NCBI GenBank assembly: GCA_003225075.1
Contig: QIAP01000041.1
Span: 24,069-88,068 of the forward strand
From: Acidobacteriota bacterium
GTDB taxonomy: Bacteria > Acidobacteriota > Terriglobia > Terriglobales > Acidobacteriaceae
Direction of reading: 5' to 3'
DNA length: 64,000 nt
A program made the translations under genes and the position numbers. The stretch's first letter is position 1; each line of letters starts with the position of its first letter. Positions 1 through 64,000 of this stretch are shown here, one piece after another. The notes under the pieces were generated by a model. That model made no database searches. It was not told where the DNA came from and was given only the letters and a program-made list of their open reading frames with translations.

Positions 1-366
1 ATCGAGGAAGGCGTACGAAAATATGACTTTCTTGCGGTCGAGCCTGGCTATAAGGCGCGCTGGTCAGCCCAAGTGGGGCATTATGTGAATTGTCATTTCG
101 CCCGGCCGCTCACTTTAGGAAGTGGATATCTGAGTGCCGTACACAACGCAAGAGCGGGGAAGGAATGGCTGCGAGGGAATGTTCCAGAATCGATCTGGAA
201 TTTGCTGCATAGAGTGAACGTCGGGGTGCGAGGTAAATCGTCCCGGGAGGTGGAGCCCAAGATAGCTGAACCAGAGGCCTCATCACCGCAAACCGCTCAG
301 TCGAATCCGATCAAGCAAGCCGAGGGTGGGAAGATAGCGGTGGATGTCGACAAGCAGTCGCGTTGA
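1..366 (+). CDS. C-terminal end of a CelD/BcsL-like GNAT acetyltransferase (partial)
   Basis: The reading frame is open from the first base of the window, so only the C-terminal 121 residues are visible. The first residues, IEEGVRKYDFL followed by YKARW, match the end of the acetyl-CoA binding fold of CelD/FemAB-like GNAT proteins, where a (G-x-x-x-Y-D-F) strand precedes a YKxxW motif. These proteins are common in exopolysaccharide loci, where they are thought to acylate sugars or lipids. The last 60 residues are a low-complexity polar tail. The gene faces the sulfotransferase that follows, 7 bp away and convergent. The family call rests on a short segment only. Confidence 0.55.
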   Translation: MEEGVRKYDFLAVEPGYKARWSAQVGHYVNCHFARPLTLGSGYLSAVHNARAGKEWLRGNVPESIWNLLHRVNVGVRGKSSREVEPKIAEPEASSPQTAQSNPIKQAEGGKIAVDVDKQSR

Positions 367-373
367 TATATTT

Positions 374-1255
374 CTACCCGCCGGAGCGGACAGTTTCATC
401 TTGTTGCGAAGATAGCGCGGCCTGTTCTGTACTCAGCTTGTACCCAAGATTTTGCATGGCGGCACCCCAGGGAGACTCAATTTCAGCCACTGATCTGGGT
501 GAAAGTTCAGACTTCCATCCGCCAGCGGAGGCCGCGCGCACAAATGGTTTGTCCTGACGAGTGCTTCTGGTCAACGCCCAATGATGAGATTGGCGCTTTT
601 CCAAAGCCCTCATATGGTCCGCGGAACTCAGTTCGACCGCTGTTCGCAGCCTTTCGGGGGTTGCTTCGAGATCTAAGAGTGAAGCCACCCTGGCCAGTTC
701 AAGTTCGGTTCGGGCAAGCATATCCTCGTAGCGCAATAGCACGAAATTTCGCTGACCTTCTCGCATTGCCGTCCAACTTCTCACGTGATCGATCCATGAG
801 GCGGCCCACCCCCATTGAATGTCGAACTCTGCCGCAATAAAGCGAGGAACAAATTTCTCGATGGGATAGTCCTGGGAAATGCTTTTGCGCTTAATCGCAT
901 AGTGATAATAGGAGACGGCCACGTCGCGTGGATCGCGGACGATATAGATGATGCGCTGGTAGCGTGGGTCGAAAGACTCGTGACTCTTGAGAATGCGTGG
1001 GCGATCGAGAGCGCGCAAAACCCGATCAGGAAACAGATAGATTTCGGGGATGCGCGATTCGACATTCGCGAACGTAATGGGGTCGTCCTGATAAACAAGG
1101 TTTCCGATCAGGAAGCGGGCCCAGGTGTTACCTGATCTGGGATACGACACGATGAATATGTCGTCAGGAAAAACTGTAAGCGCCCGCCCGGCAGGCTTCT
1201 TGCCAAGCAAAATCCGCCAAGCTTCTCCCAGTGCTCGAAACATCCTCGGCATCAC
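374..1255 (-). CDS. Sulfotransferase domain protein (copy 2)
   Basis: This 293-residue protein is a predicted PAPS-dependent sulfotransferase that transfers sulfate to a hydroxyl or amine, here probably on a sugar or lipid-linked product. The 5'-phosphosulfate loop SYPRSGNTW lies at residues 37-45, and the 3'-phosphate binding motif RDPRDVAVS at 107-115. A conserved LKSH stretch around residue 90 fits the catalytic region. It is the last gene of the minus-strand cluster, and its ATG overlaps the end of the upstream ATP-grasp gene by 4 bp, so translation is probably coupled. It is a clear paralogue of the sulfotransferase at 2587-3447. The acceptor cannot be told from sequence. Confidence 0.85.
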   Translation of the reverse strand: MMPRMFRALGEAWRILLGKKPAGRALTVFPDDIFIVSYPRSGNTWARFLIGNLVYQDDPITFANVESRIPEIYLFPDRVLRALDRPRILKSHESFDPRYQRIIYIVRDPRDVAVSYYHYAIKRKSISQDYPIEKFVPRFIAAEFDIQWGWAASWIDHVRSWTAMREGQRNFVLLRYEDMLARTELELARVASLLDLEATPERLRTAVELSSADHMRALEKRQSHHWALTRSTRQDKPFVRAASAGGWKSELSPRSVAEIESPWGAAMQNLGYKLSTEQAALSSQQDETVRSGG

Positions 1256-2583
1256 TTTTCCTTTTTGGAAGCAATTCCAACTGAGCCTTCATGTTCTTCT
1301 GGTTTGCTGTAAGAACGAAACGGATCGCGAAGACGAGCAGGCAACAGTCTCTTGGCCACAGACGCGGCGTCGGATGCAAAAACGTTCTTCACAGCACGAC
1401 CCGCTTCCCAGATTGCCGGCCACGGATCAGCCAGGGACCACAAAGCATCACGGACTGGGGGCAAAAAGTCCATCGCTGAGCTCATCAAATCACGGCGCAG
1501 GGACGAAGCATTCAGCTTTAAAGACGCCGGCAGAATGCCGCGCACGCGGCGGATATAACCGGCGTCCCAGCGCCAGCGCATCCCCACAACGTAGGAAGAG
1601 GGCACCTGCGGCGTCTCATCGTGTGCGAGTTGCCATTGATAGAAAGGGAAATCGATGCCCGCCTGAATGGGCAGCGAGAGTGTGCCCCAGTAGCGTCCGT
1701 TGATTTCCATCAGCGCAGCCTGACCATCCGCGGGATTCCAGCGGAATTCGACCATGGCCGCGCCGTCCCATTCGATTTCCCGAAGTAAGTCGTGCGCTTT
1801 TTCGACCAGTTCCTGATTGAGTGGCTCGCTGAGGGCAAGGACGGCGACGCCTCCGGTGTGCGGATTTTCCTTCAGACGACGATGTTGGAATGCCGCGATT
1901 TGCTTGCCCCGGTGAATCAGGATTTCTATCCCTATACCCGCACCTGGGCAATATTCCTGCAAAATGGCGCCGCTGAGTTCTCCGGATTGCACGGCGTCGC
2001 CCAGCTTTTCGCGAGAATGGAAATAGCGAACCTTAAACAATTCCTGAGAACCCTTGCTTCGAGGCTTGGCGACCACAGGAAAACTAAGTGAATCCGCTAT
2101 TTCTTCCAGATTGGCAGCCTCAGAAATGAGGTACTCGCCCGGAACACGGATACCGCAGCGTTGGGCGATTTCCAAAGTAGTTTGCTTATTCAAAACCCGA
2201 TCGACTACGAGTGGTGGCGGGCACGCCACATGGGTCAGTTCGCTCAAGTGATTGTAGTGAGATGAAATTGCCGACAGTGCTGCGTCGGTGGCTGGAATAA
2301 GCATGTCGACGTTGCTCTCGTGAATAAGCGACGAAAGAGCGTCAACGAAATGATCCGGCGTCTCGCAGTAGCTTGGCAGGCGAACGAAGTGGGTGATCGC
2401 ACGGGATGATATGCGCGGCTCCTGTGCAGATAGAGCTGCAACCATCACCGGAATATGGTGGCGATGCAGAGAACGCGCGATGGGCACACTGATTCGAGGC
2501 TCTACGCCTAAGACCAGGACCGGCTGCTTCTCAAGGGCCGTTTTCAAAATGTTGCCGCCAGGCGATTCAAATTCGGAAGCCAA
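1252..2583 (-). CDS. ATP-grasp domain protein (single-domain copy)
   Basis: This 443-residue protein starts with a Rossmann-like preATP-grasp region (PVLVLGVEPRISVPIARSL), followed by an ATP-grasp fold with VVAKPRSKGS (nucleotide-binding lysine), an ILQEYCPG segment and the metal-binding MEINGRYWG near residue 300. ATP-grasp enzymes join a carboxylate to an amine through an acyl-phosphate, and members of this type are frequent in polysaccharide loci. It lies 3 bp downstream of one sulfotransferase and overlaps the next by 4 bp. It is a paralogue of the N-terminal two thirds of the protein at 3566-5425 but lacks the phosphatase domain. The substrate is unknown. Confidence 0.8.
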   Translation of the reverse strand: MASEFESPGGNILKTALEKQPVLVLGVEPRISVPIARSLHRHHIPVMVAALSAQEPRISSRAITHFVRLPSYCETPDHFVDALSSLIHESNVDMLIPATDAALSAISSHYNHLSELTHVACPPPLVVDRVLNKQTTLEIAQRCGIRVPGEYLISEAANLEEIADSLSFPVVAKPRSKGSQELFKVRYFHSREKLGDAVQSGELSGAILQEYCPGAGIGIEILIHRGKQIAAFQHRRLKENPHTGGVAVLALSEPLNQELVEKAHDLLREIEWDGAAMVEFRWNPADGQAALMEINGRYWGTLSLPIQAGIDFPFYQWQLAHDETPQVPSSYVVGMRWRWDAGYIRRVRGILPASLKLNASSLRRDLMSSAMDFLPPVRDALWSLADPWPAIWEAGRAVKNVFASDAASVAKRLLPARLRDPFRSYSKPEEHEGSVGIASKKEK

Positions 2584-2586
2584 TAT

Positions 2587-3447
2587 CTACGAACGAACCA
2601 GCGCAGTGTGTTCATCCGGGGCGGGCGGCGTAGTCGCGAGTTCGTATCCGAGCGTCTGCATAAGCGATCCCCACGAAGCTTCGATCTCTGCAACAGACTT
2701 GGCCGGAAGCGCGGAACGCCAGCCGCCAGCTTTGGCGTCCCGCACAAACGGTTTGTCCTGTCGCGTAGACTTGGTGAGTTGCCAGTCTTTCGCTTGCGAT
2801 TTCTCCATCTTACGCATGTGATCTGCGGAACTTAACTCGACGGCACGCGCCAGGCGCGTCGGTGATGCCTCGAGATTAAGGAACGCGGCCACCTTGCTGA
2901 GTTCGCGTTGCGGATTCTCCAGCATATCTTCATAGCGCAGCAGCAGGAACTTGCGATTGTGTCGCATGGCAAGCCAACTGGCTACGTTGTCGTACCACGA
3001 TCCCCATCGTGGGTCAGCCAGCAGGCCGGAACCGAAGGTTCCGCTCATGAACTTGGGGACAAATTCTTCAATAGGACAGTTATCCGGTAACAGCTTTACC
3101 TTGATGGAATAGTGATAAGCGGAAACCGTGACGTCCCTGGGATCGCGGACAATGTAAATGACCTTCTTATACCTGGGATCGAAACAGTCGTGACTCTTGA
3201 ATATCCGTGGCAAGCGGTGCAGTTGACGGTCGGAAAAAATGTAGACGGAAGGAATGCGGTACTCGATATTCGCGAATGTGACGGGCTCATCCTGATAGAT
3301 CAGGTTGCCGAGCAGAAAGCGCGTCCAGGTGTTGCCCGACTTAGGATAGGAGACGATGAAAAGATCATCGGGAAAGACAGTCATGCGGCGGCCTGCGGGC
3401 ATACGGTGAAGAAGAAAAGCAGCCGTCTGCTGCAGATGCGCAGCCAT
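2587..3447 (-). CDS. Sulfotransferase domain protein (copy 1)
   Basis: This predicted PAPS-dependent sulfotransferase has 286 residues from the chosen start. SYPKSGNTW (about residues 33-41) binds the 5'-phosphosulfate and RDPRDVTVS binds the 3'-phosphate. I chose the ATG at 3447 because from there the N-terminus aligns with the other copy (MPAGRRMTVFPDDLF against KPAGRALTVFPDDIF). The frame is open for 30 more codons upstream, to 3537, but that extension has no counterpart in the paralogue. The stop is 3 bp before the next ATP-grasp gene. About 118 bp separate it from the upstream ATP-grasp/phosphatase gene. The acceptor molecule is unknown. Confidence 0.85.
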   Translation of the reverse strand: MAAHLQQTAAFLLHRMPAGRRMTVFPDDLFIVSYPKSGNTWTRFLLGNLIYQDEPVTFANIEYRIPSVYIFSDRQLHRLPRIFKSHDCFDPRYKKVIYIVRDPRDVTVSAYHYSIKVKLLPDNCPIEEFVPKFMSGTFGSGLLADPRWGSWYDNVASWLAMRHNRKFLLLRYEDMLENPQRELSKVAAFLNLEASPTRLARAVELSSADHMRKMEKSQAKDWQLTKSTRQDKPFVRDAKAGGWRSALPAKSVAEIEASWGSLMQTLGYELATTPPAPDEHTALVRS

Positions 3448-3565
3448 CTCACGAACTCTGCTCTTCTTTTTCAAGATATGCTCCACCCGCCTATCCCCAG
3501 CGCGTATGACGACGAGGTTAATGCCTTTAAGTCCCAAGCCGGAAGAGGCACTCGCCGTTGTTTGT

Positions 3566-5425
3566 TCAAATTGAAACAGCGCTCTCTGATCTCAGTGTAC
3601 TTCCAGCCTGCTGGGATATCAGCCCTTCCGCCAGCCTCTGAATACAAATTCGCAATACGGCATAACATTCCCGCGTGACTTGCAAGTTTCCGGTATATGG
3701 ATCCGGAATCTCACGATAACGCAGGGGCCGGTCCGCATATGCGCTGAGCATGAATATTTTGTTTTTGGCGGCGGGGTAGAGTGCCAGCAATTCGGCCTTG
3801 TGCAAAAAATCCATGGCAAAGATGACATCTGCGCGTTCAACCATCTCTGGCGTCAACCGCTGGGCGCGATGCTCAGTTAAGGAAATACCGATCTCTTCTG
3901 ATGCTAGCTGCGCCCAAGGGTGCGCCTCGCGGCCCGGAGTTGCGTGCAAGCCTGCGGAAAGCACGTGTATGCCCTCATCCTGGTTACGCTGAAACAGCGC
4001 CCGCTTGAACATGGCTTCAGCCATGGGGCTGCGCATGATGTTGCCGTGGCACACAAAAACGAAGGAACGCGCATTGGCAGGGACTCTGCGCTTGTTACCA
4101 CCACGAATTCCAAGCATGTCCAGACATCGCAGCCTGGCGTATATCGAACCGATCGCTGGCCCCAGTCGGTGGTAAAGATCGCGATCTCGCAGGAGTTGCT
4201 TCGGTACAAGTTTGCGGGCGATCCACTTAAGATCAGCTGCCGCCCACTCCCACAATGTGCGGCCAAGATCGGCCAGCGCAGGAATGGGATCAGACCAGGA
4301 CCAGATGGCATCGCGAATAGCCGGTGAAAAATCTCGCGGTAAACTGCGAAGCTCTCGCCACCGGCTATGCGCTGAGGCCATCGCTGAACCGGATCCAGCG
4401 AAGAGTTGATGAAGGCGCGTGATGTAGCCGGAGGTATAGCGCCACCGTGTTCCGACTTTGTACGAATGAGGAACCTGCACCTCTTGGTTGTGCGCAATTT
4501 GCCATTGATATGCCGGGAAATCCATCCCTGCGAGAATAGGCAATGAAGACGTACCCCAAAAACGGCCGTTCACCTCCATCAAGACCGCGGTGCCTTGTTC
4601 GGGGTCACGGCGGTACTCCACCATGGCAACGCCCTCCCATTCAAGAGCGCGCAATAGATCCAAGGAGGATTGAACCAGTCCCGAGTCCGGCTGCTCAGCA
4701 ATGGCCATCACTGCCACGCCGCCAGTAGGGGGTGCTTCCTTCAATCGCCGATGCTGAAAGGTGGCAATCGCTTTCCCTTGATGCATCAGCATTTCAATTC
4801 CGACGCCTTCGCCAGGACAATACTCCTGAACCAGCACCGGTCCCAAAGACCTGTTCAGAGCTGCGGAAAGCTCCGCGAATTCATGAAAGTAGAGCACCTT
4901 AAATTTTCGGCCGCGGCACACGCTGGGTTTCACCACCACCGGAAACCGGATCTCACCACGGAGAGCTTCCAATTGCTCGGCAGTGGAGAGCGTGTAAGTG
5001 AATGGCGTTCTAATTCCACACTCACGCGCTACCTGGAGAGTGGTTCGCTTGTCGACAACGCGGTTGACAATCGCGGGCGGAGGACAGCCCGGGTTCAGCA
5101 ATGAACTCAGCTGTTCGTAATGTTGTGTGATTGCCGCCAGCGAGGGGTCGTTGGTGGGAATCAGCATGTCGAACCCGCGCACTTGAATGAGGGAACGGAG
5201 CGCCTTGATAAACTCGTCCGGTGCCTCGTTATTGTCCGGCAACCTATGAAAATCGTTAATGGCAGTCGAGTGCAGACGTGGTTCTTGGGCGATGAAGGTG
5301 GCTACTTCCACCGGAACTCCGATTCGGCGAAGGCTCCGGGCGATGGGCACAGTGACTCGTGTTGCGGCGCCGAGGATCAACACCGGCCGATGGTGGGCCG
5401 CTTCGCCCACGCGATGAGCCGCCAT
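3566..5425 (-). CDS. ATP-grasp / low-molecular-weight protein tyrosine phosphatase fusion
   Basis: A single 619-residue frame holds two enzymes. Residues 1-440 are an ATP-grasp ligase paralogous to the 443-residue neighbour (VVVKPSVCRG, VLVQEYCPG and MEVNGRFWG visible). Residues 452-610 form a complete low-molecular-weight phosphotyrosine phosphatase. The P-loop CHGNIMRS has the nucleophile C459 and R465 (CX5R), and the general acid lies in DPYTG (D575). The second P-loop cysteine of classical members is replaced by Met. In capsule loci such phosphatases (Wzb type) counteract tyrosine autokinases. The ATG follows the flippase stop directly (TAGATG), with a GGAGGA ribosome site just upstream, so the two genes are co-translated. 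No tyrosine kinase is visible in the window. Confidence 0.85.
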   Translation of the reverse strand: MAAHRVGEAAHHRPVLILGAATRVTVPIARSLRRIGVPVEVATFIAQEPRLHSTAINDFHRLPDNNEAPDEFIKALRSLIQVRGFDMLIPTNDPSLAAITQHYEQLSSLLNPGCPPPAIVNRVVDKRTTLQVARECGIRTPFTYTLSTAEQLEALRGEIRFPVVVKPSVCRGRKFKVLYFHEFAELSAALNRSLGPVLVQEYCPGEGVGIEMLMHQGKAIATFQHRRLKEAPPTGGVAVMAIAEQPDSGLVQSSLDLLRALEWEGVAMVEYRRDPEQGTAVLMEVNGRFWGTSSLPILAGMDFPAYQWQIAHNQEVQVPHSYKVGTRWRYTSGYITRLHQLFAGSGSAMASAHSRWRELRSLPRDFSPAIRDAIWSWSDPIPALADLGRTLWEWAAADLKWIARKLVPKQLLRDRDLYHRLGPAIGSIYARLRCLDMLGIRGGNKRRVPANARSFVFVCHGNIMRSPMAEAMFKRALFQRNQDEGIHVLSAGLHATPGREAHPWAQLASEEIGISLTEHRAQRLTPEMVERADVIFAMDFLHKAELLALYPAAKNKIFMLSAYADRPLRYREIPDPYTGNLQVTRECYAVLRICIQRLAEGLISQQAGSTLRSESAVSI

Positions 5426-6994
5426 CTAGACATCCTCCTGGTAAGTTTCCACCAGCGCGGCTGCAACCAGCTTATCGGCTTCCGGCTTCGCGCGCGGCGT
5501 TAACTGTTCGACGTGCAGAGCGGTATTGCTCAGGACCGCCCACATCAGTCCTGCTCCGTATACTACCGCTCCTACGAGCAAGTGAATCCCAAGTTGGCGG
5601 TATCCATGGGGCACGAACCAGCGCCGCATCAGAAGCAGCGCCAGCACCATCGGTGTGCACAGCGAAATCGGCAGCACATATGCTTGCCGCAGAAAAGTGC
5701 GCACTGGGACGCCGAGAACGTGAGAGAGATGGAACGGTAGAAAAAACAGCATGGTACAAGTTAGCGGAATCGCAGTACCAAGGGCATCGCCAATGATGCC
5801 GTAATGGCGCACTAAAAGAATGCTGAGGATCAGATTGGAGACGCCTTCAATCAGCGTGGCAATAGCCAACTTTCCGTGCCTGCCAATGCCGAAGAGAATG
5901 CGGCCGGAGGCGGCCTGCGCTAGTTGAATCGTGACAGGGATTACCAGGATTACCAGAACTGGATAGCTGGCAGCAACATACTTGGCGCCCACCCACGCTT
6001 CAATGACCGACTTCCCCAGAATGATAAGTACTGCCGACATAGGCAGCATGATGAGCGCGCACGCTCGGTTTCCCGCGATATATATCTTGCGCAGCCGATC
6101 CATGTTGCCAATTGCGTCCGACTGGCTGGACATGGGTACGAAGATCTGTGCCAGACTGGAGACGACTTCAGTGGCGTAGTCGACCAAGCGCGAACCAATG
6201 GAGAAGTAGGTGATGGCCGCAGAGGAGAGAAATGTCCCGATCACCAGGGCATCCGTTTTGAACCGCAAACGGCCGGCCAGAATGATCATGAATGTGACGC
6301 TGCTGTAGTTCGCCATTTTGCGGAAGGTGCCACGGTCCACATAGCGCCACGCAAAGGGAATCGGCAGAATACGGAATACGATGGCGGCTCTCAGGATCGA
6401 GGTGAGTATCGGCAGGGCCACTGTGATCAAGGCAATGGTTAGCAGCCCGTAGCCGCGATTCAAGGTAATGACAATCAGCAGTGCGCGCAGCAGCGTGGAA
6501 ACGATGTTGGTGAGGTTGAGAAAGTAAAAACGTTGCAAGCCTTCCAGAATCCCGCCATACACACCAAGCGGGAAGCCCAGCGCAACCGAGGCACCGACCA
6601 TCAGGAACAGCCACCGCGCGGTTGTGAGGAACGCTGGAGGTATTTTAAAGATGGAGTCGACGTAGAAGCTGCCGGCGATCGTGATGGCCAGCGTCAACAG
6701 CCCCACGCAGGTGTAGCTGAACAGGCTGGTGTTAATCAGTTTAGCCAGGTCTTCGTTATCGCTGGTGGCCGTGAACTTTGAAACGTATCGAATGATTGAG
6801 GAGCGGATGCCAAAATCAAAAAGCCCGTAATAGCCGGTTACGGAGAAGATGAGGACCCAAATGCCGAAGGCCTCATCTCCCAGACGGTGAAGGATGAAGG
6901 GAGAGAGAAAAATACCAACAAGCACGTTGACTGCAAGCCCGAACCAACTCGAACTGACATTTTTTATGATCTCGAGTTTTTCGAATTTGCGCAT
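5426..6994 (-). CDS. Polysaccharide flippase-like membrane protein (Wzx/MurJ superfamily)
   Basis: This 522-residue integral membrane protein has about 12-14 hydrophobic segments and an N-terminus typical of O-antigen/teichoic-acid export proteins (SSSWFGLAVNVLVGIFLSPF, then RLGDEAFGIWV). Such proteins flip lipid-linked glycans across the inner membrane. The start codon lies 1 bp after the phosphopantetheinyl transferase stop, and the stop codon touches the ATP-grasp/phosphatase start, so it sits in the middle of a tight operon. This position is the best evidence that the cluster builds an exported glycan or glycolipid. The transported substrate cannot be read from the sequence. Confidence 0.85.
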   Translation of the reverse strand: MRKFEKLEIIKNVSSSWFGLAVNVLVGIFLSPFILHRLGDEAFGIWVLIFSVTGYYGLFDFGIRSSIIRYVSKFTATSDNEDLAKLINTSLFSYTCVGLLTLAITIAGSFYVDSIFKIPPAFLTTARWLFLMVGASVALGFPLGVYGGILEGLQRFYFLNLTNIVSTLLRALLIVITLNRGYGLLTIALITVALPILTSILRAAIVFRILPIPFAWRYVDRGTFRKMANYSSVTFMIILAGRLRFKTDALVIGTFLSSAAITYFSIGSRLVDYATEVVSSLAQIFVPMSSQSDAIGNMDRLRKIYIAGNRACALIMLPMSAVLIILGKSVIEAWVGAKYVAASYPVLVILVIPVTIQLAQAASGRILFGIGRHGKLAIATLIEGVSNLILSILLVRHYGIIGDALGTAIPLTCTMLFFLPFHLSHVLGVPVRTFLRQAYVLPISLCTPMVLALLLMRRWFVPHGYRQLGIHLLVGAVVYGAGLMWAVLSNTALHVEQLTPRAKPEADKLVAAALVETYQEDV

Positions 6995-6995
6995 G

Positions 6996-7790
6996 TTAGC
7001 CAGTGCTCACGTCGGGCGCAGCAAGCGCCGAACTTGTACTCCTTCCGATTTCTACAGCCAGAGCAGCGGCGTACCCGGGGGGCACTTCTAAATCGTGAAG
7101 TGACCAGCGTGATGCCTCATTGGCGTCCGGGCGAGTGCGCAAAAGCGCTGCGGGCTCGGCGGGCGAAAGTGATACATCAAACTGGTGCAAGGGAAGAGAA
7201 AGGCCTTCACCTCTGGCTTTGATGTACGCCTCTTTACGCGTCCAACAGTTAAAAAAACCTTGTCGTCTGTGCTCCGCGGGAAGGGCCCGTAGCGCAATAC
7301 GTTCGCCGGCCGAAAAGAATCGCTCGGCAATCTCTTCAGTACTGAAATCCTGGCGCATCTTCTCCACATCGACGCCGACCTCGCGATTGCGGGCGAACGC
7401 GCAAACAATCACGCCATCACTATGAGACAAGTTAAAAGTCAGGATACCTGGGTTCTTGGCTTCTTCCAGACGAGGCTTGCCATATGCGGAATAGGTGAAA
7501 CGCAATCCTGCCGCCGAACCACCCAAATAGGATGCAAGCAGTGTCCGCAGCATGCCACGGCTTACGATGAATTCGTGGCGATTCTTATCAAAGCGAAATT
7601 TTGAAGCCCTCGCATTCTCGTCATCGGAAAGCAGCTCTTGAAATTGAGTAATGTAGCCGGCGGCTGAGGCTACGGACCCAACCCAAACGTGGACTTCGTG
7701 TTCGCCCGGCGGGTGCAACCGGGAACTGGGACCCGCCATGGCAAACTGTGAAACGCAGAGGCTGATGGCGTTGGGAACCAGAGTGGCCAC
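6996..7790 (-). CDS. 4'-phosphopantetheinyl transferase, Sfp type
   Basis: This enzyme transfers phosphopantetheine from coenzyme A to a serine of a carrier protein, and its obvious client is the PCP of the NRPS encoded 3 bp upstream. The family signatures are all present: FNLSHSDG, then GVDVE (metal ligands) and WTRKEAYIKARG. The length of 264 residues suits the Sfp class. The first start is a GTG only 3 bp after the NRPS stop. An alternative ATG at 7739 would remove 17 residues and gives a more typical N-terminus (MAGPSSRLHPP). It is followed by the flippase after 1 bp. Confidence 0.9.
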   Translation of the reverse strand: MATLVPNAISLCVSQFAMAGPSSRLHPPGEHEVHVWVGSVASAAGYITQFQELLSDDENARASKFRFDKNRHEFIVSRGMLRTLLASYLGGSAAGLRFTYSAYGKPRLEEAKNPGILTFNLSHSDGVIVCAFARNREVGVDVEKMRQDFSTEEIAERFFSAGERIALRALPAEHRRQGFFNCWTRKEAYIKARGEGLSLPLHQFDVSLSPAEPAALLRTRPDANEASRWSLHDLEVPPGYAAALAVEIGRSTSSALAAPDVSTG

Positions 7791-7793
7791 GGG

Positions 7794-10700
7794 TTACGCC
7801 GTCCTGCCGCTGGTCGCGGCCGTGGAAGAATCGTCCGTGGAGATTTCCGCTGCTTGCAACGATGTCTCCTGCGACTCGAGCAGCTGTTTCATCCGGGAGG
7901 CGAGCTTTTCGCCCATCACCCGGACGTAGGGTTCACGCAGCATTTCGACGTGAAGGAAGTTGACAATCTGAATTTCCACGCCACCCTCGGACCGGGCGCC
8001 CCAACCCATCTTCGGATCATTTACGTAGTAGAAAGGCTGCTTCGGCTTTTTAAACAATAGGACAGGAGCGCGAAAGCGAGGCGCTGTGAATCCATCGCCA
8101 GGCCAGTAAAATTCTCGCCAGTCGCTGCGTACTTCCGGCATACCCGACTGAGCAATGCTGCGAAAATTCTTTCGCAACGCCTTCTTCCACAACTTCAATT
8201 TGTTTACCAGATGCATATTCCGCAGAGAACGCAGCCGCTCCTGGTAGTAATGTATGTGCCAGAGCCATGGTACTTGACTGTTTTGAAGCACCCAAGTGTC
8301 AAGGATGACAAACAAACCCACCTCTAGACCCTGGGCTTCGAGATCAAGCACGATTTGCTCTGCGATCTGCACGCCTTCACACATGCCACCGAAACAATAA
8401 GGACCTTGCGGCTGCACGGCACGCATGGCCGCTATGTATTCCTTTGCGAGACCCTGTAACTCCTCTTTGGTAAAAGGACGGTCCCCCACCAGAGGCGCAT
8501 TAGCCTGCAACTTGTAGAATGGCTGCTCAACGCCCATGTGGCGCGCCAATAGCGCGTAGCCGAGAGTATCCACTCCGGGCGACGCCACCGCGAAGAACGG
8601 CAAGTTCCCATTGCCGGCCTGGATCTGGGTCAGAATCGGATCGGGACCTGAAGCCGGGCCTTCGCGAATCAGTTGCGCCAGCGACTCAATCGTAGCGCCG
8701 CGAAAAAGTGCGGACAGTGGAATCGGATGGCTTGTAACCTTCTCCACTTCGGAAAGCAAACGTGCCGCCAACAAAGAGTGTCCGCCCAGATCGAAAAAGT
8801 TATCGCGGATGCCGATTTTTGGAATGCCGAGCACGCGCTGCCAAATATCGACCAGCAACTGTTCCAGCGAATCACGTGCGGGGACCAGGTTAACCGCGTC
8901 CAATGGCAAAGCATCAGGTGCAGGTAGAGCGCGGCGATTCACCTTGCCGTTCGGCGTAAGCGGGAGTTCGTCCAGAGTGATGAAAGATCCCGGCACCATA
9001 TATTCGGGCAGACTCGACTTCAGAAATGCGCGCAACTCATCATTCGAAATCTTCTCGCCGGGTGCCAACACCAGATAAGCGACCAGGCGACGGTCCCCGG
9101 GTTTGTCCTCACGAGCGGCGACGACGCATGACCGCACTGCGGGATGGCGCGCCAGCAAAGACTCAATTTCTCCCAATTCAATACGATAGCCGCGAATCTT
9201 CACTTGGAAATCCGCCCGCCCTAGAAACGAAATATTTCCCTCAGGAAGATAGCGAGCCAGATCACCTGTCCGGTACAGCTTGCTCTTTGTATCGCGAGCG
9301 AACGGATTAACCACAAACTTTTCCGCTGTCAGTTCCGGCCGGTTCAGATATCCACGCGCCAGACCATCGCCGCCGATATACAATTCGCCGGCTACACCGA
9401 CGGGAACCGGTTCCATTCGCGAATCCAGAATGTACATCTGGGTATTGGCGATTGGCTTCCCGATGGGTACCGTTCCGCTTTCGCCTGACAGAACCCCATG
9501 CACCGATGAGTAGATCGTGGTCTCAGTGGGTCCATACATGTTCCATAACGATTCGCAGCGTGGAAGCAGTTGCTCCGCTAACTCACGCGGAAATCCTTCG
9601 CCGCCGCAGAGAACTTTCAATTTTGAATTGCCCTTCCAGTTCGCGTCCAATAGCAATCGCCAAGTTGCCGGCGTGGCTTGCATGACAGTAACGCGGCACT
9701 GCTCCATCAGCCGGGCTAGGAGTTTTCCGTCGGTGCATTCTTCGCGGCTCGCCACCACCAGGCGCGCCCCCGTAGTCAGTGGCAAGTAGAGCTCCAGCCC
9801 TGCAATGTCGAAGGAGAGAGTAGTTACCGCCAGCAAGACATCTTCGGGCAGTAGGCCGGGAACCTGACGCATGCTGGTGAGGAAATTGACCACGGCGCGA
9901 TGTTCAATTTGAACGCCTTTGGGTTTTCCCGTGGAACCGGAGGTGTAAATCACATAGGCGAGATCATGCGCAGTGGACTGTGGCGGCAGATTTTCTGTAC
10001 TTTCTTTGCTGATCTGATTCCAATCAGTGTCCAGAAGAATCAGTGCTTCAGATATTTTTGGCAAATTCGGGAGTAGCGACTGCTGGGTCAGAAGCACGGG
10101 AGCATGCGCATCCTCCAAGATATATGCAACTCGATCCTTGGGATACGCCGGGTCAAGCGGCACATAGGCTCCGCCTGCCTTGAGCACGCCGAGCACTCCC
10201 ACAACCATGTCCAGCGAACGCTCAGCGCACAGACCTACAAGAACGTCGGGGCCAACGTCGGCTTTTTTAAGGTAATGCGCTAACTGATTCGCCCTTGCGT
10301 TCAGTTCACGATAGGTCAAATGATGATTTTGAAAGACAATTGCTACTGCTCCAGGCGTGAGCTCAGCTTGCCGCTCGATCAATTGCTGAACGCCCACGTC
10401 GGGATAGGAAGCCGCGGTACGGTTCCACTCAATCAGGATTTTCCGTTTCTCCGATTCAGTCAGCAGCGGCAGTTGCGAAATCGGCCGCTCCGGATTCTCG
10501 ATCACCCCTTGCAGCAGTCGCTGGAAATGCTCCGTCATGCGCGAGATTGTGGACTCATCGAATAAGTCGGTGTTGTATCCAAACCTGGCCCTTAACCCGT
10601 CTTCGCTTTCACACATCGTGACCGTGAGATCGAATCGTGCGGTGCCGTTCTCCCCTTCGATCGGGCTTACGATCAACCCGGGCACGCTCGAGTCTTCTTG

Positions 10701-11843
10701 CGGGACCGTCCGTAACTCAAACATGATTTGGAACAAAGGATTGCGGCTCAGGTCGCGTTGCGGTCGCAATTCCGCGACGAGTTTTTCAAAGGGAATCTCG
10801 TTCGCGGAGGCGTTATCCGCCGTCGCGCGAACTCGGTGTAGCAGTTCTATGAAGCTGGGATCGCCAGACAAATCGTTGCGCTGAACCAGCATGTTCTCGA
10901 ATAGCCCGATCAGTTCTTGCGCTTCAAGCAGGTCGCGATTGGGCGTGAGCGTGCCCACCACAATTTCATCTTGACCGCTATAGCGGTACAGAAGCACATT
11001 AAAAGCCGCCAGCAGCGTTACGAAAAATGTGACGCTCTCGCGACGGCTCAGTTCCCGCAACCCGTGCGCCAGCGAGTTCTCAAATGCAACCCACTGGCTC
11101 GAGCCACGAAACGTCTGCACCGGCGGCCGAGCGTGACCGGTTGGTAATTCGACGCCTGAGGGAGTTGAGGCAAGGTTTTGCCGCCAATAGGAGAGTCGCT
11201 GTCTGAAATTCTCCTCGTGGCTGGAGCGGCGTTGCCAGATCGCATAGTTCGCATATTGCGCCGGGAGTTCGGGAAGGCGCGAATTATCTCCGGCCGTGAA
11301 ACTCCTATAGACTGTCGTGAGTTCTCGCAGCAGAATATCCACTGACCAGGAATCGAAAACAATGTGATGTAGGGTCAGCAACAAAACATGATCTTCGCTG
11401 GCAATTCGAAGTAGCGAGGCCCGGATCAGGGGGCCGTGAGTCAGATCGAATGGTCGTTTTGCCTCTTCGCGGACAAAGTCGTGGATGTGGGAGTCGCATC
11501 GGTGGGCAGGAACGCTGCCTATATCGCTAAGGACGAGACGCATCGGACTCGCCGAGGAAATGACCTGTGTGGGCTGGCCCTCAACAGTGTGAAATTGCGT
11601 CCGCAGCACTTCATGCCGCCGGATGATTTCATTGAGACTGTGTTCCACTGCTGCGATGTCAAGAGCGCCTTCCAGGCGCAATGCGACTGGGATGTTATGT
11701 GCGGCGGTGTTCGGCTCCAATTGTTCCAGAATCCAGAGTCGCTCCTGGGCAAAGGAGAGCGGAACGCGCTGGGGCGCGCTGTGCTCCAGTCGCAGAGCCT
11801 GCAACCGTATCCCGGTTTTCTGAGTCTCTGATGGGTCCATCAT
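7794..11843 (-). CDS. Single-module non-ribosomal peptide synthetase (C-A-PCP-TE)
   Basis: About 1,349 residues form one complete module. The condensation domain (about 20-440) has HHIVFDSW, with the catalytic His and Asp (the usual HHxxxDG has Ser for Gly). In the adenylation domain (about 450-960), YTSGSTGKPKG, NMYGPTETT and PNGKVNRR are seen. A hand-made pocket alignment to PheA gives D-I-L-Q-C-G-M-I-Y-K, closest to codes I know for glycine. The carrier domain has DLGGHSL (phosphopantetheine Ser1023). The type I thioesterase has GGMCEG, so the nucleophile is Cys1155 rather than Ser, with Asp and His candidates in VILDT and NFLHVE. I chose the ATG at 11843; an upstream TTG at 11861 is also in frame but has no ribosome site. 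It is the first gene of the operon, and the product is unknown. Confidence 0.92.
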   Translation of the reverse strand: MMDPSETQKTGIRLQALRLEHSAPQRVPLSFAQERLWILEQLEPNTAAHNIPVALRLEGALDIAAVEHSLNEIIRRHEVLRTQFHTVEGQPTQVISSASPMRLVLSDIGSVPAHRCDSHIHDFVREEAKRPFDLTHGPLIRASLLRIASEDHVLLLTLHHIVFDSWSVDILLRELTTVYRSFTAGDNSRLPELPAQYANYAIWQRRSSHEENFRQRLSYWRQNLASTPSGVELPTGHARPPVQTFRGSSQWVAFENSLAHGLRELSRRESVTFFVTLLAAFNVLLYRYSGQDEIVVGTLTPNRDLLEAQELIGLFENMLVQRNDLSGDPSFIELLHRVRATADNASANEIPFEKLVAELRPQRDLSRNPLFQIMFELRTVPQEDSSVPGLIVSPIEGENGTARFDLTVTMCESEDGLRARFGYNTDLFDESTISRMTEHFQRLLQGVIENPERPISQLPLLTESEKRKILIEWNRTAASYPDVGVQQLIERQAELTPGAVAIVFQNHHLTYRELNARANQLAHYLKKADVGPDVLVGLCAERSLDMVVGVLGVLKAGGAYVPLDPAYPKDRVAYILEDAHAPVLLTQQSLLPNLPKISEALILLDTDWNQISKESTENLPPQSTAHDLAYVIYTSGSTGKPKGVQIEHRAVVNFLTSMRQVPGLLPEDVLLAVTTLSFDIAGLELYLPLTTGARLVVASREECTDGKLLARLMEQCRVTVMQATPATWRLLLDANWKGNSKLKVLCGGEGFPRELAEQLLPRCESLWNMYGPTETTIYSSVHGVLSGESGTVPIGKPIANTQMYILDSRMEPVPVGVAGELYIGGDGLARGYLNRPELTAEKFVVNPFARDTKSKLYRTGDLARYLPEGNISFLGRADFQVKIRGYRIELGEIESLLARHPAVRSCVVAAREDKPGDRRLVAYLVLAPGEKISNDELRAFLKSSLPEYMVPGSFITLDELPLTPNGKVNRRALPAPDALPLDAVNLVPARDSLEQLLVDIWQRVLGIPKIGIRDNFFDLGGHSLLAARLLSEVEKVTSHPIPLSALFRGATIESLAQLIREGPASGPDPILTQIQAGNGNLPFFAVASPGVDTLGYALLARHMGVEQPFYKLQANAPLVGDRPFTKEELQGLAKEYIAAMRAVQPQGPYCFGGMCEGVQIAEQIVLDLEAQGLEVGLFVILDTWVLQNSQVPWLWHIHYYQERLRSLRNMHLVNKLKLWKKALRKNFRSIAQSGMPEVRSDWREFYWPGDGFTAPRFRAPVLLFKKPKQPFYYVNDPKMGWGARSEGGVEIQIVNFLHVEMLREPYVRVMGEKLASRMKQLLESQETSLQAAEISTDDSSTAATSGRTA

Positions 11844-12278
11844 CTCCACGACCTTAAACAATGGCTGGAACTTGGAGCAGTCTCACAGGCTTTCATCTTT
11901 GTCCCAAGCTGAAATTCTTGGATGCAAAATGTCTTCACTCGTCCCGCAGGACTCATAAACTTCGACGCGTACTATTCCCAGTTAACAACATTTGTGAGTG
12001 AGCTTGTTCATTCCTGAAGTAAAAACCTGCACTTGCTCTGCCAAGATGATATCTGCTGGTGTTGGCGGAATCCATCAATTAAGCATTGAAACACTTTGTT
12101 TTCAGAGGTTTAGATGGAGAACCAGCGAATCCTGCAAGGCCGGATTGAGCTCAAGTGCAAAGCTTTGCAGTTTCCGGGAAGCTCTAAAGCCGAAGACTGC
12201 TTTCGGGCTGAGGAATTGCTTTATAGAATTGGTAATCCCGGATAGCATCTAACTTACGGTCTAGGTCTGGGTCCATTT
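11844..12278. other. Intergenic region upstream of the NRPS and of a secreted-protein gene
   Basis: About 435 bp lie between two divergent genes, so it should hold promoters for both the NRPS operon (minus) and the small secreted protein (plus). It is more AT-rich than its neighbours. I see no convincing -35/-10 pair, repeat or RNA. Short open frames here lack ribosome sites and recognisable sequence. Confidence 0.5.
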
Positions 12279-12746
12279 ATGATTCATTTATCCACTCCTG
12301 AAAGACGCACCAAATCATTCAAGCTAAAGCGGGTCGTAATCGCAACTGTTACCGTGCTCTTCTTGGCGGTCTCGGGCGTCTCGCAAACCCGTCACTATTC
12401 GGATTCCAGGACTCGTTACTCGCAATCGAAGTCCGTCAAGAGTTCGATGCGGAAGGCGAGCGGAGTCCCGCATCCGACGGCTGACGTCATAGTTCGCAAA
12501 GCGAACCCGAAATCAGGCGGAGAACAACAATTAAACAATTTGGCACGCCAGACCGCGCGCATCGAGAGTTCACGGCGGAGCAAAAAAGCAAGCGGCCTTT
12601 CTCAGCAGGCGGCAAAGGGACAAAACCCAGAAGTTAATTTCCAGTTCCAGCCACCGAAAGGTGGCCTCAAAAACTCTAATGCGGGACGCGAGACCAAGGT
12701 CCGTCACTCCGCGATCAATCGGAGGGTAAACGGTTCGTCTCGCTGA
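12279..12746 (+). CDS. Small secreted basic protein of unknown function
   Basis: This 155-residue protein is not recognised. Residues 17-38 (basic KLKR followed by a hydrophobic run ending AVSGVSQ) look like a Sec signal peptide with a cleavage site near residue 38. The rest is a polar, Ser/Arg/Lys/Gln-rich sequence without cysteines or predicted structure, so it may be an envelope or disordered protein. It lies between the divergent NRPS operon and the convergent glycosyltransferase gene, whose stop is 9 bp away. The start is the first ATG that keeps the signal peptide. Confidence 0.55.
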   Translation: MIHLSTPERRTKSFKLKRVVIATVTVLFLAVSGVSQTRHYSDSRTRYSQSKSVKSSMRKASGVPHPTADVIVRKANPKSGGEQQLNNLARQTARIESSRRSKKASGLSQQAAKGQNPEVNFQFQPPKGGLKNSNAGRETKVRHSAINRRVNGSSR

Positions 12747-12755
12747 ACCGCGCGA

Positions 12756-13526
12756 CTACTCTCCCCCGATACTGCGCTCCTTCGTCTTCAGCCCTTGAAC
12801 ATTTTCGTCCGCGCTAGAAGTAGGTGCCTTCACTAGGCGTTCCTTCATCGAATACTTGAACAGGCACCACAGCGCGTGGAATCCATCTCTCCATCCGATT
12901 TTCTTTCCTTCCTCGTAAGTGCGGCCCCAGTAGCTGATGCCAACCTCGTAAATTCTGAGGCGGCGTTTGGCAATTTTCACCGTGATTTCCGGTTCGAAGC
13001 CAAAACGATCCTCCTCGATAGGGATGGATTGAATTACCTCGCGGCGGAATACCTTGTAGCAGGTTTCCATATCGGTGAGATTAATGTTGGTCAAACAATT
13101 GGAGAGCAGGGTGAGCAACCAGTTACCCACTGAATGCCAAAAGTACAGGACCCGATGGGGACGTCCACCCAGAAAGCGGGAGCCGTACACCACATCCGCT
13201 TTGCCCTGGATCAGCGGGTCAATGAGAACGGGATATTCAATGGGATCGTATTCCAGATCAGCGTCTTGAATGATGACATAGTCACCGGTTGCCTCTTGAA
13301 TTCCGCGGCGAAGGGCGGCGCCCTTACCAAGATTCTTCGGTTGCAGCAACGCTCGAATTTGGGGATGCCGATTCTGCAATTCGGCCAAAATCTCGCGCGA
13401 ACCATCGCGCGAAAAGTCATCGACGCAAATTACTTCGATTTCAAGGGGAACTGAAAGTACCTTGTCTACCAGGCACCGCAAGGTGGCGCGCTCGTTGTAA
13501 ACCGGAATCACGACAGAGAGTTTCAT
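12756..13526 (-). CDS. Glycosyltransferase family 2 (DPM1/polyprenyl-phosphate type)
   Basis: This 256-residue GT-A enzyme is of the kind that moves a sugar from a nucleotide donor to polyprenyl phosphate. The N-terminus [13 protein letters not shown], the VDDFSRDGS segment, GKGAALRRG and the DXD-like QDADLEYDP are clear. The region [21 protein letters not shown] followed by [13 protein letters not shown] is characteristic of the dolichol-phosphate mannose synthase-like branch. No C-terminal membrane anchor is present, so it is probably peripheral on the cytoplasmic side. It may supply lipid-linked sugar to the glycan cluster on its left, but it has its own upstream region and is not in that operon. 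Confidence 0.85.
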
Positions 13527-14051
13527 TGCGATGAATCAGAGTTTACTTGTACCCATTTAAAATAGCGCCCGTCGTATGACGGTGGTTTGTCGCAAGCAGT
13601 TCCAAGGTTTTATTACGACAATGGCGAGCCAACTCCAGCGAGTCCTCCACGTCTCAATATAGTTGTGCTTTATAGTTGCGCTTCGGAATCAAAACGATTC
13701 GCATTTCGCAAGATGTAATTAGTTCCATTTCTGCCCGCATTATCGGAAATTTTGTCCTAATGTATTCACCCTAACCAGTGACTAATCGCGTTCAAAATCA
13801 ATAGAGTTCTACCGCCCTCGATCAGGGTTCCTCGGAGCCACATCTGCGGTTGCGTTCTCATTCTTGAGAAAGTGCTGTCAATTAAAGAGCACCGGAAGTC
13901 GAGTTGGCAACACGGATGCTACCATTTTTGGAAGAAGCCGTATTCAACATTTAATTAAAAGTTGAACCATCCGGTCGAAACCGGCGATGGATTCGACAAC
14001 TCTGTGATTACACAACCGCATGGCGAGCGGGAGAAAATCAGGGGAGGAGTG
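13527..14051. other. Intergenic region before the first HTH pair
   Basis: About 525 bp lie between the divergent glycosyltransferase and HTH genes and are clearly AT-richer than the coding DNA. A frame running into the first HTH gene opens with a TTG at 13962, but no conserved residues precede 14052. I see no confident promoter, repeat or RNA gene. A long leader with regulatory sites for the HTH pair is possible. Confidence 0.45.
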
Positions 14052-14576
14052 ATGGGCGATATAGCAGTAGGATTGGGATTAGGGAGCCGCGAACAGCAGA
14101 TTGTTGAACTATTACTTCAAGGCTGTGACAACGAGGAAATCGCAAGACAGCTGAACATGGCCCGCCGCACTGTAAAAGCTTACTTCAACCGGCTATTCCT
14201 GCGATTCGGTATTACCACTGGAATCAAGCGAGTCAAGCTCGCAACTCTTTTGTATCGGAGGCAGTTATGTCTGGAGAAGAACGTCAGGGAGCTCTCACCC
14301 CCAATGAACGAGAACAGCAAGTCATCGCACTCGTTGCTCAGGGACTCAAAAATCGGGAGGTCGCAGATGCCATCGGAACCACCGAGCACGTCGTCAAGAA
14401 CTATCTTCGTGGCATCTACGACAAACTCGGTCTCTGGAACCGCGTCGAACTCGCCCTCTGGTACGAAGCGCGCAAGAATGAACAGACGTTCCGCGCGTAA
14501 TGTAGTGAGGGTATGGGAAAGCCGGATGATGGGATTGGGGAGGATGATGCTTCCCCAGCGATCGAACGCCAAGTGA
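14052..14576 (+). CDS. Small LuxR/GerE-type HTH protein, first member of pair 1
   Basis: Residues 10-75 are a LuxR-type DNA-binding domain (SREQQIVELLLQGCDNEEIA, then RRTVKAYFNRLF) with no receiver or sensor domain. I chose the ATG at 14052 because GGGGAGGAG lies just upstream. The frame then runs on for about 100 Ser/Arg-rich residues that overlap the whole next gene in another frame. The equivalent gene of pair 2 (24356-24598) stops after 80 residues, so this tail is probably meaningless read-through after loss of the original stop. The role is inferred as a transcription regulator acting together with its partner. Confidence 0.7.
   Translation: MGDIAVGLGLGSREQQIVELLLQGCDNEEIARQLNMARRTVKAYFNRLFLRFGITTGIKRVKLATLLYRRQLCLEKNVRELSPPMNENSKSSHSLLRDSKIGRSQMPSEPPSTSSRTIFVASTTNSVSGTASNSPSGTKRARMNRRSARNVVRVWESRMMGLGRMMLPQRSNAK
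14267..14500 (+). CDS. Small LuxR/GerE-type HTH protein, second member of pair 1
   Basis: This 77-residue protein is essentially only a LuxR-type HTH (LTPNEREQQVIALVAQGLKN, then TEHVVKNYLRGIYDKLGLWN). GGAGG sits five bases before the ATG, inside the preceding HTH gene, so translation is probably coupled. A near-identical arrangement and a similar protein (VVKNYLRATFDKIGVWSR) occur at 24577-24786. Without a regulatory domain it may work as a heterodimer with the first member, or as a constitutive DNA-binding protein. Its target is unknown. Confidence 0.8.
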   Translation: MSGEERQGALTPNEREQQVIALVAQGLKNREVADAIGTTEHVVKNYLRGIYDKLGLWNRVELALWYEARKNEQTFRA

Positions 14577-14658
14577 ACAGCTTAATCCCGCCGATGCCAC
14601 CGAAAATCTGATCGCCGAATGACGGGCGGGGAAGATCCGATTCGCCCGAAAATTCGCT

Positions 14659-14686
14659 GGTCATTTACAACCGGTCATTTACAACC
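14659..14686. repeat. Perfect 14-bp tandem duplication at a stop codon
   Basis: GGTCATTTACAACC occurs twice with no gap. On the minus strand each copy reads Gly-Cys-Lys-stop, so the end of the zinc-ribbon gene at 14675-15907, including its stop, is duplicated. This looks like a recent replication slippage. Confidence 0.9.
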
Positions 14687-15907
14687 TGAAGCCTGTAATT
14701 CTCTCAATCTGTTAGCGGCGGCAGTAGACCCTTTCTTAGCGGCTGCGACTAGCAGTACTTCGGCCTGATCGCAGCTCTTCGGAATTCCATCTCCCCGCTC
14801 GTATAGATCTGCGAGCAACAATATTGCGGCCTTGTTCTGCTTGCCAATCGCTTTCCACAGCAACTTCGCGGCTTGGGCCGTGTCCCTGGAGCCACCCTCG
14901 GCGTTGAGGTATTTTTCCGCGGCGGCCAAATCCGCTGCCCCGCTCTCGGAAGGAATTACGTTCCAGACAGGCGCGCTACGAAGGTCTCGTGGGAAAGCCG
15001 CCTTGCCCGTCGCCGCGACACCCTCGTCCGGAGATGCGCCTCTAGTTGGCTGTTGTGGGGGATTCGCTTCGGCGGCAGAATGCTGGGCTTTCTGGTGCGC
15101 TTCAGGACTAAGCTGTTGCCCTTCTGCTTTTTTATTCACTTGTCCCGAAGGTGCACTTTCCGCCGGCCGCTGGGGTGTGGGGACTGCGCCGGCCGACGAT
15201 TCAGAAATAGAATGCGATGGGGAACCGGTAGGTGATTGGCTCCGCCACTGCACGTAGAGGAATGCTACTAACAACAACACCAAAACAGTGGCAGCGAGTT
15301 TGCCAAAAACTCGAGGCTTTTGCGTGTCCGCCGCAAGATTTACAAGACTTCTCTCCCGCAGCCACTGCACATCGGGTTGATCCACCTTTGCCGGCGACTC
15401 CGCCAGCAGTTCAGAACCCGGAAAATCGTGGTTCAGAGTACCCCGTCCTCCATTGGTCGGCGCCGCAGGGGCCGACACCGCCTTTGCGATGTGACCTTGA
15501 AGAGAACAACCGCATCTCCCACAAAACCACTGGCCGGGAAGATAATTATGATGACAGTCCGGGCAGACCAGTGGTGCAACGCGCGTCGCTGTAGACTCAG
15601 GCGCCTCAGTAATTTTCAGCTGCGGTGATTCCGCTATAGGTTGATTGCTTTCCTGCTGATCCCGCTCTTCAGGACTATCCTCGGACACTCCCTCTAGTTC
15701 CCGAAGCAGTTCCACGACGGCTTGTTCCCGTTTTTCCGGAGGGGTCGTAAAGTACACTTGGGCCCATCTTCCTAAATTGCGTCCCAGAGTCGGATTCATC
15801 ATGGGATTAAGCTGGGGATTGGGCAGCTTACCCTTTGACTCCGCGTCTTTGTCCGATGAGTACCGCAAACTTGTCTCTCCGGGTTGAGCTCCTAAGGATA
15901 ATTCCAC
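14675..15907 (-). CDS. Zinc-ribbon, single-pass membrane protein with Sel1-like C-terminus
   Basis: This 410-residue protein has a helical N-terminal part, a zinc ribbon of four cysteines (C115, C118, C129 and C132, CPDC and CGRC), one membrane segment at about 203-220, a disordered Pro/Ser/Gln-rich stretch, and a C-terminal Sel1/TPR-like repeat (residues about 330-405, with AAKLLWKAIGKQNKAAILLL and LYERGDGIPKSCDQA). It probably acts as a membrane scaffold. The next gene upstream (15985-17676) also combines a zinc ribbon with one membrane segment, and the pair may act together. The function is unknown. The last three codons lie in a tandem duplication. Confidence 0.75.
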   Translation of the reverse strand: MELSLGAQPGETSLRYSSDKDAESKGKLPNPQLNPMMNPTLGRNLGRWAQVYFTTPPEKREQAVVELLRELEGVSEDSPEERDQQESNQPIAESPQLKITEAPESTATRVAPLVCPDCHHNYLPGQWFCGRCGCSLQGHIAKAVSAPAAPTNGGRGTLNHDFPGSELLAESPAKVDQPDVQWLRERSLVNLAADTQKPRVFGKLAATVLVLLLVAFLYVQWRSQSPTGSPSHSISESSAGAVPTPQRPAESAPSGQVNKKAEGQQLSPEAHQKAQHSAAEANPPQQPTRGASPDEGVAATGKAAFPRDLRSAPVWNVIPSESGAADLAAAEKYLNAEGGSRDTAQAAKLLWKAIGKQNKAAILLLADLYERGDGIPKSCDQAEVLLVAAAKKGSTAAANRLRELQASGCK

Positions 15908-15984
15908 TCCGACGAGATCAAGTTGTCAATTCAGCTAGGCCCTGATCGATGGAGGAGGCGCACAACTATTTGTTCTGAAAGTGG

Positions 15985-17676
15985 TTAGTCGCAGGCCTTG
16001 CGATAGGCGGGCTCGAATTGATCCAATTGTGCGTCCCGCTGGCTTGTGAACTTGCCCTTGGGAGTATTGCCGTACAAATCTGCGCCAGGACAGTAGTAGA
16101 GCGCGGTGTGCAAGTCCACCCAGACCTTGGTCTCGGGATTTCCATTGTAGACAGGAGCGGGAGGCGGCTCCGCAATGCCTAGAGCGACCAGCAGCCGGTC
16201 GGTCAGACTCAGCTTCGGCTCCTCCACTTGCTTTCGCCTTGGCCTGGCCCGGCCTGTCGCAGAATTATCTCTCGAAGAGGCCGTCACAGTAGCGCCACTG
16301 CCGGAATTCGACCAGACGCCCCAACCGACTGCGGCGACGACCAGGATTATTGCGATTGCCAGGTAAACGTCGGCGCGTCTCATTTTCCAGAATCGGGCGA
16401 ACGCGGCATTCGACCGCACGCCATTCAGCGACTCCAACCAGGCTTTGGCTCGAGCTGCGGAAACCCATGGATATAGTTGCTGCGCTGAAGTTTTCCCTTG
16501 TGCTGCATTTGCTTGAGCAGGTGGGAGCGATTTTGATGCCTGCTCGATATTTTCCCGAGAATTGTTGTCGCCGTCTGCGCTGGTCAATTCCTGCTGAAGA
16601 TGATCCGACTTTAGATTTGCCAACGGCAGCCCGGAGACGAAGTCAGGCTCTCTTTCGCGAACCTGGTTGACCGGCAGTTTGTTGGCCTCACTCATGCGCC
16701 ACATCGAGGCCCATTTACTCTGGAGATCTCCGCTGCCGGGCTGGGTTTTCTCAGTGCCGCACATGCCACAGAAGATTTCGTCCGCCCTAATCGGATTACT
16801 ACACTCGGGACAGAGTGCGCTCTCTCGGCTGGTGACCGACTCTATGCCATTCGCCAAGGGCTCTAATTCTAGTTTGAGCTTTTGCGAGTTCCCGGTCGTT
16901 GTCGCGTGTTCGGCGGCAAATATCTGCTGCAATTCCAGTTCTGCTGTCCGCGCCAAACCTTCGGTAACCAATCCAGCCATCAGTTGGCAGGTGCGAACAT
17001 CGTGGTCTTGATAGCCGTTGGCATTTGCGAAATGCAATTCCAAACAACCCATTATCTTGCCGTCATAGAAAACAGGAACGGCAATAATCGCGTTGATACC
17101 TTGCCGCCTGCAAGTTTCGGGATCAAGACGAACATCGTTCCGCACGTCAGGACATTGCAAAATCGTCCCCGTGCTTACACAGTCGGCGGGTAAACAGGAC
17201 GCAGCCTTGACACGACTGCCGGCCAGTCGCACGGCGCTTCCGGAGGCGGCCCAGTACAGCAAGTCTTCCTGTTCGAGTAAGCCGACAGCGCTGCCATCGG
17301 CGTGCGCGATTTGTTTTGCCCGAGTTGCGATCAGCCCTATGGCAGCGTGCAGATTCAGATGACGCATCTGGATCTGGTGCTGACATTCCACGATTTCGCC
17401 CAGGATGCGGGTGTAATCCACGTCGATTTCGCTGGGTGCGTGGCTCTCCGTCGGACTAACTTCTGTGCCTTGCGACGTCAGCGTGGGTTCGGTAATTCGC
17501 GACTGCTCGTTGTGCTGTTGAAGCACATACGCCGCCGCTAGCAGTTTCTGGAATGAGACTTCGTCCAGTACCGGACGTCCATTATTAGTTGTGAAGGTTG
17601 CCATCAGCATCAACTGGGCGGAATCCGCACCGGCGCCCAGCTCGGGTGCACTATTGTAGTGCAATTCGTTACCCAA
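15985..17676 (-). CDS. GAF-domain, zinc-ribbon membrane protein
   Basis: Of 563 residues, about 105-245 form a GAF domain (INAIIAVPVFYDGKIMGCLE is the typical strand region). A CPEC/CGMC zinc ribbon follows (C289, C292, C303 and C306), then a membrane segment near 435-455 (VYLAIAIILVVAAVGWGVW) and a C-terminal tail with several Tyr/Cys residues. GAF domains bind small ligands or dimerise in signalling proteins, but no kinase, cyclase or HTH output is present here. The listed start is a TTG without a ribosome site; internal ATGs at 17610 or 17604 (MATFTTNN) are good alternatives. It lies 77 bp upstream of the other zinc-ribbon gene and is probably co-transcribed. Confidence 0.7.
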   Translation of the reverse strand: MGNELHYNSAPELGAGADSAQLMLMATFTTNNGRPVLDEVSFQKLLAAAYVLQQHNEQSRITEPTLTSQGTEVSPTESHAPSEIDVDYTRILGEIVECQHQIQMRHLNLHAAIGLIATRAKQIAHADGSAVGLLEQEDLLYWAASGSAVRLAGSRVKAASCLPADCVSTGTILQCPDVRNDVRLDPETCRRQGINAIIAVPVFYDGKIMGCLELHFANANGYQDHDVRTCQLMAGLVTEGLARTAELELQQIFAAEHATTTGNSQKLKLELEPLANGIESVTSRESALCPECSNPIRADEIFCGMCGTEKTQPGSGDLQSKWASMWRMSEANKLPVNQVREREPDFVSGLPLANLKSDHLQQELTSADGDNNSRENIEQASKSLPPAQANAAQGKTSAQQLYPWVSAARAKAWLESLNGVRSNAAFARFWKMRRADVYLAIAIILVVAAVGWGVWSNSGSGATVTASSRDNSATGRARPRRKQVEEPKLSLTDRLLVALGIAEPPPAPVYNGNPETKVWVDLHTALYYCPGADLYGNTPKGKFTSQRDAQLDQFEPAYRKACD

Positions 17677-17862
17677 AGGGACTCAGAAAGGGCCGTGGCG
17701 GGTTCATTCTAACAGGTAACAGCGGGGCCCTAAGGTACCTATCGGCATGGCGCACTTTCGTGCAAGTTATTCGCACGTCAAAGTTTATCAAGGACACCCC
17801 AGTGCGACGCCCACGATTGTACCGGGCAGGGGCGCGTGGCCAGGTTCCTTTTCGTGTTCCAC

Positions 17863-17904
17863 CGACTAAAAAGTCGAGATTGAGTGCAAGATTATGCACT
17901 TTTT
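17863..17904 (-). terminator. Possible terminator hairpins after the RND operon
   Basis: Two small hairpins lie 30-70 bp beyond the RND permease stop: AGTGCA/TGCACT (17883-17900, 6-nt loop) and CGACT/AGTCG (17863-17876) whose loop is a T run on the minus strand. Both are short, so termination is plausible but not certain. Confidence 0.35.
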
Positions 17905-17931
17905 GGGGGACAGCAAAGCTTTTCGTTACTT

Positions 17932-20900
17932 TCATCGGACCGGCGACAATTCCAATTTCTCTACTTTTTCGCGGCTCAGATAAAAGTGAACTGCCGGCGT
18001 AATGATCAGCGACAGAACCATCGAGATTAAAATTCCGCCGATGACAGCGATCGCCAGGGGCTGCAACATTTGCGAGCCCGCCCCGATTGCAAAAGATAGG
18101 GGTAACATGCCGGCGATGGTGGCCAGTGCGGTCATAACAATGGGACGCAAACGTCGCCGGCTGGCTTGTAACATGGCGTCTTCACTGGAGAGACCGAGAA
18201 TATGGAACTTCTCCTCCGCATCGAGCAAAAGAATACCGTTCTTAGCCACGATGCCTACCACCATGATCATTCCCATAAAAGATGAGATGTTGAAGGTTGT
18301 CCGCGTGATCATCAGAGCAATAAAAACACCTGACGTGGAGAGCAGTGCGGACGCCAAAATCGCCAGCGGCGCGGCAAAGCTGCGGAATTCGAAAAGCAGC
18401 ACAATAAAAACCAGCAGAATGGCGATAACGAATACGAACACCAGATCCCGAAATGACCGCTGCTGTTCCTGATAGGTTCCACCGTACTCGACACGAATGC
18501 TCGCGGGAAGACGCAAGCCGGCTACAGTCTTCTGCACCGCGTTCATGGCGCTGCCTAAGTCGGTGCCCTCCAGGCGCGCGGTGACCGCTACGTCGCGCTG
18601 CAGGTTCTCGCGCCGGATTTCGGTTTGCCCGGGAAGTTCCGTGACTGTAGCCAATGAACCCAGGGTCGCGGTCTTTCCTGTGCTGCTCGTGAGAAGCGTA
18701 TTCCGCATGGCCTCGAGCGATGAATGATTAGCGGCGGGAAAGCGCACCCGCAAGGTGTAGGCGCGATCGTTGGCTACCACTGGAGTCGGGGCCGGCTCAC
18801 CTTCGAGGATGGCCGCAGCGTCGAGCGCTACTTCTTCGGGAGTAAATCCGGCTCGCGATGCAACGCTGGGATCGACCTGGAAAATCACTGCCGGACCACT
18901 GATCGTGTTATCGATTCCATTCAGAACATCCACGACACCTGGAATTTTTTGAATCGCATCCGCCAGCTTCGGCGCCCAGGCTTCGAGTACAGCCGGGTCC
19001 TGCGAAAACAACTTAATCTGGATCGGCTCCGGGGCACCGGTCAGATCGCTGATCATGTCCTGCAAAGTCTGTATGAATTCAACGTCAAGGGCGGGTTCCT
19101 GCTGTTTAATTTTCGTACGAACGTCTTCCATGACTTCCTGGACACTCCGACTGCGCTTCTGTTTCAGCTTTACGGAAAGATCGCCGGTATTCGCCTCCGT
19201 AACGGCAGCCAGCCCCAGTTGCAGCCCGGTTCGACGCGAGGTGCTCTCCACTTCGGGGGTGCTTCGCAAAATCTGTTCGACGTGACTGATGACACGATTT
19301 GTTTCCGCCAATGAACTGCCAGCGGGCATGATGTAGTCGAGCACGAAACCGCCCTCGTCCATTTCGGGCAACAGGTCCGATCCGGAAAAGTGATAGCAGA
19401 CGTATGAGACCACGATCAGCACCAAGCTAAGTCCCACCAGCAGCCACGGTTTGTCCACCGCTCGCCGCAACCAGCGCTCGTGCAAATTGATTACCTTATG
19501 AAAGAAGCCGCCGAGATGCGCCTCTTCAGCCGCCAGCAACCGCGACATCGATTCTTCTTCCGGTTCTTCTTCTCGTTCCGGTCCGGTTTCGTCCGAGCCC
19601 TTGTGTTTACCCCGAATGAGATATTGACTCAGATTCGGCGTCCAGGTGAGAGCCAGCGCCAGTGAAGTCAGTAGCGAGACGGCCATGGTCACGGCTAGCG
19701 CGCGGAAGAACGTTCCTGTCACCCCGGTAATCGAAATCAGCGGAAGAAAAACCACGACGGGCGTGACTGTGGAACCGATCAGCGGCACAGTGATTTCACC
19801 AAGCGCGCTATGTATGGCCTGGAGACGCGATTGCCCGGCGTCGCGATGCAGCACGATGTTTTCAACCACCACGATGGCGTCATCAATCACCAACCCAACC
19901 GCTGCGGCGAGACCGCCTAAGGTCATGAGGTTGAAGGTCTCCCCCAGCACCTTCAGCGCGATGAACGTAACCATCACCGTAACTGGGATCACCAGTCCGG
20001 CGACCACCGATGTACCCCAATCACGCAAAAAGACCACCAGTATGATCGACGCCAGAAGCAGACCCAGCAGAATTGCGTCACGCACGCTCTTGATGGAATC
20101 ACTAACGATGATCGACTGGTCGTAAAAGGGCTGCAGCAATATTCCAGGCGGCAGTGATTTGCGGAGACGGTCCACTTCGGCATGCACTTCTTGCGCAACC
20201 TGCACCGTGTTGCTGTCCGGTTGCCGGTTGATGTTCAGCAGCACCGCGGCCTTGCCGTTTGCCGTAACAATCGTGTACACAGGCTTGACCGCCGGAGCGA
20301 CCGTCGCCACATCCCCCACACGAACCGGAATGCCCGTGGGCGTGGTCTTGATCACGGTGTTGGCGATTTCTTCCGGCGTGCGGACCTGGGCGTTGATAAG
20401 ACCCAGAAATAGCTGATGGTTTTGTTCCAGCAGGCCGGGCGAGTCGATCAAGTTTGTCCGCCGCACGGCATCCAGAATGTCGGTCACCGTCACCCCCGCG
20501 GCTAGTAATTTGGCGGGCTCAGGAGTGATGTGGAATTCAGGTTCCTGTCCTCCCTGCACCACTACCGTCGAGACTCCATCCAGGCGGTTCAAGCGTGGTT
20601 TCATCTCGTAGGTGGCCATTTCCCAAAGTTTGGTTAGCGGCACCGTCTGTGAGGTAAGGCTGTAGCCCATGATGGGGAAGCTGGCGAACGTCATGCGGTG
20701 TGCTTCCACTTTTGCCGTGGTGGGAAGCTCAGGTTGCACACGCGCGAGCGCCGAATTCACATATTGCAGGGTTTGAAACATGTCCACGTCCCAACGGAAA
20801 AACAAGTCAACTTCCGCTGATCCGCGGCTGGTGATGGAACGAACCGTAAGCAGTCCCGGAACACTGTTGACGGTCTCTTCGATGGGACGGGTGACCGTTA

Positions 20901-21090
20901 CCATCATCTGATCGATGGGCATGACACCGTTGTCAACCGAAATCAGAATGCGAGGGAAGTTAGTTTCCGGGAACACCGAGACCGGAACGGTGAATGCTAA
21001 GTAGGCGCCTAGCATCGCCACCGTCAGAATGAGAAAGATAACTGACTTGGAGTTTCGTGCAAACCAGTATGAGGGCTCCGATTGTGTCAC
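17932..21090 (-). CDS. RND-family efflux transporter permease
   Basis: This 1,052-residue inner-membrane proton antiporter forms a tripartite pump with the adaptor and TolC protein encoded just upstream. The expected architecture is there: an N-terminal membrane helix (SVIFLILTVAMLGAYLAF), a large periplasmic loop, a six-helix bundle containing GLVIDDAIVVVEN (the acidic proton-relay pair in helix 4), a second periplasmic loop and a second six-helix bundle. An extra charged Glu-rich linker precedes the second half. It resembles the HAE/MdtBC-like class more than heavy-metal pumps, but the substrate is not predictable. It starts 9 bp after the adaptor gene. Confidence 0.92.
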   Translation of the reverse strand: MTQSEPSYWFARNSKSVIFLILTVAMLGAYLAFTVPVSVFPETNFPRILISVDNGVMPIDQMMVTVTRPIEETVNSVPGLLTVRSITSRGSAEVDLFFRWDVDMFQTLQYVNSALARVQPELPTTAKVEAHRMTFASFPIMGYSLTSQTVPLTKLWEMATYEMKPRLNRLDGVSTVVVQGGQEPEFHITPEPAKLLAAGVTVTDILDAVRRTNLIDSPGLLEQNHQLFLGLINAQVRTPEEIANTVIKTTPTGIPVRVGDVATVAPAVKPVYTIVTANGKAAVLLNINRQPDSNTVQVAQEVHAEVDRLRKSLPPGILLQPFYDQSIIVSDSIKSVRDAILLGLLLASIILVVFLRDWGTSVVAGLVIPVTVMVTFIALKVLGETFNLMTLGGLAAAVGLVIDDAIVVVENIVLHRDAGQSRLQAIHSALGEITVPLIGSTVTPVVVFLPLISITGVTGTFFRALAVTMAVSLLTSLALALTWTPNLSQYLIRGKHKGSDETGPEREEEPEEESMSRLLAAEEAHLGGFFHKVINLHERWLRRAVDKPWLLVGLSLVLIVVSYVCYHFSGSDLLPEMDEGGFVLDYIMPAGSSLAETNRVISHVEQILRSTPEVESTSRRTGLQLGLAAVTEANTGDLSVKLKQKRSRSVQEVMEDVRTKIKQQEPALDVEFIQTLQDMISDLTGAPEPIQIKLFSQDPAVLEAWAPKLADAIQKIPGVVDVLNGIDNTISGPAVIFQVDPSVASRAGFTPEEVALDAAAILEGEPAPTPVVANDRAYTLRVRFPAANHSSLEAMRNTLLTSSTGKTATLGSLATVTELPGQTEIRRENLQRDVAVTARLEGTDLGSAMNAVQKTVAGLRLPASIRVEYGGTYQEQQRSFRDLVFVFVIAILLVFIVLLFEFRSFAAPLAILASALLSTSGVFIALMITRTTFNISSFMGMIMVVGIVAKNGILLLDAEEKFHILGLSSEDAMLQASRRRLRPIVMTALATIAGMLPLSFAIGAGSQMLQPLAIAVIGGILISMVLSLIITPAVHFYLSREKVEKLELSPVR

Positions 21091-21099
21091 GGTAACCCC

Positions 21100-22488
21100 C
21101 TATTTCTCGCTGCCAGATTGGTCGGCGGATTTTTCGCCGTCAGACTTGTTGGCGGACGGTTTATCGCTGGTTGGGTTCTCCGCAGCAGCTTCAATATTGA
21201 CCTTGGTGTTATCGGGCAGCCCGTAGTTCCCAGAAGTCACGACGCGATCTCCGGCCTGCAATCCTTGTGCGATTTGAACTTGGTCGCCCTGTCGAATCCC
21301 AACCTGTACCGCTTTCTGATGGGCGCGGCCATCGGGGCCAACCAGCATCACTGAGGTGCTGCCGTCCGTGGCTGTAAGGAGCGACGAGGCTGGCACGACC
21401 AGCGCATCAGGGATAGTTTGCGCCAGCATGGAAAGTTTCACGCTTGTCCCAGGTTTAAGACTTCGCTGCGGATTGGCTGCCTGCGCCCAGACTTCTACGG
21501 TCGTGCTATTAGGATCGAGCGCAGGACTGACCACCGTCACCTTGCCCGTGACCGGCTCATCCAGACCAGGAACCGTGATGCTTGCTTTGTCACCGACCTT
21601 GAGCAGGGCGGCCTCGGGTTGAGGAATGTGAGCCCGGGCGATGATTTGAGAAATATCCATTACCGTAATCAGGGGAACGCCGGCAGCACTCATCTCTCCT
21701 GGATACAGAGGACGGTCTGTCACTACGCCATCGATGGGGCTGCGAATCTCCGAGTAACTCAACTGCGCCTCAGCCCCCTGATACTTTCCCTGCGCGGACT
21801 CAAGTTGACCGTGAGCTGACTTCAGGGTCTGTTGCTTTCCGACAGCCATTAATGAATCGAGGTGTCGCTGCGCCAGGTCGTAGGCGTTACGGGCTTGCGT
21901 CAAACTCACGCCCGCCTCGTCTAGTTGTCTGCGGGGCAACGCGCCTTGCTGAAACAATACCTCCCGGCTCTTGTACACCTTTTCGGCCGCATCAAGCGCT
22001 TGTTTGGCCGCCTGAGTGTCAAGCTTAGCCCTTTGAATTTCTTCCGGAAGCCCAGCCGCAGTAGTGCTGGTATAAGCCGCCTCCGCCTGTTCATAGGTAC
22101 CCTTGTTTTCCTGCGCCGCGGCTGCCAGATCGCGATTCTCCAACACAGCCAGCAACTGCCCTTTGTGCACTTTGGCGCCTCGTTTTACCTGGAACGTCCT
22201 GACCGGTGCGCTGATCTTGGGTGTGATTGCTGCCTGTTGCAACGGAAATAGAATAGCTTCCGCGGTGACCGTGCGCTGGATCGTAGTCTTCTGCACGGGC
22301 GCGGCTTGAACTGTGACTACGGGCTCTTTGTCTGGCGCATTCCCCGAGCATGCAGCCAAAAATAGGAAGGCAGATGCGATCGCCGACCGGACGAGCGGCA
22401 ATGCGATCCTCCTTGAAACTACGCTGTAGCGACCTGGTGCCTGCCGGTGACCATTATTCGCAAAGCCAGCGGCTGTTGAAGGTTTCAT
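21100..22488 (-). CDS. Efflux RND periplasmic adaptor subunit (membrane fusion protein), lipoprotein
   Basis: This 462-residue adaptor links the RND permease to the outer-membrane channel. The N-terminus has a lipobox (FLFLAAC, acylated Cys47), so it is probably anchored to the inner membrane by lipid. It then has a lipoyl-like half motif (VKRGAKVHKGQLLAVLENRD), a long alpha-helical hairpin rich in Ala/Gln/Glu, the second half motif (YSEIRSPIDGVV) and a beta-barrel region. The C-terminal 25 residues are charged and low in complexity. It lies 4 bp after the TolC gene and 9 bp before the permease, forming one operon. Confidence 0.92.
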   Translation of the reverse strand: MKPSTAAGFANNGHRQAPGRYSVVSRRIALPLVRSAIASAFLFLAACSGNAPDKEPVVTVQAAPVQKTTIQRTVTAEAILFPLQQAAITPKISAPVRTFQVKRGAKVHKGQLLAVLENRDLAAAAQENKGTYEQAEAAYTSTTAAGLPEEIQRAKLDTQAAKQALDAAEKVYKSREVLFQQGALPRRQLDEAGVSLTQARNAYDLAQRHLDSLMAVGKQQTLKSAHGQLESAQGKYQGAEAQLSYSEIRSPIDGVVTDRPLYPGEMSAAGVPLITVMDISQIIARAHIPQPEAALLKVGDKASITVPGLDEPVTGKVTVVSPALDPNSTTVEVWAQAANPQRSLKPGTSVKLSMLAQTIPDALVVPASSLLTATDGSTSVMLVGPDGRAHQKAVQVGIRQGDQVQIAQGLQAGDRVVTSGNYGLPDNTKVNIEAAAENPTSDKPSANKSDGEKSADQSGSEK

Positions 22489-22492
22489 TCTG

Positions 22493-23962
22493 TTAGAAGT
22501 TTCCGGTCAGTGTTTGCAAAGTCGCTAAAGCTAGCCGAAAACGAGCCTGCCCGTCATCGTATGCGTTCCGTGCCTGGCGAAGCGTGGTCTGCGCATCTAC
22601 TACTTCCAGCACCGTAGCTTCTCCGGCCTGATAGCGCAAGGTGGTAAGACGCAGGCTCTCCGCCGATAGTTGCGCTGCCTGGGTCAGCGATTCCAATTCG
22701 GCGCGCGCCGCCTGGGCCTCATTGTAGAACGACTGCACGTTACCGAGCAGTTGCCGCTGGGCAAAGCTCAATTCGACGCTAGCCTGATGCTGCCGTAGAT
22801 TCGCTTGCCGAACCTTGCTGCGATTGGCTCCCCAACCCCAGACGGGTACCAGCAACGTGGCCGTGGCGGAGTAGCCCAAATTACGGATGGTCGCGAACTC
22901 CCGGGTTGCGGGATCATGCAAAACTGTCTGGTGAACCGCAAAGTGACTGGCATCGATCCCATAGAAGTAGTCGAGGGTCAGGGAAGGCAGAAGCCCACCC
23001 CACGCAGCAGTGACTTCGTGGTTTGCCGCTTGGAGCGCGGCTACGGCGGCCCGCAGTTCCGGATTCTTTCGTGCTGCCGCAGCCTGGACTTCCGGGAATG
23101 ACGGCAATGGCTGGAGGGTTTGGAGATCGTCAATCACGGTGAAATTCTCATTAAAGTTCGGGAAGAGCAATATAGCCAGCTCCAGCCGGGTGCGATCCAT
23201 ATCCAACCGCGCCTCCTGCAAATCGCGCTGAGCCTGTTGGAATTGGATTTGGGCCTTGATGACATCGGCATGGGCAACTTCGCCGCCTTGTTCGAGTTTC
23301 TGGCTGATCCCCAGAAAGCGTTCCGCTTCCGAAGCGGCGTTTTGGGCAGTGGCATACTTGCGCTGGGCAATTACCAGGCCGTAGTAAGCCTTCACTACGG
23401 TTACCACCAAGCCCCGAGCCGCGATTTCCAAGCGCGCCCGCGCTGCCGCTTCCATCGCACGGGTTCGCCGGTAATCGGCGAAACCGGTCAACGAGAGTGC
23501 CTGATGCACGTTGGCCTGACTAATGTACTCGTGTACACCATTGTTGGCTATGAAACGGCCAGGGAAGCTTGGGTTGCCACCTTCGGTGTAGATGAACTGG
23601 TTGTTGTAATTAACGTTTGGCAACAAGGCAGCCCGAGCTTGAACATGATCTTCTTTCGCGAGACCCAGTTCTGTGAGCCCGGCTTGGAATTGAGGACTGT
23701 TGCTTTTCGCTCGCTTCAGGGCATCCTGCAACGTCAGTGTCAGCGGAGCACCGCTATTCGGACTATCTGCCGCGGTCGCTTCGGAAGGGAGGCCTGCCGT
23801 AGCCTGCACGTTGATGGGTTTAAAGGCAGGATTGGTTTGTGCAACGGCAAATGACGTCACCAAGACAATGGAAAGTAGGGTTTCTCGATGCAGCCTTCGA
23901 ATCCTTTTCCCTGAATAGGACCGCTTTTTACTTTGTGGAAATCCGCAACGCGACATAAACAC
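22493..23962 (-). CDS. TolC-family outer membrane efflux protein
   Basis: This 489-residue outer-membrane channel belongs to the pump encoded by the two following genes. A signal peptide is visible (ETLLSIVLVTSFAVAQ, residues about 27-42). Two tandem outer-membrane-efflux repeats follow (LTLQDALKRAKSNSPQFQAG opens the first, PSFPEVQAAAARKNPELRAA the second), each with long Ala/Gln-rich helices. An alternative start two codons downstream changes nothing important. It is the first gene of the operon and diverges from an HTH gene pair that could regulate it. Confidence 0.92.
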   Translation of the reverse strand: MFMSRCGFPQSKKRSYSGKRIRRLHRETLLSIVLVTSFAVAQTNPAFKPINVQATAGLPSEATAADSPNSGAPLTLTLQDALKRAKSNSPQFQAGLTELGLAKEDHVQARAALLPNVNYNNQFIYTEGGNPSFPGRFIANNGVHEYISQANVHQALSLTGFADYRRTRAMEAAARARLEIAARGLVVTVVKAYYGLVIAQRKYATAQNAASEAERFLGISQKLEQGGEVAHADVIKAQIQFQQAQRDLQEARLDMDRTRLELAILLFPNFNENFTVIDDLQTLQPLPSFPEVQAAAARKNPELRAAVAALQAANHEVTAAWGGLLPSLTLDYFYGIDASHFAVHQTVLHDPATREFATIRNLGYSATATLLVPVWGWGANRSKVRQANLRQHQASVELSFAQRQLLGNVQSFYNEAQAARAELESLTQAAQLSAESLRLTTLRYQAGEATVLEVVDAQTTLRQARNAYDDGQARFRLALATLQTLTGNF

Positions 23963-24355
23963 GGAGCACCTCGGATTTTTTTAAGAGACTTGAACAAAAA
24001 TACAAAAGACGTCACTTCATTGCCGGAGCGACGATTGTCAACGAACCTTGGGAATTTTGTCCATATCGCCTTGCCCCCGCTGAGATAAGTCCCGAACGAA
24101 ATTCCGAACGTGCAGTGAAGATTCGAAATCCAAAACTGAACGGGAAAAGCACAACATTCCGGCATCCGGAACCAATGCGGGAAATCTCACGGCCGGCGTG
24201 GTTAAGAAGTGTTTGACGTCTGAAGGGGTTGCTCTCAAGTTCCTGCATTCATTGGGGTTCATCCCTCAGTGCGAGACGGCGAAGCTTTGGCGAAAGACGT
24301 GCTTATATTCATGTAGCGCGAGCCTACTGAGAGAAACCGAATGCGCGAGGAGAAC
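23963..24355. other. Divergent regulatory region between the efflux operon and HTH pair 2
   Basis: About 390 bp lie between the TolC start and the HTH start. A perfect TTGACA on the minus strand (24036-24041) could be a -35 box for the efflux operon, but no matching -10 was found at the right spacing. Open frames here are shadows without ribosome sites. A binding site for the HTH proteins would be expected in this region but is not recognisable. Confidence 0.4.
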
Positions 24356-24598
24356 ATGATTAATCTAAACGAAATCAAGATCACGCCCCGGGACCAGGAA
24401 GTGCTGAAGTTGCTGGTGCAGGGGTGCAGCAACAAAGAGATCGCCGCCCATCTGAGCATCAGCCCCCGAACGGTGAAACAACATTTGCGCACTTTGTTCT
24501 TGCGTGCTGGAATCCGAGATGGCCGTAAGCGAGTCAAGTTAGCAACCGCTATGTTTTCTGAGGAGCAGGTGGAATCATGCAGCCACGTGACCAGTTAA
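24356..24598 (+). CDS. Small LuxR/GerE-type HTH protein, first member of pair 2
   Basis: This 80-residue protein consists of one LuxR-type HTH (TPRDQEVLKLLVQGCSNKEI, then SPRTVKQHLRTLF) and nothing else. The ATG at 24356 is preferred over one five codons upstream because GAGGAG lies four bases before it. The gene overlaps its partner by 22 bp in the same relative frame as pair 1. It is similar in sequence to the first member of pair 1, including the GxxxGxKRVKLAT tail. It probably regulates transcription, possibly of the divergent efflux operon, but this is inference from position. Confidence 0.8.
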   Translation: MINLNEIKITPRDQEVLKLLVQGCSNKEIAAHLSISPRTVKQHLRTLFLRAGIRDGRKRVKLATAMFSEEQVESCSHVTS

Positions 24599-24786
24599 CC
24601 GCAAAGGAAATCCAAGTCGCCACTCTGGTCTGGGAAGGCCTTACAAACCGTGAGATTGCCGTCCTTATAGGTACAACGGAGCAAGTCGTAAAGAACTATC
24701 TGAGAGCTACCTTTGACAAGATTGGCGTATGGAGCCGTCTCGAGCTAGCGCTGTACGTGGCCGGCCATGGGGAGCCACTTGGATGA
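24577..24786 (+). CDS. Small LuxR/GerE-type HTH protein, second member of pair 2
   Basis: This 69-residue HTH-only protein (LTAKEIQVATLVWEGLTNRE, then TEQVVKNYLRATFDKIGVWS) is clearly homologous to the second member of pair 1. Its ATG lies inside the end of the first member, with GGTGGA as the likely ribosome site, so synthesis of the two is probably coupled. Neither member has a receiver domain, yet a free-standing receiver is encoded at 25394-25858, only 600 bp downstream. Whether they interact is unknown. Confidence 0.8.
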   Translation: MQPRDQLTAKEIQVATLVWEGLTNREIAVLIGTTEQVVKNYLRATFDKIGVWSRLELALYVAGHGEPLG

Positions 24787-25393
24787 CCGAGTTGGGTCTT
24801 AGGCGACAAGCCTAGACCGGAAGCTCGCCACCCTGGTATGTCGGTTTAATACACCAGTCAGCACCGCGCGAACTCCTTGGTGCATACGGTTCTAGCCTGT
24901 TTTTTCACAGTCTTCCACCTGAACTCTTGGCTTAGGTTAAGAGTTCTGGTGGCGATTAAAGCCTCTATAACGGAGACTTGACGAAGCCTCGGAGTGCGCC
25001 ACTGTTAGGTTGCACCAATTCACAGCATAAGCCTGTGGATGCGCGGCATGTCTTTGAGCAGTCATGCTGTTTGGGCTCGAGAATCCACTTGACGGCAGGC
25101 GGTGTTGAGAGTACTGGCGAGAAGGCAATCACCCGGATGTCTGTTCGTGTTTCTTGTTGCCGCGCATGGTCGCCCGATTTGAATGGGAAGAGCCAGAATG
25201 TTTGCAACGGGTTGCACTTCCCATCGAATTTAGCGTCTTGGAGTTCCCATATCTCTTACGCCAGGCGGCCGACAAAAGCAGCATGCAGCCAGTACAGGTT
25301 TTGGGTAATGAAAGCTGAACTTGGCAATCTGACGGTGAACGTGGGGATAAGTTGCAAGCCCGCCATTCGTGTTTGAGGGGGTAATCGAAAACC
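24787..25393. other. Gene-free stretch between HTH pair 2 and a receiver gene
   Basis: No credible gene is seen in these 607 bp; open frames on both strands begin with weak starts and have odd composition. A bulged 9-bp hairpin (24795-24818) right after the HTH genes could terminate their transcript. A stronger inverted repeat lies at 24915-24952. The remainder may be the leader of the receiver gene. Confidence 0.5.
24915..24952. repeat. Strong inverted repeat, 14-bp arms with one mismatch
   Basis: The arms CCACC-T-GAACTCTT and AAGAGTTC-T-GGTGG pair perfectly except for one T-T mismatch, and are separated by ten bases. No T run follows on either strand within a few bases, so it is not a standard terminator. 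It could be an operator or an RNA element. Confidence 0.75.
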
Positions 25394-25858
25394 GTGCCGA
25401 ATTCTATGTTGGCAATGCGAATTTGTACGATTGCCCCCACCATTCTGTTGGTGGATGATTCTCCCGCCATGCTCAAGTATTTTCGCACCGTGCTGGAGCT
25501 CTATTCTTATAGGGTTCACGCTGCCAACAATGGCCTGGAGGCTCTGCGTCGGATACGTGACGGGTTCATCCCGGACGTTGTCTTGTTGGACCTGCAGATG
25601 CCTCACTTGGATGGTATGCAGACGCTCAAGTATCTATTGAAGCTTCGTCCTGGGCTGAAGGTGATCATGTGTTCCGCCTTAGGTGATCCGGAAAAAGTCC
25701 AGCAAGCGAGATCGCTTGGCGCGCAAGCCTACCTGACGAAGCCGGTGCAACACTTATATCTCACTGCTGCATTGGAGACCTGCCTCCATCCGCCTTCAAA
25801 CCCGAACGACACGAGCTCCCACGTAGACCCATTCACTTTCGTCTCTGCCGCGCAATAG
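25394..25858 (+). CDS. Stand-alone response regulator receiver (CheY-like)
   Basis: This 154-residue protein is a single receiver domain: acidic pair D21-D22 (ILLVDDSP), phospho-acceptor D66 (VVLLDLQMP), conserved Ser94 (MCSALGD) and Lys116 (YLTKPV). No output domain is present and the last 30 residues are a polar tail, so it must act through a partner. No histidine kinase is nearby. The start is ambiguous: the GTG at 25394 has GAGGGGG 13 bases upstream, while ATGs at 25406 and 25415 lie closer to the domain. Confidence 0.85.
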   Translation: MPNSMLAMRICTIAPTILLVDDSPAMLKYFRTVLELYSYRVHAANNGLEALRRIRDGFIPDVVLLDLQMPHLDGMQTLKYLLKLRPGLKVIMCSALGDPEKVQQARSLGAQAYLTKPVQHLYLTAALETCLHPPSNPNDTSSHVDPFTFVSAAQ

Positions 25859-26069
25859 AGGTTAGAAAGCATCAAACGCGGGAAAATTCTGCAAAATCTT
25901 GCGTTTCAAAGGGTTTGCTTGATTTTCAGTAGCACCAACCTGCTGTACCGCAAAGCCTTCGTGGGTCTGGTCTCAGGCATTTGAATTGCACGTTCCGCAG
26001 TGTTGTCCCAGGATCACTGGACGTCTCTGTCTCGACGAGCCGGGTCCCAGCCCACGCGACGAGGTAGGT

Positions 26070-26468
26070 ATGGCTTACAAGGAGACTTTTTGGATGGCCT
26101 GTGACTCGACCGAGCAGTTACGCGCGGAGTATGGACCATTCCACACCCGTGCAGAAGCAGAAACTGAGGCCAAAAAGCTGGGCTTTTGCTACCTACTGCG
26201 TTACGAGCACATCATCGATGAGCACGAGGAAATCCAAGAAGTGCGCTGCATTTTCATTGAGCTGCCCGAAACAATCGCACTGGTAAAGGACAGCAAGAAT
26301 CTGCACACCCGATGTGCGACTTGTGGTGAATCCTCAACTCATGAGCAGTCCTGGCAGGCTGAAGTCTGGGCAGATATTCACGAATTTGAACATTCGCGAC
26401 ATCGCGTCCGGCTCTTTGAGCACACTCGAGGTGAAGGTCTAAAGGAAATCGCTGACTGGCGAGCCTGA
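26070..26468 (+). CDS. Hypothetical protein with one CxxC motif
   Basis: This 132-residue soluble protein is not recognised. I chose the ATG at 26070 because GAGGTAGG precedes it; the frame is open further upstream without conserved features. The N-terminal half (residues about 1-75) is mixed alpha/beta with many Glu and Tyr residues. A CATC motif at about residues 87-90 is followed by His/Trp/Glu-rich sequence ending EFEHSRHRVRLFEH. A single CxxC could bind metal with nearby His residues or be a redox pair. It stands alone between the receiver gene and the convergent kinase gene. Confidence 0.6.
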   Translation: MAYKETFWMACDSTEQLRAEYGPFHTRAEAETEAKKLGFCYLLRYEHIIDEHEEIQEVRCIFIELPETIALVKDSKNLHTRCATCGESSTHEQSWQAEVWADIHEFEHSRHRVRLFEHTRGEGLKEIADWRA

Positions 26469-26620
26469 AAGGACTTAGAGCACCTAACAAAAGCCAGTTT
26501 CCGCCACCGAAAACTCCAGCACACTACTTCAGGTTGCGTAATTCGCGTTTGGACGGGATTGTCTGAATCAGCGTCCTTCCAAAAGGAAGTCTTGATACGC
26601 GGCTAAGGCGGGTTTTCGGT

Positions 26621-29600
26621 TCAGTGCTTCGTCGCGGCAGCCCGGCGGGCGATGAGGAGGAAGCCTTTGGCCTTGGCGTCACGTTCCAGTGCTTGCAGGC
26701 GGGCGCGGCCGGCGGTTGTTTTGCCTGATTTCACCTCTATTTCGCCCAGCGCCAACCGCGACTGAAACTCATAGCCAAGATAGCCATGCCTGCTGGCCTT
26801 GACGAGCACAGCCTCAAGACTCCGTTTGGCAGCCTCGGTTTCGTCCTGACGGGAATGATTGGCCGCAGCCGCGCGGATACGCGCCGCGGCAATATCCACT
26901 TCGAAATGCACTGGAATCACTCCGCTGCGTGCGGACAGCTCTTGCGCGGTTTGGATTACTTTCTGCGCTTCGCTGGTCTTGCCCTGCTCCAAAAGTGAGC
27001 GCGCCAGCACCGAATCAGTTACCGCTACATTTTCCTCCGACTTCAGCTTACCGAACTCCCCGGCGGCCTGCCGGGCCAGGGCCTCCGCTGCTGCGGGTTG
27101 TCCTTCGTCCAGTGACAGAGCAGCCAGGCTAGCGCGACTCGCGGCGGTGGTCCATTGCTCACCAATCTCGGTTCGGATGGCCAGCGCCTCCTCTCCTTTC
27201 ATGCGGGCCGCCACCAGATCGCCTTGCGCCGAAAGCGTTTCGCTCAATCCCGCGAGCTCGAACGCCATGCCCCGCTTATAGCCGGTTTCCTGGGTAATGT
27301 TGAGCGCCTGCTCGTACATCTTCTTCGATTCCTCCAGTCCGCCCATCTCGTAGAGCAGGAGGCCCAGGTTGCCCATGGTGGAGGCCATTCCTCTCTTGTC
27401 TCCTACCTCGGCGAAATACTCGAGCGCCTCCTCGTGCATTTTTCTGGCGCCCGCAAGATCTCCTTGGCCATCGAGCACATTGCCCAAGTTTCCCAGCACC
27501 CCGGCGAGGCCGCTCTTCGATGCAATTTCCCGCTGCAGTGGCAGCGCCTGCTCATACGTCTTTTTTGCAGCGGCCAGATTCCCCTGGTCATAAAGCACGT
27601 TGGCAATGGCGTTGATGGCTTTGGCCATCCCTTTGCGATTGCCACTTTGGCGAAACAGGGCAAGCGAGTCTTCGTACATTTTCTTGGCGCCGTTGAAATC
27701 TCCCTTGTCGTAGAGCACGCCTGCGGTGGTGTACTGGGTCGATGCCACGCCCTGGGTATCGCCCGCCGCAGCGAAAAGACTTCTTGCTTTCGCCAGTGGG
27801 TCGGCCGACTTCTGCAATTCTCCTAGCCGGTCGAACGCCCAGCCTTGCTCGATCAGCGCTCGCGCCACGAGAAGGCGAGCCTCATGCCTTTCGCCCTTTT
27901 CGACGGCGTTCGAGGCAGCTTGCAGTTCACGCTTGAAATCGCCGAGGGATTCCGCAATGCTGCCTTCCGCCAGGTCAATGCGCGGATCCTCACGGGCGGG
28001 ACCGGGCAGGTTCCGCAACGCTACCAGAGTGCTGAGAGCTTCCTTCCCGCGACCTCCGGAAACTTGCGCGGCCATCAGCCTCAGGGCGTAGTCCAGATTA
28101 TCCGGGAAGGACTCCCACAACTTGAGATAGACCTCGGCTGCTTTGTCCCACTGGTTGGCGAACTGGTGATAGCTCCCCTCGACTGACAGGCGCTCCTCGC
28201 GCGATAGTTTTGCGGACAGGTCGAAAGCCTTCTTGGCCTCCCCTTGTGCCTTGGCATCAAAACCCAGGTCAGACCAGGCTGCCGCAAGCGCCGAATGCGC
28301 CAGGGCGTAGTGGGGATCCGCCGCGACCGCCTTCTCGAGAAGCTCTCGCGCCGCCAGCGCATCGAAGACACGCAGCTTCACCAGCCCTTGCGAATAAAGT
28401 CGCGCAACCTCAGTATCTGATGGAAGGGAGGCTCGCAGACCGGCGCTTTCCGAGGTTGAAACTTCACCTATACCGAGTTTCTGGCGAAGACTCTCGCCAG
28501 TACGTGCCACCAGATCGAGAAGACTGCTTTCCGTTCCCATTTGCGAAACGGAGGCAATCGTCTCTCCTGCGACTGCATCCTGCAGCCGCAGGTCCAGACG
28601 TACCTGCCCGCCAGCGTCTTTTCCCCCGTTGTAAAACGAGCCGATCACCACGAAATCTGCGCCAAGGTTTTTACGAATTCGAGCCAGCGTGTCCGGAGCG
28701 TAACTGTCCGCCTCTGGCAGCGAGAGCTCAACCCTGGTGCGCGCCACATTTTCACCCGAAACCGTACGGAGATTTTCGCCCACCGCCAATTCAGTGGTGA
28801 GCATTTCTGAAAGAGCGGTGGAGAGCCACGCCTCATCGGGCCGTCCCGATAGATTCTTGAAACCAAGTACGGCCACCGAACGACGTCCTCTGGCCGGCAC
28901 ACTTGCTCTGCTTGAACTATTTCTTCCCAGCAGCCGGTCGCGCCACCCGCGAAGATTCAGGCCGAGAGTCAACCCGATCAGAAGGATAATTGACAGCCCG
29001 AGGGCAGTGGCGGACCACCGGAGGGGAGCCCTTGCCACCGGTCCGACGCCCGCGGTTATACCTTGGAGCGTAACCAGTAGCTCCCTGGCCGACTGATAAC
29101 GCTTCTCCGGTTTCTTGTCGAGCGCCTTCATCACGACGCTTTCGAACGCGGGTGTGATGTGGCGATTGTGTACGCTTACCGGCGTCACTGCCTGGTGCAA
29201 GATGGCCCCAATCAACTCGGCAGTCTGAGGCTGGGGAAAGGGGCGCCGACGGGTGGCCATCTCGTACAGCACCGCCCCTATTCCCCAGATGTCGCTGCGG
29301 GCGTCACATCTCTCTCCGCGCAGTTGCTCGGGTGCGATGTACGGTAGGGTGCCCCGCACCTCCTGTGATTGAGCGAGGCTCACAGTGAGATCTACTTCGC
29401 CTTGCGGTTGCATTAACTGCGCCAACCCGAAGTCCAGAATCTTCAACCGACCGTCGGGCGTCAGACGCAAATTGCCCGGTTTGAGGTCGCGGTGAATTAC
29501 CCCGTGCTCGTGGGCCGCGACTAGGCCTTCAGCTAACTGGGTTCCCAGTCGCACGATTTCCGCTTCCGTTAGCGCTCCAGTTGCCAGGTTGGTATCCAGC

Positions 29601-29896
29601 GTGGTTCCCGGTATGTATTCGGTCACCAAAAAGTCCACGCCATCTTGGTTGCCAAACTCAAAGACGGTTTCGATGTTAGGGTGGTTCAGCTTGGCGAGTG
29701 CGAGCGCCTCCTTGCGGAATCGCTTGCGTGCACTCTCATCAGCCAGCATGCCGGCAAAAAGAACTTTGAGAGCGACGTCGCGGTCGAGTTGCTCATCGTG
29801 GGCACGGTAAACAATACCCATGCCACCGGCACCAATTTGCTCAATGATGCGATAGTGGCCAAGTACCTGGCCGACGAGTTGGAAGGGGGCGGTCAT
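26621..29896 (-). CDS. Membrane Ser/Thr protein kinase with TolB-like region and TPR repeats
   Basis: This 1,091-residue protein has an N-terminal Hanks-type kinase at residues 15-275: glycine loop GAGGMGIVY, Lys44 in VALKVL, catalytic HRDLKPGN (D137), DFG at 155-157 and IAPEQL. One membrane helix follows near 290-315, then a TolB-like segment (VAVLGFKNLSGRPDEAWLST) and about ten TPR units from roughly 500 to 1,000. The C-terminal part probably lies in the periplasm and senses or scaffolds partners. This architecture is common in acidobacteria. A promoter-like pair (TTGACC, 17 bp, TAACAT) ends 11 bp before the ATG and no ribosome site is visible. Confidence 0.92.
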   Translation of the reverse strand: MTAPFQLVGQVLGHYRIIEQIGAGGMGIVYRAHDEQLDRDVALKVLFAGMLADESARKRFRKEALALAKLNHPNIETVFEFGNQDGVDFLVTEYIPGTTLDTNLATGALTEAEIVRLGTQLAEGLVAAHEHGVIHRDLKPGNLRLTPDGRLKILDFGLAQLMQPQGEVDLTVSLAQSQEVRGTLPYIAPEQLRGERCDARSDIWGIGAVLYEMATRRRPFPQPQTAELIGAILHQAVTPVSVHNRHITPAFESVVMKALDKKPEKRYQSARELLVTLQGITAGVGPVARAPLRWSATALGLSIILLIGLTLGLNLRGWRDRLLGRNSSSRASVPARGRRSVAVLGFKNLSGRPDEAWLSTALSEMLTTELAVGENLRTVSGENVARTRVELSLPEADSYAPDTLARIRKNLGADFVVIGSFYNGGKDAGGQVRLDLRLQDAVAGETIASVSQMGTESSLLDLVARTGESLRQKLGIGEVSTSESAGLRASLPSDTEVARLYSQGLVKLRVFDALAARELLEKAVAADPHYALAHSALAAAWSDLGFDAKAQGEAKKAFDLSAKLSREERLSVEGSYHQFANQWDKAAEVYLKLWESFPDNLDYALRLMAAQVSGGRGKEALSTLVALRNLPGPAREDPRIDLAEGSIAESLGDFKRELQAASNAVEKGERHEARLLVARALIEQGWAFDRLGELQKSADPLAKARSLFAAAGDTQGVASTQYTTAGVLYDKGDFNGAKKMYEDSLALFRQSGNRKGMAKAINAIANVLYDQGNLAAAKKTYEQALPLQREIASKSGLAGVLGNLGNVLDGQGDLAGARKMHEEALEYFAEVGDKRGMASTMGNLGLLLYEMGGLEESKKMYEQALNITQETGYKRGMAFELAGLSETLSAQGDLVAARMKGEEALAIRTEIGEQWTTAASRASLAALSLDEGQPAAAEALARQAAGEFGKLKSEENVAVTDSVLARSLLEQGKTSEAQKVIQTAQELSARSGVIPVHFEVDIAAARIRAAAANHSRQDETEAAKRSLEAVLVKASRHGYLGYEFQSRLALGEIEVKSGKTTAGRARLQALERDAKAKGFLLIARRAAATKH

Positions 29897-29907
29897 CGGC
29901 GAGGAGA

Positions 29908-29936
29908 ATGTTAGGTCCGCGAACGACGTTGGTCAA
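29908..29936 (-). promoter_or_regulatory. Probable sigma-70 promoter of the TPR kinase gene
   Basis: On the minus strand TTGACC is followed after exactly 17 bases by TAACAT. The -10 box ends 11 bases before the kinase ATG, so the message would have a leader of only about four bases. The TAACAT box is a weak match. Confidence 0.4.
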
Positions 29937-29940
29937 TGCA

Positions 29941-29982
29941 ACAGTCAGACCCATGTAACAGTCGGACACATGCAGTCAAACC
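29941..29982. repeat. Three imperfect short direct repeats upstream of the kinase promoter
   Basis: ACAGTCAGACCCATGTA, ACAGTCGGACACATG and CAGTCAAACC follow one another, sharing a (A)CAGTCxxAC core with a spacing of 17 and 15 bp. They sit immediately upstream of the -35 box at 29931-29936, a position suited to an activator. Confidence 0.55.
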
Positions 29983-30198
29983 CGCCTGACCTTCTCAGAC
30001 AAACATGTTTGGGGTGCTGGCAGTCTAAGTCGGCGGAAAGGTCGGATCGGATGGCACCAAGGTTGGCAAGGACCGTATAAACCTCTTCGCTTGTTCTTTA
30101 GTAGAGACTGCAAAGCTGTTTTGCTACTCTATTGCCGTAAGCGGTAATCCCCAGTACCCTGAGACTGGTTGGCGTGACCGGCATTCCGGTAGCCGCGA

Positions 30199-30687
30199 AT
30201 GTATTACCGAAACTTAAAACCTATGCTCATCGTCTGCATACTTTTAGCGATCATTCCACTGCTCGGTGTGGCCTGGATCTTCTCTCAAGGCTTGGCCATC
30301 ACTGTAGATAATCTTTTCATGTCGCTCATCCTACTGGCGATCTCTGCCAGCTTTGGGATAAACGTGCTGATCGAATTGCGTAACCGAAAATTGGGCGCCG
30401 GAAAATCTGGCAAAGCGGCAAGCTCATCGGCGTCCAACTCTCGGTCCTCTATCGCGTCCAATGAAGCGGTTTTAGAGAGAGGACGAGTGGAAAGTGTTCA
30501 GTTCTTCGAGTCGCACGTCGGTGAACGAAATACATCGATTGTGATGTTGTCTGACGGCGGCACCGCCTCCCGATTGATGGCATTCGAGGGAGATCTGAGA
30601 AATGCTTTGCCGGTGGGGAAATCGGTGGAAATTACGGCGCGAGACGATGCCGGTCGTAAGATCCTGCTCAATGTGAATTATCGCTGA
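30199..30687 (+). CDS. Small membrane protein of unknown function
   Basis: This 162-residue protein is not recognised. Two membrane helices lie at residues about 8-30 and 36-58 (MLIVCILLAIIPLLGVAWIF and LFMSLILLAISASFGINVLI). A Ser-rich linker and a C-terminal soluble domain of about 75 residues follow (beta-rich, with MLSDGGTASRLMAFEG and KSVEITAR, reminiscent of a small beta-barrel). The soluble part should be cytoplasmic if the N-terminus is in. It stands alone, convergent with the M16 peptidase operon. No ribosome site is visible before the ATG. Confidence 0.6.
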   Translation: MYYRNLKPMLIVCILLAIIPLLGVAWIFSQGLAITVDNLFMSLILLAISASFGINVLIELRNRKLGAGKSGKAASSSASNSRSSIASNEAVLERGRVESVQFFESHVGERNTSIVMLSDGGTASRLMAFEGDLRNALPVGKSVEITARDDAGRKILLNVNYR

Positions 30688-30713
30688 ATGGATGCCTAAC
30701 GCAGGTTACAAGC

Positions 30714-30776
30714 TTCGCGAAACGCGAATCAGCATCGTCTTGGAAGCGCTTCCGGCTGGTGTTCCTCGCCTCGCGA
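30714..30776. terminator. Cluster of palindromes between convergent genes
   Basis: The gap between the membrane-protein gene and the M16 operon holds TTCGCG-AAA-CGCGAA (30714-30728), the 12-bp palindrome GGAAGCGCTTCC (30742-30753) and a CTCGC-GAT-GCGAG hairpin. They may terminate transcription from both sides, though no clear T run follows. Confidence 0.35.
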
Positions 30777-30808
30777 TGCGAGAGAAAATCTTCTAACGTC
30801 CCCACAAT

Positions 30809-32266
30809 TTAGTTTCCCGGCCGCGTGGACTTCTCCTCCGGCGGAGGCGGAATTGTAATGTCCACCGGTGTTACCGGGCCGAGAGTGGAGAGCGGTTTAT
30901 CGAACTCAGATGTGTTTCCCACTACCAGCACGGCCAACTGATCTTTATGAATGTACTTGGCAGCAACGCGTGCAACATCGGTTGTCGTGACCTTCTCCAC
31001 GCCGGCGCGATAGCGTTCCAGAAAATCAAGTGGATATCCATAGAACTCATAAGCCATGCGTTCCCGAAGGACTTTTTCCGGAGTATCGAAATTGAAGATA
31101 AACGAATTCAGGATGGAATCCTTAGAACGCTTGATCTCGTTTTCGGTAATAGGTTTCTTGGATAGGTCATCAATTTCTTGATAAATCGCTTGAATCGATT
31201 CCACCGTACTTTGGCTTTTGGTGCCGATTGAGAAGCGGAGAACGCCAGGGTGGTCAAACGCAGTACCAATGCCACCGCCTACGGCATACGCGAGTCCCTT
31301 GCCGGAACGGATATCACTGAACAGGCGCGATGAGAATCCTCCTCCGAAGGCCTCGTTGAAGACTTCAATCGCATAGTAATCGGGATTCTTGCGCGTGGTG
31401 CCGAGTTGCAGCATGCGTACGGCGCTCTGGTTCACGTCTTTCTTGTCCACCAGGTAATAAGCTGGCTTTGCGGGTTGAAACTGGATTTCGGGTTCATGCA
31501 AGGGGGGGCCCTTAGGCCACGATCCGAACACCTGTTTCAACTTTGCTTCCATGGCCGTTGAATCGAAATCGCCGGTCACGCCGAGAATGAGGTTGTTAGG
31601 GTGAACGTAACTGCGATGCCAACTCACCAAATCTTCCCGCGTAACCGCCGCGATGGTGGCGTACTCCGCTTCGCGAGCATAGGGATTGTTCGCGCCATAG
31701 GCGAGCTTTCTGGATTCCCGCGCTGCGATTCCACCAATCTCGTCATTGCGGCGCGAAATGGCGTCAAAAGCTCCCTTCTGTGCAAGATCAAGTTTTTCCG
31801 CCCGAAATTCTGGTTCGCCGAGCAAGTCCAGAACAAGTTTGAAGACGTCTTCGAAATCGCCCTTCAAGCAAGACCAGCCAATACTGGTCGAATCGACGCT
31901 TCCGCTAGTCTCAACCTTCGCCGCCCGGATTTCTAGAAAGTCGTCGAGCTGATCCCCGGTCTGCGTCTTAGTTCCACCCGTACGCCAGACTTCGCCGTAA
32001 AGATCAACCAGGCCAACCTTGCTTGCGGGCTCGATTCTCGACCCGCCGCGAATGCGAATCACTCCATCAATGAGAGGCAGTTCGTGATCTTCCTGAAGAA
32101 AAATCACCATGCCATTGGGCAGCGGGACCCGCTTGGGTTCTGGTGGATGGAAAGCGGGCAACGGAGGAATCTTAATTTGCTGCCAGTCGGCCGCTTGTGC
32201 GTCGGCGCGAGGGACAGCCGCGAATATCATTGCCAGCAACAGGAGAGGCAGCGTATTCCGCTTCAT
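30809..32266 (-). CDS. Secreted M16 peptidase-like protein lacking the zinc motif
   Basis: This 485-residue protein has a signal peptide (MKRNTLPLLLLAMIFAAVPRADAQA). It has the M16 fold in two halves, but where active members have HxxEH this one reads GLVDLYGEVWRTGGT, so the zinc-binding site is absent. It does keep the substrate-binding RSGKGLAYAVGGG region in the second half. By analogy with known M16 pairs (mitochondrial processing peptidase alpha and beta), it probably serves as the non-catalytic subunit of the active peptidase, whose gene overlaps it by 4 bp. Confidence 0.88.
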   Translation of the reverse strand: MKRNTLPLLLLAMIFAAVPRADAQAADWQQIKIPPLPAFHPPEPKRVPLPNGMVIFLQEDHELPLIDGVIRIRGGSRIEPASKVGLVDLYGEVWRTGGTKTQTGDQLDDFLEIRAAKVETSGSVDSTSIGWSCLKGDFEDVFKLVLDLLGEPEFRAEKLDLAQKGAFDAISRRNDEIGGIAARESRKLAYGANNPYAREAEYATIAAVTREDLVSWHRSYVHPNNLILGVTGDFDSTAMEAKLKQVFGSWPKGPPLHEPEIQFQPAKPAYYLVDKKDVNQSAVRMLQLGTTRKNPDYYAIEVFNEAFGGGFSSRLFSDIRSGKGLAYAVGGGIGTAFDHPGVLRFSIGTKSQSTVESIQAIYQEIDDLSKKPITENEIKRSKDSILNSFIFNFDTPEKVLRERMAYEFYGYPLDFLERYRAGVEKVTTTDVARVAAKYIHKDQLAVLVVGNTSEFDKPLSTLGPVTPVDITIPPPPEEKSTRPGN

Positions 32267-33792
32267 TGCTGGCCCCCTTGCGGCTGGGCTGCTGAGGCCC
32301 GGGATACATTCTCGATCACGCCTACGGTCCTATTCGTGAGGACAAAGGTTCCATTCGCGACCCGTCGTATGTCTGCTTTTGTTACCTTGTCGATGTTATC
32401 GACCTGGCGGAACAATTCGCGCCAGTCGCCGTAGCGCGATTGGTAGATACCCAACTGCAAGGCCAGGCCTTGATTGTCGGCCAGTCCACGAATCAGATTG
32501 GCCTTCGCGCGGGTCTTGATCATTTTCAGTTCCTCATCACTGATGTCTTCTTTTTTGATTCGTTCAATTTCGAAATGAATGGCATCTCCTACTTCCTGCG
32601 GCGTATGGCCAGGCAGGGGAGTGGCATAGAACGCGAAAAGATGGGCGTACTTGTTGCCGGGAAATCCCGTGAATCCGGCGGCGAAGGACGCGATTTTCTT
32701 GTCGCGGACCAGGGCGCGGTAAAGGCGAGAGGTGCGGCCTTCCGACATTAAATCAGCAATCGCGTCATACACAGCATCGTCTTTATCGTGATAGTCCGGC
32801 CGATGATACCCCTCGATATAAAAGGGTTGAGAAGCCTCGTGCAGCACAACTCGCCGTTCAGAGTTCTGTGGCGGCTCAAGCGTGGTGCGTTCGTCCGGTG
32901 TTGGAGGAGACTGCAAGCGTCCAAAATATTTTTCAATGATGGGCATCACCTCAGTTGCCTTCACATCGCCGACGACCGCCACCACCATATTGGACGGTAT
33001 GTAGTAGGTATCAAAAAAACGCTGTGCGTCTGTCGCTGAAAAGGAATTCAGGTCCGAAATCCAACCGATCGTGGGCCGATGGTAGGGATGCGCCTCGAAA
33101 GCCGAGGCGATGAACTGCTCCACCAGCCGCCCGATGGGCCTGCTATCAGTGCGCATGCGCCGCTCTTCTATGACTACATTGCGTTCGTCGTAAAACTGCC
33201 GCATGACTGGGTGCAGAAAGCGCTCGGATTCCAGATATGCCCAAAGCTCCACCCGGTTTGAAGGAAAGGCGTAGTGATACCCAGTCTCATCGTCGTTGGT
33301 GAAGGCGTTCATTCCTTCACCGCCTTCACGCTCCACGATCTCACCAAACTCGTTGGGCTTGACGTACTTGTTCGCCTCAGCAACGGCATCTTTCCAGGCT
33401 TTCTCCAGCTCTTTTACTTTCTTGTCGTCCCTGCCCACAGTTTTGTCGCGCTCCGCAATGTAGGCGGCGTATGCCTTCTCGACCTTTTCCAGCGCAACCT
33501 TCTCGGCAGAATAATTCGTTGTGCCAATCTTGTCAGTGCCCTTAAAGGCCATGTGCTCGAACATGTGCGCCAAGCCGGTTTTGCCTAGTGGGTCCTGCAC
33601 CGAGCCGGCATCGACGTGGGTAAAGAAAGAGAAGACCGGGGCCTCCGGGCGCTCGTAGATCACCACCGTGAGACCGTTCGCCAGTTTCTTGACGGTGGTG
33701 CGCTTTTCAAAGGATGCCAGGTCTTGAGCGGCGGCTAGCGCAGTGGAAACAAGAAGAAGGAGGATTGCGTTTCGGATTGCACGGTATCTCAT
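32263..33792 (-). CDS. Secreted M16 zinc peptidase (insulinase family)
   Basis: This 509-residue protein has a signal peptide ending LAAAQ (about residue 23). The inverted zinc motif HMFEH lies at residues 76-80 in GLAHMFEHMAFKGT, and the distal glutamate should be about 75 residues further on, in the ENFTNDDETG-like region. A charged helical insertion (EKVEKAYAAYIAERDKTVG) follows the motif, as in other periplasmic M16 members. It probably degrades peptides in the periplasm together with the zinc-less partner. The ATG overlap of 4 bp indicates coupled translation of the two subunits. Confidence 0.92.
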   Translation of the reverse strand: MRYRAIRNAILLLLVSTALAAAQDLASFEKRTTVKKLANGLTVVIYERPEAPVFSFFTHVDAGSVQDPLGKTGLAHMFEHMAFKGTDKIGTTNYSAEKVALEKVEKAYAAYIAERDKTVGRDDKKVKELEKAWKDAVAEANKYVKPNEFGEIVEREGGEGMNAFTNDDETGYHYAFPSNRVELWAYLESERFLHPVMRQFYDERNVVIEERRMRTDSRPIGRLVEQFIASAFEAHPYHRPTIGWISDLNSFSATDAQRFFDTYYIPSNMVVAVVGDVKATEVMPIIEKYFGRLQSPPTPDERTTLEPPQNSERRVVLHEASQPFYIEGYHRPDYHDKDDAVYDAIADLMSEGRTSRLYRALVRDKKIASFAAGFTGFPGNKYAHLFAFYATPLPGHTPQEVGDAIHFEIERIKKEDISDEELKMIKTRAKANLIRGLADNQGLALQLGIYQSRYGDWRELFRQVDNIDKVTKADIRRVANGTFVLTNRTVGVIENVSRASAAQPQGGQQ

Positions 33793-33969
33793 CAGACCTC
33801 CGCAACGGTTGGACGTGCCAAAAACCAGGCAGAAATCGAAGTTACGTTGCGGGGAGGGGAATTGTCAAACTTGGGAGCAACACCCCTGCCAAAGAGTCAC
33901 ACAAACTTCCAGCCTACTGACCCGGTCAGAGGCATCCCAGAATCGCGGCGGATATACTAAAGAGCTTTC

Positions 33970-35085
33970 ATGCAATCGACTGGCATCAAAAGGGGCAGTG
34001 TGAGCGAATCGCAACTGGTGGAAATCGCTGGCAGGAAACTGAAACTCTCGAACCTGGACAAAGTCTTATATCCGGCGACCGGGTTTACCAAAGGCCAGGT
34101 AATCGACTATTACGCGCGCATCGCTCCCGCGCTGCTGCCGCATCTCGCTGGACGCCCGCTGACCATGAAAAGGTATCCCGGAGGAGTGGATGCCGAATTC
34201 TTCTTCGAGAAAAATGCGCCCATGCACCGGCCGGACTGGGTGAAAACCGCCCCTATCTGGAGTCATGGAAATCGCCGCAATGTGAATTACATTCTTGCCA
34301 ACGATCTTCCCACGCTGATTTGGATCGCAAATTTGGCAGCACTGGAACTCCACCCCTCGCTCTCGCTTGCTAAAAATATAGAGTGTCCGACGATGATAGT
34401 TTTCGATCTGGATCCCGGGCCTCCCGCGAATATCGTTCAATGCGCGCAAGTGGGGCTGTGGGTGCGAGAAATCTTCGATCACTTCGGCCTTAGGAGTTTC
34501 GCCAAGACATCTGGTTCCAAGGGACTTCAAATTTACGTTCCGCTGAATACGCCCACCAGTTATGACGTGACCAAGCCCTTTGCCCATGCTTTGGCGCGCT
34601 TGCTGGAGCAGGAGCATAAGGAACTCATCGTTTCCGACATGAAAAAACAGTTGCGCACTAATAAAGTGTTTGTGGACTGGAGCCAGAACGATCAGCATAA
34701 GACGACCGTGTCTGTGTATTCGTTGCGTGCTCGCGAACGGCCGACGGTTTCTACGCCGGTGACCTGGGATGAAGTCGAGCACATCCTAAAGAAAAAAGAT
34801 CCCAAGTTGCTCGTTTTCGAAGCCGACCAGGTGCTCCGGCGCACGGAGAAAATGGGCGATCTGTTCGAGCCCGTACAGAAGCTTAAGCAAAGGCTGCCCG
34901 ATCTGGCTAAGCTGGCGAGCGTTGCACCCGAAGCCGCAACGGTCGATTTGGCTGCCGAGGCAGAGAAGGTAACCGCGCCGAGAACGAAAGCGCAAAAAAA
35001 GACATCACAGAAACAACCTGCACGCAAAGAACTCGCGGCAATGGAGAAGAAAAACGCGTCTCGCAAAAAAGCGTCGCGAGTATAA
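33970..35085 (+). CDS. LigD-type polymerase domain protein (archaeo-eukaryotic primase family), stand-alone
   Basis: This 371-residue protein matches the POL domain of bacterial NHEJ ligase D, which adds nucleotides at double-strand breaks. Seen are LSNLDKVLYP near the N-terminus, MKRYPGG, the metal-binding pair D146/D148 in VFDLDPG, SGSKGLQIYVPL, and RARERPTVSTPVTWDEVE. After residue 310 comes a Lys/Ala-rich tail resembling other DNA-binding tails. Ligase, phosphoesterase and Ku are not in the window. A TATACT box lies 11 bp before the ATG and there is no ribosome site, again suggesting a very short leader. Confidence 0.88.
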   Translation: MQSTGIKRGSVSESQLVEIAGRKLKLSNLDKVLYPATGFTKGQVIDYYARIAPALLPHLAGRPLTMKRYPGGVDAEFFFEKNAPMHRPDWVKTAPIWSHGNRRNVNYILANDLPTLIWIANLAALELHPSLSLAKNIECPTMIVFDLDPGPPANIVQCAQVGLWVREIFDHFGLRSFAKTSGSKGLQIYVPLNTPTSYDVTKPFAHALARLLEQEHKELIVSDMKKQLRTNKVFVDWSQNDQHKTTVSVYSLRARERPTVSTPVTWDEVEHILKKKDPKLLVFEADQVLRRTEKMGDLFEPVQKLKQRLPDLAKLASVAPEAATVDLAAEAEKVTAPRTKAQKKTSQKQPARKELAAMEKKNASRKKASRV

Positions 35086-35171
35086 TCTGCAAGTCCCCGC
35101 CTAATTCCACCGAATAACAGTTCACTTCGGACGTTCGGTGCCGCTGGCCTTGTGGGGCGGGATTTCTAGCC

Positions 35172-35885
35172 ATGGCGCAACTATTCGCTGGTACCTCCGG
35201 ATGGGCGTATCCGAGCTGGAAGCCCGAGTTCTATCCCGAAAAGCTTCCCCAGAAGAACTTTCTCAAGCACTACACCACGCAACTTAATACCGTCGAAGTC
35301 AATTTCACTTTTCGCCAGTTGGTGAAGGAAACCACTATCGAAAAGTGGCTCAACGAAAGCCCGCCGGAATTTCGTTTCGGCATTAAGGCCCACCAGGTCA
35401 TCACTCACATCAAACGTCTCAAGGACACTGAAGATTTTGTAAAGCGATTTCTGGGTACGATTGAAGCGCTGGCGCGTGCTGACAGGCTTGGCCCAGTATT
35501 GTTTCAACTTCCGCCTAACCTGAAGGCCGACAGGGAAGTGCTCAACACTTTTCTTTCTACTGTTCCACGCGGCCTGCGTGCCGCATTTGAGTTCCGCCAT
35601 CCATCCTGGCTCACTGATGAAATATTCGATTGCTTACGCAGCCGCAACATTGCATTGTGCGTCGCCGAAACTGAGGAGAGGACAACTCCGGACGTAGTCA
35701 CAGCCGATTTTTGCTATTACCGTTATCGCAAGCCGACCTATACTGCCGAAGAGCGTCGCTCCATGGTGGATCGAATGAAAGAGCATTTGCGGGAGAATCG
35801 CAATGTTTTTGCCTACTTCAAGCACGAAGAGACGCCCGAAGGCGCGCTGTACGCGGTTGACGTGTTGCGCGGCATGAATACGTAA
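35172..35885 (+). CDS. DUF72 family protein (YecE-like)
   Basis: This 237-residue protein has the DUF72 TIM-barrel fold: GTSGWAYPSWKPEFYPEKLP at the start, NTVEVNFTFRQ, RFGIKAHQVITH, FQLPPNLKAD and AFEFRHPSWL. The biochemical function of the family is not established. It follows the LigD-type gene by 86 bp on the same strand and precedes xerD by 86 bp. The length is normal for the family. Confidence 0.88.
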   Translation: MAQLFAGTSGWAYPSWKPEFYPEKLPQKNFLKHYTTQLNTVEVNFTFRQLVKETTIEKWLNESPPEFRFGIKAHQVITHIKRLKDTEDFVKRFLGTIEALARADRLGPVLFQLPPNLKADREVLNTFLSTVPRGLRAAFEFRHPSWLTDEIFDCLRSRNIALCVAETEERTTPDVVTADFCYYRYRKPTYTAEERRSMVDRMKEHLRENRNVFAYFKHEETPEGALYAVDVLRGMNT

Positions 35886-35971
35886 GATGCTCTCGCAGTT
35901 TTCTCGCCTGTGAGAACTGGCATCCGCCTCATTACTTTTCTCGGCGTCCGATAACTTGCATACTCAAATTA

Positions 35972-36892
35972 ATGCCCTCTGAATCAAATAGCCGTCTGAT
36001 GTCGGGATTCCTCGACTACTTGAAAGTCGAGAAGGGACTGGCGCGCTTGACCATCGCTGCCTACACCACCGACATATGTCAGTTCTCCGAATTCCTGGAG
36101 AAACGTAAGCGGGTGCTGACCGTCGCCCGCCGCAGCGACGTTTGCGACTTTCTCCAGCAACTGTTTTCCAACCAGGTGGACGGACGCTCCGTGGGACGCA
36201 AGCTTTCTGCGCTGCGCCATCTCTACCGCTTTTTGCTTTTGGACAAACTGATCGGTCACGATCCCACACTGAACATTGATTCTCCCAAGCAGTGGAAAGT
36301 CCTGCCCAAGTCGCTGGCACGCGATGAAGTCGAAGCTATGCTCGAGCATACCCAGCCGATTCGTGAAAACAAGAAAGCAGGCGCCATAGCCGCCCGCAAC
36401 CGCGCCATGTTGGAGGCTTTTTATGCGGGCGCCCTGCGCGTGTCGGAATTGGTCAGTATGAAGATTGAGGATCTGAAACTAGATATGGGATACGTGCTGG
36501 TGCACGGCAAGGGAGACAAAGAACGAATCGTTCCTTTAGGTAAGTCGGCGCAGGATGCCTTGGCGCAATATCTCAGTCAATCGCGCGCGCTCTTGATGTC
36601 CGGCAATACCTCGCCGCTTCTTTTTCTCGGCCATCGCGGCGTGAAGCTCACCCGCCAGCGAGTCTGGCAGATGGTGCAGGATGCGTCGCCCACCTCCGGG
36701 CGCAAGGCATCGCCTCACATGCTGCGCCACTCCTGCGCCACGCATATGGTCGAAAACGGCGCCGACCTGCGCACCGTCCAAACTATTCTCGGCCACGCTG
36801 ATATTTCGACCACCCAGGTTTATACCCATCTCGCGCTCGACCGGCTGAAGAACGTTTACCAGAAGCACCATCCCCGGGCGAAGGTACGGTAG
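35972..36892 (+). CDS. xerD: Site-specific tyrosine recombinase, XerD-like
   Basis: This 306-residue recombinase is predicted to act at dif to resolve chromosome dimers. The SAM-like N-terminal core-binding domain is followed by the catalytic domain with Arg in GALRVSELV, Lys in GKGDKERIVP, HMLRHSCATH, LGHADISTTQ and the nucleophile Tyr in VYTHLA. It lies 4 bp upstream of a second recombinase gene and is almost certainly co-transcribed with it. Calling this one XerD and the next XerC rests on the sequence flavour near the active site (ISTTQVYTH against LSTTQRYTQ) and is not certain. Confidence 0.85.
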   Translation: MPSESNSRLMSGFLDYLKVEKGLARLTIAAYTTDICQFSEFLEKRKRVLTVARRSDVCDFLQQLFSNQVDGRSVGRKLSALRHLYRFLLLDKLIGHDPTLNIDSPKQWKVLPKSLARDEVEAMLEHTQPIRENKKAGAIAARNRAMLEAFYAGALRVSELVSMKIEDLKLDMGYVLVHGKGDKERIVPLGKSAQDALAQYLSQSRALLMSGNTSPLLFLGHRGVKLTRQRVWQMVQDASPTSGRKASPHMLRHSCATHMVENGADLRTVQTILGHADISTTQVYTHLALDRLKNVYQKHHPRAKVR

Positions 36893-36895
36893 GGA

Positions 36896-37813
36896 ATGCG
36901 CAAAATGAAGGTGCAGCCTCGAACCGCAGTCGAAAGAGCGGTTCGGCAATTCCTTAGATCGCTAGGCGGACGCAATGCCTCTCCGCACACCGTAAAGGCG
37001 TACGCCGGCGATCTCGAAAATTTCGCGAACTATGTCGGTTCACGTGAGTGGAAGAGTATTGACCATGTGTCCATTCGGGGTTTTCTCTCTCATCTCTACG
37101 AAAAAGATCTGAGCAAGGCTTCCGTCGCACGCACGCTCGCAGCCGTGCGATCGTTTTATCGGTGGCTGGCGCAGGAAGGAGTAGTAGAGCAAAATCCCGC
37201 GGCACTCGTTTCTACACCGAAGCTTCCCCAAAAACTGCCACGCGTGCCCACTATCGAGGAAATGAATACAGTGCTCGATGGCGAGATGCCCGAAATTGCA
37301 TCTTTTCCGCGACGCGATCTGCTGATGCTGGAATTGCTCTATGGCTGTGGCATCCGTAACTCGGAGATGGTTGGAATCAATTTGGCCGATATCCGGCTCA
37401 GTTCGGAAGCGATGCTGATTCGAGGGAAGGGGAAGAAAGAACGCTACGTGCCCTTTGGCGGGTCGGCCAAGGCGGCGCTTACCACTTACTTGCCGGAGCG
37501 GCAGCAACTGCTCGCGAAAGTAAGAAGTAAAACCCCGGCGCTGCTGATAAACCACCGTGGTGGCCGGCTCACGACACGCAGCATTGGACGAATCGTGAAG
37601 ACGATCGCGGTAGCCAAGGGACTTTCACCGGACGTCCACCCGCACACGCTGCGCCATGCTTTCGGCACGCACATGCTGGAGGAGGGTGCCGACCTTCGCG
37701 CCATCCAGGAAATGCTCGGACACGAACGGCTCTCGACGACGCAGCGCTACACCCAGCTTTCGATGAAGCATGTGCTTCAGGTCTACGATCGAACTCATCC
37801 CCGCGCAAAATGA
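36896..37813 (+). CDS. xerC: Site-specific tyrosine recombinase, XerC-like
   Basis: This 305-residue partner of the preceding recombinase has Arg in GCGIRNSEMVGI, Lys in GKGKKERYVPFG, HTLRHAFGTHM, LGHERLSTTQ and Tyr in RYTQLS. An N-terminal core-binding domain is complete. The ATG (or one three codons later) is preceded by GGTAGGGA, overlapping the end of the xerD frame. Both proteins end in HPRAK, suggesting an origin by tandem duplication, although they have diverged widely. In most bacteria xerC and xerD are unlinked. Confidence 0.85.
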   Translation: MRKMKVQPRTAVERAVRQFLRSLGGRNASPHTVKAYAGDLENFANYVGSREWKSIDHVSIRGFLSHLYEKDLSKASVARTLAAVRSFYRWLAQEGVVEQNPAALVSTPKLPQKLPRVPTIEEMNTVLDGEMPEIASFPRRDLLMLELLYGCGIRNSEMVGINLADIRLSSEAMLIRGKGKKERYVPFGGSAKAALTTYLPERQQLLAKVRSKTPALLINHRGGRLTTRSIGRIVKTIAVAKGLSPDVHPHTLRHAFGTHMLEEGADLRAIQEMLGHERLSTTQRYTQLSMKHVLQVYDRTHPRAK

Positions 37814-37825
37814 AGAGTAAAGAAA

Positions 37826-40627
37826 TTAGTCTGCCGTGGCGGCACGTGCCTTTTCATTCGATGCTCGTAACTCCTCCCACATTTCCACGACACGTTGCTT
37901 CAGTTGCACCGTTAGCTTTTCGTACGCAGCCTCAGAAGCCTCGTACTCCTGCGGCGGATAGATGGGAGCACCAAAAACGATCTTCAATGGCGCAAACTTC
38001 TGGAACTTCATGCCACGCGGCCAAGCGTCATGAAAACCCTCGATTGCTACCGGCACGATAGGCACTTGCAGATGGATGGAAAGGATGGCGGCACCCTTTT
38101 TGAAGACCTTAGGCTGGCCGTCGATGCTGCGCTCACCCTCGGGATAGAGAATGAGAATGCGTCCGTTGCGCAGCCCGAACGCCCCCGCTCGCATCGCAGG
38201 AATCAGGTTGGCATCGGGATCGACCACTACGGTCCGAACCCATGGTGCCAGCCGTCGCATCAAACCCGAGCCAAAAATATCGCTGGTTCCGACCGCGAAC
38301 AGGTTGCGAAATAAAAACCCCGGTAGCGTGCTGGCCAGAACAAGTGGATCAATGTAGCTCTGATGGTTGGACGAGAGGATAAATGGTCCAGCCTTCGGCA
38401 ATTTTTCCAGTCCGCGGACGCGCAGGTGAAATCGGTCGAGGGCAAATACCTGCAGGACTCTTGAAAAAAGATAAAGTAATGCTGAGCTGACTGGGCGTGA
38501 CTTGGTCAACGTGAGCACCTCGGGGTCGGCGGATTCTTCCGCAAGGATGGTGTTCCATGCAGCCGATGGTCGCCGGGCACTCGAAGTATTTTTTCCCCGA
38601 GCTGCGCTCTCCCGCACCGCGTTGACCACTTCGCGCACCGTGTAAATTTCCGACAATCTCGACTCTTCCACGTCGCCGCCAAGCTGCTCTTCCACCGCTA
38701 CCAGCAATTCCACACGCTGCATCGAATCCAGTCCAAGATCAAGTTCCAGATTGTCAGTCGGACGAATGCTGTCAGGCTTCGTCCGTGTCCGCTCCCGAAT
38801 GACCTTCAAGGCGCGCTGCACGTCGGGCTGCTCCATCCAGACCTGATCTTCATTGCTTAAGGTTTCTGGCTCAGAGAACGCCGAACCGGATTCCTGTTTG
38901 TCATCTCGGCCGGCGCGTACGCGCTTTTCAATCTCGAATCGCTTCAGCTTGCGGGTGGTCGTGCGGGGCAGGTCATCCTGCCAGATTTCATAACTGGCAA
39001 TGCGTTTGGTCGAGGGCAGTTTTTGCGACAGTCCTTCAATGTCAAAACGGATGACTTCTTTCGTATTAACTATTTTTCGTTCCCTGAGAGCATTGAAATT
39101 CGGCACGATCACTGCGTACAGCCGCTCAGAAGTTGCGTCGCCCGGTTTGCTCTCCAGCGCCATTACACAGATTTCTTTTATGTAGGGCGATTTCAAGTAC
39201 TGCGCTTCGATCTCCTCCGGATAAATATTCTTGCCGTTACTGAGGACGATAAGTTCTTTCCGGCGTCCAGTGATGAACAGGTTGCCGTGGGAATCGAAAT
39301 ATCCCAGATCTCCTGTTAACAACCATCCGTCTTGCATGACTGCCCCCGTCGCATCCGGCCGATTCCAGTAGCCTTTCATCACAATCGGCCCGCGAATCAC
39401 AACTTCACCGCCGCCGTTCCTTTCGTCATCGCCTTGCGAGTCCACGCTGTTAGAGCGATCGTTCTTCGCTTCTATAATCTTGGCCTCGACTCCGGGCAGG
39501 GGCTTGCCTACTGAGCCGATCACGATGTCGCTGGGACGATTGACGAATGCGCCTCCCGTAGTCTCCGTGAGGCCGTAAGCTTGCAAAATGTCAATGCCGA
39601 GCGCGTGGAAGTCGCGAGCTATCTTCGGATCAAAGCGCGAGCCACCCGTGACCAGATAGCGCATTTCTCTTCCAAAAGTTTCATGAATGCGCCCGAAGAA
39701 GAGTGGCCCGGCATTCCCACCGAATTTTCGAAGCAGCCGGTTCAGGCCCATCAACAGGCGTAACCCTCGTTTTGCAAAATTGCCGCGCTCGGCAACTTCC
39801 TTCGATATGCGCTCGTGAATCAAGTAAAAAAACTGTGGCACCACGGCGAAGGCGGTAATCTTGCGTTCGCGCAGTGCTCGCAGCAATTCGGTCGTGTTCA
39901 GAGTCTCGAGATAAACTACGCGAGCGCCCGCGGAGAGAGGCAGCAGCAGGTTGGCCATTTGCGCTAGCGAGTGGAACAGCGGTAGCACACCCAGGACCGC
40001 ATCCTCGGGGCCAAGTTTCAGAACTCCAAATACACCCGACGCTTCGGCCATCAGGTTAGCGTGAGTAAGCATGACCCCCTTCGGGTCGGCTGTGGTGCCC
40101 GACGTATACAGTAAGGCTGCGATATCGTCAGCGGAAAATGGAACCGGCGTGAAATCGCCTGGACCGGCTGCGAAGATACTGTCGAGATCGCTCGCCCAGC
40201 CCGAGGCAGACTGTTGTGCGGGACTTCCAGGATCGGTGAGCACGATCCCGACCTGCAAACTTTTAACCGCATCACGCGCAATCGACAGGTGCCCGGTGTC
40301 CGTGAACAGCAACGAAGCCTCGCTATCCCGCAGCAGTTTGGCGACCTGGTCGGCATGAAACGCGGTATCGAGAGGAACCGCCGTGCATCCGGCCGCGATG
40401 ATTCCCAGATAAGCTGCTACCCAGCGAGGGTGGTTATCCGCCAGAATAGCCAGCCGCGATCCCGCCTCAAATTTGTTTTCCGTGATCCAGCGGGCGATCG
40501 ACTGTGACATCTGCCGCAATTCGTCGTAGCGATAGCCTTCGACCTCGTCGCGCCCTTGGATCTCGAGCGCGACATTCTGCGGCCATTGATCTGCGCATTT
40601 TAAAAAGCTATCGTAAAACGTAGGCAT
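37826..40627 (-). CDS. Acyl-AMP ligase / acyl carrier / 1-acylglycerol-phosphate acyltransferase fusion
   Basis: Three domains are fused in 933 residues. Residues 1-560 are an acyl-activating (AMP-binding) enzyme with YTSGTTADPKGVMLTH, YGLTETTGG and TGDLGYFD. Residues 600-680 are a carrier domain whose attachment serine is Ser635 in LGLDSMQRVEL. Residues 735-910 are a PlsC-type acyltransferase with NHQSYID (H755, D760) and EGERS (830-834). The layout suggests that a fatty acid is activated, loaded on the carrier and transferred to a lysophospholipid or other acceptor, as with Aas but with a built-in carrier. The phosphopantetheinyl transferase at 6996-7790 could modify it. The gene is convergent with xerC (12 bp). 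Confidence 0.9.
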   Translation of the reverse strand: MPTFYDSFLKCADQWPQNVALEIQGRDEVEGYRYDELRQMSQSIARWITENKFEAGSRLAILADNHPRWVAAYLGIIAAGCTAVPLDTAFHADQVAKLLRDSEASLLFTDTGHLSIARDAVKSLQVGIVLTDPGSPAQQSASGWASDLDSIFAAGPGDFTPVPFSADDIAALLYTSGTTADPKGVMLTHANLMAEASGVFGVLKLGPEDAVLGVLPLFHSLAQMANLLLPLSAGARVVYLETLNTTELLRALRERKITAFAVVPQFFYLIHERISKEVAERGNFAKRGLRLLMGLNRLLRKFGGNAGPLFFGRIHETFGREMRYLVTGGSRFDPKIARDFHALGIDILQAYGLTETTGGAFVNRPSDIVIGSVGKPLPGVEAKIIEAKNDRSNSVDSQGDDERNGGGEVVIRGPIVMKGYWNRPDATGAVMQDGWLLTGDLGYFDSHGNLFITGRRKELIVLSNGKNIYPEEIEAQYLKSPYIKEICVMALESKPGDATSERLYAVIVPNFNALRERKIVNTKEVIRFDIEGLSQKLPSTKRIASYEIWQDDLPRTTTRKLKRFEIEKRVRAGRDDKQESGSAFSEPETLSNEDQVWMEQPDVQRALKVIRERTRTKPDSIRPTDNLELDLGLDSMQRVELLVAVEEQLGGDVEESRLSEIYTVREVVNAVRESAARGKNTSSARRPSAAWNTILAEESADPEVLTLTKSRPVSSALLYLFSRVLQVFALDRFHLRVRGLEKLPKAGPFILSSNHQSYIDPLVLASTLPGFLFRNLFAVGTSDIFGSGLMRRLAPWVRTVVVDPDANLIPAMRAGAFGLRNGRILILYPEGERSIDGQPKVFKKGAAILSIHLQVPIVPVAIEGFHDAWPRGMKFQKFAPLKIVFGAPIYPPQEYEASEAAYEKLTVQLKQRVVEMWEELRASNEKARAATAD

Positions 40628-40838
40628 GACTCGATGCCGAATATACTGAACTGCGTACTAAGTTACAATTTTGGAGAACTGGCGGAACAGGCAAAATCAA
40701 AGCCTTGTCTGGTCAATTCTTCACGCTCCTTTCTGACGTCGGAAGCTACTTACGGACTCCACCAGCATCTAATATGCTAGGCTTCTTGAGGACAGTTTTT
40801 TATAACCGGGACGAGTGTCGCCCGCCGAGGAATAGGGA

Positions 40839-43800
40839 TTGATCAACACTGTAATAGCGAAGGTCTTCGGGACCAAGAACGAGCGTGAACTCAAGCGGCT
40901 GATGCCGCAAGTCGAGGCCATCAACGCTCTTGAGCCGCAGATTCAAAAGCTGACGGACGCTGAGCTCCGCGCCAAGACCGAAGAGTTCCGCGGCCGCATT
41001 CAGGAGCGGCTGAGTCATATTCAGGACGAGCCCCAAGCCGATCCCGAGCGCATTAAGCAGATTGAATCCGAGCGCGATCAGGCACTTAAAGAAGCATTGG
41101 AAGAACTGTTGGTGGAGGCCTTCGCGGTGGTGCGCGAGGCCGGCAGGCGCGTGCTCAACATGCGCCACTTCGACGTGCAACTGATCGGCGGCATGGTTCT
41201 GCACCAGGGGAAGATCGCCGAAATGAAAACTGGCGAAGGAAAAACCTTGGTCGCCACTCTCCCTGTCTACCTGAATGCCCTCAGCGGACGCGGCGTGCAC
41301 GTTATCACCGTCAACGACTACCTGGCCAAGCGTGACTCGGAATGGATGGGCAAGCTCTATCATTTCCTCGGTCTCAGCGTGGGTGTCATCGTTCATGACC
41401 TCGATGACGAGGAGCGCCGCGAAGCTTACGCAGCCGACGTCACCTACGGCACCAACAACGAATTTGGTTTCGATTATCTCCGCGACAACATGAAGTTCGA
41501 CTTAAAGGAATGCGTACAGCGTGGCCATAACTATGCCATCGTGGATGAAGTTGACTCGATCCTGATTGACGAAGCGCGCACTCCGCTGATCATCTCCGGC
41601 GCGAGTGAGGAATCTACCGACAAGTACTATCGTGTAAACCGCATCATCCCCAAGCTGGACAAGGGTGAGGAGATTGAGGCCGCGCCCGGCGAGGCGGTGA
41701 AGCTGACCGGGGACTTCGTCGTAGACGAAAAGCACAAAACCATCACGGTCAGCGATCAGGGCTGGGAAAAAGTCGAACAACTCCTCGGCATCGGCAATAT
41801 CGCGGACCCGGAAAATTGGGATCTCAAGCACCACGTCGAGACCGCCATTAAGGCCCATGCGCTGTACCGGCGTGACGTGGAGTATGTGGTCAAAGATGGC
41901 GAAGTCCTGATCGTGGACGAATTCACCGGCCGCCTGATGCCTGGCCGCCGCTGGTCCGATGGGCTGCACCAGTCGATTGAAGCCAAGGAAAACGTCAAAA
42001 TCGAGCGCGAGAACCAGACCCTCGCTACCATCACCTTCCAAAACTATTTCCGCATGTACAAGAAGCTCGCGGGCATGACCGGCACGGCCGAAACGGAAGC
42101 GCCTGAGTTTGAAAAGATTTACAAGCTGGAAGTAATGGTTATCCCGACCAATCGGGAGATGCGGAGGATTGAGAATGCAGACACCGTTTTCCGCACTGAG
42201 AAGGAAAAATACTTTGCAGTTGCTGACGAAATTCAGCGCCTCAATCAGACCGGCCAACCTGTGTTGGTGGGGACCACGTCAATCGAAAAATCGGAACGCA
42301 TTTCCGAGTTGCTGAAGAAAAAAGGTGTGAAACATGTCGTGCTGAATGCCAAGTACCATGAGCGTGAAGCTGAAATCGTAGCTCAGGCAGGGCGCAAAGA
42401 CGCAGTCACAATTGCTACTAACATGGCCGGCCGCGGTACCGACATTCTACTCGGCGGCAACGCCGAATTCATGGCCAAGCAGGAGTGTGTGAAGAAGGGA
42501 GTCGCGCAACCGTTGCGCGTGGCCCAGGGCAAAATCGAAGGCAATGTCGAGGATGGCAAGAGCACTGTCTTTTACTACGCTGGCAGCGAATTCGTCGTGC
42601 CCGCCGATAAGTGGAACGAGGCCTTCGAGCGATTCAAGAAGGATATTGATGCTGAACACGAAGATGTAGTCTCGGTCGGCGGATTGCACATTCTGGGCAC
42701 TGAACGCCATGAGGCCCGCCGCATTGATAACCAGTTGCGTGGCCGCGCCGGCCGTCAGGGCGATCCGGGATCGTCCCGCTTTTACCTTTCACTGGAAGAT
42801 GACCTGATGCGCATCTTCGCCAAGGAGTGGGTCTCCAACCTGCTCCAGCGTTTGGGCATGGAAGAAGGCGTTCCGATCGAGTCGAGGCTCATCACCAGAC
42901 GCATTGAAGCCGCCCAAAAAGCCGTCGAGGCGCAGAACTTTGAAGCCCGCAAACACCTTCTCGAATACGACGACGTCATGAACAAGCAGCGCGAGGCGGT
43001 CTACGGCCTCCGCCACCAGTTGTTGGAAGGTGTGGAACAGAAAGAACTAATCCTCGAAGACTACGTTTCTGGAATTCTCAGCGACTTGATGGAACAATTC
43101 TGCCCGCCCAAAGCCCACGTGGACGATTGGGACACCAAGGGCCTGCGGGACGCGATCTTTACCCGCTTTGGCGTTGACATTTTTGCCGAGGGAATCAAAC
43201 CGGAAGCCCTCAGCAGGCAGGAATTGGGCGATGCCATCTTCGACAAGTTGAAGGAACGCTATGACGCCAAAGAGAAGCTGATCGGTCCTGATGCCATGCG
43301 TTATCACGAGCGCATGATCATGTTGAGCGTGCTCGACTCGCAGTGGAAGGATCACCTGCTCAGCATGGACCATCTCAAGGAGGGCATCGGCCTCCGCGGA
43401 TACGGACAGCACGACCCGCTGGTCGAGTACAAACGCGAGTCATTTGAAATTTTCGAAGATATGATGAACCGCTTCCAGGAGGAAACGGTCCGCTATCTCT
43501 ACCTGATGCAAATTCTTGAGCGCCCGAGCGGCGATTTCGTAGCAGCTGGTGCTCCCCAGGAAGGCCGCACCGGGGGTGACGGTGCAGAAGGCGGAGCGTC
43601 CGTATCACACTCTGGCGGCGATGGCCGGCGTCCGCGCGGCGTCGCGACTTCAGTGGACGATCTCGAAGAAGCCTTCCAGCGCAGAAAACGTCGCGAATTG
43701 GAATCCGCGCGCATGGCAGGCGCCGGCGACCGGCAACCGGTCCAGCAGGTGGTTCGCGGCGCCGCCAAGATTGGACGTAACGATCCTTGTCCCTGCGGCT

Positions 43801-43841
43801 CCGGTAAGAAATATAAGAAGTGCTGCGGCGCGAAAGCGTAG
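40839..43841 (+). CDS. secA: Preprotein translocase ATPase SecA
   Basis: This 1,000-residue motor of the Sec translocon has Walker A in [14 protein letters not shown], the [13 protein letters not shown] helicase motif, the preprotein cross-linking region, [15 protein letters not shown] and the C-terminal zinc tail [17 protein letters not shown]. The start is a TTG at 40839, preceded by GAGGAA; the normal N-terminus ([20 protein letters not shown]) follows at once. A region of about 80 residues inserted before the final motor segment ([20 protein letters not shown]) is longer than in E. coli and occurs in other phyla. It is transcribed alone, divergent from the acyl ligase fusion. Confidence 0.97.
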
Positions 43842-43884
43842 AACTCACAGAACGCAGACCGATGCCGCCTACTTTAATCCGTAA

Positions 43885-44460
43885 CTAGCGGCGGCTCTTC
43901 CCTGAAACTGCTTTAAAGGTCATCTCCGCAGCTCGGCTTCGTGTCGATCCTTTCCAGGCAAAAAACAACTCGGAATAGCTCTGCGTGATGTAAAGGCGAC
44001 GGTCGATGCCCAGTAGCTTGGCGGTGTGGTCAATCCAGCGCGGGGGGCCTTCAATCTCTCCGAAAATCCCAATAGGAGTTTCATCAATGACCACATGCCC
44101 TTTTCCATCGCTCCATTCTGCCCTGAACTTCTCATACCGAAACACAGGCTCGAATCCCAAAGATTTGAGGATCCTCTCCATTTTCCCGCCGTCAGCAACC
44201 TTGGTCTCGATCTCCTCGCGTGATTTATGACGTCCCGCGGCGCCTTTCGCCTTATAAGTGAGCAACCATGCCTTCCCATATTTGCGCAGTCGCAAAAGCT
44301 CTCCGCGTTTGCGAAGTTTGTAACCGGGCAGATCGTAGAGCGTATTCATCTCGTGGGTGCGCGGGGTCACCAGCCGAAAGTTTGCGGCTCGCAGCTTCCA
44401 AGTGAGTGCCCGCAGGTTCTGCACCCGGAATTTGATTTCAACTTCTTTCTTGGACCCCAT
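43885..44460 (-). CDS. CYTH-domain protein (class IV adenylate cyclase/triphosphatase-like)
   Basis: From the chosen start the protein has 191 residues. The signature EVEIKF (ExExK) lies at residues 6-11, and further charged strands (LRLRKYG, LTYKAKG, EEIETKV, RYEKFRAEW, VVIDETPIGIFGEIEG) form the tunnel that binds triphosphate and metal. CYTH proteins are triphosphatases or CyaB-like cyclases, and which applies here is not clear. I chose the ATG at 44460 because the signature follows directly; 14 further codons upstream look unrelated. It lies 65 bp downstream of the extended DedA-rhodanese frame. Confidence 0.85.
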   Translation of the reverse strand: MGSKKEVEIKFRVQNLRALTWKLRAANFRLVTPRTHEMNTLYDLPGYKLRKRGELLRLRKYGKAWLLTYKAKGAAGRHKSREEIETKVADGGKMERILKSLGFEPVFRYEKFRAEWSDGKGHVVIDETPIGIFGEIEGPPRWIDHTAKLLGIDRRLYITQSYSELFFAWKGSTRSRAAEMTFKAVSGKSRR

Positions 44461-44524
44461 TTGAAAGAGTATATGGGAGGGACGAGAGACGACGTTTCTC
44501 ACGGCTGCGATCTGCTAGCTCCAT

Positions 44525-45496
44525 CTACGTAAATGTTGGCAGCTTCACCAGGTCGTCGAGGGGCACGATCTCGAGCGGATTCCCAGCGTCGCGCCATGCC
44601 CGCAAACCACCGGCGATTACGAACGCGTTGAATCCCTGTTCCCGCAGTAGATGCGCCACCCGGGCGCTCGTGGCTTCGCGGGCTCAAGTACAGTAAAGAT
44701 AAATCTCGCGGTCCTTGGGCAGACGTTTTATTTCTTCCAGCAGGTTGTTAGGTTCAATTCGGATGGACCCTTTAATGCGTGAAGCATCGGCATCGTAATA
44801 ACCGTGACTGCGGACATCCACTAACAATATATTGCTCGCATCCTTCGCGGTCAGTCGCCGAGCGACTTCCTGTACCGGTACTCGTGGGACGATTCGGTAG
44901 AGCCGATATTTTCGGTAAATCCATATGCGGTATACGACGTATGCCGCAATCCCAAGCGCCACCACCATCTCCATCGCGTGCCCCGCCGACGCGATGCTGT
45001 GCGTGATGGTCCGAAGAAAATCGCTGAAGGCGAATCCCAGAGCACCGTACGCCAATACGTAAAGGGATGCCCCGGCGAGGTCGAATTGCAAGAACTGCTG
45101 CGGCCGCATTTTCATGCTGCCCGCGAGCGGCGGGGCCATGGTATTGATGCCGGGGATAAATTTGGCGAGCACCAGGGTCATCTTGCCGCGCCGATAGAAA
45201 GACTCTGCCGAGCGCAGAATGCAACTCTCAGGATTAACCGAAAGCCGGCAGAGAAGGCCCAGCAAACCCCAGCCAGTGTAACGGCCAACCAGAAAAAGAA
45301 TCGAATCGCCCAGTAATATCGCCACCACCGACACTCCGATGGCGACGAAGGGATTCAACTTGCCATAAGCGCACGCCGCTCCCGCCGCCAGCAATGCCAA
45401 TGCCGCTGGCATGGGAAAGCCAACCGCTTCCAGGAACGCGATCATCCCCAGCAGACTGTATCCGTGCCGCGCAATCAATGCAGACAGATCATCCAT
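44525..45496 (-). CDS. DedA-family membrane protein fused to rhodanese, probable selenoprotein (in-frame TGA at 44684-44686)
   Basis: Residues 1-200 form a DedA/VTT membrane domain (FLEAVGFPMPAALALL, then GINTMAPPLAGSMKM). Residues 212-323 form a rhodanese (NILLVDVRSHGYYDADASRI). The frame meets TGA at codon 271, right after YLYCT in the active-site loop. Reading through gives 52 more residues that are unmistakably rhodanese (REATSARVAHLLREQGF, then IAGGLRAWRDAGNP), ending at a TAG at 44525. Relatives known to me carry Cys at the TGA position (CTC in place of CT-TGA). With a SECIS-like hairpin next to it, selenocysteine is the simplest reading, giving a Cys-Thr-Sec motif. A fresh nonsense mutation or sequencing error is the alternative. 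Confidence 0.75.
44653..44667 (-). promoter_or_regulatory. Candidate bacterial SECIS element
   Basis: On the minus strand, 16 bases after the TGA codon, GCGCC pairs with GGCGC around the loop CGGGT. The loop starts 21 bases after the TGA and has G as its second base, both within the published consensus for bacterial SECIS elements. A competing fold pairs GCCAC with GTGGC (44674-44655) around a 10-nt loop beginning with G. Either would suit SelB. Confidence 0.5.
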
Positions 45497-45582
45497 ATAT
45501 GACTAAGCTTGGATTCCGAACAATAACAAACGGGCGCGCCCACGCGGTCCAGCGCGGACATAATTGTGTTTGAGGATTGGGC

Positions 45583-46572
45583 TCACTTTTCCCGCGCCAC
45601 TACAAACTCGGGAGCCCACAACAGCGCTCGCTTAAACTCAGAATCAGGAAAAGTACAAATTGCTTGGCGTGCTGATTCGGCGTAATCGGCTGCACGCGCC
45701 AAGGCAAATTCGAGTGATCCATAGCGGGTCAGAATATCCAAAATCTGGGCGTGACTGACGCCATTGAAGGCGCGATCGCGAAGTACAGCCTCGATCCGGT
45801 ATTTCTCCTCCGGTGTACAGCTTTCAAGCGCATGGATTACCGCCATCGTGGCTTTACCTTCCCGTAGATCGCTGGCCACGGGTTTGCCCAGCACGTTTTC
45901 AGACGCGGTCAAATCAAGCACGTCATCCACTATCTGGAATGCCATCCCCAGATCGTGTCCGTATTTTCCCAGGCTCTCTTCCTGCTCGGCGCTCGCCCCC
46001 CCGAGAATGCCTCCCATCCTCATGCAGACTGAAAATAGACAAGCTGTCTTACGATAAATCAGGTCAAAGTGCTCAGCCAGCGTGATCAATTTCCCCAGTT
46101 TTTCCATTTGCAGCAGTTCGCCTTCGACCATCTGCTGGGTCAACTCAATCAAAACATCCAGCACCCGGAAATTCCGCTCCTGCACCGCAATCTTGAACGC
46201 CTGCATGTAGAGCCAGTCGCCCGCCAGAACGCACTTCGAATTTCCCCATTGAGTGTTGGCGGCGGGGCGCCCACGACGGGTCTGAGCCTCATCAATGATG
46301 TCATCGTGCACCAGGGTGGCGGTGTGAATGATCTCCACCACCGCTCCCAGGCGGATGGCTCCGCGTCCCTGGTAATCGAATAGTTTTGAGGAGAGCAGAA
46401 GCAGCGCCGGCCGAATACGCTTGCCGCCGCCCGCGCGCAAGTACTCGCCAATCTCGGTGATCGCCGGAACGTCTGAAACCGTGTCACGGCCAAACTCACG
46501 CTCGATCGCCGCGAGATCATCGCGCAGCAGTTCGAAAACTTCTTTACCGTAAATGGCAGTGGATGCGCTCAA
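45583..46572 (-). CDS. Polyprenyl diphosphate synthase
   Basis: This 329-residue trans-prenyltransferase has the first aspartate-rich motif DDIIDEAQTRRGRPA, the second DDVLD with a downstream GKPVASDLREGKAT, and the GGKRIRPALLLLSS N-terminal region. It makes a long-chain prenyl diphosphate from FPP and IPP, probably the side chain of menaquinone or ubiquinone. The residues before the first motif do not allow a safe guess of chain length. It lies between yajQ and the DedA-rhodanese gene, all on the minus strand with gaps of 50-90 bp. Confidence 0.9.
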   Translation of the reverse strand: MSASTAIYGKEVFELLRDDLAAIEREFGRDTVSDVPAITEIGEYLRAGGGKRIRPALLLLSSKLFDYQGRGAIRLGAVVEIIHTATLVHDDIIDEAQTRRGRPAANTQWGNSKCVLAGDWLYMQAFKIAVQERNFRVLDVLIELTQQMVEGELLQMEKLGKLITLAEHFDLIYRKTACLFSVCMRMGGILGGASAEQEESLGKYGHDLGMAFQIVDDVLDLTASENVLGKPVASDLREGKATMAVIHALESCTPEEKYRIEAVLRDRAFNGVSHAQILDILTRYGSLEFALARAADYAESARQAICTFPDSEFKRALLWAPEFVVAREK

Positions 46573-46628
46573 TCTTGTGTGTCCTCTGTGCGGTTAAGTT
46601 CTTCCTTCCATCTTTGTGTCTTCCGCGG

Positions 46629-47126
46629 TCAATTAGTCCTGTAGTTCGTAAACTGCATATCAATCCCGAAATCCTGCTGCTTTAGCAAAGCAATAATTTG
46701 CTGTAATGTGTCGCGATCCTTGCCGCTCACCCTGACCAGATCGCCTTGAATCGATGCTTGTACTTTATTTTTCGAATTCTTGATCACTTTCACGATCTCG
46801 CGCGCTTTCTCAATCGGAATACCCTGCTGCATCGTAATACGCTGCTTGGCGGTCCCTCCCAGGGAAGTCTCGACCGCGCCATAAGTCAGCCCTTTCAGCG
46901 GCACGCCGCGCTTCACCAGCTTTTGCTGAAACACATCATTCACTGCTTTCAGTTTGTACTCGTCCACCGAGTGCAGGACGATGGCTTCTTTACCGTCCAG
47001 CTCGATGTTCGATTTTGAGTCCTTCAAATCGAAACGGGTGCGCACTTCTTTCAACGCCTGCTGAATGGCGTTGGTAACTTCCTGCAAGTCAATCTTGCTG
47101 ACGATATCGAAACTGTTCTCCGGCAT
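46629..47126 (-). CDS. YajQ family nucleotide-binding protein
   Basis: This 165-residue protein matches the YajQ family over its whole length: MPENSFDIVSKIDLQEV at the start, TRFDLKDSKSNIEL, then ITMQQGIPIEKAREIVKVIK and KVQASIQGDLVRVSGKDRD. Members bind nucleotides and some bind cyclic di-GMP. It is encoded between tatD and the polyprenyl synthase gene. The start ATG is the family's usual one. Confidence 0.93.
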   Translation of the reverse strand: MPENSFDIVSKIDLQEVTNAIQQALKEVRTRFDLKDSKSNIELDGKEAIVLHSVDEYKLKAVNDVFQQKLVKRGVPLKGLTYGAVETSLGGTAKQRITMQQGIPIEKAREIVKVIKNSKNKVQASIQGDLVRVSGKDRDTLQQIIALLKQQDFGIDMQFTNYRTN

Positions 47127-47186
47127 GGTCGTTTGCTTCTAAGTTCATAGATTACCTTGCGTGATGCAAAGATGCGACATACCAAG

Positions 47187-47999
47187 CTAAATGGACTTGA
47201 GCTTTTCGTGAAGCGAAAAGAAACGGTAAAAGTTTTGCGCGGTTTGCAGTCCTAGTTCTTCCGTTGAAAGTCCGCGCAATTCGCCGAGTTTCCGGGCTAC
47301 TTCCTTCACGAATGCGGGTTCGTTTCGCTTGCCGCGATAGGGCACCGGCGCCAGGAAAGGAGAATCGGTTTCGATCAGCACGTGTTCCAGTGGCACCTCC
47401 CTGGCGGCGTCACGAATTTGCTCCGCCTTGGTGAAAGTGATATTTCCGGCGAAAGAAATCATAAAGCCCATGTCCAAAGCTCGCCTGGCATGCGCCCATG
47501 TGCCGGTGAAGCAATGCAGAATTCCGCCTAATCCGCTGGCAGCCCAATGTTCGTGCAGCAGCTCGAGGCAGTCTTCCCAGGCATCATCGCTTCGGTCGGA
47601 GGGCCGGCAGTGAACCACGATTGGCAGTTTAGTGGCTCGCGCCATTTGAAGTTGTCGTAGAAAAACCTGCGATTGCAAGTCGCGCGGAGAATGATCGTAA
47701 TAGTAATCGAGCCCAATCTCACCCCAGGCAATGACTTTCGGCTTCCGGGAAAGCCGCTCCAGTTCTTCGAAATCCGCATCGGCAGCCAGTTTCGCCTCAT
47801 GCGGATGGATCCCGATGGTGGCGTAAATGAAATCGTACTGTTCGGCAAACTGGATACCGCAATCGAGCGACCCAGGTCCCGTCCCGCTGCCGATTGCCAC
47901 AATCGCTTCGATACCGCCCTCCCGCGCGCGCGCGATCATCTGCTCGCGATCGGAATTGAACTGTTCCATTTCGAGATGCGCGTGGGAATCGACGTACAT
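47187..47999 (-). CDS. tatD: TatD-family metal-dependent hydrolase
   Basis: This 270-residue TIM-barrel protein is of the TatD DNase family: N-terminal metal motif DSHAHLE (H6 and H8), IGIHPHEA, GEIGLDYY (bridging Glu), IVVHCRPSD, HCFTG and a late Asp in IETDSPFLAP. Family members are 3'-5' exonucleases or deacylases. It follows metG in the same direction (117 bp), an arrangement also seen in many other bacteria, where tatD and metG are neighbours. Confidence 0.93.
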   Translation of the reverse strand: MYVDSHAHLEMEQFNSDREQMIARAREGGIEAIVAIGSGTGPGSLDCGIQFAEQYDFIYATIGIHPHEAKLAADADFEELERLSRKPKVIAWGEIGLDYYYDHSPRDLQSQVFLRQLQMARATKLPIVVHCRPSDRSDDAWEDCLELLHEHWAASGLGGILHCFTGTWAHARRALDMGFMISFAGNITFTKAEQIRDAAREVPLEHVLIETDSPFLAPVPYRGKRNEPAFVKEVARKLGELRGLSTEELGLQTAQNFYRFFSLHEKLKSI

Positions 48000-48116
48000 G
48001 AGAAATCGTGGATGCGATTCGGGCTCTCCAAACTCCTCTCTGAAGATCCCGAATTTGCCACTATTGTGATAACTGCTAGGAACGGATTGTTTACTCTGAA
48101 ACCTGACTTCCGCAAT

Positions 48117-50153
48117 CTACTTCAGCCGCGCTCCCACCGGCACATCTTCCAGAAAACTGCACAGTATTGGCTTCCCACCTTCGGGCGAGGCTGCAACAAT
48201 CATCCCATTGGATTCCAGCCCGCGGAGCTTGCGTGGCGCGAGATTAGCCACGATTACCACTTTGCGCCCGACCAGGACTTCTGGCGCATACGCCTCCGCA
48301 ATGCCCGCCAGCACCTGCCGCACTTCCGTGCCGATATCCACTTCGAGCCGCAATAACTTGTCCGCTCCTTTTACCCGCTCCGCGAGCTTGACCTGACCCA
48401 CGCGCAACTCGATTTTGGCAAAATCGTCGATGCCGATCTTGCCGTCAGGAATTATTGCTGCAGCCTTCGCTGGCTGCGCCGGTGTGGCTGTAACCGTTTG
48501 GGTTGCAATTGCTGCTTTACCGGTACCGGTGGCTGCCGGCTGTGCTTCGGTTGCGGGCACGCTGGCTTGCTGCTCTTCCATCTTCTGCATCCTTTCGATT
48601 GCACTCTTGTCAGCGCGCGGAAAAACTGCTTGAACATTGCCCAGCCTGGTGCCCAGGCGAAGCTGTCCCCATTTCAGTTCCGAAACTGGGAACTGCTTGA
48701 TATCGCCCAACCCGAGTTGCATCCAGATCTTCGCGGTCGCCTCTGGAATCACGGGATGCGCGAGCGCTGTCACGATACGCAAAGCCTCCGCACTTGTATA
48801 GAGGACTGTTGCCAGTCGCGCCAGGCTTTGTTCGTCATGCTTCTCGCCTAGTGCCCAGGGTTCGTTGTCTACAATGTATTTGTCGACTGCCGCAACCAGC
48901 CCCCAAGCCGTTTCAAGGGCGCGCGAGAACTGGTACTGATCGAACAGCGCGTTACATTCAGCAATGGTTTTACCCGCCAGTTCTGCAATCGCATCGTCAG
49001 AAGCCCCATGCGCTGCCTGTTTTGACGGATAGGGAACTTCACCGCGAAAATAGCGCGTGATCATGGTCAAGGTTCGGCTGGCCAAATTTCCCAGACCATT
49101 GGCCAGGTCGGAGTTGTAACGCTGCACCAGAGCGTCGAATGAAAAAGAACCGTCCTGTCCGAAAACAATTTCGCGCAGCAGAAAGTAGCGCAGCGCATCG
49201 GAGCCCAGCACGTCAAGAATCGTTTCCGCGCGCACGATGTTGCCGCGCGATTTCGACATCTTATTTTCTTCAAACAGCAGCCAGCCGTGCGCCATGATCC
49301 CCTTGGGCAGAGACAGACCTGCGGCCATCAGGAATGCCGGCCAATACACACAGTGGAAGCGCACGATTTCCTTGCCAATCATCTGCAAGTCCGCCGGCCA
49401 ATACTTCTCGAACTTCTGCTGGTCGGCTTTGTCGGAAGAAGCGAAACCTATAGCGGTGATGTAATTCGCCAGCGCGTCCAGCCAGACGTAAATCACGTGC
49501 TTGGGATCGTCGGGCACAGGAATGCCCCAGGAAAAAGTGCTGCGACTAATCGAGAGGTCGCGCAGCCCGCCGCGCACAAAGGACATCACCTCATTGCGCC
49601 GCGTCTCCGGACGAATGAACTCCGTCTGTTTCGTATACAACTCCAGCAGCTTGTCTTGAAATGCCGAGAGCTTGAAGAAATAGTTTTCCTCGTGCACCGT
49701 CTCCGTCGGACGGCCGCACTCCGGGCAGGGCGCGCCGGGACCGACAGCGTCCACATACAACTCATCAAAGACGCAGTACTGTCCGGTATAGGTTCCCTTG
49801 TAGATGTAGCCGTTATCGCGAATTCGCCGGAAGAGTTCCTGTACTCGCACTTTATGACGATTTTCGGTGGTGCGGATGAAATCGTCATATGTGATCCCCA
49901 TCCTGTCCCACAATCCGCGGAACGCCGCTGAGACTTCATTGGTGAGGTCTTGCGGCGTCTTACCTGCGGCTTGGGCGGCGCGTTCAATCTTTTGTCCATG
50001 CTCGTCCGTGCCGGTCAGGAAATAAGTATCCGCGCCCAGCATGCGTTGACGGCGCGCAATCGTGTCGCACGCGATCGTGGTGTAGGCGTGACCGATATGC
50101 GGGCGCGCATTGACGTAATAAATCGGCGTCGTGATGTAAAACTTCCTGGCCAT
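48117..50153 (-). CDS. metG: Methionyl-tRNA synthetase with C-terminal tRNA-binding domain
   Basis: This 678-residue class I synthetase has HIGH at residues 19-22, a KMSKS loop in ENKMSKSRGN near residue 300, and the knuckle with CVFD and CPEC. The catalytic core ends near residue 540. A Pro/Ala/Thr-rich linker and a Trbp111-like OB domain follow (FAKIELRVGQVKLAERVKGA at about 575), which is usually responsible for dimerisation and tRNA binding. The length matches the MetG1-type enzymes. It is encoded 65 bp downstream of larC. Confidence 0.96.
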   Translation of the reverse strand: MARKFYITTPIYYVNARPHIGHAYTTIACDTIARRQRMLGADTYFLTGTDEHGQKIERAAQAAGKTPQDLTNEVSAAFRGLWDRMGITYDDFIRTTENRHKVRVQELFRRIRDNGYIYKGTYTGQYCVFDELYVDAVGPGAPCPECGRPTETVHEENYFFKLSAFQDKLLELYTKQTEFIRPETRRNEVMSFVRGGLRDLSISRSTFSWGIPVPDDPKHVIYVWLDALANYITAIGFASSDKADQQKFEKYWPADLQMIGKEIVRFHCVYWPAFLMAAGLSLPKGIMAHGWLLFEENKMSKSRGNIVRAETILDVLGSDALRYFLLREIVFGQDGSFSFDALVQRYNSDLANGLGNLASRTLTMITRYFRGEVPYPSKQAAHGASDDAIAELAGKTIAECNALFDQYQFSRALETAWGLVAAVDKYIVDNEPWALGEKHDEQSLARLATVLYTSAEALRIVTALAHPVIPEATAKIWMQLGLGDIKQFPVSELKWGQLRLGTRLGNVQAVFPRADKSAIERMQKMEEQQASVPATEAQPAATGTGKAAIATQTVTATPAQPAKAAAIIPDGKIGIDDFAKIELRVGQVKLAERVKGADKLLRLEVDIGTEVRQVLAGIAEAYAPEVLVGRKVVIVANLAPRKLRGLESNGMIVAASPEGGKPILCSFLEDVPVGARLK

Positions 50154-50218
50154 TTCTTCTCTATATTCTCATCCTTATGAAACTGCACTGCGCCGCAACA
50201 CACCGAGACGGTTGGTCT

Positions 50219-51538
50219 TCAGCCTTTGAGGTTGTGGACGTAAGTCTTGACCGCCTCCTGCATCACGCTCTTCAACGGCACATGATGCTGGGCCGCGATC
50301 TTGCGGCAGTCCTCATATTCCGGCGCATAGGTTGTGATCGTCCCATTCATGCTTGCAATCTTCATTCGCACTTCGCCCCAGGGCGTCTCCACATTGATCC
50401 AGCGTCGCGCCAGCACCCGTCGTCTTTCTTCTCGCTGTCGCACTCCCAGCGTCGTAGTTTCGGCGAACACCAGATGGGTGAGCCGCGCGGCATCTTCGGG
50501 ACGGCACAACACGGTCAGCAGTGCCCCGGGACGATTCTTCTTCATCTGCACCGGCAGACAGAAGGCATCGAGCGCGCCTTCTTCTAGCAACCGATCCATT
50601 ACGTAGCCGACAACCTGAGGATTTAAATCATCAAGATTCGATTCAAGTACAGTGATTGTTTCCTGCGAGGTGTTCGTCTCAACCGACGACTGAGCCTCGC
50701 CAATCGTCAGCCGCACCACATTGGCATGTCCGGGAAGATTACGAGTACCCGCCCCGTAGCCACTCTTCTGAATCTTCATTTCTGGGAATGCTGAGAATCG
50801 CGCGGCTAGAGTTTTCACAATTGCCGCCCCCGTAGGAGTTACCAACTCCGCCTGAATTCCCGACGAATAAACCGGCGCGCCTTTCAGCAACTCCACCGTG
50901 GCTGGCGCAGGCACAGGAAAATCTCCATGCGCGCATTTCACCGTGCCGCCTCCGACGTTCAGTGGCGAGCAGATCAGTTCATCAACCCCTAGCGCCTCAA
51001 ATCCCACCGCCGCGCACACGATGTCCACTATGGCATCCACCGCGCCGACTTCGTGAAAGTGCACGGCCTCAATGTCAGTGTTGTGAATCTTCGCTTCCGC
51101 GGCGCCCAGCGACTCAAAGATCGCAATCGCATTCCGCTTGGCTCCTTCGCTGATCGGAGCCGCGGAAATAATCCTCTTGATCTCACTAAGGGAACGCCCA
51201 TGAGAATGCTCAGGTGCTGTCCCTGCACCTGAGGGTTCGTGTTGGTGATCGTCACTATGTCCGTGAGCATCTCCGTGCTCATGCCCCTGCCCATGCTGCC
51301 CGCGTTGTTCCCAGTAAACTTCTCGCGGCAAATCTTTTTCGCCGTGAGCGTAAACGTCGACCTTGGAAGCGGCAATTCCGCTGCGATCTACTCGCGAGAC
51401 CTCTAGCCGTGCTCCGACGTCAAGCGCCGTGACCGTTTCTTCCAACAGTTTTACCGGCACACCGGCGTCCACGAGTGCGCCCAGAAACATGTCGCCACTC
51501 ATCCCGGAAAAACATTCAAGATAAGCTATACGCATCAT
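50219..51538 (-). CDS. larC: Nickel-pincer cofactor biosynthesis protein LarC
   Basis: This 439-residue LarC homologue (ECFSGMSGDMFLGALVDAGV at the start, FHEVGAVDAIVDIV, SPLNVGGGTV, LESNLDDLNPQVVGYVMDRL) inserts nickel into the pincer cofactor of lactate racemase-like enzymes. A His-rich insertion (about residues 80-115, with HGQGHEHGDAHGHSDDHQHE) probably binds nickel. In Lactobacillus larC is read with a programmed frameshift; here both halves are in one continuous frame. larA, larB and larE are not in the window, so the client enzyme is unknown. It opens the minus-strand run leading to metG. Confidence 0.92.
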   Translation of the reverse strand: MMRIAYLECFSGMSGDMFLGALVDAGVPVKLLEETVTALDVGARLEVSRVDRSGIAASKVDVYAHGEKDLPREVYWEQRGQHGQGHEHGDAHGHSDDHQHEPSGAGTAPEHSHGRSLSEIKRIISAAPISEGAKRNAIAIFESLGAAEAKIHNTDIEAVHFHEVGAVDAIVDIVCAAVGFEALGVDELICSPLNVGGGTVKCAHGDFPVPAPATVELLKGAPVYSSGIQAELVTPTGAAIVKTLAARFSAFPEMKIQKSGYGAGTRNLPGHANVVRLTIGEAQSSVETNTSQETITVLESNLDDLNPQVVGYVMDRLLEEGALDAFCLPVQMKKNRPGALLTVLCRPEDAARLTHLVFAETTTLGVRQREERRRVLARRWINVETPWGEVRMKIASMNGTITTYAPEYEDCRKIAAQHHVPLKSVMQEAVKTYVHNLKG

Positions 51539-51700
51539 TCAAACTCTCGAAGGACCGGGCCAGCTTCCTTCGTGGCTTTACGGCTAAAGCCCGTCGCACC
51601 GCGGGAAGCCGCATTCGCTTGATCCGCATCACACCAAAGCTAAAACCTTCATCATAGGGAACGTGGATATAACCGTCAAACCGTGGCCCAGGCCGTGGTT

Positions 51701-51709
51701 TGTTACAAT
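51701..51709 (+). promoter_or_regulatory. Possible extended -10 promoter of argS
   Basis: TGTTACAAT (TGn plus TACAAT) lies 32 bases before the argS TTG start. No good -35 hexamer is present, which extended -10 promoters tolerate. Confidence 0.35.
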
Positions 51710-51741
51710 CACTATTTTCTTCAACAGCTTAGAGGGATTCC

Positions 51742-53748
51742 TTGTACCGACATCTGGAACGCCGGCTGGCCCAGCACGTGCGCGACTTCCTGCGCCGCAC
51801 CTACGACATCGATTTGCCCCGGATCGTTATCGAACAGCCGCCCAAGGTTGAATTCGGCGAATACGCGCTTCCCCTTGCCTTTGAACTAGCCAAAAAACTT
51901 CGCAAAGCGCCGCGCAAGATTGCGGAAGAGATTGTCGCTGGTATAGGGCCGGTTGAAGGGTTTACGAAACTCGAGGTCGCGGGCGCGGGATATATCAACG
52001 CCTACATCAACCGCCAGGAATTAGCCGCTGCGTTGGTCAAAGGCGAAGAACCGAGGAGCGACACTCCAGCCGGCAAAATTCTGGTCGAACACTCCAGCAT
52101 CAATCCCAACAAGGCCGCGCATATCGGACACTTGCGCAACGCTGTGCTGGGAGACACGTTCGTCCGTCTGCTGCGATTTGCCGGCAGGGAAGTGGATGTC
52201 CAGAACTACATCGACAATACCGGCGTACAAGTTGCCGACGTGGTAGTTGGGTTTCTTCATCTTGAAAAGAAATCGCGGGCCGAGATCGAACAACTTACCC
52301 GCCAGCTGCGCTTCGACTACTACTGCTGGGACGTTTATGCGCGCACCTCCCAATGGTACGAGCAGGATAAACAGAATCTTCAAGTTCGTTCCCAAACTCT
52401 GCACGCACTTGAAGAAGGCGGTAACGAGACCGCAGCCATCGCCGAACTGATTTCAATCGCCGTTCTGCGCCGCCATCTCGAAACTATGGACCGTCTCGAT
52501 ATTGAATACGACTTCCTGCCGCGCGAGAGCGAGATACTGCACCTGCACTTCTGGGACGCAGCTTTCCAGAAGCTTAAAGATGGCGGCGTGCTCTTCTATG
52601 AGAATGAAGGCAAGAACAAAGGCTGCTGGGTGATGCGTCGCGCGGGGACTTCAAAAACTAAATCTGCGGGGATCCTCGCCAACGACAAACAAGATTCCGA
52701 GGACTCCGAGGTTTCCGAAGAAGACCAGAAAGTTATCGTGCGTTCCAACGGAACCGTCGGCTACGTAGGCAAAGACATCGCCTATCACCTGTGGAAGTTC
52801 GGTCTGCTGGGTCGCGACTTCGGCTACCGCAAGTTTTATCTTTATCCCAACGGCCACCAGAGTTGGATATCCTCTGCCAACGGCGAGCCCGACCATCCCC
52901 ACTTCGGCGATGTTTCCGAGATATATAACGTCATTGACGCCCGTCAGGCCGAAGCGCAGAACACCGTGATAGAAGCTTTGCGGGGGCTCGGGTATAACCA
53001 GCAGGCCGATCACTACACACATTTCTCTTACGAAATGGTTGCACTCACGCCACGCTGCGCCGCTGAGTTGGGCTACCGGCTTTCAGAAGAAGACAAAGCC
53101 AAAGCCTACATCGAAGTCTCAGGCCGCAAAGGCTTCGGCGTAAAAGCGGACGACCTTCTCGACACGCTGATTGCGTCCGCCAAAAAAGAGGTCGATGCGA
53201 GGCATGCTCAACTCAGCGACAGCGAGCGCGCCGCCATCGCTGAGCAAATTGCCGTGGGCGCACTGCGCTACTTCATGCTTAAGTTCACCAAGTCATCTGT
53301 AATCGCTTTCGATTTTAGGGAAGCTCTAAGTTTCGAAGGCGAGACCGGCCCGTATTGCCAGTACGCGGTTGTGCGCGCAACCAATATTTTTCGGAAGGGC
53401 GGATTCGACCCGGATCACTTCGGCAAGCCGTCGGGCTCCCTCGCTTCGAACGAGTTCGCAGAGCACTTGCAGGGCGAAGCAAGTAACGAACTTTGGGAAC
53501 TCTGGCTGGCTGCCTCGAAGACGTCATACATCGTGGACCAGTGTATCGCCACCACCGAGCCGGCCTACCTGGCCAAACACGCTTTCCAATTGGCGCAACA
53601 GTTTAACTATTTCTACCACCGCCACCCCATCCTCACCGAAGCCGATGAAGGACGAAAGAAATTCTTACTCTACACAGTGGCGGTAGTGCGTCGCGAGCTT
53701 ATTCGAGCATTGGAAGTGATGGGAATTACCACGCCCCCGGTGATGTGA
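51742..53748 (+). CDS. argS: Arginyl-tRNA synthetase
   Basis: This 668-residue enzyme attaches arginine to tRNA. The N-terminal Add1 domain (YRHLERRLAQHVRDFLRR) precedes the HIGH-type motif in SSINPNKAAHIGHLRN, and VQNYIDNTGVQVADV follows. A DALR anticodon domain with QQFNYFYHRHPI closes the protein. A charged insertion (about residues 305-330, with ANDKQDSEDSEVSEEDQKV) makes it longer than the E. coli enzyme. The start is a TTG with AGAGGGA upstream. It is transcribed alone and diverges from larC. Confidence 0.95.
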   Translation: MYRHLERRLAQHVRDFLRRTYDIDLPRIVIEQPPKVEFGEYALPLAFELAKKLRKAPRKIAEEIVAGIGPVEGFTKLEVAGAGYINAYINRQELAAALVKGEEPRSDTPAGKILVEHSSINPNKAAHIGHLRNAVLGDTFVRLLRFAGREVDVQNYIDNTGVQVADVVVGFLHLEKKSRAEIEQLTRQLRFDYYCWDVYARTSQWYEQDKQNLQVRSQTLHALEEGGNETAAIAELISIAVLRRHLETMDRLDIEYDFLPRESEILHLHFWDAAFQKLKDGGVLFYENEGKNKGCWVMRRAGTSKTKSAGILANDKQDSEDSEVSEEDQKVIVRSNGTVGYVGKDIAYHLWKFGLLGRDFGYRKFYLYPNGHQSWISSANGEPDHPHFGDVSEIYNVIDARQAEAQNTVIEALRGLGYNQQADHYTHFSYEMVALTPRCAAELGYRLSEEDKAKAYIEVSGRKGFGVKADDLLDTLIASAKKEVDARHAQLSDSERAAIAEQIAVGALRYFMLKFTKSSVIAFDFREALSFEGETGPYCQYAVVRATNIFRKGGFDPDHFGKPSGSLASNEFAEHLQGEASNELWELWLAASKTSYIVDQCIATTEPAYLAKHAFQLAQQFNYFYHRHPILTEADEGRKKFLLYTVAVVRRELIRALEVMGITTPPVM

Positions 53749-53785
53749 TCACCGCTCCTGCGGACGGGTATGATAAAATAGCTTA

Positions 53786-53975
53786 TAGATACTCGTCTAG
53801 CAACCGCGCAGGGATGCCCAGGAACGCATCGGATAGTCCAAAGGTATGCTGAGATCATCCGCGACCCTATCGTCTCGATTGCAGAGGCCTGGGAGCCCCT
53901 CTACAGGCATTCTGTAGAGCGTGCCTCCCCCGCACCTTCGCGGGGAAATACGTCCAGACCGATTATCTTACAGTT
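53786..53975 (+). ncRNA. Candidate structured small RNA downstream of argS
   Basis: The 279-bp gap between convergent argS and a small membrane protein begins with an extended -10-like TGATAAAAT (53771-53779). It then holds several strong hairpins: GATGC/GCATC (53813-53830), CTCTACAG/CTGTAGAG around a 5-nt loop (53899-53919) nested inside GAGGC/GCCTC (53884-53927), and CCCCGC/GCGGGG (53928-53945). A possible closing pairing (TCGTCT with AGACCGA) would enclose about 180 nt, the size of 6S RNA. No family is recognised from sequence. The hairpins could equally be a two-way terminator. Confidence 0.35.
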
Positions 53976-54027
53976 ACAGGCATTGCCGAAATGCCGGCAG
54001 TCTTCCTAAAAGACAAACACAGATTTA

Positions 54028-54246
54028 CTACGCGCTCCTGCCCCGGCCCGCCATCATCAATCCCGCGCCGCCTAAAATCAACACCGCGCTGATGATGGGG
54101 GAAACCCGCTCGCTATGCCGAGTCTGGATGCCGATATTGACATCACCGGCCTTAATGCCTTGGTTCTCGTTGTGCGGGATGGGAACGAAAAGTGAGGCAA
54201 TCCCCAGAATCAACAAAATCAGGCCCACCAACATTAAAGGCTTCAT
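54028..54246 (-). CDS. Small two-helix membrane protein
   Basis: This 72-residue protein has two membrane helices at residues about 3-20 (LMLVGLILLILGIASLFV) and 49-66 (ISAVLILGGAGLMMAG), joined by a short polar loop (IPHNENQGIKAGDVNIGIQT). GGAGGATTCA just before the ATG is a strong ribosome site, which supports a real gene. Its function is unknown. It is encoded alone between argS and pepA. Confidence 0.75.
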   Translation of the reverse strand: MKPLMLVGLILLILGIASLFVPIPHNENQGIKAGDVNIGIQTRHSERVSPIISAVLILGGAGLMMAGRGRSA

Positions 54247-54323
54247 TGAATCCTCCTGTAGCTAGCGGTGCTGCCTGCCAAATCACTAATTAGTCATGAT
54301 TCATGCCGATTGAATAACGCATC

Positions 54324-55871
54324 TCACGCCGCGAAATCCTTGGCGAACTCCACCAGCGCCCGAACCGCAATTCCCGATGGCCCTTTGGCGATCCATGCTT
54401 TGTTGTCTTCCATCCACGCAGTCCCGGCGATGTCGAGATGAATCCAGGGCGTGTCCTCGGCAAATTCTTTGAGGAACATCGCTGCCGTAATCGCTCCGCC
54501 CCAGCGCCCACCGGAGTTGACGATGTCGGCGATGTTGGAGCGAATGCTCTCTTTGTATTCCTCGTCAAGCGGCAGCCGCCACATCTTCTCGCCGGCTTTC
54601 CCCAGAGCCTTATTAAACCGCTCATACATTTGGTCGTCATTCGCGAAGACGCCGGCATTCACATATCCAAGCGCAACCCCGCAGGCGCCGGTCAGTGTGG
54701 CCGCGTCCACCAGGTGAGTGCAACCAAGCTGGCGCGCGTAGTAGAGACCATCGGCCAACACTAGCCGGCCTTCGGCGTCCGTATTGATGATTTCGATGGA
54801 TTTTCCGGACATCGCGATTTGTACGTCCCCGGGTTTCTGCGCTTTGCCTGACGGCATGTTTTCGGTGGCGCACACGATTGCCGTCACTTTAATTTTGGGT
54901 TTGAGCAGCGCGATGGCCCGCATCACGCCGATCATGGTTGCGCCCCCGGCCATGTCGTATTTCATTTTTTCCATACCGTCGGCAGGTTTGATCGAAATGC
55001 CGCCAGTATCGAAGGTGACGCCTTTGCCCACTAGCCCGAGCACAGGCTTCTCCGGCGCGCCCGCCGGCTCATAGCGGAGCACAATCAATGCCGGAGGCTC
55101 ATCAGACCCTTGGGCCACACTCCAGAACGCACCCATCTTCATTTCTTTGATCTTATCCGCGCCGAAGACCTCGCACTTAAGCCCCACTTCCTGCGCCATC
55201 TTTTTTGCGTGCTCGGCCAGCATAGTCGGCGTCATCCGATTGCTTGGCTCGTTCACCAACTCGCGGGTAAAATTCTGCGATTCACCAATGATGCGCGCCT
55301 CCTCCAGCGCCTTTTGAAGCCGGCCCTGGTCCCCGGTGGCGACCACCGTAACGGAGTCGATCCGCTGATCTTTGCGATCGCTCTTGTAAGTGTCAGGATC
55401 GAAGTCGCCGACAAACGCGCCTTCCACAATCGCTCTGACCCTTTCTTCCGCGCTGAGGCCGTTGCTCGGCGCCACAAAGGCAAAGCTCCGAACCCCCTTC
55501 GGCTTCAACGTCCGAACTGCAGTGCCGGCCATTTTGCGCAGCTCAAAAGCGGAAAAATTCTTGGCTCGGCCGCCGCCTACCAGCAGCAGGCGCTTGGCTT
55601 TGAGCTTCGCCGGGTGGTGCAGCAGCGTGGTCTCAAAAATCTTGCCAGTAACCTCGCCGCTGCCCACTATGTCGCGGGCGGCTTCACGGATGGCGCTGTC
55701 GCTGGCTTCGATTGAAGCTTCAGGTTTGTCTCTGTCGCCGCGATTCTTTCCATTCCGATCATCGCTTCGATCTTTTTCGGTTCGATCCTTTTCAGTCCGA
55801 TCCAGCGCGACCACAACGAGACATTCGGTCTCAACTTCAGCAGGAGAGGATAAAGAAAGATAAGTTTTCAT
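54324..55871 (-). CDS. pepA: Leucyl aminopeptidase (M17)
   Basis: This 515-residue M17 aminopeptidase removes N-terminal residues from peptides using two metal ions. The metal and catalytic signatures LVGKGVTFDTGGISIKP, MKYDMAGGA and NTDAEGRLVLADGL are intact. An unusual Asp/Arg/Lys/Glu-rich insertion (about residues 25-50) with the repeat RTEKD-RTEKD lies in the N-terminal domain. I start at MKTYLSL (55871); 14 codons upstream are open but unlike the family. It is transcribed alone. Confidence 0.93.
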   Translation of the reverse strand: MKTYLSLSSPAEVETECLVVVALDRTEKDRTEKDRSDDRNGKNRGDRDKPEASIEASDSAIREAARDIVGSGEVTGKIFETTLLHHPAKLKAKRLLLVGGGRAKNFSAFELRKMAGTAVRTLKPKGVRSFAFVAPSNGLSAEERVRAIVEGAFVGDFDPDTYKSDRKDQRIDSVTVVATGDQGRLQKALEEARIIGESQNFTRELVNEPSNRMTPTMLAEHAKKMAQEVGLKCEVFGADKIKEMKMGAFWSVAQGSDEPPALIVLRYEPAGAPEKPVLGLVGKGVTFDTGGISIKPADGMEKMKYDMAGGATMIGVMRAIALLKPKIKVTAIVCATENMPSGKAQKPGDVQIAMSGKSIEIINTDAEGRLVLADGLYYARQLGCTHLVDAATLTGACGVALGYVNAGVFANDDQMYERFNKALGKAGEKMWRLPLDEEYKESIRSNIADIVNSGGRWGGAITAAMFLKEFAEDTPWIHLDIAGTAWMEDNKAWIAKGPSGIAVRALVEFAKDFAA

Positions 55872-56047
55872 GGTGGTGTAGTTAGTATCGTCGGCTGAGG
55901 CCGAAATTTGCAAGGCGGGCGACTAAGCTGCCGTAAGTGAAACGTCCGCTTTCATCGCAGCGGAGCTCCCCACCAGCCAAACCACAGCGCCAGCGCTAAC
56001 AAATTGAAGTGCCGTTACCGAACCATGAGATAGCGAAGCGTTCAAAC

Positions 56048-56575
56048 CTAACTTCTGCGAGAGCGTGCCACGGCTTCCCGGGCTTCCTTGTCAGCAGTGC
56101 GGCGACGTTCGGTTTCGCGCTTGTCCCAGAGTTGCTTACCTTTGGCCAGCGCAAGTTCAACTTTCACCTTGCCTCGCTTGAAATACATTCGCGTGGGAAT
56201 TAGGGTCAGTCCGCGCTGCTGCGTCTTGCCGATCAATTTGCGGATTTCCTCCTTGTGCATCAGCAACTTGCGAGTTCGCAGCGGGGCATGGTTGAAGATG
56301 TTGCCATGCTCGTAGGCGCCGATGTGCGCGTTCAGCAACCAAAGTTCGCCATCCTTAACCAAACCATAGGCATCCTTGAGGTTAGTGTGACCGGCGCGTA
56401 CCGACTTCACTTCCGTACCGGTCAGGGCAACCCCGGCTTCGAATTTTTCCAGCAAGAAATAGTTATGTGAAGCGATCCTATTAACAGCGGCATCTCGGTC
56501 GCCGGCCGCAGTTGGGTCTCGGCGAGGATTCTTCTCCGGCATTGGCCGGGTTTGGTGTCCGGGCTGACGCGCCAT
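56048..56575 (-). CDS. smpB: SsrA-binding protein SmpB
   Basis: SmpB binds tmRNA and rescues stalled ribosomes. The OB-fold core is complete (NYFLLEKFEAGVALTGTEVK, then NLKDAYGLV, LLMHKEEI, and LIPTRMYFKRGKVKVELALA), followed by the basic tail GKQLWDKRETERRRTADKEA. The protein has 175 residues from the first ATG; an ATG at 56542 would give the usual length, so the N-terminal 11 residues may not be made. The tmRNA gene is not visible in the window. Confidence 0.95.
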   Translation of the reverse strand: MARQPGHQTRPMPEKNPRRDPTAAGDRDAAVNRIASHNYFLLEKFEAGVALTGTEVKSVRAGHTNLKDAYGLVKDGELWLLNAHIGAYEHGNIFNHAPLRTRKLLMHKEEIRKLIGKTQQRGLTLIPTRMYFKRGKVKVELALAKGKQLWDKRETERRRTADKEAREAVARSRRS

Positions 56576-56671
56576 GCGTCAGTTATCTCACAGGAAGGCG
56601 GCGGGTGCCAGGTCTAGGCCTAATCAGGTCTCAGGCGGACTTAGGAGCGCAGGCGCAGTTCGAAAAAAAAA

Positions 56672-57043
56672 ATGCTCAAGTACCTGTTCGTTTTACTTAG
56701 TTGCTTTTCGCTGGGCTTTGGGCAGAAGGCGCCGCAACCTTGTAAACCCCTGACCTATTTTGGTGTTCACGGCTGTGCTCCCTCGGCTGCGGGCATATGT
56801 CCTACGGGCTATCAGGCAAAGGCGGTGTGTCCAAGCAATCCCATGATGAAGGCTCCCTGCCGCCTGATGTGTGTGGTCAAGGGAAAGACGGCGGCGAAGA
56901 AAAAGCCAGTTGCTGTGGAAATCCCACGCTGCTGGCGCGTATCCGTGACCAACGGCTGGGGGTGGAAACTTTGGGGGCTAAGACCAAAGAGTGTAACTAC
57001 CAGCAGAGCACTAACTTCGGAAGGCTTAATAGCGATGCTATAA
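56672..57043 (+). CDS. Small Cys-rich secreted protein (uncertain)
   Basis: This 123-residue frame opens with a convincing signal peptide (LKYLFVLLSCFSLGFGQ), followed by 50 residues with six cysteines (CKPLTYFGVHGC, AGICP, AVCPSNPMMKAPC, MC). From about residue 75 the composition changes to Lys/Trp/Arg-rich sequence that looks less like a folded protein, and the stop TAA is part of the promoter of the secretin gene. A frameshift or stop loss may have altered the end. A run of ten A's precedes the ATG and there is no ribosome site. Confidence 0.45.
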   Translation: MLKYLFVLLSCFSLGFGQKAPQPCKPLTYFGVHGCAPSAAGICPTGYQAKAVCPSNPMMKAPCRLMCVVKGKTAAKKKPVAVEIPRCWRVSVTNGWGWKLWGLRPKSVTTSRALTSEGLIAML

Positions 57044-57044
57044 T
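57036..57044 (+). promoter_or_regulatory. Extended -10 promoter of the secretin/pseudopilin operon
   Basis: TGCTATAAT (TGn plus consensus TATAAT) lies 91 bases before the secretin ATG. The same TGCTATAATC string is found in the tRNA-Phe promoter. The -35 region (TTCGGA at 17 bp) is poor. Confidence 0.55.
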
Positions 57045-57135
57045 CACGCCACCCAAAGCTATTTTTGCCAACATTTGCACAACCCCAGGCCTTCGGGCAT
57101 GGCCACCCAAGGCTTAGATTGCTTGTGAGGACCAA

Positions 57136-59481
57136 TTGATGACACGCCTGATCCGTCCGGCGGCCGTGCTCTTGCTTGTGATGACCGTCGTCCTCCCCCT
57201 TGCCGCTGATAAGGCTAAGTCCCTCTACAACAAAGGAAAGGACGCCGAAGCCCGCCAGAATTACGAGATGGCGTACGACTTTTACAAGCAGGCCTACGAT
57301 CTGAAACCCAAGGACTTACTGTACCGGACGTCGTTCCAGCGCATGCGCTTTCTTTCCGCCGCTTCGCATGTCCACCGCGGGCAGTTACTGCGTGAAGCTG
57401 GCAAGCTCGATGAGGCTCTGGCCGAGTTTCAGAAAGCCACCGATATCGACTCTTCAAGCTTTATTGCCCAACAGGAACTTCGGCGCACCCAGCAGATGAT
57501 CGACGAGTCGAAGAATCCGCAGCCGCAGGCGGCGGCCTCACCACCGAACTCCCTGAAGAGACGGCTCGAACAAGCCCTTGGCCCAGTTGAATTGGCCCCT
57601 ATTTCGAACAGTCCCATCACCCTTAAGCTCACTGAAGACAGCAAAGTAATTTATGAGACCGTTGGCAAGCTGGCTGGAATCAATGTGCTGTTTGATCCGG
57701 ACTACACTTCGCGGCGCATCAAGATCGAGCTGAACGGGGTGACTCTTGAGGAGGCGCTTGAAATTATCGCCATGGAATCAAAGACGTTCTGGCGGCCGGT
57801 GACCTCGAACACCATCTTCGTAGCGTCTGACAATCCGGCAAAGCGCAAAGAACTGGAACAAAGCGTCATCAAGACGTTTTACATGACCAACCTGTCCCAA
57901 CCCACGGAGTTGCAAGACGTAGTAAACGCGATGCGAACGATTCTTGAGGTCAGTCGCATCCAGCAGTTGCCATCGCAGTCCGCCATCGTAGTGCGCGGCA
58001 CTCCCGATCAGATTGCGTTGGCGCAGAAATTAATCGACGACCTGGATAAAGCCAAGCCGGAAGTGATTGTGGAAGTTGCGGTAATGCAAGTAAGCCGGGA
58101 CAAGATTCGCACATTAGGAATTAATCCGCCGACCAGCGCCACCGTGGCGCTGCAAAGCAATATCAATACCACCACACCAGCAACCACAACCAACGGCACT
58201 ACCGTAAACACCAACACCAGTTCGGGAACGCCGAATCAGATCAATTTGAACCGGATCAACAATCTGAACGCGACCGATTTTCAGGTCACCATCCCACAGG
58301 CCACCGCCACGGCCCTGCTGAGTGACACCAATACAAAGCTCATCCAGAATCCACAGATCCGAGCGCTGGACGGGCAAAAAGCCTCGTTGAAGATTGGCGA
58401 CCGCGTTCCGGTGGCCACCGGTTCGTTCCAGCCCGGTATCGGTGGCGTGGGCATTAACCCACTAGTTAACACGCAATTTCAGTACCTCGATGTGGGCGTA
58501 AACATTGACATAACCCCGCATGTGCACGGCGGACGAGAAGTCACTTTGAAGATGTCGCTCGATATCTCTGCCGTCACCTCGACGACAAACATTGGTGGTA
58601 TCAATCAGCCGGTGATCGGGCAACGCAAAATCGAGCACGAAATCCGCTTGAAGGATGGAGAAGTAAATTTGCTGGGCGGCATTTTGGAAGACCAGCAGAC
58701 CAAAGCGCTGAGCGGTATCCCAGGGCTGTCGAATATTCCAATACTCAAGTACTTGTTCTCGCAGACTAATACTGAACATCGCGAAAACGAGATCGTATTC
58801 GTTCTGGTGCCGCACATCGTACGCGGTCAGGATATTTCGGGACGAAATCAGGAAATGCTGGACGTAGGCACGGCAAATGCGATCGAGCTGCGGCACTTCA
58901 GCAAGCAGCCTCCAGCGCCCACATCGCAAAATCAGAACCAGACTGCGCCACCCGCTCCACAGGCGCCGGCGGGCACACAAGCTCCGCAGAACGTTCCGCA
59001 AGCGCCACCGCAAAACCAAACGCCGCCACAAAACACTACGCCACCTCCTTCCGCGGGGGGTGCCGGTGGCGCCGGCTTCGTATTTGATCCGCCTACCATT
59101 TCGCAGGCCAAGGGATCCACCTTTACGGTGAACGTTCTGTTGAGCGGCGGGCAAAACATATATTCCGTTCCAGTGCAGATAACTTACGATCCCGGCGAAT
59201 TGCAGGTGGTGAACGTTTCCAATGGAGGCTTTCTATCGCAGGATGGACAGGCGGTGGCATTGGTGCACCGCGATGATCCCTCAACGGGAACGTTGCAGAT
59301 TACGGCGACGCGGCCACCGGGCTCGGGCGGAGTCTCTGGCCAGGGCGCGGTTGCGACGCTGACCTTCATGGCTAAGAGCAACGGACAATCTACGATCGCC
59401 ATTACCCGGGGCGGGGCGCGCGATCCCGCCATGCAGCCCATCCCGGTAAATGGAGCACAAGCGACCGTAACCATTCAATAA
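57136..59481 (+). CDS. Secretin (GspD/PilQ-like) with N-terminal TPR and C-terminal cohesin domain
   Basis: This 781-residue outer-membrane protein has a signal peptide (about 1-24) followed by TPR-like repeats (30-115), an STN/N0-like segment with VIYETVGKLAGINVLFDPDY (170-235), an N1-type domain, and a secretin pore (330-570) with the conserved VPVATGSF and LKDGEVNLLGGIL. A Thr/Asn-rich insertion interrupts the N1-pore boundary. After a 60-residue Pro/Gln linker, residues 648-781 form a cohesin-type domain. Two pseudopilin genes follow at once, so this is a type II secretion/type IV pilus-like system, but no ATPase is present in the window. GAGGA precedes the ATG. Confidence 0.88.
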   Translation: MMTRLIRPAAVLLLVMTVVLPLAADKAKSLYNKGKDAEARQNYEMAYDFYKQAYDLKPKDLLYRTSFQRMRFLSAASHVHRGQLLREAGKLDEALAEFQKATDIDSSSFIAQQELRRTQQMIDESKNPQPQAAASPPNSLKRRLEQALGPVELAPISNSPITLKLTEDSKVIYETVGKLAGINVLFDPDYTSRRIKIELNGVTLEEALEIIAMESKTFWRPVTSNTIFVASDNPAKRKELEQSVIKTFYMTNLSQPTELQDVVNAMRTILEVSRIQQLPSQSAIVVRGTPDQIALAQKLIDDLDKAKPEVIVEVAVMQVSRDKIRTLGINPPTSATVALQSNINTTTPATTTNGTTVNTNTSSGTPNQINLNRINNLNATDFQVTIPQATATALLSDTNTKLIQNPQIRALDGQKASLKIGDRVPVATGSFQPGIGGVGINPLVNTQFQYLDVGVNIDITPHVHGGREVTLKMSLDISAVTSTTNIGGINQPVIGQRKIEHEIRLKDGEVNLLGGILEDQQTKALSGIPGLSNIPILKYLFSQTNTEHRENEIVFVLVPHIVRGQDISGRNQEMLDVGTANAIELRHFSKQPPAPTSQNQNQTAPPAPQAPAGTQAPQNVPQAPPQNQTPPQNTTPPPSAGGAGGAGFVFDPPTISQAKGSTFTVNVLLSGGQNIYSVPVQITYDPGELQVVNVSNGGFLSQDGQAVALVHRDDPSTGTLQITATRPPGSGGVSGQGAVATLTFMAKSNGQSTIAITRGGARDPAMQPIPVNGAQATVTIQ

Positions 59482-59503
59482 CCTGGTTCGGTAGAATATT
59501 CAT

Positions 59504-59992
59504 ATGCAGATATTTTTCCCTAAGGTGGACGGTGCGCGTCTGAAGCGCAATCGAGCATCCGGTTTCACCTTGATCGAACTGATTGTAGCCACAGCGATTA
59601 TCGTCATTCTAACCAGCATGGTGCTCCCGCTCGCGCGGTTGAATATCCAACGCGAAAGAGAACGCGAGCTGCGTTACGACCTGTGGATGATGCGCGACGC
59701 AATTGATCGCTACAAGGATGCAGCCGATCGCGGTGCCTTTCAGATCAAGGTTGGCACCGAAGGCTATCCGGCGGATCTCGACACACTGGTGAGTGGGGTT
59801 GATGTGGGCGGCAAGAAAGTCCGGTTCCTGCGCAAGATTCCAGTCGATCCCATGACCGGGAAAGCCGAATGGGGCATGCGTTCCATGCAGGATGATCCCA
59901 CGTCGGACTCCTGGGGCGGGCAAAGTGTTTTTGATGTGTTCACCAAATCTGAAGGCACGGCACTCGACGGGACGAAGTACAAAGAATGGTAA
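59504..59992 (+). CDS. Type II secretion pseudopilin (GspG-like), first
   Basis: This 162-residue protein has the prepilin signature GFTLIELIVATAIIVILTSM, with cleavage expected after Gly20 and the conserved Glu at +5. The periplasmic part contains RDAIDRYKDAADRGAF and the typical pseudopilin end (GWGGQSVFDVFTKSEGTALDGTKYKEW-like; shown only in part). It lies 22 bp after the secretin gene and overlaps the next pseudopilin by 7 bp, indicating one transcript and coupled translation. Confidence 0.9.
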   Translation: MQIFFPKVDGARLKRNRASGFTLIELIVATAIIVILTSMVLPLARLNIQRERERELRYDLWMMRDAIDRYKDAADRGAFQIKVGTEGYPADLDTLVSGVDVGGKKVRFLRKIPVDPMTGKAEWGMRSMQDDPTSDSWGGQSVFDVFTKSEGTALDGTKYKEW

Positions 59993-60390
59993 GTCGTCGC
60001 AAAAACCCGCACAGCTGCGGTTTTACGCTGATTGAAATGATGATCGTGATCAGCATCATGCTGATCCTCGTCTCGATCGCGGTTCCGCTCTACAACCAAT
60101 CGGTTCTGCGCGCCAAAGAATCCGTATTGCGGCAGGACCTGTTTACCCTACGGTCAGTGATTTCGCAATTTACCTTGGATAAGCAGCGGGCACCGCAGTC
60201 ACTGGATGATCTGGTGCAGGCGGCCTATCTCCCGAAGGTCCCAAACGATCCTTTCACCGGCCAGTCCAACTGGCAGGTAGAGCAGGAAGATGTGCTGCTG
60301 GCGGTAGACCAGACTCAGCCGGGAATCAGCGATGTACACAGCGCGTCCAACCAGACGGGTAGCGACGGGACGGCGTACAGCTCGTGGTGA
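59986..60390 (+). CDS. Type II secretion pseudopilin (GspG-like), second
   Basis: This 134-residue protein has the prepilin cleavage motif CGFTLIEMMIVISIMLILVS near the N-terminus, a following LRQDLFTLRSVISQFTLDKQ helix and the DDLVQAAYLPKVPNDPFTG region shared with GspG. The C-terminus (GSDGTAYSSW) resembles that of the first pseudopilin (DGTKYKEW), so the two look like an old duplication. It is the last gene of the secretin operon. Confidence 0.9.
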   Translation: MVSRRKNPHSCGFTLIEMMIVISIMLILVSIAVPLYNQSVLRAKESVLRQDLFTLRSVISQFTLDKQRAPQSLDDLVQAAYLPKVPNDPFTGQSNWQVEQEDVLLAVDQTQPGISDVHSASNQTGSDGTAYSSW

Positions 60391-60443
60391 TATAAATTCC
60401 CCTTTCTTAATCTTTGCCGTGTGCCCCTAAGCATCTTGTGGCA

Positions 60444-60472
60444 TTGAACACTTACTCTGAACAAAATACTAT
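60444..60472 (+). promoter_or_regulatory. Probable sigma-70 promoter of hutU
   Basis: TTGAAC, a 17-bp spacer and TACTAT form a good pair. The -10 box ends only six bases before the hutU ATG, so transcription should begin at or beside the start codon, in line with the lack of a ribosome site. Confidence 0.55.
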
Positions 60473-60478
60473 CTCCTT

Positions 60479-62158
60479 ATGCCGGTTGAGACCGAAATCA
60501 ATCAGAAAGCGCGTTCCCCAATTCGCGCGCCCCGCGGCACGACGCTTTCCTGCAAGAGTTGGCAGCAAGAAGCCGCCATGCGCATGTTGATGAACAACCT
60601 CGATGAAGAAGTGGCAGAGCGACCGGATGAACTTGTGGTTTACGGCGGCACCGGGAAAGCCGCGCGCAATTGGGAGTGTTATCACGCCATCGTCGGCACC
60701 CTTAAGAAACTCGAGAATGATGAGACCTTGCTGGTGCAATCTGGCAAGCCGGTGGGTGTATTCAAGACGCATGACTACGCCCCGCGCGTACTGATCGCGA
60801 ACTCTAATCTGGTGGGCCACTGGTCCAACTGGGAAAAATTCAACGAGCTGGAGCGGGCCGGTCTCATGATGTACGGGCAGATGACCGCGGGATCATGGAT
60901 CTATATCGGCTCACAAGGAATCGTACAGGGGACGTTTGAAACCTTTTCTGCTGCGGGCGAAAAACATTTTGGCGGCGATTTGCACGGCAAGCTGATCGTT
61001 TCCGGCGGCATGGGCGGCATGGGCGGCGCCCAGCCACTGGCAGCGACCATGGCCGGTGGGGTATTTCTGGGCATTGACGTTGACGTCGAGCGCATAAAGA
61101 AACGCCTGAAGACCGGCTACTGCGATTTTCTGGTCACGACTCTCGACGAAGCCCTGCGCATTGTGAAGAACGCAGTCCGCAAGAAAGAAAATATTTCCGT
61201 CGGGCTGGTAGGGAATTGCGCCGACATTATTCCTGAACTCGGCGAGCGCGGCGTAGTGCCTGACATTCTTACCGATCAGACTTCAGCGCACGATCCGCTG
61301 AATGGCTATGTGCCGAATGGCATGTCGCTCGAACAAGCGCTCGAGCTGCGCAAGCGTGATCCGAAAAGCTACCAGGAGAAGTCGCTCGACTCGATTGCCC
61401 GGCATGTCGAAGGCATGCTTCGACTGCAGAAGATGGGCGCGGTCACGTTCGATTACGGCAACAACATCCGAACCTTCGCCTTCGACCGCGGCATAAAGAA
61501 TGCATACGACTTTCCGGGATTCGTACCCGCGTATATTCGGCCGCTGTTCTGCGAAGGACGCGGCCCGTTCCGCTGGGTGGCGTTGTCAGGCGAACCCTCG
61601 GACATTGCGGTGACCGACAATCTCGTCCTGGAACTCTTCCCGGAGAATCGCATTCTGCGGCGTTGGATTGAGCTGGCGCGTAAACGGATCAAGTTTCAAG
61701 GATTGCCGGCGCGCATCTGTTGGTTGGGTTACGGCGAGCGAGCACAGTTTGGGCTGGCAATGAATGATCTGGTCAAGAAAGGTAAGATCAAGGGGCCGAT
61801 TGTGATTGGTCGTGATCATCTCGATTGCGGTTCGGTCGCGTCTCCGTTCCGCGAGACCGAGAGCATGAAAGATGGCAGCGATGCCGTTGCCGACTGGCCG
61901 CTGCTCAATGCACTCCTGAACACTGCTGCGGGCGCATCCTGGGTTTCGATTCACAACGGCGGCGGGGTGGGCATCGGCTACTCATTGCACGCCGGTCAGG
62001 TGACTGTTGCGGATGGCACCGAAATGATGGCCAAGCGGATTGAGCGTGTGCTGACGACGGACCCAGGAATGGGCGTGATACGGCACGTGGACGCCGGTTA
62101 CGGCGAGGCCTCAGAGTTCGCCAAGAAGACCGGAGTGAAGATCCCGATGGAGGGATAG
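60479..62158 (+). CDS. hutU: Urocanate hydratase
   Basis: This 559-residue enzyme converts urocanate to imidazolonepropionate, the second step of histidine breakdown, using bound NAD. The NAD region with [20 protein letters not shown] and the conserved [30 protein letters not shown] and [15 protein letters not shown] segments are present. The length is as expected for the family. hutI follows after 56 bp on the same strand. hutH is not in the window. Confidence 0.96.
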
Positions 62159-62214
62159 TTGTCTCCTTTCCGATTCAGCGTAATGCAGATTCATCGCTGC
62201 TACACTACCTGCGA

Positions 62215-63537
62215 GTGACAGCATCCAAGAAAACGAAAGACCAGGCGGAACGTGCGCTCCTGCTGGTCAATATCGGCCAGCTTCTTACGCTTCGCTCAGC
62301 TTCCGCAAAACCTGGCCCACGCCGCGGGCCGGAGCTCAAAGAACTGGGCATCATCGAAGACGGCGCGGTTCTGTGTGTGGGCGGGAAGATTGTTTCAGTG
62401 GGCAGAACGAAAGATGCTCTGCGCGATCCCTGGCTGAAAAGGAATCGTAAGCGAGTTATCGAAATCGATTGCGAAGATCAAGTAGTAGTGCCCGGATTCG
62501 TCGATTCCCATACCCACCCGGCATTTGTGAAACCACGCCTGGTCGATTTTGAAAAGCGCATTGCCGGCGCCAGCTATGAGGAAATCGCCGAAGCTGGCGG
62601 TGGCATCCGGTCAAGTGTCGAGAGCGTGCGCGCAGCCAGTAAGAGCCGGTTAGCAGAAAAAGTTTCCGACGCGCTCCACGAAATGGCCGAGCAAGGGACG
62701 ACAACGGTCGAAGCGAAGTCTGGCTACGGGCTGACCGTCGAGTCAGAGCTGAAATCGCTGGAAGCGATTCGCGATGCTGCTGCGCGCTGGCCCGGGACCG
62801 TCATTCCCACACTGCTGGGCGCGCATGTAGTCCCGAAAGAGTTCCAAGGGGCCTCAAAAAACTATGTTGGGCTGGTTTGTGAGGAAATGATCCCGCATAC
62901 TGCCCGGCGCAAACTGGCAAGATTCGTGGACGTTTTTTGTGAGCGAGGCGCGTTCACCATCGATGACACGGTGAAAATCTTTGAGGCAGCAAGCAAGCAT
63001 GGCTTGAGTGTTCGGGGCCATGTGTGTCAACTGTCCAAGTGTGAGCTCTCGCGTTTTCTGGATTTCAATCCCGCTTCATTGGACCACATGGATTACGTGA
63101 GCGATGCGGACATCGCAAGATTGGCGCAGCGCGATACGATTGCGACGCTGGTGCCAGGCGCGAATTATTTCCTCGGGCAAGGCCACTATCCCCCAGCACG
63201 AACTCTGATTGACGCGGGTGTGCCGGTGGCGTTGGCTACGGACTACAATCCTGGCAGTTCGCCTACCAGCAGCATGCCGGTCGTCATGTCGCTGGCTTGC
63301 ACGCATATGCAGATGTCGCCAGCGGAAGCAATTGCCGCTGCGACTGTGAATGGGGCGTGGGCGTTGCAATTGCAGAATCGGAAAGGCTCGATTGAACCAG
63401 GCAAAGACGCCGATCTCGCAGTGTTCGAGGCAGAAGATTATCGCGAGATTCCATACTGGTTTGCCTCCAACCGCTGCGCCTTCGCGGTTTTGAATGGGAC
63501 GTTGGTGGCGTCCGGTGGTTCCGGTGAGTTGGCATAA
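62215..63537 (+). CDS. hutI: Imidazolonepropionase
   Basis: This 440-residue amidohydrolase opens the imidazolone ring in the third step of histidine degradation. The metal motif DSHTHPAFVKPRL, EAKSGYGLTVESELK, HVVPKEFQG, VRGHVCQLS, DHMDYVSDADI and TDYNPGSSPTSSMP are all visible. The start is a GTG at 62215. It is probably co-transcribed with hutU, since only 56 bp separate them. Confidence 0.95.
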   Translation: MTASKKTKDQAERALLLVNIGQLLTLRSASAKPGPRRGPELKELGIIEDGAVLCVGGKIVSVGRTKDALRDPWLKRNRKRVIEIDCEDQVVVPGFVDSHTHPAFVKPRLVDFEKRIAGASYEEIAEAGGGIRSSVESVRAASKSRLAEKVSDALHEMAEQGTTTVEAKSGYGLTVESELKSLEAIRDAAARWPGTVIPTLLGAHVVPKEFQGASKNYVGLVCEEMIPHTARRKLARFVDVFCERGAFTIDDTVKIFEAASKHGLSVRGHVCQLSKCELSRFLDFNPASLDHMDYVSDADIARLAQRDTIATLVPGANYFLGQGHYPPARTLIDAGVPVALATDYNPGSSPTSSMPVVMSLACTHMQMSPAEAIAAATVNGAWALQLQNRKGSIEPGKDADLAVFEAEDYREIPYWFASNRCAFAVLNGTLVASGGSGELA

Positions 63538-63570
63538 CACACGCCGCCATTGATCGCGAACTGTGCAGCA

Positions 63571-63599
63571 TTGAGCGATTCCACCTGCGTTGCTATAAT
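63571..63599 (+). promoter_or_regulatory. Sigma-70 promoter upstream of tRNA-Phe
   Basis: TTGAGC, a spacer of exactly 17 bases and a consensus TATAAT preceded by TGC. Transcription should start near 63606, giving a leader of about 108 bases before the tRNA. Confidence 0.6.
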
Positions 63600-63713
63600 C
63601 TTCAGGTTTCCGCACGCTCCCAGCGTTGGCTATTTTCTGTAGGCAATCCCGCCACAGTCATAGCCTCTAAAGATGACTAGCACTGGTCGTCAAGCAAGCT
63701 GCGAGTAAGGAAA

Positions 63714-63789
63714 GGCCAGGTAGCTCAGGTGGTAGAGCGCAGCCCTGAAAAGGCTGGCGTCGGGGGTTCAACTCCCTCCCTGGCCACCA
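63714..63789 (+). tRNA. tRNA-Phe (GAA)
   Basis: The 76-nt gene folds as a full cloverleaf. The acceptor arms GGCCAGG and CCTGGCC pair perfectly and CCA is encoded. The D arm contains AGCTCAGGTGGTAGAGC, the anticodon arm CAGCC/GGCTG encloses CTGAAAA with anticodon GAA, and the T arm has GGGGGTTCAACTCCCTC. Confidence 0.97.
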
Positions 63790-63909
63790 TAAACTTAATG
63801 ATTGCAATTGCTTGCCTGCTATTCTTAACGCCCTACATCCTCTCAGATCAGACCGTCATCGTCAGATTTCTATATCTATAACTTCGCAAGAATCAATAAG
63901 TTGTGGATT

Positions 63910-63941
63910 GGTAGAGCGCCGCCCAGAAGGGCCTGGCGTCG
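63910..63941 (+). pseudogene. Decayed tRNA-Phe-like remnant
   Basis: Thirty-two bases align without gaps with the D arm to variable region of tRNA-Phe (GGTAGAGCGC, GCCC and TGGCGTCG are shared), about 80% identical. The acceptor and T arms are not recognisable, so this cannot be a working tRNA. It starts 120 bp after the intact gene. Confidence 0.55.
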
Positions 63942-64000
63942 ACCGTCTGGTGTGAAACAACCTCGAACCAAGTAACTAGTGAGCACGGGAAGTTGGATTC

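Follow-up and report, generated by a model that had tools for sequence, protein, structure and literature searches.

A gene for a DedA-rhodanese fusion lies in the window, by which we mean the whole stretch of 64,000 nucleotides that was analysed, and its reading frame is interrupted by a TGA (44684-44686, minus strand) that, judged from sequence comparison, is almost certainly decoded as selenocysteine (Sec). Sec is predicted at this position because all relatives examined carry TGA or a Cys codon there, and because the TGA forms share a hairpin behind it. The explanation that best covers the observations as a whole, and that we consider probable, is that this conserved hairpin brings about Sec insertion into a 323-residue, membrane-anchored DedA-rhodanese in which Cys269 and Sec271 would constitute a redox centre.

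The interrupted frame and its relatives

The DedA(VTT)-rhodanese gene occupies 45496..44525 of the minus strand, where an ATG start is followed by 270 sense codons before the in-frame TGA (44686-44684, read 5' to 3'). This codon comes directly after YLYCT, inside the rhodanese active-site loop, and behind it are 52 further sense codons, specifying rhodanese residues, and a TAG stop (44527-44525); read through, the gene would encode 323 residues with the predicted Sec as residue 271 of a C-T-U motif. The product comprises a VTT/DedA membrane domain (Pfam VTT_dom, residues 33-154, 45035..45400) and a rhodanese domain (residues 214-303, 44588..44857) that the TGA interrupts. The Pfam Rhodanese match over residues 214-303 spans the TGA and reaches 49.9 bits (cut-off 22.2), and a fold search with a model of the protein covers residues 202-314, such that both score and fold place this part in the rhodanese family (PF00581). 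Re-reading of the frame on the minus strand confirmed the coordinates, lengths and motif reported in the initial annotation, together with its expectation that automatic annotation would yield a 270-residue protein: 40 of the best 120 of 6954 database matches end at YC[TSAN], two of these 40 shortened rows having the source '-' and representing the window's own protein or one near it.

Of 399 genomes searched from the class, 264 gave matches, from which 70 loci were read at the codon level, 30 of them given as loci and 40 picked down the list of best matches, so that the sample is non-random. The codon for residue 271 is TGA in 38 of the 70 and TGC or TGT in the other 32, with no other codon in any locus, which argues that the TGA is not a chance event; in the 38 TGA loci it is, moreover, the sole in-frame TGA within the aligned protein. 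Cys269 (codon 44690..44692), the putative partner of Sec271, is present in 70/70 loci, as is the C-x-U/C motif. The column is thus confined to Cys and TGA, as the initial annotation had anticipated, and close relatives carry the same TGA and not the unrelated stop codons that would have counted against its reading; together with the Sec genes described below, these observations support its interpretation of the UGA as selenocysteine.

In a tree computed for 99 Sec and 32 Cys proteins (131 in all) by a 'quick' method, with no root inferred and with 61 of its Sec rows drawn from named genomes (among the matches listed), the state at residue 271 changes between Sec and Cys at least 10 times, at least five of these changes being forced by starred branches; because the tree is unrooted, it does not distinguish gain of Sec from loss. 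Rows of Acidobacteriaceae and Terriglobia origin share a cluster with the window's protein, and the host bacterium groups with soil Acidobacteria. One genome (G314) possesses both a Sec-form copy (L038) and a Cys-form copy (L088) of the fusion. The Thr codon that precedes Sec (44687-44689 in the window) is ACT in 34/38 Sec forms; the same codon is varied in the Cys forms, where ACC is the most frequent (10/32), a pattern that suggests a codon-context preference ahead of the UGA.

A SECIS-like hairpin and the selenocysteine machinery

Bacterial SECIS elements are hairpins that lie just 3' of the UGA and carry a G among the first two positions of the loop. The DedA-rhodanese gene has a stem and loop of this description, a predicted hairpin at 44653..44667 (minus strand) that is separated from the TGA by 16 nt and consists of a 5' arm GCGCC (44667-44663), a loop CGGGT (44662-44658) and a 3' arm GGCGC (44657-44653), giving the RNA GCGCC-CGGGU-GGCGC. 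All five pairs, and the G at the second loop position, are found in 38/38 TGA forms, whereas only 4/32 Cys forms have the five pairs, three of these with the loop G (Fisher p about 1e-15, for sequences that are related and so not independent). At codons +6, +7, +9 and +10 the third base never varies among the TGA forms but does so among the Cys forms.

The comparison was extended to a pooled set in which the 38 sequences of the class were joined with 78 from named genomes (among the matches listed) and duplicates removed, leaving 96 distinct sequences that include a few stand-alone rhodaneses; one locus (L156) is too short for the hairpin count. Five pairs are kept in 90/96 of these sequences, and the other six lack one or two of the basal pairs of the stem; all 96 have G as the second base of the loop. 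When, as a control, one arm was slid by 1-3 bases, a five-pair stem was obtained in 0/96. For every one of the five pairs there is at least one sequence in which both bases have changed, and for three pairs just a single such sequence was seen. An Rfam search of positions 44400-45600, around the gene, returned no SECIS match, and the fold of the single sequence is unremarkable (z -0.63, with 48/200 shuffles folding at least as well), for which reason the case for the hairpin is a comparative one. Two Cys forms, L051 and L055, retain the exact stem, the latter without the loop G, and these stems may be fossils of a recent change from Sec to Cys.

The initial annotation had made its proposal dependent on Sec machinery elsewhere in the genome, and selA, selB, selD and tRNA-Sec are all found there. 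In this genome (4.79 Mb, 97.6% complete) SelA scores 446 bits, SelB 369 bits (cut-off 242), SelD 350 bits and tRNA-Sec, with anticodon TCA (= UCA), 70 bits. The selD gene has one in-frame TGA of its own, near the N-terminus in an AAG-U-AS context (L021, G000:C227:44343-45317), and SelD is probably also a selenoprotein. Across the relatives, selB is over its cut-off in 36/38 Sec-form genomes versus 24/43 Cys-form genomes, 13 of the latter 43 being classed solely from 'no stop inside' in the 399-genome search; that 24 Cys-form genomes have selB shows that a genome with the machinery need not have the Sec form. The two Sec-form genomes with no selB over the cut-off each have SelA and tRNA-Sec (552 bits, with its neighbour, and 69 bits respectively in G386; 583 and 70.8 bits in G164). 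Among the 13 selB-less Cys-form genomes tested, SelA is over its cut-off in one, G347, in which the selB match is broken off near a contig end. In six Cys-form genomes where neither selA nor selB exceeds its cut-off, tRNA-Sec hits of 47.6-51.5 bits were obtained, just above the gathering score of 47, indicating that the specificity of the Rfam tRNA-Sec model is no more than partial.

Active-site loop, membrane cysteines and a proposed mechanism

Classical (GlpE-type) thiosulfate sulfurtransferases have a six-residue loop with a single catalytic Cys and conserved Gly and Arg residues. The loop of the fusion, C-x-[CU]-x-x-[ED]-A-T-S, departs from this type in being two residues longer, in having no conserved Gly and in carrying Arg at position 273 in just 29/68 rows of the alignment of the family (A1). 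Five profile alignments to rhodanese domains with a loop Cys were compared: in three (6mxv domain 1, 3iwh and 1yt8 domain 2) this Cys is matched by residue 271, and in two (6mxv domain 2 and 1yt8 domain 4) by residue 269, followed by a gap. The initial annotation had positioned Sec two residues after the catalytic Cys, an assignment that is rendered uncertain by this division, as the two alignments on residue 269 agree with it and the three on residue 271 do not; accordingly, Sec271 rather than Cys269 may stand at the place of the catalytic cysteine.

The membrane domain contributes two further cysteines, Cys83 (codon 45248..45250) and Cys92 (codon 45221..45223), which are invariant in 68/68 rows of A1, in 70/70 loci and in 61/61 named Sec loci (among the matches listed); the three further DedA proteins of the genome have no Cys at columns 83 and 92. 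The fusion thus has four conserved chalcogen positions (C83, C92, C269 and C/U271). By eye, C83, C92 and the CxC motif persist in homologues of about 30% identity from Paraburkholderia and Cupriavidus metallidurans, the record of the latter (L216, 2995-3969) holding a four-cysteine DedA-rhodanese. From the shared conservation of these residues we infer that C83/C92 and C269/Sec271 could form a thiol/selenol relay.

The same domain is shared with the UptA/DedA undecaprenyl-phosphate flippases, for which acid and base residues tied to flipping were taken from sections of PMC10127716 and located in the fusion by aligning it with L094, a paralogue from the window's genome. The first acid (E/D in 58/68 rows of A1) and the first base (K/R in 68/68) are mostly kept, but the second acid occurs in just 1/68 rows and the second base in 0/68, such that the fusion lacks the full flippase set; its scores of 36.7 and 28.6 bits likewise fall far below the UptA cut-offs of 300 and 250.

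In the mechanism that we propose, the hairpin starting 16 nt behind the TGA would direct Sec insertion and so give rise to the 323-residue selenoprotein. Sec271, probably at the rhodanese catalytic-cysteine place, would then act as the nucleophile on sulfane sulfur (a persulfide or polysulfide) or on an electrophile; Cys269 would resolve the product as a Se-S bond, and either a cytosolic thiol or the DedA-domain pair Cys83/Cys92 would reduce this bond again. If attack by Sec271, resolution by Cys269 and re-reduction occur as postulated, the protein would be a reductase or relay and not a thiosulfate:cyanide sulfurtransferase of the classical kind. The role that follows, of a membrane-anchored Se/S redox relay with sulfane sulfur or electrophiles as its substrates, is put forward tentatively, and we judge its chances to be a little below even. 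Rather improbable, in our estimation, is the more far-reaching possibility that the DedA domain itself is a transmembrane chalcogen relay, in which C83, C92, C269 and Sec271 would move electrons or sulfane sulfur/selenium between the membrane or periplasm and the cytosol.

It is also possible, if on balance unlikely, that Sec is inserted but that the protein is a sulfur/selenium transferase (a persulfide or perselenide carrier), delivering for example to SelD, and not a reductase. The rhodanese fold would suit such a carrier, as would the link to selenite of a DedA protein from Ralstonia (now Cupriavidus) metallidurans CH34 (Ledgham 2005, as cited in a section of PMC8679861), given the four-cysteine homologue in the C. 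metallidurans record; the selenite-linked dedA of CH34 is, however, not necessarily that homologue. The loop, with its extra length, lack of a conserved Gly and inconstant Arg273, speaks against transferase activity, and the presence of a second invariant chalcogen beside the nucleophile favours resolution through a Se-S bond, as envisaged for the reductase or relay.

Readings in which no Sec is incorporated fare much less well. That the TGA is read as another amino acid, or has been reassigned in this genome, is highly improbable; the frame is indeed open on either side of it, but TGA serves as a normal stop in other genes of the window, for example the upstream polyprenyl synthase gene (45583-45585), on which ground a change of genetic code was rejected, and the specific hairpin, the alternation with Cys and the TCA anticodon of tRNA-Sec point to Sec. 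Least credible of all is an ordinary stop (through sequencing error, pseudogene formation or true truncation) followed by a mere relic of similarity, since, despite the 270-residue form stored in databases, the TGA is common to 38/70 relatives, the downstream frame and rhodanese residues are conserved, silent sites within the hairpin are under constraint, the genome possesses the Sec genes, and 79 named loci (among the matches listed) are open behind the TGA, itself part of the search pattern; a pseudogene was accordingly rejected.

Distribution and relation to known proteins

The spread of the Sec form was surveyed by scanning named genomes with a pattern that demands the TGA, and that therefore says nothing on the ratio of Sec to Cys forms; the pattern ends ahead of the hairpin, and several of the named loci duplicate loci of the class set. 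The scan gave at least 118 stretches, of which 80 were analysed, and an HMM of A1 assigned 79 of these 80 to the family, the other (L126) being a chance match. Among the matches listed, 61 of the 79 family loci are full-length fusions by set limits and 64 are from Acidobacteriota by record title; records labelled as Rokubacteria (7), Nitrospirae (L162), Myxococcota (L147) and Nevskia (L122) contain the fusion as well, with a partial fusion in a Gammaproteobacteria record (L152), although phylum labels of MAG records may be wrong. CxU frames comprising the rhodanese only were seen, within the same matches, at L131, L155, L166 and L174 and, by HMM range, L175.

In the window's clade the gene neighbourhood runs MetG-TatD-YajQ-polyprenyl synthase-gene-CYTH-SecA, which we set aside as a functional clue, this being housekeeping synteny. 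When the neighbours of the 79 loci (among the matches listed) were clustered by BLAST, those in clades other than the window's included MarR (5), a YceI-like gene (5), nitroreductase (4) and an RND pump (3), named by Pfam for one or two examples each, except the YceI-like gene, which was named by eye. In another clade (L098, L129, L133, L161 and L171) varying sets of MarR, YceI-like and nitroreductase genes are found close to the Sec gene, and at L168 MarR is accompanied by a pirin gene nearby. The MarR, YceI-like and nitroreductase genes are perhaps a regulated stress cluster, and stress-type neighbours, observed at few loci, fit weakly with a role in redox or electrophile stress.

The best NCBIfam match of the rhodanese part is NF041203 (rhodanese_LYCAU, 'rhodanese-related (seleno)protein'), which has the C-x-U/C motif too. 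That model, however, describes a stand-alone domain of 126 positions whereas the window's protein is a DedA fusion, and the latter scores 79 bits, under the curated cut-off of 115; of the stand-alone CxU relatives, L131 passes this cut-off (153.6) and L155 does not (104.8). Five rhodanese selenoprotein forms, including the CxU form 3 (NF041203) and TsoB, are set out in sections of PMC13188914, the main text of which does not mention DedA or VTT, and the CxU form is also catalogued in part of PMC9312934. TsoB ('rhodanese/DsbD fusion-like selenoprotein', NF045694) resembles the present protein in combining, by its name, a selenium rhodanese with a membrane redox domain, but differs in its UxxxxU motif and two Sec residues (PMC13188914, in part), and the window's protein gave no match to NF045694 at E <= 0.001. 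The same two domains (PF09335-PF00581) are joined in the DedA-rhodanese fusions of COG0586, which sections of PMC10127716 describe with no mention of selenocysteine and with the link of the rhodanese to undecaprenyl phosphate called unclear. Our literature searches found no work combining selenoprotein, DedA and rhodanese. The claim that this is a new selenoprotein therefore stands for the DedA-fused form and not for CxU rhodaneses as such, which the two catalogues (PMC13188914, PMC9312934; both in part) already contain: CxU rhodaneses and DedA-rhodanese fusions have each been described separately, and the selenium form of the fusion, absent from the searched sections of the 2026 catalogue, appears to be undescribed within the literature searched.

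A Sec-containing fusion of this kind would add a membrane-protein architecture to the known selenoproteome, one that is common in Acidobacteriota, with further examples in genomes assigned by label to Rokubacteria, Nitrospirota or Myxococcota, and whose database copies often end at the Sec codon. The puzzling DedA-rhodanese fusion thereby gains a testable chemistry, and the joint conservation of its four thiol/selenol residues suggests redox or sulfur work by some DedA proteins, instead of, or besides, lipid flipping. Were the transmembrane chalcogen relay to prove correct, a family otherwise known as lipid flippases would be performing a DsbD-like job, with selenium tuning its cytosolic end.
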